From Chelydra serpentina (lineage: Eukaryota > Chordata > Testudines > Chelydridae): a stretch of 64,000 bases of DNA. Each line of letters opens with the position of its first letter. Positions within the stretch are counted from its first letter, which is position 1. The notes under the pieces were generated by a model. The model did not search any database. It worked only from the letters and a program-made list of their open reading frames with translations, and was not told the DNA's origin. The stretch lies in the NCBI GenBank assembly GCA_037349315.1, contig JBAIAC010000018.1:12028001-12092000 (forward strand). Reading direction: 5' to 3'. The translations under genes were made by a program, and so were the position numbers. Positions 1-64,000 of this stretch are shown piece after piece.

Positions 1-512
1 GAGAATGTGTGTCCAATTCTGGGAACCACACTTTAGGAAAGATGTGGACAATTTGGAAAGAGTCCAGAGGAGACCAACAAAAATGATAAAAGGTTTAGAA
101 AACCTGACCTATGAGGAAAGGTTAAAAAAACTGGGCATGTTTAGTTTTGAGAAAAGAAGACTGAGGCCAGACATGATAGCCTTCCAATATATTAATGGTT
201 GTTACAAAAAAAAAAGACAGTGATCAATTGTTCTCCCTGTCCACTGAAGGTAGGACAAGGAATTAATGGGCTTAATCTGCAGCAAGGGAGATTTAGATAT
301 TAGGAACAACTTTCTAACTCTAAGGGTAGAGGCTTCCAAGGGAGGAACAGGCTTCCAAGGGAGTTCCTGGAGTCCCCCATCACTGGAAGCTTTAAAAACA
401 AGTTGGATAAATAGCTTTCAGGGATGGTCTTGGTTTACTTGGTCCTGACTCAGTGCAGGGGGCTGGACTTGACTTCTCAAGGTCCCTTCCAGCCCAACAT
501 TTTTATGATATA
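1..512 (+). mobile_element. CR1 LINE, 3' end fragment
   Basis: The translation of 5-223 is the C-terminal tail of CR1 ORF2 (it contains [16 protein letters not shown] and FEKRRLRPD), followed by CR1-type 3' untranslated sequence ending near 512 with the usual pattern of ggctggacttgac and ggtcccttccagccc. The element enters the window already 5'-truncated, and the reading frame is degenerate after the FQYINGCYK segment, so it is a dead fragment. The minus-strand CR1 at 32527-34492 carries the same C-terminal segment. Confidence 0.85.
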
Positions 513-2565
513 TCGGATGCTCTTCCCAAATAGAGTGCAGTCAAAACACCTATTTCATTTTCAGAGTACATACAGTCAAAGATACATCTCACTAAAGTAA
601 AACACTTTACAGTCCTCAGTGTTTTAAACCATGAAGAACACATGCTTGTAAAGAAGGTCTTTTGTCTGACAAAAATCTGAGTATGAAATAGTGTTTTCAC
701 CTTTGAGTACTTTTAGACCTGTAGTCCTTTTGAGCTTCCAGATGGTCTTAATTAAAATAGCGCAGTTTCTAATTTACAGCACAGGAAACATTGTGAATTT
801 GTTGTTGAAGTAGAGTTAGTGAAACCCCAGTAACCCCGATCTCACCCCAGACAGTTACTTCAATGACTAATTTATCTGTTCAAGTTCCTGATGTGTTCAT
901 AAGTCTTTTTTATGACAATAATTATAAAGAGCTTCCATGGTACTTGAACTCCAAATAAATACATGAATTAAATGGTTTCAGTTAAAAATGGATTTGTTAT
1001 TAACAGAAGAACTATTGATTTCTTTTCGGTTCACCTTGCGTCCACTTGAGTTGTTTCAGCCCCGGATACAAAGGCTAAGCGCAAAGACAAAGAACCTTCG
1101 GTCTGGAATATTAATAGCTGTCTTGCTTTTCCTCTCATATACAGCACATTTTATAAGTGTGACATCACTGCTCTGAAGCTTCTAAGTGGAATACCACTCG
1201 TCTTTGCACATACTTGTCATGTATCTCACCAGGCTGCTTTTCCTGTATACAAACACCCAAGGAAATGCCATGTGTTTCCTCAGCTTTGCACCATGTGTGC
1301 AGTCCATATCCACTCAAAGTATAATCATGCAAACAATCCCTCTTGAATTGTCCTTGGATTTAAAGTCTTTAACCCTTTTTCGGCCAGCCCTTCACAACTG
1401 GAAATGAATGGCTCCTCCATTCTTCATAACTACATATTTTCCAGATTTTTTTGTCAAATAAATATTTTATGGTTTACGCTAAAAGCCAACAGACTGTGCA
1501 TGAACTGGACAAGGTATATTGTGAAATCCCAGTGGATCAGAAATTATAGCATGAGTGAATAATTTCCCCTTTAATAAAAAAGTCATAGTATCAGAAAAAG
1601 AAAATCAAAGTGATGCCATTACAAACATAACTATACGATGCTCTAATTTTGCTGCATAAAAATATGCTTTGATGCCAGTACTATGTAAAGATTCGTTGTT
1701 TCTGTGCAGGAAAGATTCAGAGAAGTTTCAGAAAGTTTCTGATAGATAATGTTCAGACTAACTCAGCTTTTGCTCTTTAATTACAAAATACCAAATTACA
1801 GAGCTAACTGTAAATCATTAACATCAAATATATTTTTCTCTACTTTTTTGTTGTTGTTGTTCTTAACTTCAGGAAATACAATCTTAATTTCCAGGATAAA
1901 TTACCTCGCACCGATACCATTTCATTACACCAAAGCCACCAAATCGGTATTGCCCCATGAAACTCCAACTCAAGTTCAAAGACTTAAGGACCAGAATGGT
2001 ACATTCACACTACTTTGCACTGCAACAGTGATGCAAAAGCAGCTGTAAACCCTGTTTAATTTAAACCATTTTGATCAGATTAGAGGATCTGGTCCTTGGT
2101 GTCAAGAGGCATCAACATCCATATTTAGCCACTTAAATAAGCAGCGTGATTTTTCACCAGCAGTTTTCATTGACTTAACTCAATTAAGAGTTATTTGGGT
2201 GACTAGGTATTTGCAGGATTGCTATTAGACTCCACTAGACACAAGCAGTATCATTATACTTTACTGTCAGGATGCGGGACTTCCTTCTCCATTGATTGGC
2301 TGTTTGTGATCCTCATTCCCCCTGCCAGTCCTTTCCAACCTCTTCCTCATCTTTCCTACCCTCCTCCCACAAATCCTCTGTCCCTCTCTGCAACATCCCT
2401 GTATCACTTCCTTCCTTTTCCAATGCTCCTAGTGACTCAGCATCTCCTACCATTCCCCCTCACACGGCTTGACCCATGTGTGTTTGTGTGCACACACATG
2501 TGCATATAAACAAGTTAACATTTCACTCTCACTATTTTGCTTACACACTGTATCCCTTTCTGCTC
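513..2565. other. AT-rich intronic sequence, no gene seen
   Basis: Only short random ORFs occur here, with no domain signature. 2280-2510 is pyrimidine-rich and ends in a short TG/CA stretch. I see no exon, RNA gene or well-formed repeat. Confidence 0.6.
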
Positions 2566-2735
2566 ACCCTTTGTCTGTACTGTCTATTTAAAATGTAAGC
2601 TTTTTAGAGTAGGGACATTAGTCTTATGTGTTTGTACAATGCCTAGCATAATGGGACCGGGATCCAGACTGGGGCCTTTGGGTGCTACAATACATATAAC
2701 AATAATAATTAAAGATGAACACTTGTTTTTTTCCC
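2566..2735 (+). repeat. L2/CR1-like LINE 3' tail relic
   Basis: The segment has the familiar amniote LINE tail pattern: gtaagctttttagagtaggga, tttgtacaatgcctagca, ataatgggaccggg, and a terminal aacaataataatta repeat. This combination is known from L2-like 3' ends in reptiles and birds. No coding part remains. Family assignment is from recall of the tail consensus. Confidence 0.6.
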
Positions 2736-5033
2736 TTCGTCCCTCTTCTTCCATTCCCTGCACACATAATTCCAATTAACATTAAAGTGAGTTACGGGCT
2801 GGCAGGAAGCGTACATCTCCAGGGGAAAACCCGCATACCATGTCAAAATGGCATTGCGGCTGCTTAGCATTGCCAGGAAAGCTCAACACTACTACTGTAC
2901 GCCCAAGGATCTGGCCCCAAATTTTGACAGTGCTGGCCATACTATCCTCCTAAGGAATGATTCCATGATAGCATGGATATTTGTACAAAAAGGAACCAAT
3001 TGGATTGGTCTAGTGGTGAATCATGGACCCATTAGCGTTAGAAGGGAAAAGGGTCATCCAATCTAACCCCATTTATCCTAAGTATCCTAAATTCAAAGGG
3101 CAGAAGAGCTGACTTGCCCACTCCCTTTAGAAGAGAAGGAACCAAAACATGAGAGGAAAATAACTCTAACAAAAGGCAACTGAGTGGGGGGGAGGAAGGA
3201 ATCTGACACTGTCTTCCAAGAGCTTCTGAGATCCACAAAATCCTGTGGCTGTGAACAACAACTACTTTGTGTGAATTCTCCTCTAATATCTTCTAACAAT
3301 TCATTTTAGTAAGATTTTAATAAGTCAGACTTACTGTACTATAAGTATGTATTGTTAATCATCTCTTTAAACTTTCCTTTAACTTGTGCTGCTTTTGTGT
3401 CTTGCATAATATCTCAGACAAATCTTATATTTATCATGGTATTAGCAAATCTAATATCTATGTCATGTTACTGGATACAATCCATTCCAAAGTGAAACAA
3501 CAATGTCCTAGTTCTGGGTACACAGTTAAAACAACAGCAGCATCTGAATCTGAGCTTTAGCATTACTCCTTTATCAGTATTTGTTTGGTAATGTACATGG
3601 ACCATGAGAACTGATTACTGACATGTATTTTTCAATTCTAAATTTTGTGCCATTTGTGTCAGTGGGCCAGATCCTCAGATACTGTAAATTGGCTTCCCTA
3701 ACCATGAGAGCTATGCTGATTTACATCAGCTGAGGATCTGGATCTTTGTGTTTATGAACTTGATTAAACAGCTATTTTTATCACTTCTGGAGCATGGAGA
3801 TAAACATGTTGCTTAATTCTGAGTGCCTGCAATCACATCCAGCACCCCTCTGATTCTTTAACTCTCCTCATCCCAACGCCAAACCTTGTACTGTAGTAGT
3901 GTTTGCGAATGGAGATTGCAATCCCCTTTCACACATGAACTTGCACTCAGTTCCCTATATCTTCCCTGAAGTCAGAGTTCAGTTTCACTTAGATTCCCAC
4001 CAGTAATTTTCCCCACTAACAATTTCTAAATTTTCTTAAGCAAACAGCTTAGGGGACCATCTGGTCCTCTTTCATCACAGTAATTTACTACATTTCTGGC
4101 TTCTTTTGATTAGTGAAGGTTGAGAAATTATCTGAATTGTTAGCATGCCAAGTATTTCAGCATCATTTACCAGACAACATTCTGGAAGATAATTAGGATT
4201 GCCTTTTTACATTATTCTATTTTTCACATCAAAGGTACTAACTTACTTTTTTAAACTGTTGTTACAGTAGGTGTTATCTATTTAGCACTGTCTGGATTTC
4301 TCACCTGAGTGTTTCTGTAACTGGAGTACTTGCAATAGGATATTACAAAGTTTTATCTTACATAACCACCAAATATGTACAATCTATAGATTTCTGATTC
4401 AGTCAATGAGAGCTTTCCTGAGTTCTAAAATAAACTAAGTTTCCATGCATACATCATGACCCTTGAGCAACAAATTTAATGCAATTCTTTATGCCCAATA
4501 TATAGCGTGAGTTTTAAAATTAAATACTTTTACAAGCCGCTTTGCCATGCTTGACCCTGCAGTAGTGGCTCATGGAATTCACAGTCTCCCACAATGCTTG
4601 CAGATCTAAAGAATGACTTATGTTTCTGTTGATAATTTACAGGCTGTCTTTAAGTACTCTTTGATGACTGAGTGTATTCACTTCTTCATAGCTAAGATTG
4701 CCTATTCACTTTCATGAGTTGAAGCCTCTGTTTTCCTCTCTAGCAGGCTTTTTACTAGGCCAAGAGACTTGCTGGGAAAATCTTTTGCATGAAAAGGTTA
4801 CACACAACAAACTAGAAAAAAGCACTTCTCTCTAAACTCTTACAAAAGCACACCAAAAGAAAACAACATACTGCTACGAGTCAGTGGATTTCAGTGCTAC
4901 AAAACAACTACTTCTTGTTTGTTATCATATTAGGTGTCTGCATTGCAAACTGACCGTCATTCAATGATAAATAAATTATCTTTGTTACTGCAACTCTAGG
5001 GCTGAGAATTAAATTTGACAAAGCTAGCAGATT
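2736..5033. other. Intronic sequence, only ancient repeat debris
   Basis: AT-rich, with no supported coding region. The only structure recognised is the small foldback repeat at 3666-3744, listed separately. Confidence 0.55.
3666..3744. repeat. Small foldback repeat (old MITE)
   Basis: The segment opens with gccagatcctcag and closes with ctgaggatctgg, an imperfect inverted pair around a middle rich in gctgatttacatcag. Similar palindromic pieces recur at 5044-5150, 27281-27350 and 35090-35229 and belong to ancient, abundant amniote non-autonomous elements. Confidence 0.5.
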
Positions 5034-5043
5034 CAGAATAAAG

Positions 5044-5150
5044 GGCCTAATTCTGCAAACCCTGATTCACGTAAGTGAGTAGTCCGGACCCATATCAATG
5101 TGACTACTTTTGTGAGTAAGGTTTTGCAGGATCAGGCTCTAGCATTTTCA
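5044..5150. repeat. Degenerate foldback repeat
   Basis: The left part (gcctaattctgcaaaccctg) is roughly the reverse complement of the right part (gttttgcaggatcaggct), with gtgagtagt near the centre. It is one of several degenerate palindromic repeats in this window. Confidence 0.4.
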
Positions 5151-5418
5151 TAAGAACATTAGTTCTGTTCTCATGTGCATTACAACAGAGTATTTCATTA
5201 CATGATCACACAACACAAATTCCATTACAGAAAATGCTATATGTGGGTAAAGGTGCCATTTAACCAAAACTCAGCAGTGCACAATATAATTTAGCTATAC
5301 AAACTCAGTTTCTTGATCTCCACAGGTGGATCCTTTGTGCCCGTGTGGATTTCTTGCAGGCATAAGTATTCATCCACAGGGATGCAACTGCAGGATAGGG
5401 GCCATAGGAAAAAGTACA

Positions 5419-5828
5419 CAGTAGAACCTCAAAGTTAAGAACACCCTTGGGAATGGGGGCTGTTCCTAACTCTGAAATGTCCATAACTCTGAACAAAACA
5501 TTGTAATTGTTCTTTCAAAAGTTTAAAACTAAACATTGACTTAATACAGCTTTGAAACTTTACCATGCAGAAGAAAAATGCTGCTATTATCCATTTTCAT
5601 TTAAATGAAAATCACAAAAACAGTTTCCTTACCTTGTCAGATCTTTTTTTAAACTTTCCCTTTTCTTTTCTTTTTTTAGCAGTTTACATATAACACAATA
5701 CTGTACTGTGTTTTGGGGTTTTTTATTTCTTTGTTTGTTTGTTTCTGCTGCTGCCTGATTACATACTTCCAGTCATGGGGTTGATCGGTCAGTTTGTAAC
5801 TGTTGTTCATAACTCTGAGGTTCTACTG
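5419..5828. mobile_element. Mariner/Tigger-like MITE
   Basis: The inverted ends are cagtagaacctcaaagtta on the left and, on the right, taactctgaggttctactg, with a TA directly after the right end and a nearby TA on the left. The interior (about 410 bp) is non-coding and contains a T-rich tract. The ends match the mariner superfamily Tigger type from recall. Confidence 0.7.
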
Positions 5829-6510
5829 TAGTTCCTTTCCATTACATTGTATTGCATGCTATTGTGATATTTGCTGGAAAACATATCACAGTGCCCAGAA
5901 GTATGTGATCATATGCAAAAGACCATATTGTAAATGCACAGACACAAAGAGCCACAATTTAATCACATTTGCTCATAGAGAAGAGAATTTTTCACACAAT
6001 CTTTCAGATGGGAGCACATTAAGAAATAAAACCTCAGGCCTAAGATTTTTAGTTAACTGGGTTGGTATTCACCACTAATTAGACTGATAGCCAAAAGGTT
6101 CAAATACAATCGCTACTATGACATTCAGCACTCTGGTTCCATTTTTTATCTTTTTCTCTGAATCCCTTTCCCATCGGGGAGTTCTGCCTCTCCTGTTCTG
6201 GGAATTTTACTGATTCCCTCCACGTTCACTTTCTGAAAATAATTTGGTCCCATCAAAAACAAAAAAAGAAAGCAACAAATATAAAAGAAGCCCTGGCTGC
6301 CACATTAGTTAATTCAATGAAATGTAAATTTAATCGACAGAATTTTAATGTAGACAAACAACTACAATTACTTAAACTGTATGTATAGCCATTAATGTAT
6401 TAAAACTATGAGTCATTTCAAAAGGCTAAATTTATGAGTGATATAACAACATATGTTTCAAGTACTGAATACATCCTTCTTGTATGTCTGTCTTTGTGTA
6501 AATGTGAAGG
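5829..6510. other. Intronic sequence, nothing recognised
   Basis: AT-rich, with no supported gene or clear repeat. Confidence 0.5.
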
Positions 6511-6816
6511 TTAAGCCCTGGTCTACACTAGCGGGGGGGCGGGGTCGATCTAAGATACGCAACTTCAGCTACACGAATAGCGTAGCTGAAGTCGGTGTAT
6601 CTTAGATCGACTTACCTGGCCGTCCTCATGCCAGGGAGTTGACCGCTGCTGCTCCCCCGTCGACTCTGCTTGCACCCCTCACAAGCTGGAATATCGGAGT
6701 CAAGAGGGAGTGCTTTTGGGGATCAATTTATTGTGTCTAGACAAGACGTGATAAATCGATCCCCAAAAGATCAATCTCTACCCTCCGATCCAGCGGGTAG
6801 TGAAGACCTAGCCTAA
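6511..6816. mobile_element. Hairpin-bearing MITE, copy A
   Basis: The ends ttaagccctggtctacacta and (reverse complement of the right end) cttaggctaggtcttcacta form an imperfect inverted repeat. Inside, 6544-6572 and 6582-6611 form a long hairpin around cttcagctac/gtagctgaag, and 6718-6764 forms a second, more decayed hairpin around gatcaatttat. The same architecture, reversed, is found at 30223-30568. The terminal TTA/TAA suggests a Harbinger- or piggyBac-type target, but the superfamily is not settled. Confidence 0.65.
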
Positions 6817-8140
6817 GAAAGTATCATAGGCAGTCCTAATCCTATACTCAGATTCTTCATTCTCCTAGATACATTCTTTTCAAAGCCTAAGTCAGTTTGT
6901 CCAGTAAAGCTTCATAGTCTCGGGGCTGTATCATGAAAAATAACTTCCTATTTACAAGCACATCACTTCTGGATATGGGATTTTCTAGTTTTGTAAATTT
7001 TACTATCAGACTCCTGTGGTGCTGCTCTGATTTTGCACTATCCCCCATAAATCCAATATATTGCCTAGTGTAATCCACTAAACTACCCTTCATTTTCTTA
7101 ATTCTGATAAATAGGGTACTGTATTTTGTCATTAGAAAAATGACCCTATTTTTCCAGAGCTGAAAGCTAACTCTGAGATCAATTCAAAGCCAAACTTTTG
7201 CCCTCTGTCTGAAATGTAATTTAAACATAAATCAGATTCACATTAAGCACCCTTTCAAACTCTCATCTTATATTTGCAAGCTATTAACTTATACTGCAGT
7301 TATACACAGAAAGTTTTCATCAGAACTCACTGCCTCTTTCTGATTGTTGATAACATGAGATGTTAATCCACTTTCAAAATATTTCTGCAGTGACCAAAGG
7401 GATTATGAAAACCATAGTACCATGTGAACAAACAAGCACAGGAGTTGGCAGAGAAGAAATTTCCTGTTTCCATATATCTACCATGGAGATTTAATCCAGA
7501 ACAAAACAGATAAATAAATATAATCCAGACGCATAGGATAGTTTTCTTAAGCATGAAAATTGATTTTGAAGATCGAAGATGACAAGATATATAACTTGGA
7601 CACTAATAGACTATTTTTCCCCAATTCGCTCTATGTTCAATAGGCCAGTATAACTGCTTGTATTATCTAGTTTTGTCTTCTTTCATAAATCTAAATAAAT
7701 GCCTAGCCCAGAAATGTCTCTCAACCCTGAGCTGGAGAGACTGGGTTGCGCTCAATAAGGATAAATCTGGAGAAACATCATTGGCATCGGTGGAGCTACT
7801 CCAGATTTGTTACAACACATACAGACAGTGTAAGCAGGATCCAAAACGGGCCCACTGTCTCTATCAGTATAGATTAATTAGTCTCCACTGACTTCAGGAA
7901 TTACTCCAGATTTATGTTGGTATAAATGAGAAAAGAATTTGCCCCAACAAGCCAGTATAGGAACAATATAATTATATAAGGACTTGATTGCATCTTATAG
8001 ACACAGCCCTGAGTGAGAGCAGAACAGAGCCCTGAGTAAGCATATTTGATTGCATAAGAAATAAGCTCAAATATTAGTGGGGCTGATAGGTTATGATTTG
8101 GGCCTGGTGCCTTCAAAAGAAGCCTCAACTCAATCATAGG
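6817..8140. other. Intronic sequence, weak ancient repeats only
   Basis: No coding feature is supported. 7780-7945 contains gtggagctactccagattt-type pieces of the old foldback family but is too decayed to delimit. Confidence 0.5.
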
Positions 8141-8856
8141 GTTGGCTAGGTATCCGATTTTCGGCCAGAACGCCCAGTCGAAAAGGGACCCTGGTGACTC
8201 CGGTCGGCACCACCATTAAAAGGTGGACAGGCCATTAAAAGGCAAGTCCGCGGTGCAGCAGGGGTCCGGGGCTGGCTTCGCAAGGCTCCCGTAAGCAGCT
8301 GCCAGGACCCTGCAGCCCCTGGGCACAAGGGCAGCCAGGGAAGCTCCACACGCTGCCCATGCCCCAAGTGCCAGTTCCACAGCTCCCATTGGCCAGGAAC
8401 TGCAACCAGTGGGAGTTACGGGGGTGGCACCTCTGGGCACAAGGGTAGCATGCGGAGACTCCCTGGCCACCTGTGCACCTAGGGGCAAGAAGGGACCTGG
8501 AGGCCGCTTCCTGGAAGCCACGGTAAGCACCACCGGGACCCTGCATCCCGAACCCCTCCTGCACCCCAACCCCCAGTCCTGAGCCCCGCCTGTACCTCAA
8601 AACCCTCATTCCCAGCCCCATCCCAGAGCCCACAACCCCAGCTGGAGCCCTCACTCCCCCACGCACCCCAAACCCCGCCCAAGCCCTGAGCCCCATACTA
8701 CACCCAAACCCTACACCCCCCCTGCACCCTCTCTGCCCTAGCCTGGAGCCCCCTCCTACATCCAAACACCTCATCCTTGGCCACACCCCAGAGCCCGCAC
8801 CCCCAGCCAGAGCCCTCACACACACACACGCACACCAACCTCCTGCCCCAGCCTGA
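8141..8856. mobile_element. GC-rich minisatellite-bearing element, copy 1
   Basis: Shares its order of segments with 39097-40275: a start around agggttgg, an early cgaaaagggaccctgg block, a ctcccattggccaggaac block, then a tandem region of variant ccccagcc/cctgagcccc units. The right terminus is lost, the repeat stopping at ctgccccagcctgaag. Long ORFs on both strands here come from the GC-rich composition and have no conserved domain. Confidence 0.7.
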
Positions 8857-10261
8857 AGACTTTATACTAAACATGCCACATTTCCCTTCTGAATCGATTT
8901 AAAATTAATCCAGAAAATACTGATATTCCTCATCTGGAGAGGTAATGATGATCCATTAAAATGGTGACTTACCCAAATTAATGCAGTATTTGTTTCAGGC
9001 TCTAATAATACCTTATTTGACACTAATATTTATTACATCAGATTTCTAATCAAAGAAACCAGAGGTCTGCATTGCATACTTGTATACATAGTTAGTATCT
9101 TTAAAGTCTTATTGTTTCTTCCTAATGGCCCATCAAAGCTGATGGCCTGTTGTCTGCTGGGTGTCTCCCCAAATACACACAGAGTTGTAATTGTTACGTA
9201 GTCAATATTCCTAACTTTAGATACAGAAATGATACATGCTTACAAATTGGATAATCATATTCAGTAAATCATAACCTTTCCAGTGATACCTTACAAGACC
9301 CATCTTGCATCAAATATATCTTAGGCCATACTCATATCATAACCATATTTCTCTGAAGAATATGGGGTATAACGTCACATAGATTTAACGCAAAATTACT
9401 GTGATCAAAAGACATCTAAATACTCATTTGCACATGCAAATGTCTGATATGCATAACCAATTGCAGTAGCTGCACTTAAAAATGTATGCAAAAAACTTTT
9501 CTAAAAATCTGGCCTACAGGCCTCAACTATATATTTAATTACTCCTCGCCTCGTCCTATGACTCTACTTTGCATGTCCAATGTTTGTAAAACAGGACACA
9601 TCTTCAAAATAAGCACTGGAAAACCACTGCAAACCAAGTTATCTAGGTCTCTGATAAAACAGTCAAACTAGAATTGTTTTAGAAGTCATGCCAATAATAG
9701 ATTCCCACCCTCCCAAAAGCCCACACAAATTCTGATGAACAACAAAACGGTTCTTTTTATATATTTTGTATATTTAAAAAAACAGGAAAGATGGAATAAT
9801 GCCTTCTTTCAGTGAAACCAAATAGCTTAGCGACCTTCTGCAATCACAGCAGCCAAGATGATTACTGTGGCAGATGCTTAGAAATATTCATTTTTGGGCA
9901 GGAGAAAGTTTTACTAAATAAGGCACTTTTTGGCAAATGAATTAAATCATTGTTATATATAGATCCCAAGGTGTATTTTCCTGTTACAAGACAAGAGATT
10001 CTGTTACCCTTATTTATGCTGACTAGTACCTTGCATCTCAAGTACTCCCTCTGAAATCAACTGAACTATTTGAGGAGTGAGCTACTACTCAACATAAGCA
10101 AGCGTATTTAAATCTGTTCATGAGTTAGTTATGGTTGCAAAATGCACTTCCATATAGGGAAACCTTGCTAAGACGTCACCACAGGACTATGCTTTTCAGG
10201 CTGGTCAAGTCTGGAAACTACATATGTAGAAGAAATGATCTCAAGACTCCAAGATATTAAA
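8857..10261. other. Intronic sequence, nothing recognised
   Basis: AT-rich. No exon, RNA gene or delimited repeat is visible. Confidence 0.5.
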
Positions 10262-10303
10262 CAATGAGGAGTCTGGTGGCACCTTAAAGACTAAAAGATT
10301 TAT
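10262..10303. repeat. Short repeat fragment abutting hAT copy 1
   Basis: gaggagtctggtggcacctt followed by aaagactaaaagattta is the terminus of a very common reptilian interspersed repeat, recognised from recall. It directly abuts the truncated left edge of the foldback hAT element. Confidence 0.5.
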
Positions 10304-12066
10304 GTATTATTTGCACTGTAAAAAAAACAAAAGAAATAGTATTTTTCAATTCCCCCATTACAAGTACTATAGTGCAATCTCTTTATCATGAAAGTTTAAC
10401 TCACAAATGTAGAATTATGTACAAAAAAACTTCATTCAAAAATAAAACAATGTAAAACTTTAGATCCTACAAGTTCACTCAGTCGTACTTCTTCTTCAGC
10501 CAATCATTCACACAAACAAGTTCATAGACGTCGACTCCGTGGGTGCTCCGGGGCTGGAGCACCCACGGGGAAAAATTGGTGGGTGCAGAGCAACCCCGGG
10601 GCCCGCGCCTAGCTCCCCGCCAGCCCCGGGACCCACCGCAAACGCACCTCAGCACCGGGAGATGTTGCGGGGCCCCGCCCCCGACGCTGGGCGACGTTGC
10701 GTTGGCATCGGGAGCGGGGCCCCGCAACGTCACCTGGCGTCGGGGGCGGGGCCCGGCGTCGGGGGCGGGGCCCCACAGCGTCACCCGGCGTCCGACACCG
10801 GGCGTCAGCCCCCACCAGTGCAACCGGAAGTCGGCGCCTGTGAACAAGTTTGTTTACATTTGCAGGAGATAATGCTGCCTGCTTCTTGTTTACTGTCACC
10901 TGAAAGTGAGAACAGACGTTCACATGGCACTGTTGTCGCTAGTGTCACAAGATATTTATGTTCCAGATGCGTTAAAGATGCATATGTCCTTTCATGCTTT
11001 AACCACCATTCCAGAAGATATGCATCCATGCTGATGACGGGTTCAGCTTGATAATGATCCAAGTGAAGACTGACGCATGTTCATTTTCATAATCTGAGTC
11101 AGTTGATTTTCTTTTTTTTGTGGTTCGGGTTCCATAGTTTCTGCATCGGAGTGTTGCTCTTTTGCATGCTCCACACCTCATCACACTCATTTTGGAAGGC
11201 ACTTCAGATTCTTAGACCTTGGGTCAAGTGCTGTAGCTATCTTTAGAAATCTCACATTAGTACCTTCTTAGCGTTTTGTCAAATCTGCAATGAAAATGTT
11301 CTTAAAACAAACAACATGTGCTGGGTCATCATCCGAGACACAAAATGTATGGCAGGATGCAGATAAAACATAGCAGGACACATACAATTCTCCCCCAAAG
11401 AATTCAGATGCAAATTTAATTAGCGCATTATTTTTTTAACGAGCGTCATCAGCATGGAAGCATGTCCTCTGGAATGGTGGCCAACGCATGAAGGAGCACA
11501 CAAATGTTTAGTGTATCTGGCAAGCAATGCTGGCTACAAAAGTGCTATGTGAATGCCTGTTCTCACTTTCAGGTGACATTGTAAATAAGAAGCAGGAAAC
11601 ATTATCTCCCATAAATGTAAACAAACTTGTTTGTCTGAGCGATTGGCTGAATAAGAGGTAGGACTAAGTGGACTTGTAGGCTCTAAATTTTACATTGTTT
11701 TGTTTTTGAATGCAGTTATGTAACAACAACAAAAATCTACATTTGTAAATTGCACTTTCATGATAAAGAGACAGCACTACACTACTTGTATGAGGTGAAA
11801 TGAAAAATACTTTAAATATTTTTTACAGTGCAAATATTTGTAATAAAAATAATATAAAGTGAGCACTGTACACCTTATATTCTGCATTGTAATTGAAATC
11901 AATATATCTGAAAATGTAGAAAAACATCTACAATTATTTAATACATTTCAATTGGTATTCTATTGTTTAACAGTGTGATTAAAATTGCGATTAATGATTA
12001 ATTTTTAATCACTATTAATATTTGTGAGTTAATTGTGTGAGTTAACTGTGATTAATCAATAGCCCT
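10304..12066. mobile_element. Foldback hAT-derived element, copy 1
   Basis: Two long inverted arms flank a single-copy loop. The left arm (to about 11040) carries the end of a hAT transposase on the minus strand, with the dimerisation-domain motif LATTVPCERLFS. The right arm (from about 11443) carries the same region on the plus strand, as decayed sequence around tcaggtgacattgtaaata, ending LVCLSDWLNKR. The loop 11041-11442 holds upstream transposase sequence on the minus strand only. The right terminus is rich in gattaat and ends aatagcccta. The left arm lacks about 170 outermost bases present in copy 2 and holds a nested MITE at 10523-10842. No intact transposase remains, so it could only have moved with help from another element. 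Confidence 0.75.
10523..10842. mobile_element. GC-rich hAT MITE nested in hAT copy 1
   Basis: Flanked by a perfect 8-bp duplication, aacaagtt, at 10515-10522 and 10843-10850. The termini catagacgtcgactcc and (reverse complement of the right end) cacaggcgccgacttcc are inverted repeats. A near-terminal palindrome is built from ccgtgggtgctcc and ggagcacccacgg. Around 10738-10775 the unit ggcgtcgggggcggggccc is repeated in tandem. Removing the element restores continuity with copy 2 of the host element. The long GC-rich ORFs here are compositional. Confidence 0.85.
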
Positions 12067-15000
12067 AATAGTAATATTTCTAAGTACATTATTTATTGCA
12101 GTTAAGTTAAAACTAATTAAAATGATTCTGCAATGCTGTTCTCATTATTTCTAAATAAACACGGGCATAGGAAGCAATACATTTTAGCAACACCAGCATT
12201 AGCACGCAAGACACCAATATTACATTGATCAGACTGTCAAAGTCAAAGAAATTGTTACTAGCGGAACAGCCGGTCTATCATGTTAAATGTTTATTAGCTA
12301 TAATATAGGTGAAATTTATCCAAATGCAGACAGCCCACAAAAGGTCCCATTCAACACCATTTAGGGCTTGATCCAGTACTAATTAATTGTAATTACATGA
12401 ATGTCAATGAGACTACTCACATGGTTAAATGTATGCACATGCGTATGTGTTTTGCCACATCAACACTGTAATAACTTAATATAGAGCTTAAATAGTTCCT
12501 TGGGCTTTGAGTGGGACCACTCCATTGCAGTAAATTCCACCCTTTAAAGTAAAACCATCATACAACACACACAACCCCACCACCATCCTCAGTGGGGATT
12601 TGCTCCAAAGACTAAAATATTCAAAACTGTGGACACTGTCGGTACAACCATTCTTTTATGCACTTGTTTGTGCCTAGACATTTCCATGCACATAGTAGAT
12701 ATAGAGATTTCAGTGGGGGGATCTTATTATAATACCTAGGAAAGATAGCACAAGTTCAGGACAAATGACTGTCACCTTTAACTTTCTTATCACAATTAGC
12801 AATTTACATCAGCCTTATCACTTGTGAGAACAATACAATTATAAATTCACAGATAGTAAGCCCACAAAATACATTAATATCTGTCACAATAGTGTTTCAA
12901 ACACCTTTCCTCATTAGTCTGTTCCACTATCTTACTATTAACAAATCACTCAACATCAAGTTTTGATCTCACAACACTGGAATGATTGTTTTCGATGCTT
13001 TGCCTAGTTACATGAAATTGATTTTTATTAAGCAAAATAATTTTTTTTAAATTCCATTAACATCACAACAATACTCAGAGCCGCTATGATTTCAAAGCAG
13101 CAGAGACAGTAGGGAGCCTCTTTTATATCACCACCAGTTTATGGGATTGTGTAGAGTTCCTGAATGCTTTGGACATAACACAACGTTAATGGAAAACTTA
13201 AAGATTTCTTTGTAACTGTAGTCTGCAAATCTCAACAGTTTTCCAGAGTCCATACCAACCTGTCTTGATTTGGTTTGGTTTGCCAGGGTCTTATCGCCAG
13301 TTTAGATCTGAGTTTCAGTTCCAAACGCAAAAGTGAAACTCAGCTGCAACTACCTAGTTTTGCCCAGTTTCCTCACAAAACCATAAATTAGCCAAGGTTC
13401 ACTAAAAATTTAGCTCAGAACTCAAGCCACATTCTTTGTCAAAAGGTTATCAAACCTTGGCAAACTTGGGCTGAGTTTTGGGGTTTAACCTCTAATCAAA
13501 CTGTTTCCTCCCCATGATAAAAACCATGCTAAAGTGCAGCCTCACGAAAGGACTTACAGGAACTGCAGCTCCCTAGAGAAAATCCTTTTCAAAGAATATA
13601 AAGCTTTTAAAAGGCTGCTACCTAGTGATAAATACAGGATCAGAGTTCTGCAGGGGGTGGAAAACTCTTTAGCATGATTTTCTCAATTCCTCCTACTCCT
13701 CCCACTCCTGAGAACTCCGCAGCCTCGAGTAAATTTAATGAATTAACTTACTGTATGCAGCCTGGCTGAGGTTCTACTGCAAAGCTCAGCCAGGTCTGCA
13801 CCTAAGATCTACAGCTTTATGTAATCATCTTGGCTGAATTAGACCTTGAAATGTTCCTTTGCTTGAGGTCAATTGCCTATGAAGTACTGTGCCTCAGCTT
13901 CTGGAGTGCATGCTGTCTTAGAGTAATTAATGCCTTTTACTATTTCAATACAGCTCGCGTTGTCTTTGTTGCATGAGGGATGTGTGAAAATTCAGCAAAT
14001 AAATTGGTGAGTCATTATGGAGCGGAAGAGTAAAACAGGACTTCAATATTACTTCAAATTAATCTGGCCATTTGTAAAAATGAAATAAAATCCAGGTTTG
14101 TGTTCATGCATCATGCTCACAACTGACATTTCTGACATTTTCAATTTTAACAATGTCACTAAGATGGAGAAGTTCATGATTTAGTCATTTCAGCAGGGCC
14201 CAATGACATTCCAATATCTAATTAGAAAATCAGAAGTTTTAGATCTAAGTCAGTATTCTATCCCTTCAGCTATTTTTGTTTGTCTCCACCATACGCTGAC
14301 CCATACTAATGTTTTGGAAATGAAATAATCCAAGGTGCTCAGAATCTAAGCTATTTTAGCCTGATGCTCATAGCATTATATCTGGTCTAAATGGTCCGCA
14401 CTGCAGGCATAATATCACTGCAAGTGGAACAGCATTTCCTTTGAACAAGCTAACTTGAGTTTCAGTTGTTGATTACAGGGTAATGCTGTTGCAGGTATTT
14501 TGAATGCATTCTTCATGTATTTCAATCATTAAATGCCCCACATGTTGTAGCGTAAACTTTGGCCCTGGTTGAGCATAGCACTTACGCACATACATAAGTA
14601 CTGCTTACTGAATTTGGGCCTTACTGCTTAAATTATAAAGGTCTTCTTCCAACTTGTATTAAAAGTACTTATCATATAAAGCTTTTATATTAAAAATGAA
14701 TTTGAAATGTGAAAATAGTAACAGCTTTATAATATGTCTTACAGTTCACAATGTAGATGTTTATTTAATTTCCTGTGGGTTGTTTATTTGAATATTGTCT
14801 CTATTACAAAGTAAACAATTCACTTGCTATGGGAAAACAGAGCTACAGTGTAAGGTGTGATTCAAAGACATTACAGTACTTGCACTTGATTGACCTTATA
14901 TAAACTAATACAGCTGTACACTGAATTTAGAGAACTAGTTATTCCAAATGAAACTCCATCCTAATATAAAATTAGCTTGTGAACACCATTCCTCTAATAC

Positions 15001-15189
15001 AAAATAGAATTGTTTTATTAAACTAGTATTTATACAACCTACATGGAAGCTGAGATCTTCAGAAATAGGAGCTTAAAGTGACCGGACTGCAATTTTGTCA
15101 TGATTTCAGTGGGACCAATTGATAAGTAAGCTACTACTCAACATAAGTATGTGTGGCAGAATCTGGCCTATTATGGTTTTTCTAACATG
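12067..15189. other. Intronic sequence left of the ERV
   Basis: AT-rich, with no supported exon or RNA gene. 12361-12440, 14560-14630 and 15080-15180 contain degenerate pieces of old repeats (for example ctactactcaacataagtat). Nothing else was recognised. Confidence 0.5.
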
Positions 15190-15193
15190 ATGA
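15190..15193. repeat. ERV target-site duplication, left
   Basis: ATGA directly precedes the LTR start and also follows the 3' LTR at 23942-23945. A 4-bp duplication is the size made by gammaretroviral integrases. Confidence 0.8.
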
Positions 15194-15549
15194 TGATAGA
15201 AAAGGCCTAAAAATTAACAAGCACAGGCCGTATCTTCCTCTCTTTCTCTGGCTTTAGCTCAAAGAGGGGCCTAGGGACTGGAATAGCGAGCGAGACCTAG
15301 GAATCAAGGACAGGACATGTATCTAGTCTCACATTAAATCATGTTAACTATTTACTAATTAGTCCGCTTGGCATAAAAGTATATGCAGCTGTTTTCTCAT
15401 GTATCCTTAAAAATATGTAATACCAAAGGTCAAGGTATGTACCCCATATTCCCTTCTAAATGATAAATGTATCCGCAACAGATGTGTCCTATATCCCCCT
15501 CCCCAAAATTATGTATCCTGTGTGACCTGTTATCTATAGGTTAGTATAA

Positions 15550-15556
15550 TGACGTA
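15550..15556 (+). promoter_or_regulatory. CRE half-site-like motif in U3
   Basis: TGACGTA lies about 25 bp upstream of the TATA box. It matches an ATF/CREB half site by sequence only; binding is inferred. Confidence 0.35.
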
Positions 15557-15579
15557 TATTAAAGTTGTTTGTTACTGAT

Positions 15580-15587
15580 TATAAAAG
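15580..15587 (+). promoter_or_regulatory. LTR TATA box
   Basis: TATAAAAG occurs in U3 about 75 bp upstream of the poly(A) signal. It would place transcription start near 15610. The identical motif is at 23767-23774 in the 3' LTR. Confidence 0.8.
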
Positions 15588-15662
15588 GGGCTCATGTCGC
15601 CCATGTAAAGTGTGCTCTTCTCTGGCATTAGTCGAGAAGAAACACCCGCTCAGCTGAACGAA

Positions 15663-15668
15663 AATAAA
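15663..15668 (+). terminator. LTR poly(A) signal, 5' copy
   Basis: AATAAA is followed by a T-rich stretch (cttcttgttctcc). It lies downstream of the expected start and so inside R, as in many gammaretroviruses. Confidence 0.75.
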
Positions 15669-15756
15669 GGTGTGGTACCCGTCTTCTTGTTCTCCGTGCC
15701 TCCTTGGTGGAATTGGGTAAGCTCCAGGGGGAAACGGGCCCTATTTGGCTAACAAT

Positions 15757-15774
15757 TGGCGACTCCGCCGGGAC
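15757..15774 (+). other. Primer-binding site, tRNA-Arg-like
   Basis: TGGCGACTCCGCCGGGAC begins two bases after the LTR CA. Its first nine bases fit the complement of a tRNA-Arg 3' end (TGGCGACTC); the remainder departs from the vertebrate tRNA-Arg(TCT) form I recall. A Pro, Glu or Lys primer fits worse. The choice of Arg is an inference. Confidence 0.65.
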
Positions 15775-16388
15775 TTCTCTCCCTGTAGAGGACGCTGACC
15801 GGCGGCCGAGGGCGATTCTGAGGAGTGGCCACCTCGAGCTATTGGTTTGCTCGGGCCTTGGGTCGTCACAATCGGCCGGGGCGGCTGCGTCCTCTCTCAA
15901 GAGAACTCCTAACGACACGGAGGCGAGACGGTGCCAGAAGACGGGGAAGGTCCAACAGCCGGACGCGGCCACTCCGGGCGGTAAGTGCGTTTTACCTTTT
16001 GGGTTTAAAGGATATAACGCCCCCGCAGTGTGATTGGACCTCATAGGTAACCCCGGTGTGGGAAGGTATTGTGGTTGCTTAAAGGTTATGTTAAGCAAGC
16101 CAGGCAGTTAATGAATAATACCACTAATTTCACGAGCCCGTGGGCTGTACTGGATAATTACTGGGATATAGAGCAGCCCCAGGGCTTGTTGTTGTTTTTG
16201 GGGGGAGTATTGTTTTTCTTTATATTGATGATGTATTGGAGGCCAAAATTATGATAACCAGGTCTAGGACTTAAACCGACTCCAGCCGCCCTGAGACTCC
16301 TGCGAGGGGAAACCCCGTGACCAGGATATCTTAATCGCAAGGGGGGTCGGTCGAACCCGTGACCAGGTTTTAACTGCACACAAGCATA
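15775..16388 (+). other. ERV leader: splice donor and packaging region
   Basis: About 610 bases lie between primer site and gag ATG. gcg|gtaagtg at 15980/15981 is a strong candidate splice donor for the env mRNA, and a second donor-like site, tag|gtaacc, lies at 16046/16047. The two blocks aaccccgtgaccagga and aacccgtgaccaggtt (16311-16326 and 16354-16369) form a direct repeat just before gag. Packaging function is assumed by position only. The leader ORF is listed separately. Confidence 0.55.
16111..16254 (+). CDS. Leader small ORF, possible membrane microprotein
   Basis: The frame is open from 16051, and the first ATG at 16111 gives 47 codons. Residues 2-8 contain two N-glycosylation sequons (NTT and NFT), and a strongly hydrophobic stretch (about residues 25-43, ending FFFILMMYW) could span a membrane. 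It lies between the candidate splice donor and gag, in a different frame from gag, with a TAA closing the gag frame at 16371-16373, so it is not a simple upstream Gag extension. Known gammaretroviruses place a membrane-anchored glycosylated Gag leader here; whether this is an analogue is speculation. It may equally be a chance ORF. Confidence 0.3.
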   Translation: MNNTTNFTSPWAVLDNYWDIEQPQGLLLFLGGVLFFFILMMYWRPKL

Positions 16389-18017
16389 ATGGGGTCCGGA
16401 CAAAGCATCTATGCTGGGACGCCCTTAGAATGTATGTTAAATAATTGGAAGGCGTTTAGACGTCAAGCTGATTATGGAATGCCATTATGTAAGGATGCTT
16501 TGATAAAATTCTGCACTGTAGAGTGGCCAACATTTGGGGTGGGGTGGCCCGCTGGGGGAACATTGAAGTTGAAAATTGTAGAAGCTGTGCATAACGTTGT
16601 AACTAGGGATGGACATTGGGACCAGTACCCCTATATAGATATCTGGCAGGATCTTACGGCTAATCCTCCCCCCTGGTTGCAAGAGTGTAGAGCCCAAGCC
16701 ATTAGGGCCTTAATGGCTCAGACCCCGGGTCAGCGTCAGGGTCGTCCCCCCGTGAAAAGACCCTGTCCACCAGCCGTGATTCCTACCGCCCCTGATCCTA
16801 TGCCCCCTCCCCCAGTGTATCCTGGCCTCCCGGCCTCCCCGGCACAGCCCCTCGTAGTGGCCACCCCAGAAGACAGCCCACCCCGCGATTCAATGACCCC
16901 AGGAGATAACTTGGAGGACAGTAGCGGGGAGGGCGGTAGTAGTCAATCTACAGATTCGGTAGCAAACCACACGAGGAATAAAAGTAAATGGCAAGTGAAA
17001 GGCAATCCGGGGGACATAAAATTTGCTATCACCAAGAGCCCCGTGGTAAATAAAAACACAGCCGAAATAGACCCGATGCTTGAACTGCCCCTAAGGGAAA
17101 CTGTGGGTCCTACTGGTGACCTCACTATGATATATGTTCCCTTCACTACAAGTGACTTGTATAATTGGAAGCACCAGAACCCCTCATTCTCAGAGGACCC
17201 CGCCCCGTTAACAGCAGTTTTCGAGACTTTGGTCTCGGCCCATAACCCTACTTGGGGCGACATGAAAATCGCTCTCAACACCCTGCTAACTGCAGAGGAG
17301 AGGCGTTTAGTCTTTTCAAAGGCCAAGGAGGGACTGGTGGCAGGAGGAGTGGACGCAGCTGACGTACCCACTATGCTCCCTGAGACTGCGCCCAATTGGC
17401 CACATACAGATGCAGAAAATCGAGGTTACCACCACAGATATGCCTTAGCTATAGTACAAGGGATGAAACGTTGTATTAGAAAGACCCCAAATTGGGCTAA
17501 GCTGTACAATATTCGGCAGGAAAAGAATGAGAACCCAGCCGCTTTCTACGAGCGCCTGTGTAACACTTGTAAAAGATACACAGACCTAGACCCAGAGGAT
17601 GTCAATGGAAAGCGAGTGCTCATTCCCCTTTTCATCGGGCAGTCCTATGAGGACATTCGAAAAAAATTACAAAAAATAGATGGAGCATCGGGTAAAAATA
17701 TAGAGGAGCTCTTGGAGATTGCACTAAAAATTTATGATCGCAGGGATGATGAAGAAAGGAAAAAGGGGGCCCGCCTACTGGCAATGGCCCTGAAGGGGGA
17801 GAGTGGGAAAGGGGGGGCCAACACTAAGGGACAAACAGGAGTGCAGGAGAAGGGAAGAGGCTCCCGTTTGGGACGGAATCAGTGTGCTATTTGTAAGGAA
17901 GAGGGACACTGGAAGAATGAGTGCCCCCAGCGACATAACAGGAGGGAGGGAAGCAGGAATAGGACTCCACCTGCGCCCGTTTTCTATAACGCGGCGCACG
18001 GAGAGTCGGCTGTATAG
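16389..18017 (+). CDS. gag: Gag polyprotein (gammaretrovirus-like)
   Basis: This 542-residue Gag precursor would build the particle: matrix, a proline-rich linker, capsid and nucleocapsid. Gly2 after the initiator suits N-myristoylation for membrane targeting. The matrix motif VEWPTFGVGWP is at 44-54. The linker at 112-175 holds a PPVY late-budding motif at 141-144. Capsid begins near 230 and shows SDLYNWKHQNPSFSEDP (255-271) and a major homology region at 375-390 (pattern I-x-Q, E381, F386, RL). Nucleocapsid has one zinc knuckle, C499-X2-C502-X4-H507-X4-C512, the gammaretroviral number. The start is a real ATG; the frame is closed just upstream by TAA at 16371-16373. The ORF ends at TAG 18015-18017, in frame with pro-pol. 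No internal defect is visible. Confidence 0.95.
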   Translation: MGSGQSIYAGTPLECMLNNWKAFRRQADYGMPLCKDALIKFCTVEWPTFGVGWPAGGTLKLKIVEAVHNVVTRDGHWDQYPYIDIWQDLTANPPPWLQECRAQAIRALMAQTPGQRQGRPPVKRPCPPAVIPTAPDPMPPPPVYPGLPASPAQPLVVATPEDSPPRDSMTPGDNLEDSSGEGGSSQSTDSVANHTRNKSKWQVKGNPGDIKFAITKSPVVNKNTAEIDPMLELPLRETVGPTGDLTMIYVPFTTSDLYNWKHQNPSFSEDPAPLTAVFETLVSAHNPTWGDMKIALNTLLTAEERRLVFSKAKEGLVAGGVDAADVPTMLPETAPNWPHTDAENRGYHHRYALAIVQGMKRCIRKTPNWAKLYNIRQEKNENPAAFYERLCNTCKRYTDLDPEDVNGKRVLIPLFIGQSYEDIRKKLQKIDGASGKNIEELLEIALKIYDRRDDEERKKGARLLAMALKGESGKGGANTKGQTGVQEKGRGSRLGRNQCAICKEEGHWKNECPQRHNRREGSRNRTPPAPVFYNAAHGESAV

Positions 18018-18045
18018 GGAGGCCGAGGGACCCAGCGGCCTCTCC
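18015..18045 (+). promoter_or_regulatory. Gag stop-codon readthrough signal
   Basis: The TAG at 18015-18017 is followed by GGAGGCCG, a purine-rich context as in gammaretroviruses. GAGGCCG at 18019-18025 is exactly complementary to CGGCCTC at 18036-18042, giving a 7-bp stem with a 10-base loop immediately after the stop. pro-pol continues in the same frame with no start of its own, so occasional decoding of TAG as an amino acid is the expected route to Gag-Pol. A fuller pseudoknot is possible but not shown. Confidence 0.75.
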
Positions 18046-21000
18046 TAGCGGCACAACCCGCTGGTCTGGATCCCACGGTTATAATTGAGGTAGGGGGCCG
18101 CCCAATTGAAGCCCTGATTGATACAGGAGCTGCCCTCAGCTTGCTTCCCCTTGCAGAGGCTCCCCGGGGGAGGGCTCAAGGGTGGGCTGTAGTTCAAGGG
18201 ATAGAAGGACAAAGTGTAAAATTGGAAAAATCTCTTCCTCTCCTAGTAAAAGTAGGAGACTGTCATATATCCCACCAATTCGTTTGTAGCCCCTCCTGTC
18301 CCATTGCGCTGCTAGGACGAGACCTGCTTACTAAACTGCAAGCGGAAATCTCGTTCAACAATAATGGGACTCTGGAGGTTAGGCTCCCTAAACAACAAAT
18401 TTCCAACTATCAAATGGCCCTTTTAAATGTTAAAAATCCTCCCCCAGCACGGCAGGAAAGCGAGAAGAATCAACTGTCAGGGGTTAACCCTGAGGTCTGG
18501 GCTGAGGAGGGAGGTTTTGCTCGGGCTCGAAATGCTTTGCCAGTACACATTTCCCTTAAGGAGGGAAGCCGTCCAGTCCGAATTCGACAATACCCCCTTA
18601 AGTTAACCACTCGGATCGGACTTAAACCTTTAATTCAAAAGTTTTTGCAGTGCGGGTGGTTAAGGGAAGGCACTTCCCCATATAATACTCCAATAATGGG
18701 AGTGCCTAAGCCTAATGGGCAATATCGATTAGTCCAGGACCTGAGGCAGGTTAATAAGTTGATAGAAGCTCCCTATCCAGTTGTCCCAAACCCCCATACT
18801 ATTTTGAGCCAAGTCCCCAAGAGTCACGGGTGGTTCTCTGTGATAGATTTAAAAGATGCTTTCTTTTCCATACCCCTAGATCAAGAGTCCCAGAAACTGT
18901 TTGCCTTTGAATGGGAAGATCCAGATACCCATTACAAGGCTCAGTATCTCTGGACTGTTGTCCCCCAGGGACTGACTTGTGCACCCGAGATCTTTGGCAG
19001 CCAGCTAAAAAGAGACCTGGCCCCGTTCCTAGCTGCACATCTCTCATGTAACATAGTTCAATACTGTGACGATTTACTCCTAAGTACTGACACAGAGACT
19101 ACTTGTAAGGAGCATACAATAGAGCTCCTTAACTTTCTTGGAGCTCAGGGATACAAGGTCTCTAGGGAAAAAGCCCAATTGGTTAAACAACAGGTTACTT
19201 TTCTTGGATATCATCTTTGGCAGGGACGTCGTAGCCTAGGTAAGGATAGGATTCAGGCAATACTTGAAAGCCCTCAACCCCGAAATCCCAGAGAGCTAAG
19301 GGCTTTTCTGGGACTGACCGGTTTTTGCCGGCTCTGGATCCCCGACTATGGAGGAAAGGCTAAACCATTATATGAGTCCCTCACTAAGGAGGGTCTGCTT
19401 ACCTGGGAATGGACTAAAGAAAAAGAAAAAGCATTTCAAGAGCTTAAAGAAGCCTTGGTTCAGCCTCCTGCACTGGCTCTTCCGGATCCCCGAAAGCCGT
19501 TCACTCTATACGTTCATGAAAGAAAAGGGGTGGCATCCGGGGTTCTGTGCCAAAGGTCGGGACCGGCCTGGCAACCTGTGGGTTATTACTCCAAGGTGTT
19601 GGACCCAGTTGCCAAGGGCTGGCCAGCCTGTTTACGAGCCGTAGCTGCAACCGCTCTTCTTGTACAGGAGGCTGAGAAACTAACCTTGGGTGGGGACACT
19701 GAAGTTGTGGTACCCCATGGAATACCCCAGGTATTGGGAACAGGAGCCGGGGAAAAGCATTTAAACCCCAGTAGGCATACTAGATATGAGGTGGGACTTT
19801 TGCTGGCCCCTAACCTAACTTTTAAAACAGTTAGTTCCCTTAATCCAGCTACTTTACTGCCAAATCCCCAAGTCCCTTATGGGGCTAGTCCCACCCATGA
19901 CTGTATTGAAGTTTTACAACAAGAGACTAAACCTCGTCCTGATCTTTCAGATTTACCCTGGCCCAACCCTGATATTGAAATGTATGTAGATGGATCTAGT
20001 TATGTAGAAGATGGTAAGCGATTTACAGGAGCAGCCGTCATAGTGAAAGAGGGAGAAGTGTACAAGTTTAAGCTTAGCCCCAACCTATCTGCCCAGGCGG
20101 CGGAATTGGTGGCTCTTATTGAGGCGCTCCAAAGGGGAATTGGAAAGACTATTAATGTATACACTGACAGTCGTTATGCATACATGGTGGTGCATGCCCA
20201 CGGAACTCTATGGAAAGAAAGGGGTTTTATTACAGCCTCAGGCCAAAGAATAGCCCATGGGGCTCTTATTAAGACACTACTTGAGGCCCTGATGCTTCCC
20301 CTCCGGGTTGCAGTGATACATGTGCGTGCACATGGGAGGGCCCCTGATACTGACCAGCGAAAGTATAATCGATTCGCTGATCAAGCCGCGAAAGAAGCCG
20401 CACGAGAAGGGGCCATATGGCTCCTTTGGGTCCAAAATACAGAAGCCAAAACCCCGGATCCCCACTATACAGCAGAGGAAGTATCCCACGCCCAGGCGGC
20501 AGGGGCCCAATTAACTCCCACTAGGTGGTGGAGATTGCCAGGAGGGGAAATCTTTGTACCTAGACCAGTACTTCAGGAGATTCTCCTATCCCTACACAAG
20601 GAGGGACATTTGGGATCAGGAGCCATGGTCGACTTAATCAGCCGATCTATTCGGGGATTGGGTGCACATATGGAAGCCCAAAGAATTGTAAATAACTGTT
20701 CTGTTTGTCAGCGAACAAACCAAAAGGGGTGCGGTCCGCCTGCCCCAATGGGAGGTCGGCCCTGGGCTGCCTACCCTTTTCAGAGATGGCAAGTGGACTT
20801 TGCTGAAGTCCCCCTTTGTAGGGGTTATAAGTACTTGCTTGTCTTTGTTGATCAATTGACTGGATGGGTGGAGTGCTACCCTACACGACATTGTCAGGCG
20901 CGAGCCGTTACCAAGGCTCTGTTACATGAAATACTTCCCCGCTTCCACCTCCCGGAGGTGATTGAATCGGACCGAGGAAGTCATTTTATCTCCCAAGTGG

Positions 21001-21707
21001 TTCAGCAGGTGTCACGAGCCCTTGGGATCCAATGGAAATTACACACGCCCTGGAGACCACAAAGCTCGGGCCAAGTGGAAAGAATGAATAGGACTCTTAA
21101 AGACACTCTTACAAAACTGTGCATAGAATCTGGGTTAAAGTGGCCTGATGCCCTACCACTTGCCCTTACTCGCATTCGGAGGGCCCCACGTAAGGGTTTA
21201 AAACTTTCACCCTTCGAACTGGTCTTTGGGTTTCCTCCCCGAGTACTCATCCCGGGATACCGAGAGGACATAAACTGGGAAGTAGGAAATGACTCTTTAT
21301 GGAAACAGGTATCTGCGCTACAATCTGTTTTGTTACAGTTACATCGATACGCAGCACCTTTCCAGACTCTCCCTTTGGAACAACCGGTGCATTCCTTCCA
21401 GATCGGTGATCAGGTCCTTGTTAAAAAGTGGAAACGTGATCCACTCACGCCGAGGTGGGACGGTCCGCATACTGTATCGCTCATCAGCCAGGCCGCTGTT
21501 AAGGTCCTTGGAAGCGACAAATGGACACATCATTCCCGAGTAAAGCGGTTCCTGAGCCCGGATCCAGAGGACAGTCTAACTGAGGAGGACACCAGCCCTC
21601 TGTCCTCTCCGGCTCCGGAAGCCCGGAGTGACACAGGCGAAGACTCTACCTGGGAGTATCAAGAATTGGAAGGACTAAAAGGACTGTTTAAAAGACAGAA
21701 ACAATGA
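18018..21707 (+). CDS. pol: Pro-Pol: protease, RT, RNase H, integrase
   Basis: There are 1,229 residues after the TAG, made as a readthrough extension of Gag. Numbering from the first codon after TAG: protease active site LIDTGA with catalytic D35, and LLGRD at 98-102; reverse transcriptase about 190-480, with D277 and the catalytic box YCDD at 349-352; RNase H about 649-800, with D658, E696, D717 and D788; integrase zinc site H860, H864, C894, C897, then catalytic D927, D985 and E1021 with 35 residues between the last two. A C-terminal RWDGPH segment (near 1146-1151) stands where many relatives have GPY or GPF. YCDD instead of the usual YVDD is notable. The end overlaps the env ATG by four bases (ATGA). 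No stop or frameshift interrupts it. Confidence 0.95.
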   Translation, partial: GGRGTQRPLLAAQPAGLDPTVIIEVGGRPIEALIDTGAALSLLPLAEAPRGRAQGWAVVQGIEGQSVKLEKSLPLLVKVGDCHISHQFVCSPSCPIALLGRDLLTKLQAEISFNNNGTLEVRLPKQQISNYQMALLNVKNPPPARQESEKNQLSGVNPEVWAEEGGFARARNALPVHISLKEGSRPVRIRQYPLKLTTRIGLKPLIQKFLQCGWLREGTSPYNTPIMGVPKPNGQYRLVQDLRQVNKLIEAPYPVVPNPHTILSQVPKSHGWFSVIDLKDAFFSIPLDQESQKLFAFEWEDPDTHYKAQYLWTVVPQGLTCAPEIFGSQLKRDLAPFLAAHLSCNIVQYCDDLLLSTDTETTCKEHTIELLNFLGAQGYKVSREKAQLVKQQVTFLGYHLWQGRRSLGKDRIQAILESPQPRNPRELRAFLGLTGFCRLWIPDYGGKAKPLYESLTKEGLLTWEWTKEKEKAFQELKEALVQPPALALPDPRKPFTLYVHERKGVASGVLCQRSGPAWQPVGYYSKVLDPVAKGWPACLRAVAATALLVQEAEKLTLGGDTEVVVPHGIPQVLGTGAGEKHLNPSRHTRYEVGLLLAPNLTFKTVSSLNPATLLPNPQVPYGASPTHDCIEVLQQETKPRPDLSDLPWPNPDIEMYVDGSSYVEDGKRFTGAAVIVKEGEVYKFKLSPNLSAQAAELVALIEALQRGIGKTINVYTDSRYAYMVVHAHGTLWKERGFITASGQRIAHGALIKTLLEALMLPLRVAVIHVRAHGRAPDTDQRKYNRFADQAAKEAAREGAIWLLWVQNTEAKTPDPHYTAEEVSHAQAAGAQLTPTRWWRLPGGEIFVPRPVLQEILLSLHKEGHLGSGAMVDLISRSIRGLGAHMEAQRIVNNCSVCQRTNQKGCGPPAPMGGRPWAAYPFQRWQVDFAEVPLCRGYKYLLVFVDQLTGWVECYPTRHCQARAVTKALLHEILPRFHLPEVIESDRGSHFISQVVQQVSRALGIQWKLHTPWRPQSSGQVERMNRTLKDTLTKLCIESGLKWPDALPLALTRIRRAPRKGLKLSPFELVFGFPPRVLIPGYREDINWEVGNDSLWKQVSALQSVLLQLHRYAAPFQTLPLEQPVHSFQIGDQVLVKKWKRDPLTPRWDGPHTVSLISQAAVKVLGSDKWTHHSRVKRFLSPDPEDSLTEEDTSPLSSPAPEARSDTGEDSTWEYQELEGLKGLFKRQKQ

Positions 21708-23350
21708 AACCATCCTTTGTATTTCTGGTCTGTATGTTTACTTATGCATATAATTGGGAAAATAGCTTTCTGCAACTAGGGGAATTAATAGCAGACTCTT
21801 TTAACCTTACTAATTGCTGGGTATGTGGCGGTCCGGGAGAATTAAATGAATGGCCCTGGGTAGCTCAGCCAGTACAGCCTAAGTGGTGGCTAAGTAGCTT
21901 AAGCATAGTACATAAGGGAACAGGAAGGTGGACTGAGAACCAGGGCCCCTGGCGACTCTATGCTGCTGGAGTAGGTGTCTTTTGTCTTAATCGAACGAGA
22001 CATGAGGGAAAATATATGGGGGAAAGCAAATGTGAATGGACCCTATCCTTGGGCTTTGATTGCTGGGATCCTCACTGTCGCCCATATGACTGTTTAAAGT
22101 ACCAAGGGCGATGGAACCTTACCCATGTAAAGCTGACTAACAATAGCTGGGTAAAGTGTTCCTACTGGCGTCACAGGGGTGCTGGCTGTAAAGCAGTGGG
22201 ATTAGATGGGTACTTTGATGCCCTCTTCCTAAGCTGCCAGCGGGACAATACCACTGACAAAAATCATGTGGTACGGTGGTATCAATGGGCGTGGCAACAC
22301 CGTAATGGAACCCGGGTTACCCATTTTCGACAATTTTGGGCTAGTACTAATAACCCCAGATTTGGTTGTAACTGTGTATGGAAGGCAGGAGCTGGAGCAT
22401 GGAAATGCGACTACTGTAACCCAAATGTAGACAACTTCCTGGGGGGACCTATAGAATCAGGCAACGCTCTCTATTACGAAGAGCCGGGTCCCGCCGATTC
22501 TCCCGAGACCTGGGATGGCCCCTTTGCTAATGGAGTCTGGGCGTTGAAAGGTCACTATTGGATCTGCGGATTTTATGCTTATCGGAGGTTGCCTCCAAAT
22601 TGGTCAGGAATATGTTATATAGGATATATTAGACCTTTATTCTTTCTTTTACCTCAAGCCCAAGGAAGTAAATTGGGAATTAAAGTGTATGATGATTTGG
22701 TTAGGGAAAAACGGTCTTTAGACTCCACTTTAACCGCTGGAAGTTCCCAAAATTGGGGAGCTCAAGAATGGCCCCCTGAAAGAATTATTAAACATTATGG
22801 ACCGGCCACCTGGAATCCCAGTGAACTGGTAACCGGGGCCAGGGAACCGATTTACAATCTAAATCGAATTATTAGGCTCCAGGCTATTTTGGAAATAGTA
22901 ACCAATCAGACGGCCGCAGCACTGGATCTCTTGGCCGATCAATCAACTCAAATGAGACATGCAATTCTCCAGCATCATATAGCTCTTGACTATTTGTTAG
23001 CAGAGGAAGGGGGACTCTGTGCAAAATTGAATGAATCTAACTGCTGCTTACAAATAGACGATAATGGCCAGGCAGTGAAACAGTTAACCAAAGAAATGAG
23101 AAAAATAACCCATGTCCCAGTACAGACCTGGAACGGTTGGGACACGGATTGGTTTACCTCCTGGCTACCGCAATGGGGATGGTTACGGAAAGGTTTCCTC
23201 CTTTTTATACTCTTTATTACCATCCTATTAACAATTGCTTGCTTTGCCCCATGCTTAATTGCAATGATTCGCAAGCTGGCTGGTCAAGTTACATACCAGC
23301 AAATGATGATCTTGTATAAACCTGAAGGGACTGAGGCGCAAAGCCCATAA
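21704..23350 (+). CDS. env: Envelope glycoprotein precursor (SU-TM)
   Basis: The 548-residue precursor has a hydrophobic N-terminal signal (about 1-16), a surface subunit with CWVC at 38-41 (a CXXC motif as in gammaretroviral SU), and a furin-type site REKR at 334-337. The transmembrane subunit holds a heptad-rich helix (about 385-430), an immunosuppressive-domain-like stretch before EEGGLC, a disulfide motif C439-X7-C447-C448, and a membrane anchor at about 498-520. The tail contains YQQM. N-glycosylation sequons include N34, N96, N138, N146, N182, N201, N299, N401 and N443, the last inside the disulfide loop. Most relatives have CX6CC. No hydrophobic fusion peptide directly follows the cleavage site. 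Expression would need a spliced mRNA, probably from the leader donor. Confidence 0.93.
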   Translation: MKPSFVFLVCMFTYAYNWENSFLQLGELIADSFNLTNCWVCGGPGELNEWPWVAQPVQPKWWLSSLSIVHKGTGRWTENQGPWRLYAAGVGVFCLNRTRHEGKYMGESKCEWTLSLGFDCWDPHCRPYDCLKYQGRWNLTHVKLTNNSWVKCSYWRHRGAGCKAVGLDGYFDALFLSCQRDNTTDKNHVVRWYQWAWQHRNGTRVTHFRQFWASTNNPRFGCNCVWKAGAGAWKCDYCNPNVDNFLGGPIESGNALYYEEPGPADSPETWDGPFANGVWALKGHYWICGFYAYRRLPPNWSGICYIGYIRPLFFLLPQAQGSKLGIKVYDDLVREKRSLDSTLTAGSSQNWGAQEWPPERIIKHYGPATWNPSELVTGAREPIYNLNRIIRLQAILEIVTNQTAAALDLLADQSTQMRHAILQHHIALDYLLAEEGGLCAKLNESNCCLQIDDNGQAVKQLTKEMRKITHVPVQTWNGWDTDWFTSWLPQWGWLRKGFLLFILFITILLTIACFAPCLIAMIRKLAGQVTYQQMMILYKPEGTEAQSP

Positions 23351-23367
23351 GCTCTTAAAATGTTTTT

Positions 23368-23378
23368 AAGGGGGGAAG
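23368..23378 (+). other. Polypurine tract (plus-strand primer)
   Basis: AAGGGGGGAAG lies two bases upstream of the 3' LTR, the standard place for the plus-strand DNA primer. It is intact. Confidence 0.85.
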
Positions 23379-23380
23379 CT

Positions 23381-23941
23381 TGATAGAAAAGGCCTAAAAA
23401 TTAACAAGCACAGGCCGTATCTTCCTCTCTTTCTCTGGCTTTAGCTCAAAGAGGGGCCTAGGGACTGGAATAGCGAGCGAGACCTAGGAATCAAGGACAG
23501 GACATGTATCTAGTCTCACATTAAATCATGTTAACTATTTACTAATTAGTCCGCTTGGCATAAAAGTATATGCAGCTGTTTTCTCATGTATCCTTAAAAA
23601 TATGTAATACCAAAGGTCAAGGTATGTACCCCATATTCCCTTCTAAATGATAAATGTATCCGCAACAGATGTGTCCTATATCCCCCTCCCCAAAATTATG
23701 TATCCTGTGTGACCTGTTATCTATAGGTTAGTATAATGACGTATATTAAAGTTGTTTGTTACTGATTATAAAAGGGGCTCATGTCGCCCATGTAAAGTGT
23801 GCTCTTCTCTGGCATTAGTCGAGAAGAAACACCCGCTCAGCTGAACGAAAATAAAGGTGTGGTACCCGTCTTCTTGTTCTCCGTGCCTCCTTGGTGGAAT
23901 TGGGTAAGCTCCAGGGGGAAACGGGCCCTATTTGGCTAACA
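23381..23941 (+). repeat. 3' LTR
   Basis: Identical by reading to the 5' LTR. The TATA box is at 23767-23774 and AATAAA at 23850-23855; the latter would end the proviral transcript. It is followed by the second ATGA (23942-23945). Confidence 0.97.
23850..23855 (+). terminator. ERV poly(A) signal, functional copy
   Basis: AATAAA in R of the 3' LTR, with a T-rich downstream stretch. It is expected to define the end of the genomic and env mRNAs. Confidence 0.75.
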
Positions 23942-23945
23942 ATGA
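23942..23945. repeat. ERV target-site duplication, right
   Basis: ATGA matches 15190-15193. Confidence 0.8.
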
Positions 23946-24033
23946 TGCTTATTTCTAACCTCATATTAAGGTGCATGAAGAACCACATTTATTTGTCACT
24001 TTGAGACAGATACTGCAATGTGCCCTATACACA

Positions 24034-24390
24034 GATATATCTTAAAACCCTTCTCAAATTGAAACTAGTGCAAAATGTAGCAGCCCATCTACTGACTAAG
24101 GCATATTGTAGAAAGCATATGACACTCTATGCTATGCACTGGCTGTTTGAAAGTCCTGGGTGGAGTTCAAAGTATTGCTTTTAGTTTATAGTTTATAAAG
24201 GCCGTAATAGTTTAGGACCAGATTAACGAAGTGACCCTCTCTCCCACCAGGCTATATTACTGCATTTGGAAATCAGCAAAGGCACTCGTATCAGATCCCC
24301 AATATTAACAAGAAGGAAATGCCAATAGGGTATTGTCTGATGCACCACAGATTCTGGCATTTGCCATCCCATTTGTTGCACCAGAGCCCA
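24034..24390 (+). pseudogene. L2-like LINE ORF2 C-terminal relic
   Basis: Conceptual reading gives KLVQNVAAHLLT, then a HWL segment, then a VYKGRNSLGPD segment after an in-frame stop. This is the order of the post-RT region of L2/CR1-clade LINEs (LVQNAAARLLT, LHWLPV, YKALNGLAP). Several stops make it dead. It lies 90 bp right of the ERV. Confidence 0.6.
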
Positions 24391-24615
24391 AATGTTTAAC
24401 CTTCTGCATATGCTGAATCAGGCCTCAGGTGAAGATAAGTGTTAAAAAAGTAAGGGTTTTATCTATTCACTACTATTCTGATTTGTTAGTAGGTTACTGC
24501 CAATTACACTTCTCAGGATGGATGGAGTAGTTAATTACTTGATGTCCATATATAAAGTACATGTATATGAAGCAATTTTTTAATTTTGTAAAAGAGCATG
24601 AGTTTGTGGGCATTT

Positions 24616-24799
24616 CATAGAATCATAGAATATCAGGGTTGGCAGGGACCTTAGGAGGTCATCTAGTCCAACCCCCTGCTCAAAGCAGGACCAATTCCCA
24701 ATTTTTGCCCCAGATCCCTAAATGGCCCCCTCAAGGATTGAACTCACAACGCTGGGTTTAGCAGGTCAATGCTCAAACCACTGAGCTATCCCTCCCCCC
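24616..24799 (-). mobile_element. tRNA-derived turtle SINE with CR1-like tail
   Basis: On the minus strand it begins gggggagggatagctcagtg, with a pol III box A (tagctcagtggttt) and box B (gagttcaatcc), continues through a core (gccatttagggatctgggg), and ends in a CR1-like tail, ggtcatctagtccaacccc in reverse, plus tctatgattctatg. This tRNA head, core and CR1 tail is the known cryptodiran SINE design and is the best single clue to a turtle genome. Confidence 0.88.
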
Positions 24800-26252
24800 T
24801 TTGATAGATTAGAAACTGGAATAAACAATTTTTTTTCAGTATCAACAAAGGAACCATTTGTAATAAAACCTTACAACTATGCTGAACTAATAGAAAAAAG
24901 TAAATGATAGGATGGAAAGAAGACTTCACAATGACTAACCTAATACTGAAAATAAAAGTGTTACCCTTTCAGAGATTTCCAGTTTTGACTGTTTTTCAGT
25001 AAAGAAGTGCCAATTTTCAAGGTTGTATTAAAGCAGGATTGTCTCAGTCTTGAAAAATGTTAAATGCATTAAGGGATTTTGGTGACTTGAAAATATAGAA
25101 AGGTTTGTGATGACATGTGAAAGTTTCTTTGGCACTGTACAGGTATGGTTTGGGAAAACATTTCATGTTTAATTGATCAGGTAACTGCTGTATTATTTAA
25201 AAGCCAAAAACATTGCAATACTGTATCTTTAAAAAACTGATTTCACTTCCCAAAGTTCCCAAGCTGATGAGATCCAATCATTTCTTACTTTTTCAATATT
25301 ATTTACAATATAATTGAAATCCTTTGCTTTACAATTTGATAACCAGACATTTCTAAGGAAAATATTATATAAAATAATGAAAAATATAGGTTCTAAGCTA
25401 AGCTATTATTTCATCTTCCATACATCTTTGAAAAAACTTTGGTTATCTTAAATCTTTAGGATGTAGTATAATTCGTTACAAGGGCTACCCCCCAACTACC
25501 TTATTCATGCAACTTTTATGTATCTTTGCACACTCATAAAAGGGAAATTGCCATCACTCTGTTTGCATAAATCTAGATCATAATGAATTTTCCCTTTTTC
25601 CCTTCATGCCAGCAAAATCCTTCAAACACTCCAGACAAGTTTTCCAGCACCACAGGGAAGCAAAAGCCAAAAAGTAAACTTAATGAGGCCAAACAGAGGC
25701 CTTCTAGCTCTTGCGAAAATGTTAAGCTTATTTATAAAGGAAGCAGGGAGGGGGAACCCACAAAAGCTATAGTGCTGATTGCAGGAAAAATGTTTACAGT
25801 AATTCCTTTGTCTAGGTTACCATGCAGGGCTCAAATTCAGGGAGAACTGGAGGGAATACAACTCCCCTTATTAAAATATATTAATTAGTTTAATATATAC
25901 AGTTCCAGCCTTTGAAAATCAGACCAAACCCGTGGGACAAACAGCAGGATCTTGCAAGACCTTGCCTATGTTCTTGGATTTGCTCTTCTGAAGACAGAGT
26001 CCCAGAAGCCATCTCTGAAACGTCTTCTAATACCCCGCCCATTTTATTAAAAGTGTGTTTTTTTAATTTCTCTCTCTCTCTCTCTTTTTTTTTTTTTAAA
26101 TAACGAAGGCATATTCATTGGCAACATTATAGATCGAGCTGCACCAGGAACTTCTACACCATCTTGGTAAGGATTCTTAAGATAACAGGGCTTCTTCTGT
26201 AAAAGTGAAATTTTTTTTAACTACTTGGTTTGAGCTACAGTCAAAGGGTACA
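24800..26252. other. Intronic sequence, nothing recognised
   Basis: AT-rich. The ORF at 25583-25888 has no domain, no splice context and no match I recognise. A (CT)n/(T)n tract lies at 26068-26098. Confidence 0.5.
26068..26098. repeat. (CT)n then (T)n simple repeat
   Basis: A run of CT dinucleotides followed by about 13 T. Confidence 0.9.
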
Positions 26253-26526
26253 TCTACACTGCAAGAAAATGCAGCAGAGAGTCTAAGAACCTGAATCAAC
26301 TGACTTGGGCTCGAGTCACAGGGCTAGTGCTATGGGGCTAAAAATAGCAGCACGGACGTTCCCGCTCAAGCTCTCAGATCCACCAACTTCATCAGGTCTC
26401 AAAACCCAAACAGGAATATCTATACTGCTAATTTTAGTCCCAGAACATAAGCCTCACAGTTGACGTGGGCTCTGAGACTCGCAGCTGCAGGGAATTTTTT
26501 TGTTTGCAGTGTAGACGAACTAAAAG
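26253..26526. mobile_element. MITE with ctacactgca ends
   Basis: The left end gggtacatctacactgcaa and the right end tttgcagtgtagacgaac are inverted repeats. The interior is non-coding with a gggctagtgctatggggc segment. A related but diverged element is at 63424-63616. Confidence 0.65.
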
Positions 26527-27280
26527 ACTGGAAGTCATGATTCCTGAGTACTTCTCCTAACTCTCCAATGTGCTACTGAGCAAGGAAATGTCTTGGTGCC
26601 TGACTTTATCCATCTGTATAAAAGGTATAATAATGTCCACTTTGCTTACAGGGATATTGTGATTTTTAGTGTTTGCAAAGTATTATTATTGTTGCTAATA
26701 TTTAGGAATTGTCTCCTTCCTGTTCACCAACTGGTCAATAAATAATAAGGTTAAACAATCAGGGATTGCCTACGAACACCATTCTTTCAACTGTCAATGC
26801 TTTTAGTGCATAGGTTTAGTATGCAGACTAGCAGCTAAACTGAGAGAAATGGAGCAATTCAGTCTATTACCAAAGTAATCAATGAACTTTTTCAGTGGTA
26901 CCTTTTTTAAAAACACAACTGGCCAAGTCCTGAAAAGTGATGAGCATCTACAATGCTTGACTTCAATGTAACTTTGGCTTGTGCTTAAAATTAAGTACAA
27001 TCTTAAAATGCTTTACTGAATCAGAGCCTATTTTTCCCAGTGTGAGATTAGAGTAAGCCCTGATCCTGTTTTCCTTGAACATCACGAAGCGTCATGGAAG
27101 ATATCAGGCTCTTCGTGTTCTCACTTTTTCAAACTTACTTATATCACAAACGCAGCAGTATGAATCCAAGGTTTTAGACAGTGTTCCATATCTAACTAAA
27201 TTAATCCCACCCACTGAATGTTCAATTCCTTGCATTGTGTTTGTACTCCTCATACAGTCTTTGGCCAGTCAACAGGTCAA

Positions 27281-27350
27281 GATTCTCAGCTGGTGTAAAT
27301 CAACATAGTTCTATTGAAGTCAATGCAGTGATGCCAATTTATACCAGAGG
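27281..27350. repeat. Small foldback repeat (old MITE)
   Basis: gattctcagctggtgtaaat on the left and atttataccagaggag on the right are roughly inverted around gaagtcaatgcag. This is the same ancient family as 3666-3744. Confidence 0.5.
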
Positions 27351-28236
27351 AGGGTGTGTCCCAATGGCTCAAATCATCCTTATATTGGAATTTTCTTCCT
27401 TTTGTTGTTTTGGGTCACAGCCTCAATTATTATTTAACTCATTTTCTGTATTTAGTAAACAGATTTTTAATTAAGCAAGCTTCTATTTATAAGGAAATGT
27501 GTCAAAAATTCAGATTTATATCAGTTATCAAACATTAAAATAATGCCTTTAAATTACTAAATACAATTCTCAATTTCTAAGAGAACGCTGCTGACTATGC
27601 TTCTCTTCTGAGTTATGTAGTTAGTAATTTAATTTAATTATGCAAACAATATGCCCCATATTTAATGTCTTCTTTGCTGGAATAGACTCTTACCAGTATC
27701 ACATTAACTTAACCCTAAAGTAATCAATGGTGGTGTACTTGATAGGTTGAATATTTGAATTAACTGATATAAGTGAGATCTGTGCTAGGATTATACAAGT
27801 TTCAGTCATCAGTCAGCATTTAAATGCAGTCCCACTCTGAACATTGATTTTGTAGATGAGAGTATGGAAAGCTTTTATGGTGTCTAAATAATGTCTACAT
27901 GAAATGTGCTCAGTTTACAAATACAAATATGTGGGTTTTTTTAAATTTCCAATTTTGTGAATCATCTGGGATTTGAAAATCAAGCTCGTTTCTTTCTTGC
28001 TTGCTCACCATTACCAGTAATAAAGATTCTGTAGGACAAACTCTACCATCAACCATGACGTTTGGGGAGACTTTTGCATTAGTAGATTCCCTTGGTTTGC
28101 ACAGGTGAAAATAATTATAGCCCTGTAATTTACTACACAATTCTGTTGATGCTGCAGAAGGAGAAACAGAATCCAACTCAGTCTCCAGTTGCCAACAGGT
28201 GTAAAAGAAACACATCTTTGTCATTCAAGTTGGCAC

Positions 28237-28312
28237 ACACAGACACACACACACGTATATATTGACTTGAATGACAGAAATGTCTAGATGGGGAAAGAGA
28301 GAGAGAGAGAGA
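28237..28312. repeat. CA-rich and (GA)n microsatellites
   Basis: A CA-rich run (cacacacagacacacacaca) ends near 28254, and (GA)n occurs at about 28296-28311. Simple tracts, no gene. Confidence 0.85.
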
Positions 28313-30222
28313 TGAGTACACACGAACAGATTTATGAGAGAAAAGGTGTTAAGGTGTTAATTTTAAAAGTCAGCATTTTGTTGTTGTCTGCAATCCTCTT
28401 CACAGAGGACATAAGCAAGTACCAACTTTTCGTTTTGGAACAGACTAAGCATCATAGATAGAAGTTCCACTCTCTGAAAAGACCTCCCTCTTTATGTCTT
28501 TAAGGGGGAGGAGGGTATTCTGCCTCCATGGCAATATCTTCCACACCCTGCAGTTCTTGAGAGGCCAACTGACTAAGCAGAGGCGGAGGAGACTGGGGTT
28601 GGGGAATGCTTACAGTCCCATCTTGGCCCCCACAGAGAGCTCCCAGAGAAGCTAACACAATGCCAGATTCTATTATCTATTATTGATGTAAATTAACTTT
28701 AAAAAAAAACAGATAAAGAAGGTGTGTGTGGTTTTTTAAAAAAATGAGGCTACACTCACTCCAGGGTCTATGGTACGTGTAATTTACAACTACATAGATC
28801 AACTACATAGTTTACATACAACTACATAGTTTACCCAGTTTCTGACCCAGGGCCATGACAAACTTCAGAGTGACCGCAACAAAGTTACTCCAGATTTACA
28901 GATGTAAGAGAAATCAGAATCTGGCCCACTTGCTATAAAATTAATTTCAAGAACAGATTGAGTAGACACATTAGACAAGCAACCACAATTTCAGTTTACA
29001 TTCTAGAAGCACAGTGCCCCCCCGCCAAACACGAGGCTGAAATATTGACTCAATACTCTTTCCACTGTGTTTGTATGATCTAATAACTCACCACACACTT
29101 CCTGTAGTACCTGTTTTTTTTCCCTGAAGGTCTACCATCCAAGTACTGACTAGATCTGAATTTTCTTAGTTTACAAAATAGGATAAAATCACAGCCTGAG
29201 ACTGCTTGTATGTAACCAATTAGAAATGGGTTTGTTGATATTCTTGTTCCTTACAAATGCTAAGTTCCACAGGTACATTTCAGGAGAAAAACAAAACAAA
29301 GGATGTCATCATTCACGTACTGCACAGTTTTACAGATAAACTACTTATCCTTGCCCAACTAAAAATACCCATCAAAAACTCATCTTCTGTTGGAACCAAG
29401 ATAAACATTCCATGCCAAAAAAAAAAAAAAATCTTCTCAGGATCCTCTGTTCCAAGCACAATTATATCTTAAGAATTCAGCTAGTCTGCCTTAAATAAAT
29501 GTGGGTTCAAATCAAATTAAATGCAAAGTTACTAGAGGTATCTGTCGTATTTAATCTGGATACCTTCAAAATATTCTCCAATTTCCCTTGATAGTAACTC
29601 CCCTAACATTTTGTTGAAACCTGCCTAGCTGCTGTGTATCCCTCTCTCTCTCTCATATTGCAACACCATCAATTTCACACTAAGGAGCAACACAAAACTG
29701 AAAATGATGGGCAGTTCCACTCAGAAAAATGTATTTTACACACATGCACACATTTAATCCCTGGCTAGATAAGTTATGGAAAAAAAAGTAGGCTATATTA
29801 TCAGCAGGGTCCTCCTTTCAGTTCTGGAATTAAATATTCAGCAATTGTTAATAATGAGTCCAAAGTAGAGACCACAGTAATTACTGTATATCCCTGTGGC
29901 TAATCAGTGAGTACCTAGGATTTGGAAGTAACAATATCTGCCACAAATTAGGAGGCAGGTCACTGACTCTTACTTTTATTAGGACCAGGATTAGGTGGTT
30001 TAAATAAACAGAGAAACTCTGCCAAGGAAGAGCTTTTGAAAGACAAAATGTTGGGACTCCACCAAGATCCACAAGGAAATCAAAACTAGCGCCACTTGCT
30101 CACCTGCTAAAGCAACAGACGAAGTAGCTGCAGGCAGCTAAATAATTTTCTAATTGAGCAAACAGTTTAATCTCATGGTGGGGATGTGGCATATAATTAA
30201 TGTCCATTGAATAAAGATATTT

Positions 30223-30568
30223 ATTTAGAGTGTGTTGTTTTACTTCTCGGTGGGTAGTGATCGATGTTCTGGGATCGATCGGTGGGTAGTGATCGATGTT
30301 CTGGGATCGATTTATCGCGTCTCATCTAGACGCGATAAATCGATCCCAGAGCCACTCCCCGTTGACACTGGAACTCCAGCTCCACGAGCGGAGGAAGCGC
30401 TGTCAACGGGGGAGCCTGCCTGCTGCGGTGTGGATGGGGGTAAGTACTTTTAAAAATCGATCTAAGATATTCGACTTCAGCTACGTTATTCACGTAGCTG
30501 AAGTTGCGTATCTTAGATCGATCCCCATCCCCTGCCCCCCCCCCCCACGTAGTGTGGACCAGCCCTAA
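30223..30568. mobile_element. Hairpin-bearing MITE, copy B
   Basis: Same family as 6511-6816, in the opposite direction. The right end reads acgtagtgtggaccagcccta. 30303-30322 and 30328-30347 are perfect 20-base inverted arms around catct. 30456-30486 and 30492-30522 form a second long hairpin around cttcagctacgt. The 32-base unit 30248-30279 is repeated exactly at 30280-30311. The left boundary is less certain. Confidence 0.7.
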
Positions 30569-31465
30569 CTTTCCTTCTTTGAAAATGCAGGTCAAAAATT
30601 ATGATTCTGGTCACAAAAAGAGCCACATAAAAGTGGTACCTTATTACCTAAGGTATCTTTTTCCTATGTTCCTGTATGTTCCCACATCTTATCAACTTAA
30701 TTTTCTTTAATTTCATTTTTACTACTGTTGGCCCTGCAGATCTACAACAGCTAGACAAGTGCAAGCTACATCCTCCTCTGCTTTCTACATCATAAACACT
30801 ATTGCAGAATCTTTGTTATTAATGATGATGCTCGTGAAAAAACAACAAAACACAGCTTGATTCTCAAATAAATAGGTTGTGGTCGCAGTGCTGGCAAATA
30901 GAAAAATCATCTTTTGATTTGTAAACTGAACATGTTTATGAAGGACACAAAGAGAATAAATATTGACCCCACACACAAATCATTTTTTTCAAAGGGTCAT
31001 TTTTCTGGTTATAACTGCATGTTGAATAATTACATTATCTAGCTAAAAAACACCAGGTCAGGTTAAGAAATGTCAGGTTAGTAGCTGGCCTTGGGGGTCT
31101 ATAGAAAAGAAAAGCAGAGGTTATATTTATGAAAGGAGACGCATATTGAAAACTATGTTAAAATTACAAGCTATCACTTTAACTCGCAAAGTTGGGGGCT
31201 TTTTAGGGATGCACACAATCTGGATCTGGTTCAGTCAGTACACAAAGAGCTAGCCTAGAGCAAGGTGTGCCTCTCTGCCTTGGGAGCAGCTTGTTTTCTG
31301 TCCTCTATTTTTGGTAAGTATGTGTTAGGGCTCTGAATTCTAAGGAATAACAGTGTTACATAGAATACTTCTTCTGGAAGGTTGCAATGTTTTTATCTAA
31401 CTTTTCTGTGTGTATGCCATGAACATAACAGAAAGGTGTAGTTCAGGGTGAAAACATAGAAATTA
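30569..31465. other. Intronic sequence, nothing recognised
   Basis: AT-rich, with no supported gene or clear repeat. Confidence 0.5.
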
Positions 31466-32526
31466 GGGTGGTCAAGTGATTAAAAAAATTAATCGTGATT
31501 AATCACGCTGTTAAATAATAGAATACCATTTATTTAAATATTTTTGGATGTTTTACATTTTCAAATATATTGATTTCAATTTCAACACAGAATACAAAGT
31601 GTACAGTGCTCACTTTATATTTATTTTTATTATAAATATTTGCACTGTAAAAATAAAAGAAATAGTATTTTTCAATTCACTTAATACAAGTACAGCAGTG
31701 CAATCTCTTTATCATGAAAGCTGAACATACAAATGTAGAATTATGTACAAAAAAATAACCGCATTCAAAAATAAAACAATGTCAAACTTTAGAGCCTATA
31801 AGTCCACTCAGTCCTATTTCTTGTTCAACCAATCACTCAGACAAACAAGTTTGTTTACATGTGCAGGAAACAGTGCTGCCGACTCCTTGTTTACAATGTC
31901 ACCTGACAGTGAGCGTTCACATGGCACTGTTGTTGCCAGCATTACAAGATATTTACGTGCCAGATGCACTAAAGATTCATATGTCCCTTCATGCTTCAAT
32001 CACCATTCCAGGGGACATGAGTCCATGCTGATGATGGGCTCTGCTCAATAACGATCCAAAGCAGTGAAGACCAAAGCATGTTCATATACATCATCATCAT
32101 AGTCAGATGCCACCAGCAGAAGGTTGATTTTCTTTTTTGGTGGTTCGAGTTCTGTAGTTCCTGCACTGGAACTCTTTTAAGACTTCTGAAAGCATGCTCC
32201 ACACTTCGTCCTGCTCAGATTTTGGAAGGCACTTCAGATTCTTAGACCTTGGGTCAAGTGCTGTAGCCATCTTTAGGAATCTCACATTAGTACCTTCTTT
32301 GCATTTTGTCAAATCTGCAGTGAAAGCGATCTTAACATGCTGGGTCATCATCTGAGACTGCCATAACATGAAATATATGGCAGAATGCAGGTAAAACACA
32401 GAGCAGGAGACATGCAATTCTCCCCCACGGAGTTCAGTCGCAAATTTAATTAATGTATTTTTTTTAACAAATGTCATCAGCATGGAAGTATGTCCTCTGG
32501 AATGGTGGCCAAAGCATGAAGGGGTA

Positions 32527-34492
32527 TATTTATAGATTCCATAGATTCATAGATTCTAGGGCTGGAAGGGACCTCGAGAGGTCATCGAGTCCAGCCCCCT
32601 GCCCTCATGGCAGGACCAATTACTGTCTAGACCATCCCTGATAGACATTTATCTAACCTACTCTTAAATATCTCCAGAGATGGAGATTCCACAACCGCCC
32701 TGGGCAGTTTATTCCAGTGTTTAACCACCCTGACAGTTAGGAACTTTTTTCCTAATGTCCAACCTAAACCTCCCTTGCTGCAGTTTAAGCCCATTGCTTC
32801 TTGTTCTGTCCTCAGATGCTAAGATGAACAAGTTTTCTTCCTCCTCCTTATGACACCCTTTTAGATACCTGAAAACTGCTATCATGTCCCCTCTCAGTCT
32901 TCTCTTTTCCAAACTAAACAAACCCAATTCCTTCAGCCTTCCTTCATAGGTCATGTTCTCTAGATCATTCTTGTTGCTCTTCTCTGGACCCTCTCCAATT
33001 TCTCCACATCTTTCTTGAAATGCGGTGCCCAGAACTGGACACAATACTCCAGTTGAGGCCTAACCAGCGCAGAGTAGAGCGGAAGAAATGACTTCTCGTG
33101 TCTTGCTCACCACACACCTGTTAATGCAGCCCAGAATCATGTTTGCTTTTTTTGCAACAGCATCACACTGTTGACTCATATTTAGCTTGTGGTCCACTAT
33201 AACCTCTAGATCCCTTTCTGCCGTACTCCTTCCTAGACAGTCTCCTCCCATTCTGTATGTGTGAAACTGATTGTTCCTACCTATGTGGAGCACTTTGCAT
33301 TTGTCCTTATTAAACTTCATCCTGTTTACCTCTGACCATTTCTCCAATTTGTTCAGATCATTTTGAATTATGACCCTATCCTCCAAAGCAGTTGCAATCC
33401 CTCCCAGTTTGGTATCATCTGCAAACTTAATAAGCATACTTTCTATGCCAATATCCAAATCATTGATGAAGATATTGAACAGAGCTGGTCCCAAAACAGA
33501 CCCTTGCGGAACCCCACTCATACCTTTCCAGCAGGATTGGGAACCATTAATAACTACTCTCCAAGTACAGTTATCCAGCCCGTTGTGCACCCACCTTATA
33601 GTAGCCCCATCTAAGTTGTATTCCCCTAGTTTATTGATAAGAATATCATGCGAGACCGTATCAAATGCCTTACTAAAGTCTAGGTATACCACATCCACCG
33701 CTTCTCCCTTATCCACAAGACTCGTTATCTTATCAAAGAAAGCTATCAGATTGGTTTGACATGATTTGTTCTTTACAAATCCATGCTGGTTATTCCCTAT
33801 CATCTTACCACCTTCCAAGTGTTTGCAGATGATTTCCTTAATTACTTGCTCCATTATTTTCCCTGGCACAGAAGTTAAACTAACTGGTCTGTAGTTTCCT
33901 GGGTTGTTTTTATTTCCCTTTTTATAGATGGGCACTATATTTGCCCTTTTCCAGTCTTCTGGAATCTCTCCTGTCTCCCATGATTTACCAAAGATAATAG
34001 CTAGAGGCTCAGATACCCCCTCTATTAGCTAGGATGCATTTCATCAGGTCCTGGTGACTTGCAGGCGGCATCTAACTTATCTAAGTGATTTTTAACTTGT
34101 TCTTTTTTTATTTTATCTTCTAAACCTTCCCCCTTCCCATTTGCATTCACTATGTTAGGCATTCCCTCAGACTTCTCGGTGAAGACTGAAACAAAGAAGT
34201 CATTAAGCATCTCTGCCATTTCCAAGTTTCCTGTTACTGTTTCTCCCTCCTCACTGAGTAGTGGGCCTACCCTGTCCTTGGTCTTCCTCTTGCTTCTAAT
34301 GTATTGATAAAAAGTTTTCTTGTTTCCCTTTATTCCTGTAGCTAGTTTGAGCTCATTTTGTGCCTTTGCCTTTCTAATCTTGCCCCTGCATTCCCGTGTT
34401 GTTTGCCTATATTCATCCTTTGTAATTTGTCCTAGTTTCCATTTTTTATATATGACTCCTTTTTATTTTTTAGATCTTGCAAGATCTCGTGG
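32527..34492 (-). mobile_element. 5'-truncated CR1 LINE inserted in hAT copy 2
   Basis: The 3' end, with tcatagattctagggctgg in plus orientation, lies at the low-coordinate edge. The body includes an RT open frame at 33060-33935 and pieces of the pre-RT and post-RT regions in other frames. About 140 bases of the hAT arm are missing at the junction, so insertion was accompanied by a target deletion. The endonuclease end of ORF2 and all of ORF1 are absent. Confidence 0.9.
33060..33935 (-). pseudogene. CR1 ORF2 reverse transcriptase fragment
   Basis: This 291-codon open stretch carries the RT core of a CR1 LINE, which would copy CR1 RNA at a nicked chromosomal site. Visible motifs are NYRPVSLTS (14-22), YLDFSKAFDTV (84-94), PQGSVLGP (143-150) and the catalytic FADD (171-174). 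The frame ends at a stop just after SALLCAG. The C-terminal continuation ([14 protein letters not shown] and following) lies at 32721-33044, and an upstream piece ([11 protein letters not shown]) at 34025-34225 is in another frame. The element is therefore non-functional, though RT itself is surprisingly open. Confidence 0.85.
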
Positions 34493-35089
34493 TTTGTCTT
34501 AGCGATTGGCTGAACAAGAAGTAGGACTGAATGCATTTAGATGCTCTAAAGTTTTACATTGTTTTGTTTTTGAGTGCAGTTATGTAACAAAAAAAAAAAT
34601 CTACATTTGTAAGTTGCACTTCCATGATAAAGAGCCTGCACTACAGTACTTGTATGAGGTGAACTGAAAAATACTATTTATTTTATCATTTTTACAGTGC
34701 AAGTATTTGTAATAAAAATAATATAAAGTGAGCACTGTACACTTTGTAGTCTGTCTTGTAATTGAAATATATTTGAAAATTTAGAAAAACATCCAAAATA
34801 TTTAAGACATTTCAATTAGTATTTTATTGTTTAACAGTGCAATTAACTGCAATTCATTTTCTTAATCACGATTAATTTTTGAGTTAATCGTGAGTTAACT
34901 GCGATTAATCGACAGCCCTAACTGAGATATTTTAAAATATTTTTAATTTGCTTCTGCATTGAGTCATGGCACATTTGAAGTCCAGTCCATATCTTGTATA
35001 TTGTCAACAAAATATACAGTCCATGACAGTAAAAAACATTGAACATGGGAAGTATGCCAGAGTATAGTTTTAAAAGACTTAAGAATAGT

Positions 35090-35229
35090 GGACCAGATTC
35101 ATCAGGACTGCTTTACGCTGCTCCAGTGATATAAAACAGCCATAAACCTGGCTTACTATCCAGCCTAGTTTATGGATGTTTTGCTTTGTTGAATCAACTC
35201 AAAGCAGCTGGAGCAATGAATCTGGCCCG
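35090..35229. repeat. Foldback repeat (old MITE)
   Basis: The left end gaccagattcatcagg and right end atgaatctggccc are inverted repeats, with gctccagtg/ctggagca inside. Non-coding. Confidence 0.6.
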
Positions 35230-35754
35230 GTATTTTTTCCAGAATTACAGCCCCTTTTATGGGATAATCAAAAAAACATTTATTATTTAAAGAATCAAGG
35301 CTCAGCCCCATTTCCCCAATAGGGAAAATTCCTATTGATTCCAATAGTGCAGGATTGAAACCTGTATTGGTTTTTGCTTTGCTTTATTCTGCTTGTACGT
35401 ATACAGGGTTTGGAGGTTGCAGGAAGTTGTTTTCCTTTTACCCACATAAGGATAAACATCTTGGATAAAATGGATGCTGAATTTACTTAAAATAGTGGAA
35501 TAAAATAACCTCAGAGAAACTTCTAATAGCATACAGAGAATTTTTATGCTTTTTTATTTGTTACCTGCTATTACTTCGTTTCCCCCCTGCAAAATACAAC
35601 ACCTTGATGTCCTGTGAGGATGATATTTTATCCTAAATATTTTATTTACCATTGTATTGATGCTTCTCTGCGTAGTGACAATTTCACGGTTGATGCAATC
35701 AGAGGGTAATAAATGTGGCTAAAATGTAAAATGACCAAGAGGCATTATATAGGG

Positions 35755-36066
35755 CGGTGGTTTTCAACTGTGGTCCACCGCTTCTTCAGGGAAAGCCCCT
35801 GGCGCATCGGGCCGGTTTGTTGACCTGCCGCGTTCGCAGGTTCGGCCAGTCGCGGCTCCCACTGACAACGGGGGCTGCAGGACGCGGCGTGGGCCAAGGG
35901 ATGTGCTGTCCGCCACGTCCCGCAGCCCGCATTGGCCTGGAGCGGTGAACCATGGCCAGTGGGAGCCGCAACCAGCCGAACCTGCGGACGCGGCAGGTCA
36001 ACAAACCAGTCCGGCGCGCCACGGACTTTCCCTGAAGAAATGGTGGACCACAGTTGAGAAGCACCG
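35755..36066. mobile_element. hAT MITE with 8-bp target duplication
   Basis: Flanked by atataggg at 35747-35754 and 36067-36074. The terminal inverted repeats exceed 45 bases: cggtggttttcaactgtggt on the left matches, in reverse complement, the right end cggtgcttctcaactgtggt. The GC-rich interior also contains inverted cgcggcaggtcaacaaacc-type arms. The GC-rich ORFs on both strands are a by-product of this palindrome. Confidence 0.9.
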
Positions 36067-36261
36067 ATATAGGGGGAGAGAATAAGGATTAAAATTATGA
36101 GGCTTGTTTATCTTGCTTTGCAGTTGGTAGGACCAAGTCTTTCCACTCTCCACAATGGCAAAGGGCCAGAATGGAGGGCAGTGGTATCTACCTTGGCATT
36201 ACTTAATGTAGTATATATAGTATAGGATGAGAGAGCCTCAGAATCTTCCTTGGTTTGCACT

Positions 36262-36606
36262 AGGGCTGGACAAAATTCTTCCATCAAAACTTTTTCCAAC
36301 AGAAAATTGGGTTTTCTATTAAATAAGTGTGTGTGTGCGCGTGTGTGTAGTGTAAAGTGTCTCCTTTCCTCAAAAATTTTTGATTTTTTGACAGAAAGCC
36401 AAAAACTCAGAAAACCAATTTTTTTCATTTTCAGAAAAAAATGTTTGCAGCTTTCAGTTTTGACCACAAATCTTTTTCTAACAAACCCTTCTACCCCACC
36501 TCTACACATCCACCCATCCCCCACCTCCCCAATCTCTTTTCAGGCTTTTGTTGAAAAGTCTAAATTTTTAAAGGGGGGGAAAAAACATTTTCAGACCAGC
36601 TCTAGA
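36262..36606. mobile_element. MITE with agggctgg ends
   Basis: agggctggacaaaattcttc on the left and ttttcagaccagctct on the right are weakly inverted. The interior is T-rich with a GT/GC dinucleotide tract (36326-36348). The family is uncertain. Confidence 0.45.
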
Positions 36607-39096
36607 CTTCACTTAACTGAGTTCCGAAATGTCACTTATTTTAAGCAATAATATTTTGTTTCACAAATGCAGTTCTGTTTACAGTGTATTATTATTCTTT
36701 TTACATAGGCAATTTGAAATCACACACATTTTTGAAGTTTACACATTAGGGCTTCCTTTATATTTATAGGACTTTTACCAAGGAGGCACTGCACATTTCT
36801 AGTGGCCTTTTATTTGATGTAAAGACTTTGTCTTGTTTCATGACAAGGGGACATATTGCTGTCAAGCCTTCTATATAAGTTCTTTGTGCTGAGGACTCAA
36901 TCCTGCATGCTTTATAAAAGCGGAGTAATATTTAATCACAGAGGAGTCCCATTTAAATCAAGTAACTAAAGATCACTTTACATTTATGTGTTTAGAATTA
37001 TCTGATGGAGCAATGTCTACCTATTATCTCTCTATTTTATGTTCTTCATTTTCTATAAGATAAATATTGTTAAAATCTATGTTATTAATGTATGTCCGGC
37101 TGGGTTTCAGGTTTTCAAGCCATAATTACTGCAACCAAAGATCAATGAAAGAAAAGGTCAGAAGGAAAACAGAAATTACTTCAGATGAACTATAACTACT
37201 AGCAATGCTTCAAGCTCTACAATTAATCTTCTCAATGCCAAATTTATGAACAATCATTTCCAATAAAGTTATTTACTGGTTGGAAGCCCAGTAAAGCAGC
37301 AACATTATTTTATTCTCACCACATACAGTGAATGCATAAATAAATATTCATGTTATATAGCATGTTTATCACCAAAAGATAGATTGTCATTGACTACAGT
37401 GAAAAATGCCCTAGACAAACAAAAATACGGTCATTTTACAAAATGTGTTGTTTGGGGATTAACAAACAATTGTATGCACCCTCCCCAGCTTTTGTCCCAT
37501 TTTACCTTATTTTAAGTCAGTTCACAGTTAATAGTAGAATAAGAAGAATCAATTCTTTGCCCCCTGTAGTTATACCAAGAGGTATTTTTAGACCCCCTGA
37601 AAGGACTGATATCTAAAGATCATATTATGTTGAGACATAATTAAAAAAGAAAACAGACTGAATTACCAAATGCAGCACATTTAACGAATGCCAATGAACA
37701 AAAGCTTGTTGTTGCACAATACATCAGTTATATTATCTACATCAGGTTTAAGAACATTAATTTACTCCTATGTACCTTCTTTCTTTATATAATAAGCATA
37801 TAATTAACTTTCTCCATGGAAAATTCTCATTTGATTCTATCCTATTATTTGCAAACACAACGGAGACAGTTAATTATACCAAAACACAAACAACAGGATT
37901 TGGAATTATTGGTACTGACCCTTCCTTTCTGATTGTATTTCAAATACAAAATTAGTTTTTACACAGAAGATACATATGTAAACAATGACTGTCTTTATGA
38001 TGCTGATGTTCTACTAAGAACCCTTTTTCACTTCACAAAAGAGTAGTTTTAGCCTCCCAACAAAGAGACTGAAAGGAACAGTAGCATCAAGTAAATGTCT
38101 CCCTGCTGAGTCTATGAAAAGTGTATGTTCCCATCATGAAGCAGCCTTGCAAAAAGCACATGGTGGGGATGCAAGTGCTCGAGCCATTGTGTATTCTGTA
38201 TGATCCCAAGTGGAGAAAAACATCTGTCCATTTGCCATGAAAGGAGCCCCCCGACCCACATGAGCCCCTCTTCCCAGGCTTTGAACTGATGGCTGTCTGT
38301 CACAAAAAGTCCCTCTCAAGCCACTTTTGCTCAAAGGTTTCGTAGGGTTTAGACTGAGGTGACCAATCATGGCCTAACAAAAAGATTAGTGTGTCTGGAC
38401 ACAATGCAACGCAGAGATGTGAGTAACCCCCTTTGTAATGTCCTGCAACACAGTGTAAAGAACACTGAATGCAGTCAAAGAGAGAGTATGCTTAGGCGCC
38501 TGAAAGAAAGAAGATGATTTGAGGGGAAATCTGTCTTCAGCTGGAAACAAGTGTTCTTTAATACCATCATGAATTTTCCCAAAGAGTTTGAATAATCATG
38601 GATTCATTACTCCCTATCCCAGAGCTATTATTAGTAATTGACTATGTTAAAAAGACACAGTTCAGCTTCAAGTGTGATTAATGGGAGGATAATATACTGT
38701 GTCCCTGCTATATAAGGTCATTCTTAGAAGCCAAGCATTTTGTATGTCATAGCGACATCAGTGTGGTAAGAATGCATTTATAATGATGTCCAATGGAATG
38801 CATTCCCTCTTACTGGGGTAGCGGTATAAACTGATGTGCCTCATACAGAGGAAACCTGGGAACCTCCTAGGCCCACTGCTCACAAAACATGAAACCATGC
38901 ACAGGATCAGAGTTCAAGATTTGGGTTTAATCCCTGACTTTCTATCAAGCAAGGGGTGGTAGCACTGTGGTGGCAGTATGATCTGCCCAAGAGGCAAGAG
39001 CGAGAGTTATCCCATCCTGCAGCAATCCATCAGATCAAGTCAGGAGTGAAGTTAACAGCCTGTGGAAGGAGTCAAACCTAGCCTTCCTCAGGCTAG
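36607..39096. other. Intronic sequence, nothing recognised
   Basis: AT-rich, with no exon, RNA gene or delimited repeat supported. Confidence 0.5.
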
Positions 39097-40275
39097 GGTT
39101 GCCAAGTGTCCAGTTTTCAACCGGAACGCCTGGTCGAAAAGGGATCCTGGCGGCTCCAGTCAGCACTGCTGACTGGGCCGTTAAAAGTCCAGTTGGCGAT
39201 GCAGGCAGGCTCCCTACCCTGCTGGAATTTCCCTCTGGCTCCTACGTGGAGGGATGGCCAGGACCAGCTCATCAGCTCCCATTGGCCAGGAACCACAGCC
39301 AATGGGAGCTGAGGGAATGGCACCTGCAGGCGCGGGCAGAGCCTCGTGGTCACGCCTCTGTCTAGGAGCCAGAGGGAGATGTCGCTGCTTTCCGGGAGCA
39401 GCCTGAGGTAAACACCACCCGTAACCTGCATCCCTCACCCCCTCCCATGCCCCAACTCTGAGCCCCCTCCTGCACCCCAAATACTGACCCTATCCCAGAG
39501 CTGAACCCCCAGCCCAGAGCCCACACCTCAACCCCCTGCTTCAGCTCAGAGCCCCCTCCCACACCACAACCCCCTGCCTCAGCTCGGAGCCCTCTCCTAC
39601 ACCCCAACCCTCTGCCCCAGCCTGGAGCCCTCTCCTACATGCCAAACCCTTCATCTCCGGTCCCACCGCAGAGCCCACACAACCAGCCGGAACCCTCACC
39701 CCCTCCCACACCCCAACCTCCTGCCCAAGCCTGGATCTCCCTCCCACACCCTGAACCCCTCATTTCTGGCCCCTCCCCATAACCCGCACCCAGAGCCTGT
39801 ACCTCCTCCCACACCCCAACCCCCCCGCCTCAGCCCGGAGCCCTCTCCCACACCATGAGCCCCTCATTTCTGGCCCCACCCCAGAGCCCACACCCCCAGC
39901 CCCGAGCCCTCACCCCCTCCCAGCCTGAAGCCCCCTCGTGCGCCCCAAACCTCCCAGCCCCAGACTCACCCCAGAGCCCACAGCTGGAGCCCTCACCCCT
40001 TCCCACACCCCAATCCCCTGCCCCAGCTCAGAGCTCTCTCCTTCACCCCAAACCCTTATCTCCAGCCTCACCCAAGAGCCTGCACCCCCAGCCAGAGCCC
40101 TCCCCCCTCTCGCATCCCTACCCTCTGCTCCAGCTCAGTGAAAATGAGCAAGTGAGTGACGGTCGGGGAGAGTGAGCAACGGAAGGGAGGGTGGAGTGAG
40201 TGGGGGGGTGGCCTCAGAAACGTGTCGGGGCAGGGCAAGGGTGATCAGTTTTCTGCAACTAGAAAGTTGGCAACC
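39097..40275. mobile_element. GC-rich minisatellite-bearing element, copy 2
   Basis: The ends gggttgccaagtgtccagtt and, on the right, ctagaaagttggcaacc form a short inverted repeat. Early blocks cgaaaagggatcctgg and ctcccattggccaggaac match copy 1. From about 39430 to 40140 the sequence is a tandem array of diverged units of the type gagccctctcccacacccc, with pieces such as cagagcccaca recurring. It is non-coding; the many ORFs arise from composition. Superfamily not assigned, possibly hAT-like. Confidence 0.75.
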
Positions 40276-40686
40276 TGTTTATATTGGGTATTAAGTCCAG
40301 CAGGCAGCTATAATTCCCATCAGAATTTGAGGTTTCAAGAGATGTGAATACAGTTCAAAATATGATGACTTTCTAGGGCTTTGAGGAACATCCCCAGCAC
40401 AGGGGGAGATAGCAGGAGCCCTGTATTCCCAAAAGGCTGGAAAACAGTATTACCACCAGCCCCGTATATAGAATGGTGTGTAGCTGTGATGCCCTAGGCT
40501 GAGATTCATGATTCCCTCCTTCTGACCCCTTTACTCCAGGGGATAGTACTTTGCTACAGTTCGTCCCCAAAGCAAATTATCCCTCCCCACTCCTGTGCCA
40601 GCTTAACTCTGCTGGACACCACCCTCTCTCAGCAGGATGGAACCATGGCCACATTCATTCCTCACAAAGCCACTTGTTGGAGAAGT

Positions 40687-40698
40687 AGTGGACACACA
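40687..40698. repeat. LINE target-site duplication, left
   Basis: agtggacacaca is repeated exactly at 44445-44456 on the other side of the RTE-like LINE. Confidence 0.8.
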
Positions 40699-40760
40699 CA
40701 TTGTTGTTGTTGGCGTCTGTTAGTCTCGAGAGATGATGGATATGCGCCCATGGGGAATGT

Positions 40761-41568
40761 TTAGTTGATGGTTGTGCAGCGTCTGTTGTGGCTGTGAAGC
40801 CCCACACGAGAGTGGCAGTCTCGATTGCATTTGCTGCATTTGAAGGCGGTGTCAGCTGCGGGTTGGAGCCGCTGCTTCCTTTTCCGTTGAACCCGCTTTT
40901 CCTCGGCAAGCTGCCGCAGCTTGTCTTCACCAGTTTTCAATCCAGTAGTCAGAGCGTGTCTCCATCTGCATCTGTCCTGGGCGAGCTCTTCCCAGCTGTT
41001 GATGTCGATTTGAACAGTCTTCAGGTCCCTCTTACAGACATCCTTGAAGCGAAGGTGGGGCCGTCCTGTAGCTCTGTTTCCGGAGGCAAGTTCGGCATAC
41101 AACAGGTCTTTGGAGATCCGTCCATCTTCTATGCGACTTAGATGGCCAAGCCATCTGAGGCGGCGTTGACGGAGGAAAGTGAACATGCTAGAGATCTTGG
41201 CACGTTCCAGCACCTCGTTGTTCGTCATTCGATCACTCCAAGTGATCCCGAGTATGCGACGGAGGCAGCGCATGTGGAAGGTGTTCAGTCTCTTTTCTTG
41301 CGAAGCATAGGGGGTCCAAGTTTCGCTGGCGTAGAGAAGAGTGTTTAGCACACATGCGCGGTACACAGTGACCTTTGTGTTGATGGTCAGCATGTTGTTG
41401 TTCCATACTCTGTGACAAACTGGCCAAAATTGTGAAGGCCTTGCCGATTCTACGGTTGATCTCAGGGTCCAGTGAGAGGTTGTCCATGATGGTAGATCCG
41501 AGATAGGTGAACTGACTGACCACCTCTAGCACATAGTCATTGATGGCAAATGCTTGGATGTTCTGCAT
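40761..41568 (-). pseudogene. LINE post-RT region and zinc finger (part 3)
   Basis: From 41568 the frame gives VSQFTYLGSTI, then a frameshift near 41400 leads to a 210-codon frame with LYASETWTPYASQ, GHLSRIEDGRI and a terminal C2H2-like finger (CSKCNRDC, then H-x3-H-x4-C). This is the usual tail of endonuclease-bearing LINEs of this type. The finger probably binds nucleic acid; that is inference. Confidence 0.8.
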
Positions 41569-41604
41569 CCTGGGCCATAACTTTGGTCTTCTGAAGACTG
41601 ATTG

Positions 41605-42579
41605 TCAACCCGAACTCTTCGCAAGCTCTGGAAAAGCGGTCAGACGCTGGAGATCGATTTCTGTGTGGGTGGCCAGGGCAGCGTCGTCTACAAACAGCAT
41701 GTCTCTTATTGTTGCCTCCCGTACCTTGCTTTTGGCCTTTAGTCGAGCCAGATTGAAAAGTCTCCCGTCAGACCGGGTGTGGAGATAGACTCCCTCTGTG
41801 GAATTTCCAAAGGCATGTTTCAGCAACGCTGCGAAGAAGATGCCGAAGAGTGTGGGAGCGAGAACGCAGCCTTGTTTTACTCCACTGTGGATATCGAAGG
41901 CATCGGAGGACGAGCCATCATACAGTACTGTGCCTTTCATGTTGTCGTGAAAAGACTGGCTCACGCTCAGCAGCTTCGGTGGGCAGCCAATCTTTGCCAG
42001 GATCTTGAACAGCCCATCTCTGTTCACAAGGTCGAAAGCTTTGGTCAGGTCTATGAAGGCAAGGAGTAGCGGCTTATGCTGTTCTCTGCATTTCTCTTGC
42101 AGCTGCCTTAAGGAGAAAACCATATCGGTTGTGGATCTCCCTGCTCGGAACCCGCACTGTGACTCTGGGTAAACTCTGTCAGCAAGCTTCTGCAGTCTGT
42201 TCACGATCACGCGTGCGACATCCCAGCACCGACAGAGGAGGTCATGGAGGTGTTCTAGGAGGACATTGATGCCACACTTGATAACTTCTGGTGGGATGCC
42301 ATCCTTTCCTGGAGCCTTTCCTGTGGACAAGCTCTCAATGACTTTCTTCAGTTCTTCCATGGTGGGCTTCTCGTCCAGCTCAGTTTCAACAGGAAAACCA
42401 TCCACGGTATTGAGGGCAGCTTCGGTGATGGTGTTTTGCCTGGAGTACACTTCAGAGTAGTGCTCCACCCATCTATCCATCTGCTTGCTCTTGTCCTGGA
42501 TGTTTTCGCCTGTTGCAGACTTTAGTGACACTCTCCACTTCTTTGTGGGTCCCATGGCCTTCTTGATGCCATCATACAT
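41605..42579 (-). pseudogene. LINE reverse transcriptase (broken ORF, part 2)
   Basis: An open stretch of 324 codons. Motifs present are GKAPGKDGIPPEV, SQCGFRAGRSTTD, FIDLTKAFDLVNR, GVKQGCVLAPTLF and catalytic FVDD. Between CRCWD and VARVIVNRLQK the block with the NYRGI-type motif found in intact relatives is missing without loss of frame, so a core RT part has been deleted. The reading frame ends at a stop near 41605 and resumes at 41568. Confidence 0.82.
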
Positions 42580-42659
42580 TCCCCTGATGTTTCCAGTGTC
42601 AGCAGATAGTTGAATGCTCCGGCAGAGCTGGAGCCAGTAATCATTTGCACACTGTCGAG

Positions 42660-43889
42660 CTAGTCTCTGTACTTTGCTTCTGGCAAATCGATACTCTTGT
42701 AGAGTCCTATGACTGGGGGAACGCTTATACTCCAGGTGAACAGCGCGGATGGTTCTTCAATGGCTGGAGTGAGTGTGGCGGAGTTGGCCTCAAACCAGTC
42801 ATTGTTCATTTTTCGTTTCTTTCCAAAAACTTTCACGGCTGTGCTGTGTACTGCGTCTCTGATGTGGTCCCATCTCTCTTTGGCGCAGCCACCGGGAGGC
42901 ATGCAGTTCAGCACCTCGGAGAGCTCATGGGTAAATTTCTCTGCTTTGTCTGGGTGTGCGGTCTTGCTCACATCAATGCGGGGTTTGCCCTCTGGCCTAG
43001 AGCGATGAATCTTCTTTGGCTGTAGCTTCATCTTGCTGCACACCAGCAAATGATCACTGTCGCAGTCAGCACTGTGGAAGGTGCGAGTAAGCAGGACGCA
43101 CTTCAAGGCAGAACGCCTGATGATGATCAGGTCGAGTTGGTGCCAGTGCATGGAGCGAGGGTGTCTCCAGGACAGTTTGTGTTGAGGCTTTGTCTGGAAG
43201 AATGAGTCGGTGATGCTGAGGTCATGGTACGAGCACAGTTCCAGAAGTCGTTGTCCATTCTCATTCATTTCTCCAACGCCAAACTTTCCAAGACAGGTTG
43301 GCCAAAAGTCATGGTCAGCGCCCACTCTGGCATTGAAGTCACCCAGTAGTATCAAGTGCTCTTCTTTAGGGATACTCCTGATGATCGTGTCTAACTGGTC
43401 GTAGAACTCGTCCTTGGTATCCCTGGTGGCGCTGAGTGTTGGTGCATACACGCTGATCAGGTTGACGGGTCCAGTGGATGTGTGGAGTTGGAGTGATAAC
43501 AGTCTTTCAGTTCCTTGTTGACCAGGTTCCACCCTCCCCAGTAAAGCATTTCTTACAGCAAATCCAACACCACACTCTCTGATTTCTTCGGCACTCTTCC
43601 CTTGCCAGAAGAACGTATAGTTCTTTTCCCTGAGAGTCCCAGCGTCTGGCAGCCATGTCTCCTGCAATGCGACTATGTCGATTTGGAGTCGTGCTAGCTC
43701 ATCGTTGATGACTGCAGTCTTCCGAACATCGCTGATTGCCTGAAGGTCTTGTGATAGGCCAGCTGTCATGGTCCGTACATTCCAGCATCCTAACTTGAGG
43801 GCTGGTTTCTTATGTTGGTTTTCTTTTGTTGTTGCCTGGTGCATGGTTCGCAGTTCACTTATCGGGTACTCACGTACACTAAGCCCCAC
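42660..43889 (-). pseudogene. LINE endonuclease domain (broken ORF, part 1)
   Basis: An open stretch of 409 codons. The AP-endonuclease-like domain that would nick target DNA starts at GCWNVRTM and shows LQIDIVALQETW, the catalytic region LLGDFNARVG, and a terminal SDHLLV segment. The frame then leaves the LINE protein near 42700, where the downstream RT continues in another frame. The CpG-rich sequence differs sharply from the AT-rich surroundings, as expected for an inserted gene body. Confidence 0.85.
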
Positions 43890-44444
43890 GCACCCAGTGA
43901 AGCAGGTGAACTGTGGCGGGACAACACCTTATTGGCTGGGGGCTGCCCAGCTTCAGGTGGGCGATAGTTTTCCAGTGAGACGTGGTGATCCCTCCCACCG
44001 TCGGAAGCAACCCTTGGTGACAGCTCTATGCCAATTGAGCAGGAGGCTTATAACCGGTAAACTGTTGCTTCCCGTGTTGTATCGACGCTGTGAGGCAAAG
44101 CTGGAGTGTCCTCTCCAGGGCGCAAGCCAGGGCAGGGTGATATGGAGGAACAGCTGTTGCCCATGCAGCAGAACCCCCCTCTCCACGCAACTGATGGATC
44201 CAAGGGAAAGACAATGTCGATACAACTTGGCACCAGTGGCGTCGCAGGAGTTGCCGGAATGACGTTGAGGACAATGTCAGACCGCCATCGGGACTCCGAC
44301 ACCAGATTTGGTTTCAGGGTTGACTCCCTTAGCCTTTCCCATGAGTGGGTATTGCCACAAGGCAGCGGAGGTTTTAAATCAGAGTTTTCCTTGTCCTAGG
44401 TGGGCTGCCTTCCAAGGCTAACGAGCCCCACCTGCCCGAAGGAC

Positions 44445-44456
44445 AGTGGACACACA
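44445..44456. repeat. LINE target-site duplication, right
   Basis: agtggacacaca matches 40687-40698 exactly. Confidence 0.8.
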
Positions 44457-47063
44457 AGTCCTTGTTTAACTACACATGTCACAAGAGGGGGAGGAGTAGC
44501 TTACTCCCCCTTTTTTCCCCTCCATAGGTACATAGGCAACATGGCCCAGATCCTAAAGGTATGTAGGCTCCTAACTTCCATGGAAGCTACCTTTGAGTAC
44601 CTGGGCCTATGTCCCTGTTAATATATGAAAGACTTTTTTTTTTTTTTGCAAGATCCTCCAAGTGATGCATATGTGTATTATGGGAAAACCCAACGCCAGA
44701 AACTGTGACTTAGTGAAGTGTCACCCTTCCTCGTTCACCTCTGGACACCCCTTGTACCCGATGGAACCCCAAGGAGACCCATATTTATTTTTTTCCAATT
44801 TATTTTGCCCCACTCTCAAAGCCCTGTGTTGCAGCCATAGTCACAGTATGGAGATGACAATATGTAGGCCCCAGGTCTCAAGAGGCTAACTCCAGCTCTC
44901 CTTTCCTAGATGTTCAGAGGACAAGATATAGGTAGGGTTGCTAGAGAGACTGAGAATGCCTGTGGGGAGGGTTCCTTACCCAGGATCTGATGGTTTGGTT
45001 GAGCCCCAAGTTCTGTGTTCCTCGTCTTTTTGCTTATATTACTCTGGCTTGATTTGTGTTTACAAAAGTTGTCTTCTGCCTGTTCCGTTCAGTGATGTCA
45101 CCTTTCACAATGGGATTCCCTTCACAGCCTATCAACTCACCAGGCTCTCTAACTATCCAGCCTGGTTTCTCTAACGGAGGAGCAGGCTGCTCCCATAGCA
45201 CTCCAGCTTGCCAGCAACCCACAAATGGAACGTGTTAACACTGAACACAAAGAGACTTGCAAAAGGTAGCCTGTTAAACACTGCTTCAGCTAAGAAAGGG
45301 AGGGAACATTTGGGTTCACCGAATAGTGATTTTTTGGAGCTCTGTATTGGAGGCTGGGGAATGGGTGAAATGGTACTTAAAGTTCAAACAACCATCTGAG
45401 CTGAATAAAAGGGACATATGAAAAAAAAATGAAACAGCCAGTTGGGGGGAGGGGGGGGGGACACTCAAAAAGGAGGTCAGGGTGATACAGTAAAGATCAT
45501 AAAGGCCCACATGTATACATTGTTGGTTTTTTTCAAATACAAGAATTGATGCTTTGAACAAATTTGTAGGTTTAGAAGGATTTTTTAGTAGCTAAATTCA
45601 GTCATTTGGAAATAACCAATACACAGAGGCCCCGCATACTTTGAACACAAAAGTGGGAATACACAGCCCTGCAATAAGCATGAATACATTTAACAATTTC
45701 CACTGTCCCAACAGCATCTGAGTACTAATAGAATTATTATAGTGTTATGAAACTAATCTTGTACCTTTCCATGTGCAAATAATGATGATTTTGGGTTTTA
45801 GACCAAGGATTGAAAAGGATATAGGTTATATCCATTTAACCTTAGGTAGTTCTTTTCCATCATAAAAATGTTCGTAATATTCGAGCTAAAATAGGCTTTC
45901 GGGGCTGGTTATAAGATGTCCAAACTGACATGTGGCCAGAGTCTGCTTTTATGTGAACTGATATAAATCCAGAGTAATTCTGCTGACTTCAATTGAAAGG
46001 CATGAAGCTAGTCAGATTTGTAAAGTTATAAATGTGCACATGTTTACAGGATTGGACCTAATTATTTTCACTCTATTACAATTCTATTTTAAAGCTAGTT
46101 TCACTTATTTTATTATTTATTAGCACAAATGTACTCTGTAAGCTATCATCAGTCTAATTAATTCCTGGGCTTTTACTAATATTAGCGTGAGACCTTATTT
46201 CTCTGTTTGAATAAGCTGAACTTGCTATTATCATCTGGGTTAACCAGTGAATAATGTTCTCTAGTGTCTTTGTTTTATTATTTCTTAAATAATCTTCCAG
46301 AGCAGAAATTATTTAAAAAAAACTTTCCAGAAAGAAAAAACAAAATAAATATAGATATGAAACCATCAAATCTCTTTAGAACACTACAAGCAAGAATGAC
46401 TAACCAAGCACTGCAAATACATTTTATCTGTTGAAATATTTAAATCCAATTATCACATGCAGAAAAAAAAACTCTTTCCATTAAATGTATATTAATCCCC
46501 GTCTAAAAAGGGCATACAAGCATAGTTCTTCTTTGTTAATGTCCAATGGTGAAGTTTTGTGTTGATTTGTTCTGTACAATATCCTTCTAAAAATAAATAA
46601 ATAATTTTCTAACCAAGAAATATAATACTAGCAGTTGGACTGATGCCATCTTATTCCCTATAGAAGACCAGGTGGAACCTTTTAGAATGCACCTGGGACA
46701 CAAATGGTTATGATTTAGAAGAAAACATATTGGTTTCCTCCCAAAAGACTACTTTGATTACAAATCAATCCACTTGAAATCACCTTTTATATGTGATGGT
46801 TCAATAATCTTCAGGAATAACAAAGAGTGCATAATTCAAGTTATCATTGCAGAATTCTTTAAAATGTGCACAGAATTGACAGTGATGGTGCTTTTAAGAA
46901 CTCTAGCTGATCTTAGGAATCAAAAAGAAACAATGCTGATATGTGACCTCTCCACAAAGAGTTGCTGGAAGACCACAGCAAAGGAGAGATTAATTTTATC
47001 AAAGACAAGATCCCCCCTCCCCAAACAGTAAATTATTATTAATTTAGAAGAATAAGAGTAATC
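44457..47063. other. Intronic sequence, nothing recognised
   Basis: No supported exon. Short homopolymer runs occur (poly-T near 44636-44649; A and G runs near 45420-45460). Confidence 0.5.
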
Positions 47064-47585
47064 ATTTGCACTTATATAGCAAATTTTCATCTGAAGATCT
47101 CAAAGCACTTTAGAAATACTGGCAATTATTATTATAGATAAGATTTTGTCAGAGAGGTCTTGGATTCCTTGACTTTAAGATGTCTGCAAAGTTCTTCAGC
47201 TTCAGCCCCAGGCAGCAGAGTTCAGGGATGGACTGCCACCTCCACCCCCAACTCACCTCAGCGGGCCACCCAAACTGTGGGTCAGTGTCAATAGCTCCAC
47301 ATTACATTGTAATACTTTATTGTAAAATTGCAGCACATTTTTGTTGCCGTGACTTTGATTTTGTATATTTTTATCATGACGGTTCACTAAATTTTGCCTA
47401 ATTTTACCATGACAAAATTGTATCCATAATTATTATTATCCTCCTTAATGTAACTGATGGGCAAACAGGCACGGAAAGAGTAAGTGACTCCCCTAAACTC
47501 ACAAATGAGCCAGTGCCATATTAGAATACAGGACTGCTACTTCCAAGTCTTTTGCTCCCACTACTAGATAAACCACGGTGCCTCC
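47064..47585 (-). repeat. MIR-type SINE split by a MITE
   Basis: The left piece (tttgcacttatatagcaaat, caaagcactttagaaata) and right piece (attattatcctcctta, gcacggaaagagtaagtgac, aatacaggactgctacttcc) together follow the reverse of an amniote MIR-like SINE. The break lies inside the attattatta stretch and is filled by 47142-47418. Confidence 0.6.
47142..47418. mobile_element. MITE nested in MIR
   Basis: The ends gattttgtca and tgacaaaat are inverted, and the interior has ccgtgactttgattttgtat and ttatcatgacggttcac pieces typical of a common reptilian hAT-like MITE, from recall. Its position inside the MIR dates it as younger than the MIR. Confidence 0.55.
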
Positions 47586-48169
47586 TTTGATCATTTACTC
47601 CCTTGAATTTCTTGAGAAAAACTGTGAGCTTTACAGAACACTCCCTTCTCCACTTTATTGTAAAAATATACCAGGGATGCCCATTTTATTATAAAATTAT
47701 TTTACTGACTTTCTAAGATGGTCTAGAGTCTATGGAAAACAAAAAAACAACATCCTAAGTACACCCATCCAACTCAAAGATAAAACTTAGTGATTTTGCA
47801 CTTGCTTTAATTATCTTGTTGCTTAGTTTATTTTTGAAAGTATTTGTTCCTCTTGAAGAGGGAACTATAACAGTTTATATTAAGCCTCTTTACCGGCTGC
47901 TCCAAAGTGCAGGACGAAGGCTCATTTTAAGGTGTTGTTCGCTCTGGGGTTTAAAATAACTCTTTGATGGGCAGGAAGAAAATAAATCTGTTCTAGAGCA
48001 AAATCCACAGAAATCACAGACCTAAAGGCTAGTCTACACACAAGAGAGATGTACCAGGATTCGATGCCTGCAATGCTGGCAAAACACTTCATCTCCATAT
48101 TCAGAAACGCTTCCAGGGTTGCACAAGCATTGCCAGTACAGTTACAATAACACCAGCTCTACACAAGTA

Positions 48170-49155
48170 TTGTCAATGGCTCTGCAAACATTGGTTCACT
48201 TCTGAGGACCTTCAAAATATGGAACAATATTTCTAGAAATGGAGGCTCAAACCAAACCCTGGAAAAACAATAATGAGTGCATTTCATCTTGATAAGAAGA
48301 GTGCCAAAAACACTGAAAGTAGATTTCTGTGGCAAAAATGTGCAACACGATTACACTTCAACATATCTTGGAGTGAAACGTGACCGCACCCTCTCCTTCC
48401 ATGGTCATCTTGAGAAGGTAGCTGCAAAGATAAAAACGAGAGCCAAAATAATCCAGAAACTAGCAGGTACAACCTGGGGTGCATCAGAATCAGTGTTGCG
48501 AACATCTGCAATAGCACTTGTAGATTCAGTAGCTGAACATTGTGCAGCGATATGGAGCGGATGCAGCCACACACAACTTGTGGATAGCCAGCTAAATATA
48601 GCGATGTGGTGCATCACGGGACTCCAACACCATGGCTACCCGTCCTGTCTAACATCACTCCTCCCCCGCCCAATACACCAAACTGCTGCAACATTGCGCA
48701 AAGCTCAGCAAATCCAGGAAAACAGATGTCTTCCTATTCACAAAGACCTTGACAATGCCGCTCCCGCCCTTCCCCCTCAACGTCTTAAGTCCTGCAAGCC
48801 TTTCTGGGAACATTCATTTAGCCTCATGCAATCAGGCTATGATCAGAAGGAGGCTTGGAAAGCAGATTGGGCTAAACAATACTTAAAAAATAAGCACCTT
48901 GTGCCAGATCCCACGCAGAAGGTTCCTGGGTTTGACCTTCCAAGGTCATCTTAGTCAACTCTGAACCGAATTCGAACCAACCATGGTAGATACGGATATC
49001 TAATGCACAAATGGAAAATCAAGGACTCCCCGGTGTGCAAGCGTGGTTCCCCAGGATGGACCATCGAACATATCACTATCTACTGCCCAATTTATAAATA
49101 TGAAGGAGGCATTACTGCAATAAATTCTGCTACTCCTGCTCGATCAACTTGAGGT
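48170..49155 (+). pseudogene. LINE RT C-terminal relic (jockey/L2-like)
   Basis: Reading starts near ggaggctcaaaccaaaccc (RLKPNPGK). The 225-codon frame at 48277-48954 has YLGVKRDRTLSFHGHLEK, IIQKLAGTTWGA, LRTSAIALVDSVAEHC and LNIAMWCITG. After a stop the reading resumes with LNRIRTNHGRYGY and CPIYKYEGG to about 49150. These are the thumb and C-terminal regions of a jockey/L2-type non-LTR retrotransposon; in the intact family they follow the RT core. The catalytic core is not in the window, so this is a 5'-truncated dead copy. Confidence 0.75.
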
Positions 49156-52129
49156 GAAATCATAGTTGCTGCTCTACACCAGCCATACTAAAGAAGAAGA
49201 GACTTCACACATGCCATGCTCTTGTAAACTGCCATCATACTGCCATCAGTTGTATAACAAGTCTTCCTACAACAGGCTGGCACAGATTCTTGGGCATAAA
49301 GCATCCACTGAGCCTTTCATGGAACTGACAGCACTGGAGCATCTTTTGGTATGGTGCTGGAGGGGCAAGAGTTGAATGAGGATAGCCTGATGCCTGCAGA
49401 GAACAACCAGTTGGCAGCATGGGGACTCTCCAACACATGTATAGTGGTCTTTATCATAATGATTTCACTCTCTTGTACGTATGCACATGGGGCACAGGCT
49501 GGAGAACAGGGAACACTGCACCAGGAGCTTAGAGAGACTATCCTTTCTGTCCTCTTTGTGAGGGTGCACAGGGGGAAAGGGAGGATAAGTGCTCACATAC
49601 GGTGGTGATGGGTTTGGTATAAGAACTTAAATAGAATAAAAGGTGTAAGCATAACCTGTACTAGAAGAGTGCAGGTCTTCGCTGCCTTCTAGTGGCCAAT
49701 CCTTTTGAGTTATCCATGTGGTTCTAGTCATAAAGGCTTTTGACTTTAGCACTGAAGGTCCTGCATTAAAACCCCACTAATGACCCAAGAGGGGTGTTGA
49801 TACACAAGGAGCCCTACACCAACTAGACCCGGCATCATGCCCTGCTGGCACAATGAGCACTACAGAATCTGGCCTTTAGTCTATACTCAGATGGATCTAG
49901 TACTCTTGCAGCCTGTATTTGTACATGATCTAATAAAACTTACCCCTCTGCAATGTAAGCTAGCAGCTTATTTACCATTCCAGTCACCAAAATATATGGT
50001 AACATTCTGCCCTCATGGGTGTGCACAACTGTCCATCACTCTGATAGGAGTCACATATCTCAGAGCAGATTTTTCCCCTTGGCAATTAAAAGCATCCTTC
50101 TGGTTTCAAAACTACTTTCCTCCCCCTTCATTTTATAAGATTTTCTTTTAAAAGCAGTTTTCTGCTGAACACATCAAACAATATTGTCCAAAATATCGCT
50201 AAATACAGTATGCAGAGAATGAATAATGTTTCCCTTGGTTATGGAAAAAATCCCATTTATGAGCTAACACTTTAAAATATACTTGCAGATTTGGTGTGAC
50301 CTGTTGTTTTTCCTCTACGTTGCCATATATAGAGAAGAACAGCAAGAATAAACAGAAGGGTGGAATAAACGGAACTTTGGTTAAAGATAGCATAACTTGC
50401 AAATGGCAGAGCAGCCGAGGACCACGAGTGATGCAGGTGAAGATGATCTGTTTATTCTCTTCCCTCTTCCTCCTGTGCGTTTTAGTTATTGCACTTGTAC
50501 CATTGGCCCCTATAACTGTAATTCACAATGACACCTTGGTATCTCAGAAGGGGGGAGGCAATTTTATGAAGCTATAGACTCCACTTACTATGTAAAAGTA
50601 AGTGAAAAGGGAGCACTTGAGAGTCAGTCTGTCATAACATCCTCCTGAGACCAAGAGACCAATAGTAACTGGGTATGAGGCCTTGGCCATAATTTCATAG
50701 CATAAATCAAATATTCGCAGCCCACAGTAAATATTAGGTCAGACAGTCTGATTATACGTAGGCTTCCCCAACAACTCCAAGCTGTCCACTGCTTTCCCTC
50801 CAAGGCTGTCTTGCTATGTTGCCATGGTCTGGCTCTCAGCCTACCCTGGGCACATACCCATTACACAACATGAAAAACTGCATAGATGGACTTACTGCTG
50901 CTCTGAGAATTTACACTGAATGTTGTATAATGAATTATACTGCTTTGAGAAGAAAATATGCCTCTCAGAGCAGCTGTTCTCTGATCCCTTCCAGCTTCTT
51001 TAGCTGAATATGTTCCTCAGCTGAGCTTGTGCATTATGGCCATGGAAGGGCTGAAGGAGGCTACCCAATAGGATGCAGATACTCCTTTCTCCCCTGCATG
51101 GCCCAAATCTACACCTTCCACAGAGCATTTGTGAGTTTTTGTTCCATTTCACAGCCGAGGGGAGCACACGCGCCAAAGGTCAGCTTCTCCAAAATGGGAT
51201 CCCTGAGTCCCTTTTCAAAAGACCCTTTTCCTCCCGTGTTTACTGGAAGTGTATTTATTTTTAATATGAAGCATTTAGAGACACATTGGCCCAGATCTTC
51301 AAAGGTATTTAGGTTCCTAAGTTCCACTGAAATCATACTGGGCCACTGTGACTTCAGATGTACACGTACAGCACACATGAACTGCACGATAATCCACAAC
51401 CAAAGCCAGAGTATGAATCTTAATGTTTAAAGAAGATTGTTTAAAGTATAGGGGCCTAATTTTGAATGTGGGGGCCTCAATCTGTCTTCACTTTTTACAT
51501 CTGCAAATATTTGCATAAATTGTAGAAAGCCCTAATATCATAGGATCCATAGTATTTTCATACTTGTGATTTTCTCTTTTCTCCCTAAGATTAAGGCAGT
51601 TTTTTGCTGTTACTACTTAATTATGTATGATCAGAAGCAGGTCACACTATAGGCTGGAACTATTTAAAGTTATGCTATGTGTTGTTTTTACTGTTTTTTT
51701 ATTTCAAAATTTTTAAAACATTTTATGCCAAAGAACGGCAAAAACATTCCCATGAAAGCAAAAAGAGAGAGAGAAAAAAAGAAAGAAACAAACCCATAGA
51801 CTGGGATGCGGAAACATGATCAGCAAAAAACTCCCTTTAATAAAAAAAAGAAACTGTTCAGCTTCCCCAGCATAACAGTAATAACCTATAAACGTATTCA
51901 GTCACATAATTTTTGCATAAATAGATTTATAGTGCTTGACTCCCCCACCTCATTTGGAAGGCCATTCTATCTTTGATTCACAAATTCCTCCATGACATAA
52001 TACAGTACCACTCTACATTTTTTAGATGAAACCCTGGCCCAGTGAAAGCAGTGGCAAAGCTCACACGATCCACTTTTATCTTAAGCTTTTCCTACATTTA
52101 TCCACTCCTCTCTCTCTCTCTTCCAGCAA
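49156..52129. other. Intronic sequence, mostly unrecognised
   Basis: No exon supported. 49703-49790 has a decayed tRNA-like pattern (ggttctagtcataaaggc, then tcctgcattaaaacccc), possibly a SINE head, but box B is too degraded to be sure. 51755-51790 is purine-rich simple sequence. Confidence 0.45.
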
Positions 52130-52287
52130 CCTCAAGCTGAATTAAACTGAACCGAATTAAGTCCGCTTTAATTTTAATTGAGGGTGTTCAAACAGGGGTT
52201 GAGTAAGGTTTAACTAATTCACTTCATATTCACACCTTTAGTTAATTCAGATTAATTTTCCTGCCTCCGTATAGACAAACCCTGAGA
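52130..52287. repeat. Probable MITE (aattaa-rich)
   Basis: Left aagctgaattaaactgaacc and right gttaattcagattaat form loose inverted pieces, and ccgtatagacaaaccctg resembles the end of a widespread reptile DNA element. Boundaries uncertain. Confidence 0.4.
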
Positions 52288-52487
52288 CACCTATTGAGCA
52301 TGCTGAGAATGACTGTAGTTTCCGAGACTGTAATTTCACCATCACCAAAACAAAAAAGCCTTAGGCCAGACTCTGCCTCTTTTCTATGGGTTAGCACTGC
52401 TCCCTGTTCTACCCTACTTTAAACCCCTGGGATTATCTGCAAGTATGCCGTCTCTAGGCTGCCAAGAAATCTCCACTGAGTTCAGTA

Positions 52488-52605
52488 ATCACTCCAAGCC
52501 TGATTCTGCCATCCTTGTGAGTGCTTGCTATGTGAGTAGTTCCATTGATTCCATAGCAAGCTACTGTTGAACGTGAATGGGGGTGGCAGAATCTGTCTCT
52601 GATTG
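52488..52605. repeat. Foldback repeat (old MITE)
   Basis: agcctgattctgccatcctt and ggtggcagaatctgtct are inverted, as are ttgctatgtgagtagt and ccatagcaagctact in part. It belongs with the other palindromic debris. Confidence 0.45.
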
Positions 52606-53154
52606 AGCCATATTTTTCAAAACTTGTTGTATAAATTGCACCCACAGATATTGCACACAGAAAACCTACAATTGCATGTACACGTAATGGCCCGTCTAGA
52701 CACACACAATCATCCTGTTTGCATGAGCAAATATAAGCTGTGTGGGCAAGTGAACGTTTTGCATGGGGAGTTTAGGCAGTCTGCTTTAAAAACCTGACTC
52801 AACACGTTTCATTTTTATCATGGTCTCACAAATTGTCTCTTTCCTTAACTGGGCACAGCTCTCAGACTTTGCTTTTGATTCTAATAGGAAAACTTGACGG
52901 CAGCTACAAGCTTTCAAAAAGCAAGCCTACAAGATTACATTAACTAGAGTACATTTTTTTCTAATAGTTTGCTGCAGCTTTAGTTTTATGAGAAAGGAGG
53001 AGCTCTTCCAGCCCATATTACTCTACCTGTCCTTACCATCTTCCTAAATGAGGTTGGTAATCAGATTGCCATTCTGTTGAAGACTTCTAGGAAACCTAGC
53101 AGGGTAATCAACTGAAATGATTAAGGGGGGAAAAAATCCCTTTATACACTGGCA

Positions 53155-53409
53155 TTCATAGATTCATAGATTCTAGGGCTGGAAGGGACCTCGAGAGGTC
53201 ATCGAGTCCAGCCCCCTGCCCTCATGGCAGGACCAATTACTGTCTAGACCATCCCTGATAGACATTTATCTAACCTACTCTTAAATATCTCCAGAGATGG
53301 AGATTCCACAACCGCCCTGGGCAGTTTATTCCAGTGTTTAACCACCCTGACAGTTAGGAACTTTTTCCTAATGTCCAACCTAAACCTCCCTTGCTGCAGT
53401 TTAAGCCCA
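53155..53409 (-). mobile_element. CR1 LINE 3' tail fragment
   Basis: Near-identical to 32532-32788. It runs from tcatagattctagggctgg to ccctccttgctgcagttt-type sequence in plus orientation, and holds only the 3' untranslated region and the last codons of ORF2. Confidence 0.9.
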
Positions 53410-56400
53410 ATTCATGAAAGGGCTGTAACTAGTGCTATGAGTAATAGAGCTGTGTATTAAAAATAAAAAAAAATTGTTCAAAAAGCACAATAACCTGAAC
53501 AGAGCAATTCTATTATTCTATCTGGTGACCTACAAAGGCATTTAGAGAATAGCTATGGTTAGCCAAGCTGACTTCCAAAGCTAGCTGGTTATTACAGTAT
53601 TGAGCATAACAGCAAATCACTGCAGTGTTCAATCCTGCAGCTAACTAGCTTGGCTGGCTGCAGCAAGTTAATTTACAAGGGAATCAGAAAGAGCACTGCT
53701 GCATCCCATAGTAATGCCACTGCTTTAGCATCATAGTCAGTAGAATGTAGCACCAGTCAGTTCAATGTACCAACATTTAACTGGAGAAAAGCTCAGTAGA
53801 ACTTTGACTAAACCAAACTGAACATATCCAAGCTTTAAAGACTTCAGGTGGGAAAGAAGCGTATCATTATAAACAGACGATTCAATTCTGTTTATCATAC
53901 AAAGGGTAATACAAGGGTCAAATGACAATTAAATAGCTATTCAGGCCCTTCTTGAAAGCTGAAGTTAAAAAAAATTCTAAATTTGTTTGACAAAGCAGAG
54001 TTCAGTAAGATGTAATCCAAGACTTTTAAAGACCTTATTAATAAAACATATAGGACCAAATTACCATTTGGTGCAATACCGCTGAAGTCAATAGAGTTAC
54101 ACATGAGATGAATTTGTTGCATACTGTTGTCAATCATCCTTCCTTTAATCATCCTTATGTTTCATTCCCCCCACAGCGAAGAGATTTAAAAGGTCACATC
54201 TTAGCCAATAAAATCATGTATGTGTACTATGGGGAAAAACAGTAACCTTAAGCAGTCATCCAAAAGTGACAACAGATTACCCAGAAGGTTGCATACTACT
54301 GCACATCAAAGGTCATCTGTGCCGAGGAACTGGAATCAAAAAATCAGTGAAAGTATGAAAGAGGAAATAAAAGCATTGTCAGAAAAAAACTAACATTAAG
54401 GAAGAGAATTGCATTCACAAAACAGCTGATGCAGAGCCATCAAGGAGATAAGTACCTCTGGGAGCTGGGATAAGATACCACACTGCTGGATTTTTAAATA
54501 GGGGAAATTATTCTGATATTTTCTATATCATTCCATACTTTCCTTCGGGATTCCCCAAACCTGCAAGCATTAATTCATCTCCCCTTATTTTTACTTCTTT
54601 AGTTTCTGTAGGACTACTTCATTGTGGTCGTAATAAAGAATACATACCCTGCTGATGTCAATTTCTGGATTCTTAATCTCTGAAATTGGACTTTTCCACT
54701 ATTCTTTCAGTCTCATTAGTTGTAATACTCCAGGAAACAATCTTAATGGAACACTGACAATTAGAAATGTGCTGCTGTTCTGCCTATACTGTATATCCTA
54801 CTTCAGCTGCTGGCACTGTACCTTAAGACAAACCCTAGGCTTTTAGGAGAACAAAAATAGCACTGGTATGCAAAGAAAATACATTGGTTTCATGCACCCA
54901 TACCAATATCACAATAAATCTGATGCATATATTATATAAGAACATTAGTATCTGTAAAGTACAATTATTTCACAATAAGAACTATGAATTATAAACAGAG
55001 TTGGACAAACTGGAACTGTACATCCCTGAGAAACCTGGCCTACAGACTGAGCATGCTTACATACAACAGTACAGGAGCAAACTTGATAGCTTGACTGTAG
55101 AAAATAGCACAGTGAACTGGGAGGCACTTCTAATGCCAAACCATGGGGATCTCTGACACTGGAATGGAGAATCAAGGTGATATGATTGCAGAAACAGCAC
55201 AAAATAGCTGCAGATGGCAGAAGAGTGAAGAAAGAGGATCTTGAGAATTATGGTGGTGTCCAGAGACTGGAAATGATTTCAAGCTACAGGTATCTGAACA
55301 CACAGGGCAAAGGTGGGAAAATGTGAGAAAATGAGGGGGAAAAGAACAAAAGAACATAAAAAAATACCCTCTCATGCAAAAAAGGGAAAGGAAAAAGAAA
55401 ACTAAACTCAACTTCGGTTTGGCCACTGGAGATTCTGTCAGCTACCCAGGGATTCAAGTAATTGAACTTAGCTAAAGGTTCCAGAAAAACAGAATAATGA
55501 CAAATAAACAAGCTTTTTATAGTTAACCTATAAATACACATAATGCAAGTGCTGTATATAATAGAAGTTAGACATGGAAAAGACCTGTTATGTTACCACA
55601 TAGTCCATCCTTTTGACAGTGCAGAATTAAACAGACATAGGGTACATAGACATTCGGGACTAGACTGGGTAGCCAAGTCTCATTTGTACAATATTGTAAA
55701 ACAAGGGCTAAGTAAAAAATGACACATTTATTCAGGTCTTTCTTGGAAGTTTAACTTAAATATTTTTCAGTGACTGTTGGCCAAACTGAGCACATGCAGT
55801 AAGATTTAATGATAGCTCCAAGTCTTTTGAAGGACACTCTTAATAAAATGGATAGGGCCAAATTAATCTCTGCTGTATGGGACAACTCATGTAAGTGCTC
55901 ACCATCATGCATATCGAATGCACAATCTAGCACTTACAAGGATGTATGACATTTCATATAAAAAATTCCTATTTATCTTGATTTTTATGTTTTCTTATGT
56001 TCACTTACTGTTAATGATTCCATTATAACCCTACTACTTGCTGCAGTTTGATTTTTTAAAAATCAGTCAGGTTAAAAAAATTGCAGGCTAAAAATAGCAA
56101 GATCAATTTTGGAAAAGCTAATGTTGTTTCACCATGAAAGAAACTGTACCTGCCTCAGAAATGGGTGTACTACACTTACATTTTGAAGGTTAATAAGATA
56201 TTTTTAAAACGTTATAGGAACATTAAACAACTGCACGGAATTTCACCCACTATGTTATATAAAAGCTGTTTGTAACATTGCTATGTTTAGCCATCACATA
56301 CCGAGCTGCAGTACCCAGCTAAGACTGACTCATCCTGTGTTTTTACATTTTTCAGCTTCCCTTCAATCTACCAGTAACCCTCAGAAAGTGGAGGTTAACC

Positions 56401-56849
56401 ATAAAAACTTTTTTCTCCCACAGACACTTTTAGCGTTTTAATTCAGTGTTATTCTTGTGTCAGACTACTTTATTGTACAAATGCCACCAGACAATTCCTA
56501 CTTTCACTTAAATCAGTAATGCTGTATCTTAATACTATTTAGGGCCAGATTCTGATAATCTTATACTGATACGCTGACACTCTTATATATGCCAAGTAGC
56601 ATCCTACTACACAAGTAGTCTCACTGAAGACAACTCATGGAGTAAGGCACTACTCAACATGAGTAGGGGTATACAGATTTACGTGCTTTGCTGAATATGA
56701 TGACAGCATCCTCTAGCAAAGAGTTCCACAGGTTGACTGTGCATTGTGTTACAAGTCAACATACTGATTTTTTTTTACAGACATACTAATTTTTTTAAAG
56801 ATTCCTAACAATTGGGAAATAGATTATATCTAATCAAAAATAAATGTGT
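53410..56849. other. Intronic sequence, ancient repeats only
   Basis: No exon supported. 56540-56700 (gggccagattctgataatct, then ctactcaacatgagtagggg) is another member of the old foldback family. Confidence 0.5.
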
Positions 56850-56857
56850 CCTGCTAG

Positions 56858-56986
56858 CAGGGGCACTGGAACAATTTTTATAGTGGGGGTGCTGGTGATG
56901 GAAACCATGGAAACCATGTATTTGGTGTTTGTTATTACTACTTCAAGCGAAGGGGTGCGACAGCACCCCAAGCTCCAGCACCACTG
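56858..56986. mobile_element. Small hAT MITE with 8-bp duplication
   Basis: Flanked by cctgctag at 56850-56857 and 56987-56994. The ends caggggcactggaac and (reverse complement of the right) cagtggtgctggagc are inverted. Length 129 bases. Confidence 0.85.
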
Positions 56987-56994
56987 CCTGCTAG

Positions 56995-59900
56995 GGCAAA
57001 AGTACCTATGAAAAGTAAATTATGTAATGTTTAGTGACCCAATTTGTTCCCAGTCTCCTGGGTGGAGGGCACCTTGCCAGAATTTATTGTAGTGCTAGTT
57101 GCAAGTGTAGAGTTAAACTGTCTCATTCATTATGTCTGAGGTAATTAAAGAGGAATGTTAGTATGCATTTAGATTTCAAACTTTATTGTTCTGATTTGTG
57201 TGGGGAAGGAATGTCTACTACTGTCATTTGAAAATTCTGCAAACATTGAATTTACCTGTTTTCGTTGTCTGGTTTTAGCCCCACATAATTGAAATCAAAA
57301 CATTAATGTCCCTGACGTTAAACAAGCTTTTCATTGTGTAGCTTTTTACTAATAAAAAAAAGCATAATTAGAAAAACATGTTTAGTGGAACTGTCCAGTT
57401 TTTAGAAGAGAAAACAAAGCACTATTTATTCTAGACAAGAAGATTAAGCCCCCCATTTGGCTAAAAAGATCCACACAAATATGGCCTTTCAGATTATGAA
57501 AGTTGAGAATCTGGCTTCCCTCAGTGTCCAAGCTATTCAAAACCGATTTTCCTTTGAACATGTGAGTTCCTATCACGGATAACCACAAGGGGATGAATAA
57601 CTCAAGCTAATGAGATCTACACCAGTTGCAGAAGTTTAATAACAAATCAGAGATCAGATTCTCACCCTTTTTCTCTGCTGATTGAATTTCCCTCTCTCAC
57701 TTTGCTAGAAGATGATATAACCTACTTTTAAATAATCTTCATTTCTCTTTGAGACGCAGAACGCTGGAAGACTATCTTGGTGGCCACTTGGCAGCTGTCT
57801 TGCTCCCAGAATATTGGTGTTAAAGGACCACCTCTGCATATCCTGTGAAGTTCTCCTTGAAGTCAAATCTAATGATCGTATATCCTAATACTATGTAGCC
57901 CTAGTGAGGAACTGAGGGAACTAAGCAGATCAGCAAAAGTGAGATTGTGCAGTTGTGGTAAAGACACTATTTACTCTTCTGAATCAGGATTAGGCTTTGC
58001 AAGTGCCAAGCCACAGAAGCCCACTGAGTTTCCATGATTCCGTTCCTGCTAAGCCAAACACTTCCCTGAATAGAGAGTTTCAAGTTTGTAATGGAAATGT
58101 TATATATATATTTTCCCCAAAGAAAGACCTTCATGGAGAGTTAAAGACCAATCCTAATTGAAAACTCGCCAATTATTTTAAAGATTTTACTTTAAAAAGA
58201 CAATTTCGTGTATGTGAAAAGTATATTGGCTGCCTGGGTGAAGAAATATTTCTCTATACATAGAACAAATACCACATGGGCAACAGCAATACACTACTCT
58301 CCCCCACGTTCCTACTCTGCTTCAGCCCCGACTAGGAGAAGCACCTTCTACAGTTGATAAGGCACAGTTGTTTTGCCTTTGCATCTATTCAGTCCTTGTC
58401 CTCTGTGCTGAGACTGCCAAAACAACGCCATTTTGATGTGGACAACTGTCCACTGGAAATGCAGATGAGAGCATCAAATCATTTTAAATAGTCCAAAATG
58501 TAGCCATCACATAGTGCTAACTTTCAATCACTATAAACCTGCCTCCAAACTGAAATAGTTACAAAGAGGTGAAAAGCTCTGTATCTTATTTCTAATCCTT
58601 GGACCAGCTAGTTCTCTTTGTAAAATAATTTTTGCCAGTCCATAATAATTAGCCTCATCTGATAGATCTACATTACCCAACACGAAACATGCTTCCCAAC
58701 ATATTGTATTTTGACTTATGCCATCTGATTTATGCCATGCCTTCTAGTGAGGATTATTGAAAATATTCTAGTGTTTGTAATCCGTTTGATACAATATAAT
58801 GGAATATATTGCATAAAAATAAAGTACATTCAGGTAAAAACTGGTATTATGTGGAGCTCTAGTGGTAGTAAGGAAGTAAAGCAGCACATAACACCAAATG
58901 AGACAATGGCAGAGGATATCCTGAGCCTGAAAAGAGAATAGTTGGAAAGTGCCAAAATTAATGTAAAAGAGTTAACATGAAAAGAGAAAACTGTTTGATG
59001 CTTCAGGATCATGGAATACATCTCTGTGTATAAGCATAACACTGTTCTTTAGTGCTAAATCTTGAACTTCATCAATCTTTCTATAGGTAAGCATTAGGAA
59101 TATCAAATCCAGGTTGTATGCATGACTCTTTTTTTTTTGGTTGATAAAATTACTATTGCTTTCCCCCCTAAACCCCCCAATTTGATAATATTTATTACCA
59201 AAACTAGCTAAGCGTTGAGTAAACAGTCCTATTCCAACATTCATATGCCCCATTTCGTGCTAGATGCTAAGATTTCTATATAGGATAGTAAAAAAAAAAA
59301 AAGTATTATCAGTTGCATTATCAGCAAAATACTATATGAACTGTCACAGGGAGTTTCATCCCTGAAGTTCAATAATCTCCTAAAGTTGATGGGTTTGTCG
59401 TGAGTTAATTCCTTGACTAGAGGAGCTCTTTCCTTAAATACCTACTTTGCAGTCTCACATCCTACTGACATACAAATAATTTATAAAAAACACACAATGT
59501 CAAATATTGACTCATTATATTCCATCTCTCTATGCATGTCAGCATCCCCATATTTTAAATAAAGAGCCATTTTTCTCAACACAGTACATCTATAGCATAC
59601 TGTACATCCATGGTGCCCCATCACACACAATGTGCGCCAGTGTCCCTACATTACCTGCTGAACACCAGCATTATCTTCATAATTTCTGAGAAGTCAGAAT
59701 GGTCTGTTGTATATATCAACAGAAGTCTAATAAATAAAATAAAATTAATCTTCAGCAGTTACCTAAAAAATAGCACCAGACCACAAGTAGTAGAGAACAC
59801 AACACAGAAAGGACCATAAAACTATTGTTTGGGTCCACAAGCAACTGATCCTACCACAACAGAACTCAACTCTGAAATCCTTACTCAGACTACACTCCCA

Positions 59901-61208
59901 AAATCTTGGGAGTACAGCCTGAGTAAAGACTTCAGGATTTGGTCCACATTCCTTAAATTGCAGTAATTTACAGTATGAGAGTCACTTTCTAAAATACCAT
60001 ATTATCCATGATGAAGAAAAAAACAGATAACTGAAAAGTTCATAGGTACTCTAGGACAGATTTTAAAGGAACCCTAAAATTATTTGTAATCTTTTTAAAG
60101 CTGCATGTACTTAAAATATTGCATTCTCCTCTTCAAAAAATCCAGAGGCATATAGGGAATATATTTCTTCTCATTAAACTAATGCACAGGCTTGGTTACA
60201 CTTTTTAAGCATCCCCTGTTCTAATTTTATTTTCATGAATATTTTTTCTAACCTTATGCCACCCCACGATGGAAGCAGGGTAACACTTTGGCCTTCATCC
60301 TCTCTCTCAAAGGCTCAGTTGTTTATTAAAAGCTGTGTCCCCCATGTTATATTTAATATTTGTTATTACATGCATGTCTGACAGACAAAGGATAAAAAAA
60401 AGTCAAAAATCCTCTGAATCCAAGGAAACATTTCAAAGTTGTTCCTGTTTACCTGCTGGGCAATTGCACTCTGGAGGCGCTTCTCTTGCTATTCTTATTT
60501 TTGCCAAATGCTCGTAGGATTTCTGTGAGGGAAAGGGGAAACATTAGCCAACTTGGTAAGCATTAGCTCACTCCATTACAGCCAGGATTATAGACGTGCA
60601 TGTGTTAAACTATGATTTACAGCTATTTGAAAGACTGCATAACTAATGATGGCTTCTTTACTTGGACCTGATCCAAACTGTATCAGTGACCTAAACACCC
60701 CGACCACAACTTGAGCATTACACACAGAGAGAGAGAGAGAGCGCTGAGTTTCTACCCATCACAGTTTTACTTGTGTGGTATTACATTGCCATACAAACTA
60801 CCTTTCCCCACACACATCTAGGGCAATATGGATTAAATGTAGAAACGTGGGTTCCTCGGGTGAAAGAAGAGTCAATAACAACATTATACACGAAGGTTAA
60901 CTACTCTATCAGGGTTATTTCAGACACTGCTGCCAACCGGGCTAGAGAGATCCTTATGACAGCCCTTTGAAACCCACACCTTACTTTAACAGACACATCC
61001 AAGGGTTTCTTTTCAAGCCTTAACTTTAGATACTCTTGTATCCAACCCACCCCAAGTAAAACCTTTATTAGGATCAATAATATTCAATAAAAGGATTTTC
61101 CTTTATCTCCATGAGATTATATTATCTTTTAAACACGGGTAAGAGTCCCTGTCTCTTGAGTTCTCTCTCTACTACACAAACATTTGGCAATTTCACTTTG
61201 CTGCAAGT
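56995..61208. other. Intronic sequence, nothing recognised
   Basis: AT-rich, no exon, RNA gene or clear element; (GA)n at about 60726-60741. Confidence 0.5.
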
Positions 61209-61385
61209 CATAGAATATCAGGGTTGGAAGGGATCTTAGAAAGTCATCTAAGTCCAACCCCCTGCGGAAAACAGGAGCAATCCCCAATTTTTGCCCCAGA
61301 TCCCTAAATGGCCCCCTCAAGGATTGAACTCACAACCCTGGGTTTAGCAGGCCAATGCTCAAACCACTGAGCTATCCCTCCCCCC
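61209..61385 (-). mobile_element. tRNA-derived turtle SINE, copy 2
   Basis: Same family and orientation as 24616-24799: tagctcagtggtttgagc box A on the minus strand, gagttcaatcc box B, core gccatttagggatctgggg, CR1-like tail. About 220 bases from the COL25A1 exon end, inside the intron. Confidence 0.88.
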
Positions 61386-61603
61386 AATGTTTCTTTCAAG
61401 CCTTTCCACAAATGGTCCCCCTCACTCACATCTACCCCCCACCCCAACCCCTACTTTCATTTCCAGCATAAATCCTGGGGAATAGCTTTGCTCACGTCAG
61501 TGAAGCAGAAACTCATGTTGGAAATGGCTAATTAAAGGTCCTGCATGGGACATCCCAGTCGCACCCATGTCCAGACACACCGACACCACCAAGTCTTCCA
61601 CAC

Positions 61604-61918
61604 CTGAGCTAGAAGTCGCTCCACTTTTTCTTGCATCATTGAATTTAGCTGATCCAGGGAGAAGCCGGGCAGCAGCTGGTAAGAAGCAGCAGCAGCAGAG
61701 AAGTCCCCTTGGGCGCTCTCGATGGCAGAGACCCTCGCATGTAGATCACTGGTCTTCACCCCCAGATACACACAGGAGGCTACAGCCACCACGGACAGGA
61801 AAGCAGCCAGCAGCGAACTGGAGGGCAGAGTCCAGCTAGGGCAGCAGCGCTGTCCCCCAAGGCAGCTCGGCTCCCCGTTGCCATCCTGCCCTTTGGCTTC
61901 TTGGCTTTTCCCCAACAT
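61604..61918 (-). CDS. COL25A1: Collagen alpha-1(XXV), first coding exon
   Basis: This is 105 codons from ATG (61918-61916) to a CAG|GTGTGG splice donor at 61604/61603. The product is a type II membrane collagen, shed to give a secreted form, made mainly in neurons and muscle. Residues 1-33 form a cytoplasmic head with C19, C25 and C26. Residues 35-53 (SLLAAFLSVVAVASCVYLG) are the membrane span, followed by VKTSDLHARVSAIESAQG and MMQEKVERLLAQ, which match the recalled human protein very closely just before its first collagen domain. A run of four Ala (75-78) is encoded by a GCT repeat. The upstream TTG-initiated extension of this frame is rejected. Later exons lie left of, or beyond, this window. 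Confidence 0.88.
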
Positions 61919-62666
61919 GCTTTTCCACCCTGCAGATGCAGCAGTTTTTCCTCGCCTCCCTCTTTCCCCCCCGGTGGGGGCAACTAGTTTACGGAGGCAA
62001 AAAACAGCTGAAAAAATAAAGCAAGAGCCCAGAAACGGGTTGCACGCTTTCAATGCAAAGAGAGAGCACGCAGCACAGCCTTCATTGCCAACCTCACCAG
62101 GGCACCCCGGGAGGGATCAAAAACCAACCATCCAGCGGGAGAGACCCCAAAAGCCAGCCGGGCAAAAACAATGCAGCAGGGTGAGGGGGATTTTGGGGGG
62201 GGGGGGGAGAGAAGTGTTTCAGACCCCTGGCCCGCCTGGAGAAAAACCTTTGCGAAGTAGCCCAAGAGTGGCGTCTGCAAACGCCTGCCACTTGTCAGCG
62301 AGGTTTCAGGTGCACGGGGAGGAGATGGGGAGGTAAGTAGGGGGGCCCCCTCCCGGAGATGGAGCGGACGGACTTGTTGCTTCCCCTTCTCCCCGCCACC
62401 TGGCTCGCCCCCTAAAACGAGGTTCGGTTCAAGAGCCACGGCACGGCACGGGGGAACCCAGCAAGTGGCTGCAGCCCCGCGGCTCCCCAGCCCCCCGTCT
62501 GTGGGTGTGCGCGAGCCCTGAATCTCCCCCGCACGCTGTATGTGTGTCAGTAGCACAGAGCAGCGGCAGCGGCAGCTTCCCCTTTTCGCTCTCCCCTCCG
62601 TACTGGCCACAGCGCCCGCTGCACGCCGCCTCCAAGCCCCCGACAGAACCTCCCGGGCCTCATTAA

Positions 62667-62676
62667 CATAATTTAT
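62667..62676. promoter_or_regulatory. CATAATTTAT element, promoter-proximal copy
   Basis: CATAATTTAT is an AT-rich island in GC-rich sequence and recurs at 62744-62753. It resembles a POU-homeodomain half site. Confidence 0.35.
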
Positions 62677-62742
62677 TCACCTAGTCCGAGGGGAGGTCGC
62701 CCAGCCCCTCACCCAGCGGGAAGATCGGGGATTCGGCTCTTC

Positions 62743-62755
62743 GCATAATTTATGC
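62743..62755. promoter_or_regulatory. Palindromic POU-type site in COL25A1 promoter
   Basis: GCATAATTTATGC is a palindrome about one central T and fits the POU4 (BRN3) binding consensus as I recall it. It lies about 830 bases upstream of the ATG. Binding is not shown. Confidence 0.4.
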
Positions 62756-63329
62756 AGAATCCCGGACCGCTCACCCAAAGCTGGTTGGCTGCGCCCGACC
62801 GTTCATTAGACTAACGGGCTCGGACAGGCCACTTGCCGGGGGGGGCGGTAAAGGCTGCTCCACGCGGGGCCAGCATGGGGCACCCGACGCAGCTTCAGGC
62901 TCCTGCCCCGCGGTACAGGGGTGGGGCTCTGGCGCTCGGCCAGAAAGAACCTTGCAGCAGTTTATCCTGATTGATAAGAACAGATTTAAAAATTGTATTA
63001 AAAGTCATGTGTAAAATCAAATTGACACAAGTTGAGAAGGAAGGGACTGTACATGTGGGGTCGGGCTCTGGGTTATGGGGGATTGCAAGTATCCCTGACA
63101 AGGTGCATGAGGTACATAGATATCACATAACCAGCATCGATCCCGATTGGGGTGTGGGAGGAGAACTCTGCCTTGTTCCTCTGGGTAGGTGGAGAGCATG
63201 TGGCTTAAGGACAGGGCTTGGCTTGGTCCCTGCTTCTACCACAAACTCCCTGTGAAATCCTAGGCAAGAGCACTACTTTCTGATACTTAGCATTTTCCCC
63301 TCCACAGACCTCTACCTAGAAAGCTTGGT

Positions 63330-63415
63330 AAACAGCATGATCCTTGTGTTACAGCGGAGGAAACTGAGGCACAGAACCATTATGTGACTTGCTCAAGGTC
63401 CCCTGGCCATTCAAG
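63330..63415 (-). repeat. MIR-type SINE fragment
   Basis: ttacagcggaggaaactgag, gcacagaaccattatgtgac and ttgctcaaggtc follow the reverse of MIR. It lies upstream of COL25A1. Confidence 0.65.
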
Positions 63416-63423
63416 TTGGTCTA

Positions 63424-63616
63424 CACTAGAATCAGTCATCAGCAGCTGGCCCATATCAGCTGACTGAGGCTAGCAGGACTACAAAACTGCAGTGTAGATG
63501 TTGCTGCTCAGGCTGGAGCAGGGGATCTGGGACCAGTCCGAGACATCTGAGACCAGCAAGCCCTAGACAGCTGACATAGGCCAGCTGCAGGTGTTTTATT
63601 GCAGTGTAGACATACC
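63424..63616. mobile_element. MITE with ctacact ends
   Basis: tctacactagaatcag and attgcagtgtagacatac are inverted ends, and an internal ctgcagtgtagatgttgc lies midway. Related to the element at 26253-26526. Confidence 0.55.
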
Positions 63617-64000
63617 CTCCGTGGCCAAATCAGGAACAGAAGCCAGGTTTTCCCATACCATGCCCCATCAACTAACTGCTCTCTGAGTCACTCAGTTTCC
63701 CTGTCTGTGAAATAGGAGAGAGAATACTTGCATACTTTCACAGGGGATAAATAAGAGGGTGTTATAATACATAATTCATTAATATATATAGAATTTCACA
63801 GTATTATTCAGTTGCCATTTCTAAAGTGGATGCATGACACCTTTTAAGAATGAAAAATACAATTGTGTGTGCAATTTAGTTGCTATTTGCAAAGTGTGTG
63901 CACTCAGACTCTACTCAATATGCTTCTTTCATGCACCCTGCACAAATTCTGTATCACTTGAGAGCTCTTTACTTCTTCCCCTACCCTGTGCTTGTGTAGT
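63617..64000. other. Intergenic sequence, nothing recognised
   Basis: AT-rich to mixed, with a possible MIR scrap (gagtcactcagtttccctgt) near 63685. No gene. Confidence 0.45.

What the first reader, a model, noticed from the sequence alone, without database searches (positions are those of the whole stretch)
15190..23945. Complete, apparently very young gammaretrovirus-like provirus
The two LTRs read as identical across 561 bp with one constant offset, the 4-bp duplication is intact, and gag, pro-pol and env are all open. Seen directly: no stop, frameshift or indel breaks a core motif. Identical LTRs imply little time since integration, so the locus may be polymorphic or lineage-specific.
Basis: partly seen in the sequence, partly recalled or inferred. 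Interest (0 to 1): 0.88.

Follow-up and report, generated by a model that had tools for sequence, protein, structure and literature searches.

The report
Young turtle retrovirus, still spreading recently
A complete, recently inserted retrovirus sits in this turtle genome as one of a family of near-identical copies whose envelope gene was kept working by natural selection, although that envelope seems to lack the usual membrane-fusion segment.

Summary
Two 561-bp LTRs are identical at 561 of 561 sites, flanked by ATGA duplications, with gag, pol and env open and an in-frame TAG between gag and pol. Assembly collapse is disfavoured: of 19 LTR pairs compared, 15 are internally identical and 4 differ at 1-3 sites; the 18 other pairs differ from the window's LTR by 1-11 sites, and 18 of 19 pairs have a 4-bp duplication. 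Alone, identical LTRs bound the age only at 1.3-11.6 My; the pooled mean is 0.16-1.4 My, by assumed rate. Polymorphism was not testable. Env variants in 8 close copies are 12 synonymous, 2 replacement, 1 late stop (P=7e-5), pointing to spread by infection. Copies sharing one env deletion (15 of 15 short copies read) also multiplied. The virus is gammaretrovirus-related but outside the PERV-containing cluster in my tree, with YCDD in RT and an ERV3-type Env with CX7CC and no hydrophobic TM start. The host is probably a snapping turtle or near kin (inferred).

The parts
15190..15193 (.). left target-site duplication ATGA
15194..15754 (+). 5' LTR, 561 bp, TG...CA; TATAAA at 15580, AATAAA at 15663
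15757..15774 (+). primer-binding site TGGCGACTCCGCCGGGAC, two bases after the LTR; that it complements a tRNA-Arg(UCU) 3' end is recalled, the genome test did not complete
   Evidence: the same 18 bases in 19 of 19 copies
15775..16388 (+). leader; 4 GACG motifs (15791, 15927, 15940, 15962)
16389..18014 (+). gag, 542 aa: MG start, MA, PTAP and PPVY late-domain-like motifs, p30 CA, one CCHC knuckle
18015..18017 (+). in-frame TAG between gag and pol (readthrough arrangement); downstream fold not above shuffles, z -0.88
18018..21704 (+). pro-pol, 1229 aa: protease (DTGA), RT, RNase H, integrase (HHCC and D-35-E pattern matches), MLVIN_C; its stop 21705-21707 overlaps the env start
19062..19073 (+). 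RT active-site motif YCDD instead of YVDD
21704..23350 (+). env, 548 aa plus stop, ERV3-type Env; CWVC in SU, REKR cleavage site
22766..22819 (+). TM residues 355-372 (WPPERIIxxYGPATW block), lowest entropy of the ten blocks of Env that I defined, not hydrophobic
23018..23047 (+). CX7CC in TM
23368..23378 (+). polypurine tract AAGGGGGGAAG
23381..23941 (+). 3' LTR, identical to the 5' LTR
23942..23945 (.). right target-site duplication ATGA

Best explanation
It is a recently integrated, complete provirus of a turtle lineage of class I (gammaretrovirus-related) retroviruses. Shown: LTR identity, duplication, open frames, many near-identical copies at other sites, and constraint on env and pol between copies. 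Inferred: copies entered the germ line one by one by infection or reinfection from a small, changing virus population, because LTR differences between copies are mostly shared by both LTRs of a copy (so they predate integration, unless conversion has evened them out) and env stayed under selection. Copies with one shared env deletion also multiplied, which needs either intracellular retrotransposition or help in trans from complete copies.
For: LTR identity and duplication; domains; 40 of 40 scored LTR matches at 98-100%, scored out of 471 candidates; 13 env copies at 97% or more over all 548 residues; 15 of 19 LTR pairs identical, 18 of 19 with 4-bp duplications; env of 8 close copies against the window 12 synonymous, 2 replacement, 1 stop, neutral synonymous share 0.292, P=7e-5; pol halves 33:15 and 19:12 synonymous to replacement, P=3e-7 and 1e-3; 15 of 15 short copies read share one env junction.
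Against: The scored LTRs were those most like the window, so the sample leans to young copies. 15 distinct env variants are few. A stop 3 residues before the end of Env is shared by 3 of 13 copies, so Env was not whole in every spreading copy. Constraint on gag is weaker: ratio about 0.55 with all 8 copies, and 8 synonymous to 7 replacement in the 5 copies that could be placed ungapped, untested. 6 of 9 other full-length copies have a stop, a frame shift or a divergent gag. Only 6 of 19 pairs have private LTR variants; several copies share one LTR sequence.
Confidence: 0.82

Rival explanations
1. The family spreads only inside germ cells by retrotransposition from one master copy; env is a passenger.
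For: Env-deleted copies did multiply: 15 of 15 short copies read carry the same junction, and their LTR pairs are as alike as those of complete copies (8 env-deleted pairs: 6 identical, the others with 1 and 2 differences). 7 LTRs of 4 complete copies are one and the same sequence.
Against: Env of the complete copies is constrained, and the 38 LTRs form 18 distinct sequences, not one master.
Confidence: 0.12
2. The LTR identity is an assembly product and the provirus is old.
For: Collapsed repeats are a known hazard; the reads were not available.
Against: The window's LTR sequence is in neither LTR of any of the 18 other pairs compared, 6 of 19 pairs have private variants in both LTRs, 4 pairs do differ by 1-3 bases, and all frames are open.
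Confidence: 0.03
3. The insertion is young but long fixed (up to a few My), not polymorphic. This fits with the best explanation and concerns only the first reader's guess.
For: Slow rates leave an upper bound of 2.7-11.6 My for rates of 1e-9 to 2.3e-10.
Against: The pooled mean of the 19 pairs is 0.33-1.43 My for the same rates, but that is a mean of the nearest copies, not the age of this one.
Confidence: 0.45

Closest known systems
ERV3 / HERV-R Env (annotated 'endogenous retrovirus group 3 member 1 Env')
   Same: The two best named Env hits bear this name. CX7CC is in 104 of 121 sequences (window and 120 relatives); in 102 of these 104 the start of TM is not hydrophobic by my measure.
   Different: Human ERV3 is described as a cytoplasmic protein lacking leader, membrane span and fusion peptide (PMC3717959, passage); here a hydrophobic leader and span are present and the gene is young and under selection.
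Turtle proteins of the same lineage (Gopherus evgoodei env P0001, Gopherus flavomarginatus pol P0124, Chelydra serpentina pol P0125 and gag P0242)
   Same: 93.2% over 548 (env), 92.6% over 774 (pol), 98.1% over 641 (pol), 17 mismatches over about 453 shared gag residues.
   Different: Deposited as separate, mostly uncharacterised proteins. My paper searches listed no title on this lineage, but I saw only listings and passages; [quoted passage not shown]
Genus Gammaretrovirus (MLV, PERV)
   Same: 4-bp duplication, one CCHC, in-frame TAG, p30 CA, MLVIN_C.
   Different: CX7CC, YCDD, no hydrophobic TM start, outside the cluster with PERV in the RT tree.
Env-less 'superspreader' ERVs (recalled, no paper read)
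   Same: Copies without a whole env multiplied.
   Different: Here env-bearing copies are also young and constrained in the same genome.

Membership tests
Class I endogenous retrovirus | 4-bp target duplication | tested here: met
   window ATGA; 18 of 19 copies 4 bp, one looks like 5 bp; class trait from PMC4299795, passage
Class I endogenous retrovirus | 1-2 zinc knuckles in gag, GPF/Y motif or equivalent after integrase | tested here: met
   one CCHC and PF18697 MLVIN_C; traits; the GPF/Y letters themselves were not looked for
Genus Gammaretrovirus | gag and pol in one frame split by a stop | tested here: met
   TAG at 18015; actual readthrough not testable
Genus Gammaretrovirus | CX6CC in TM (called rigidly conserved in gamma-type TM, PMC3758190, passage) | tested here: not met
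   CX7CC
Genus Gammaretrovirus | hydrophobic N-terminal fusion peptide | tested here: not met
   highest 15-residue mean hydropathy in the first 45 residues after REKR is -0.25, against 3.05 for the same protein's membrane span and 1.36 for its leader; no MLV-type Env was run as control
Genus Gammaretrovirus | RT groups with PERV and mammalian gammaretroviruses | tested here: not met
   midpoint-rooted FastTree of 37 sequences (window and 36 of 120 listed hits), 470 columns; groups with turtle and then archosaur sequences, support 0.93
ERV3-type Env | best sequence similarity to ERV3-named Env, shared TM block and CX7CC | tested here: met
ERV3 / HERV-R | arginine tRNA primer | tested here: inconclusive
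   PBS fits tRNA-Arg(UCU) as recalled; the genome pattern search did not complete

The most novel reading that the evidence does not exclude
ERV3-type Env is a separate, functional kind of retroviral entry protein whose conserved WPPERIIxxYGPATW block, not a hydrophobic N-terminus, engages the membrane; it occurs from sharks and rays to mammals among the relatives found, and this turtle virus is a recently active member of that kind, so the missing fusion peptide of human ERV3 would be inherited rather than lost.
Probability: 0.35. Interest if true: 0.82.

Novelty: new variant of a known kind. Interest (0 to 1): 0.6.

Why it matters
ERV3-type envelopes are known mostly from old or damaged loci (recalled). 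A young, selected copy makes it testable whether an Env without a classical fusion peptide and with CX7CC works in entry. The same genome also shows constrained env-bearing copies, env-deleted copies and a G-to-A edited copy side by side, which lets the routes of germline spread and the host response be compared.

Tried and rejected
Assembly collapse of the LTRs: disfavoured on 19 pairs. Gene conversion as cause of LTR likeness: not tested. Readthrough fold: not above shuffles (z -0.88, 38 of 200 shuffles as good). Env structure model: poor in TM (pLDDT under 50 for residues 320-445), so it says nothing on the fusion element; Foldseek's only match at E under 0.001 is Syncytin-2 (7oix, E 2.2e-4, but TM-score 0.16/0.30 and rmsd 20.6), so weak. 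Viral contig scan with an RT piece: no relative. Rfam: no match in the window. Other family copies in the rest of the window: none. An LTR tree did not separate env-deleted from complete copies. A count of all copies, a tRNA check and a Chelydra gag check by the genome search did not complete.

Full report
Observation. The two LTRs were compared base by base: 561 of 561 sites agree at a constant offset of 8187, and the element is bracketed by ATGA. Two bases (AT) lie between the LTR's CA end and the primer-binding site, and a polypurine tract ends two bases before the 3' LTR. gag, pol and env hold no internal stop; gag and pol lie in one frame split by TAG, and env starts on the last bases of pol. 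Pfam finds the core domains. Pattern matches for DTGA protease, YCDD, HHCC and D-35-E integrase motifs are present.

Genome context. The window is C18:12028001-12092000 of a 2.28-Gb assembly of 806 contigs. An LTR search scored 40 of 471 candidates, all 98-100% alike. An env search scored 79 of 968 candidates and gave 13 copies at 97% or more over 548 residues; 10 of the 13 carry no stop, 3 share a stop at codon 546, and one of the 10 has lost its start codon. The 1-kb left flank has one full-length place in the assembly; its 22 other matches are short. So no empty allele could be read. The right flank was not searched.

Age. 19 LTR pairs (window plus 18) were compared: 15 identical, 4 with 1, 3, 1 and 2 differences, 7 of 10,659 sites in all. 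18 of 19 have a 4-bp duplication, one looks like 5 bp. The 38 LTRs form 18 distinct sequences; 6 of 19 pairs have private variants in both LTRs, and several copies share one sequence. Of the 10 full-length pairs, 8 are identical. Rates are the weak point: 2.3e-10 is quoted for Chrysemys picta in PMC13221643 in a sentence on per-generation rates (passage), and I used it as a slow yearly bound; 5e-10, 1e-9 and 2e-9 are round assumptions. For the window alone the 95% upper bound is 11.6, 5.3, 2.7 and 1.3 My; the pooled mean is 1.43, 0.66, 0.33 and 0.16 My. The sample was picked by likeness to the window, so it leans young.

Selection. Against the window, distinct variants in 8 close copies are 12 synonymous, 2 replacement, 1 stop in env (P=6.9e-5), and 33:15 and 19:12 synonymous to replacement in the pol halves (P=3.0e-7 and 9.6e-4). 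gag with all 8 gives 42:55 (P=0.003, ratio about 0.55), but one copy has a divergent gag with 89 substitutions; without it and the two frame-shifted copies it is 8:7. The G-to-A edited copy was left out of these counts, and the three further env copies on C62 and C8 were read only (11:4, 34:13, 31:17). Because the LTRs within a copy agree, most LTR differences between copies arose before integration, unless conversion evened them out. 3 of 9 other full-length copies have all frames open in the pieces read; I single out none.

Env-deleted copies. 15 of 15 short copies read share one junction (window 21996 to 22988), a loss of about 994 bases that shifts the frame (length from its coordinates). 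8 of the 9 short LTR pairs carry it; the ninth, on C62, keeps env. One copy's LTR spacing (7193) equals 8187 minus 994, so it may have only that loss. The LTR tree does not set these copies apart from complete ones.

RT. In 120 listed pol relatives the first Y-x-DD-[LIVM] match is YCDD in 5, the five closest, four from turtles and one unnamed; 110 have YVDD or YIDD, 5 have none. At the aligned position in 37 sequences: YVDD 29, YCDD 6 with the window, YIDD 1, YVDY 1. One search of the held library for YCDD with reverse transcriptase gave 2 papers, both on bacterial RTs by title and abstract (listing).

Env. 104 of 121 sequences (window and 120 relatives) have CX7CC, none has CX6CC alone, 17 have neither. 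The relatives were found by likeness to this Env, so uniformity is partly built in. PMC3758190 calls CX6CC rigidly conserved in gamma-type TM (passage). No held paper has CX7CC with envelope and retrovirus. After REKR the highest 15-residue hydropathy in the first 45 residues is -0.25; it is at most 0.5 in 102 of the 104, of which 76 had a recognised cleavage site and 28 were taken from a fixed distance. The window Env's own membrane span scores 3.05 and its leader 1.36. That classical fusion peptides are strongly hydrophobic is recalled; no MLV-type control was run. Residues 355-372 have the lowest entropy of ten blocks that I defined, in 28 Envs (0.55 bits; next 0.74 for residues 382-450). 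That a loss of the fusion peptide is in print for human ERV3 I saw in one passage (PMC3717959).

Relatives and host. Env is 93.2% identical to a Gopherus evgoodei protein over 548 residues, pol 98.1% to a Chelydra serpentina protein over 641, and gag has 17 mismatches to a Chelydra protein over about 453 shared residues. First-half pol pieces of other copies here reach 99.4% to that Chelydra pol, but the same Chelydra gag has at least 16 mismatches to every gag piece held; a different Chelydra Env (P0005) matches this genome at 99%. The host is therefore probably Chelydra or near kin (inferred). A 93% Env match to a tortoise, together with youth, suggests movement between turtle families; turtles are called transmission hubs in PMC6001957 (abstract and passages).

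Editing. One copy (C14:78897779-78906522) differs from the window by 71 substitutions in the gene pieces, 55 of them G to A, 50 of these before A against 485 of 1772 background Gs (Fisher P=9e-24); its two LTRs share their 8 changes, 7 of them G to A. This fits a cytidine deaminase at reverse transcription. G-to-A editing of LINEs is in print for a lizard (PMC3880073, abstract); a search with turtle among its terms listed 7 papers, none on turtle proviruses by title.

Noticed in passing
G000:C14:78897779-78906522 (L017, L018, L049, L061, L070, L079): A full-length copy with an APOBEC-like footprint: 55 of 71 substitutions G to A, 50 before A; env start codon lost, stops in two gene pieces.
   Followed up: partly
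G000:C34:18125382-18134169 (L060): A copy with Env identical in protein and LTRs 4 sites from the window's, but a gag with 89 substitutions and several indels, which suggests recombination with another gag lineage.
   Followed up: partly
G000:C8:130753200-130762500 and C8:103198800-103208100 (L080-L083): Two copies with 97-98% Env; one has LTRs 85% like the window's, in the other only part of one LTR (90%) matched where looked for, so Env and LTRs may have different histories.
   Followed up: partly
window 33060-34028 and 41605-43928, minus strand: ORFs with RVT_1 and endonuclease domains, LINE-like (CR1 is a guess).
   Followed up: no
window 32540-32793 and 53157-53409: A 254-bp stretch repeated at 99.6% identity.
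   Followed up: no
G000, many contigs: 21 of 92 Env rows, all at 72-77% identity, list exactly one TGA and one TAG; if these are the same stops (not checked), one dead Env copy was itself multiplied.
   Followed up: no
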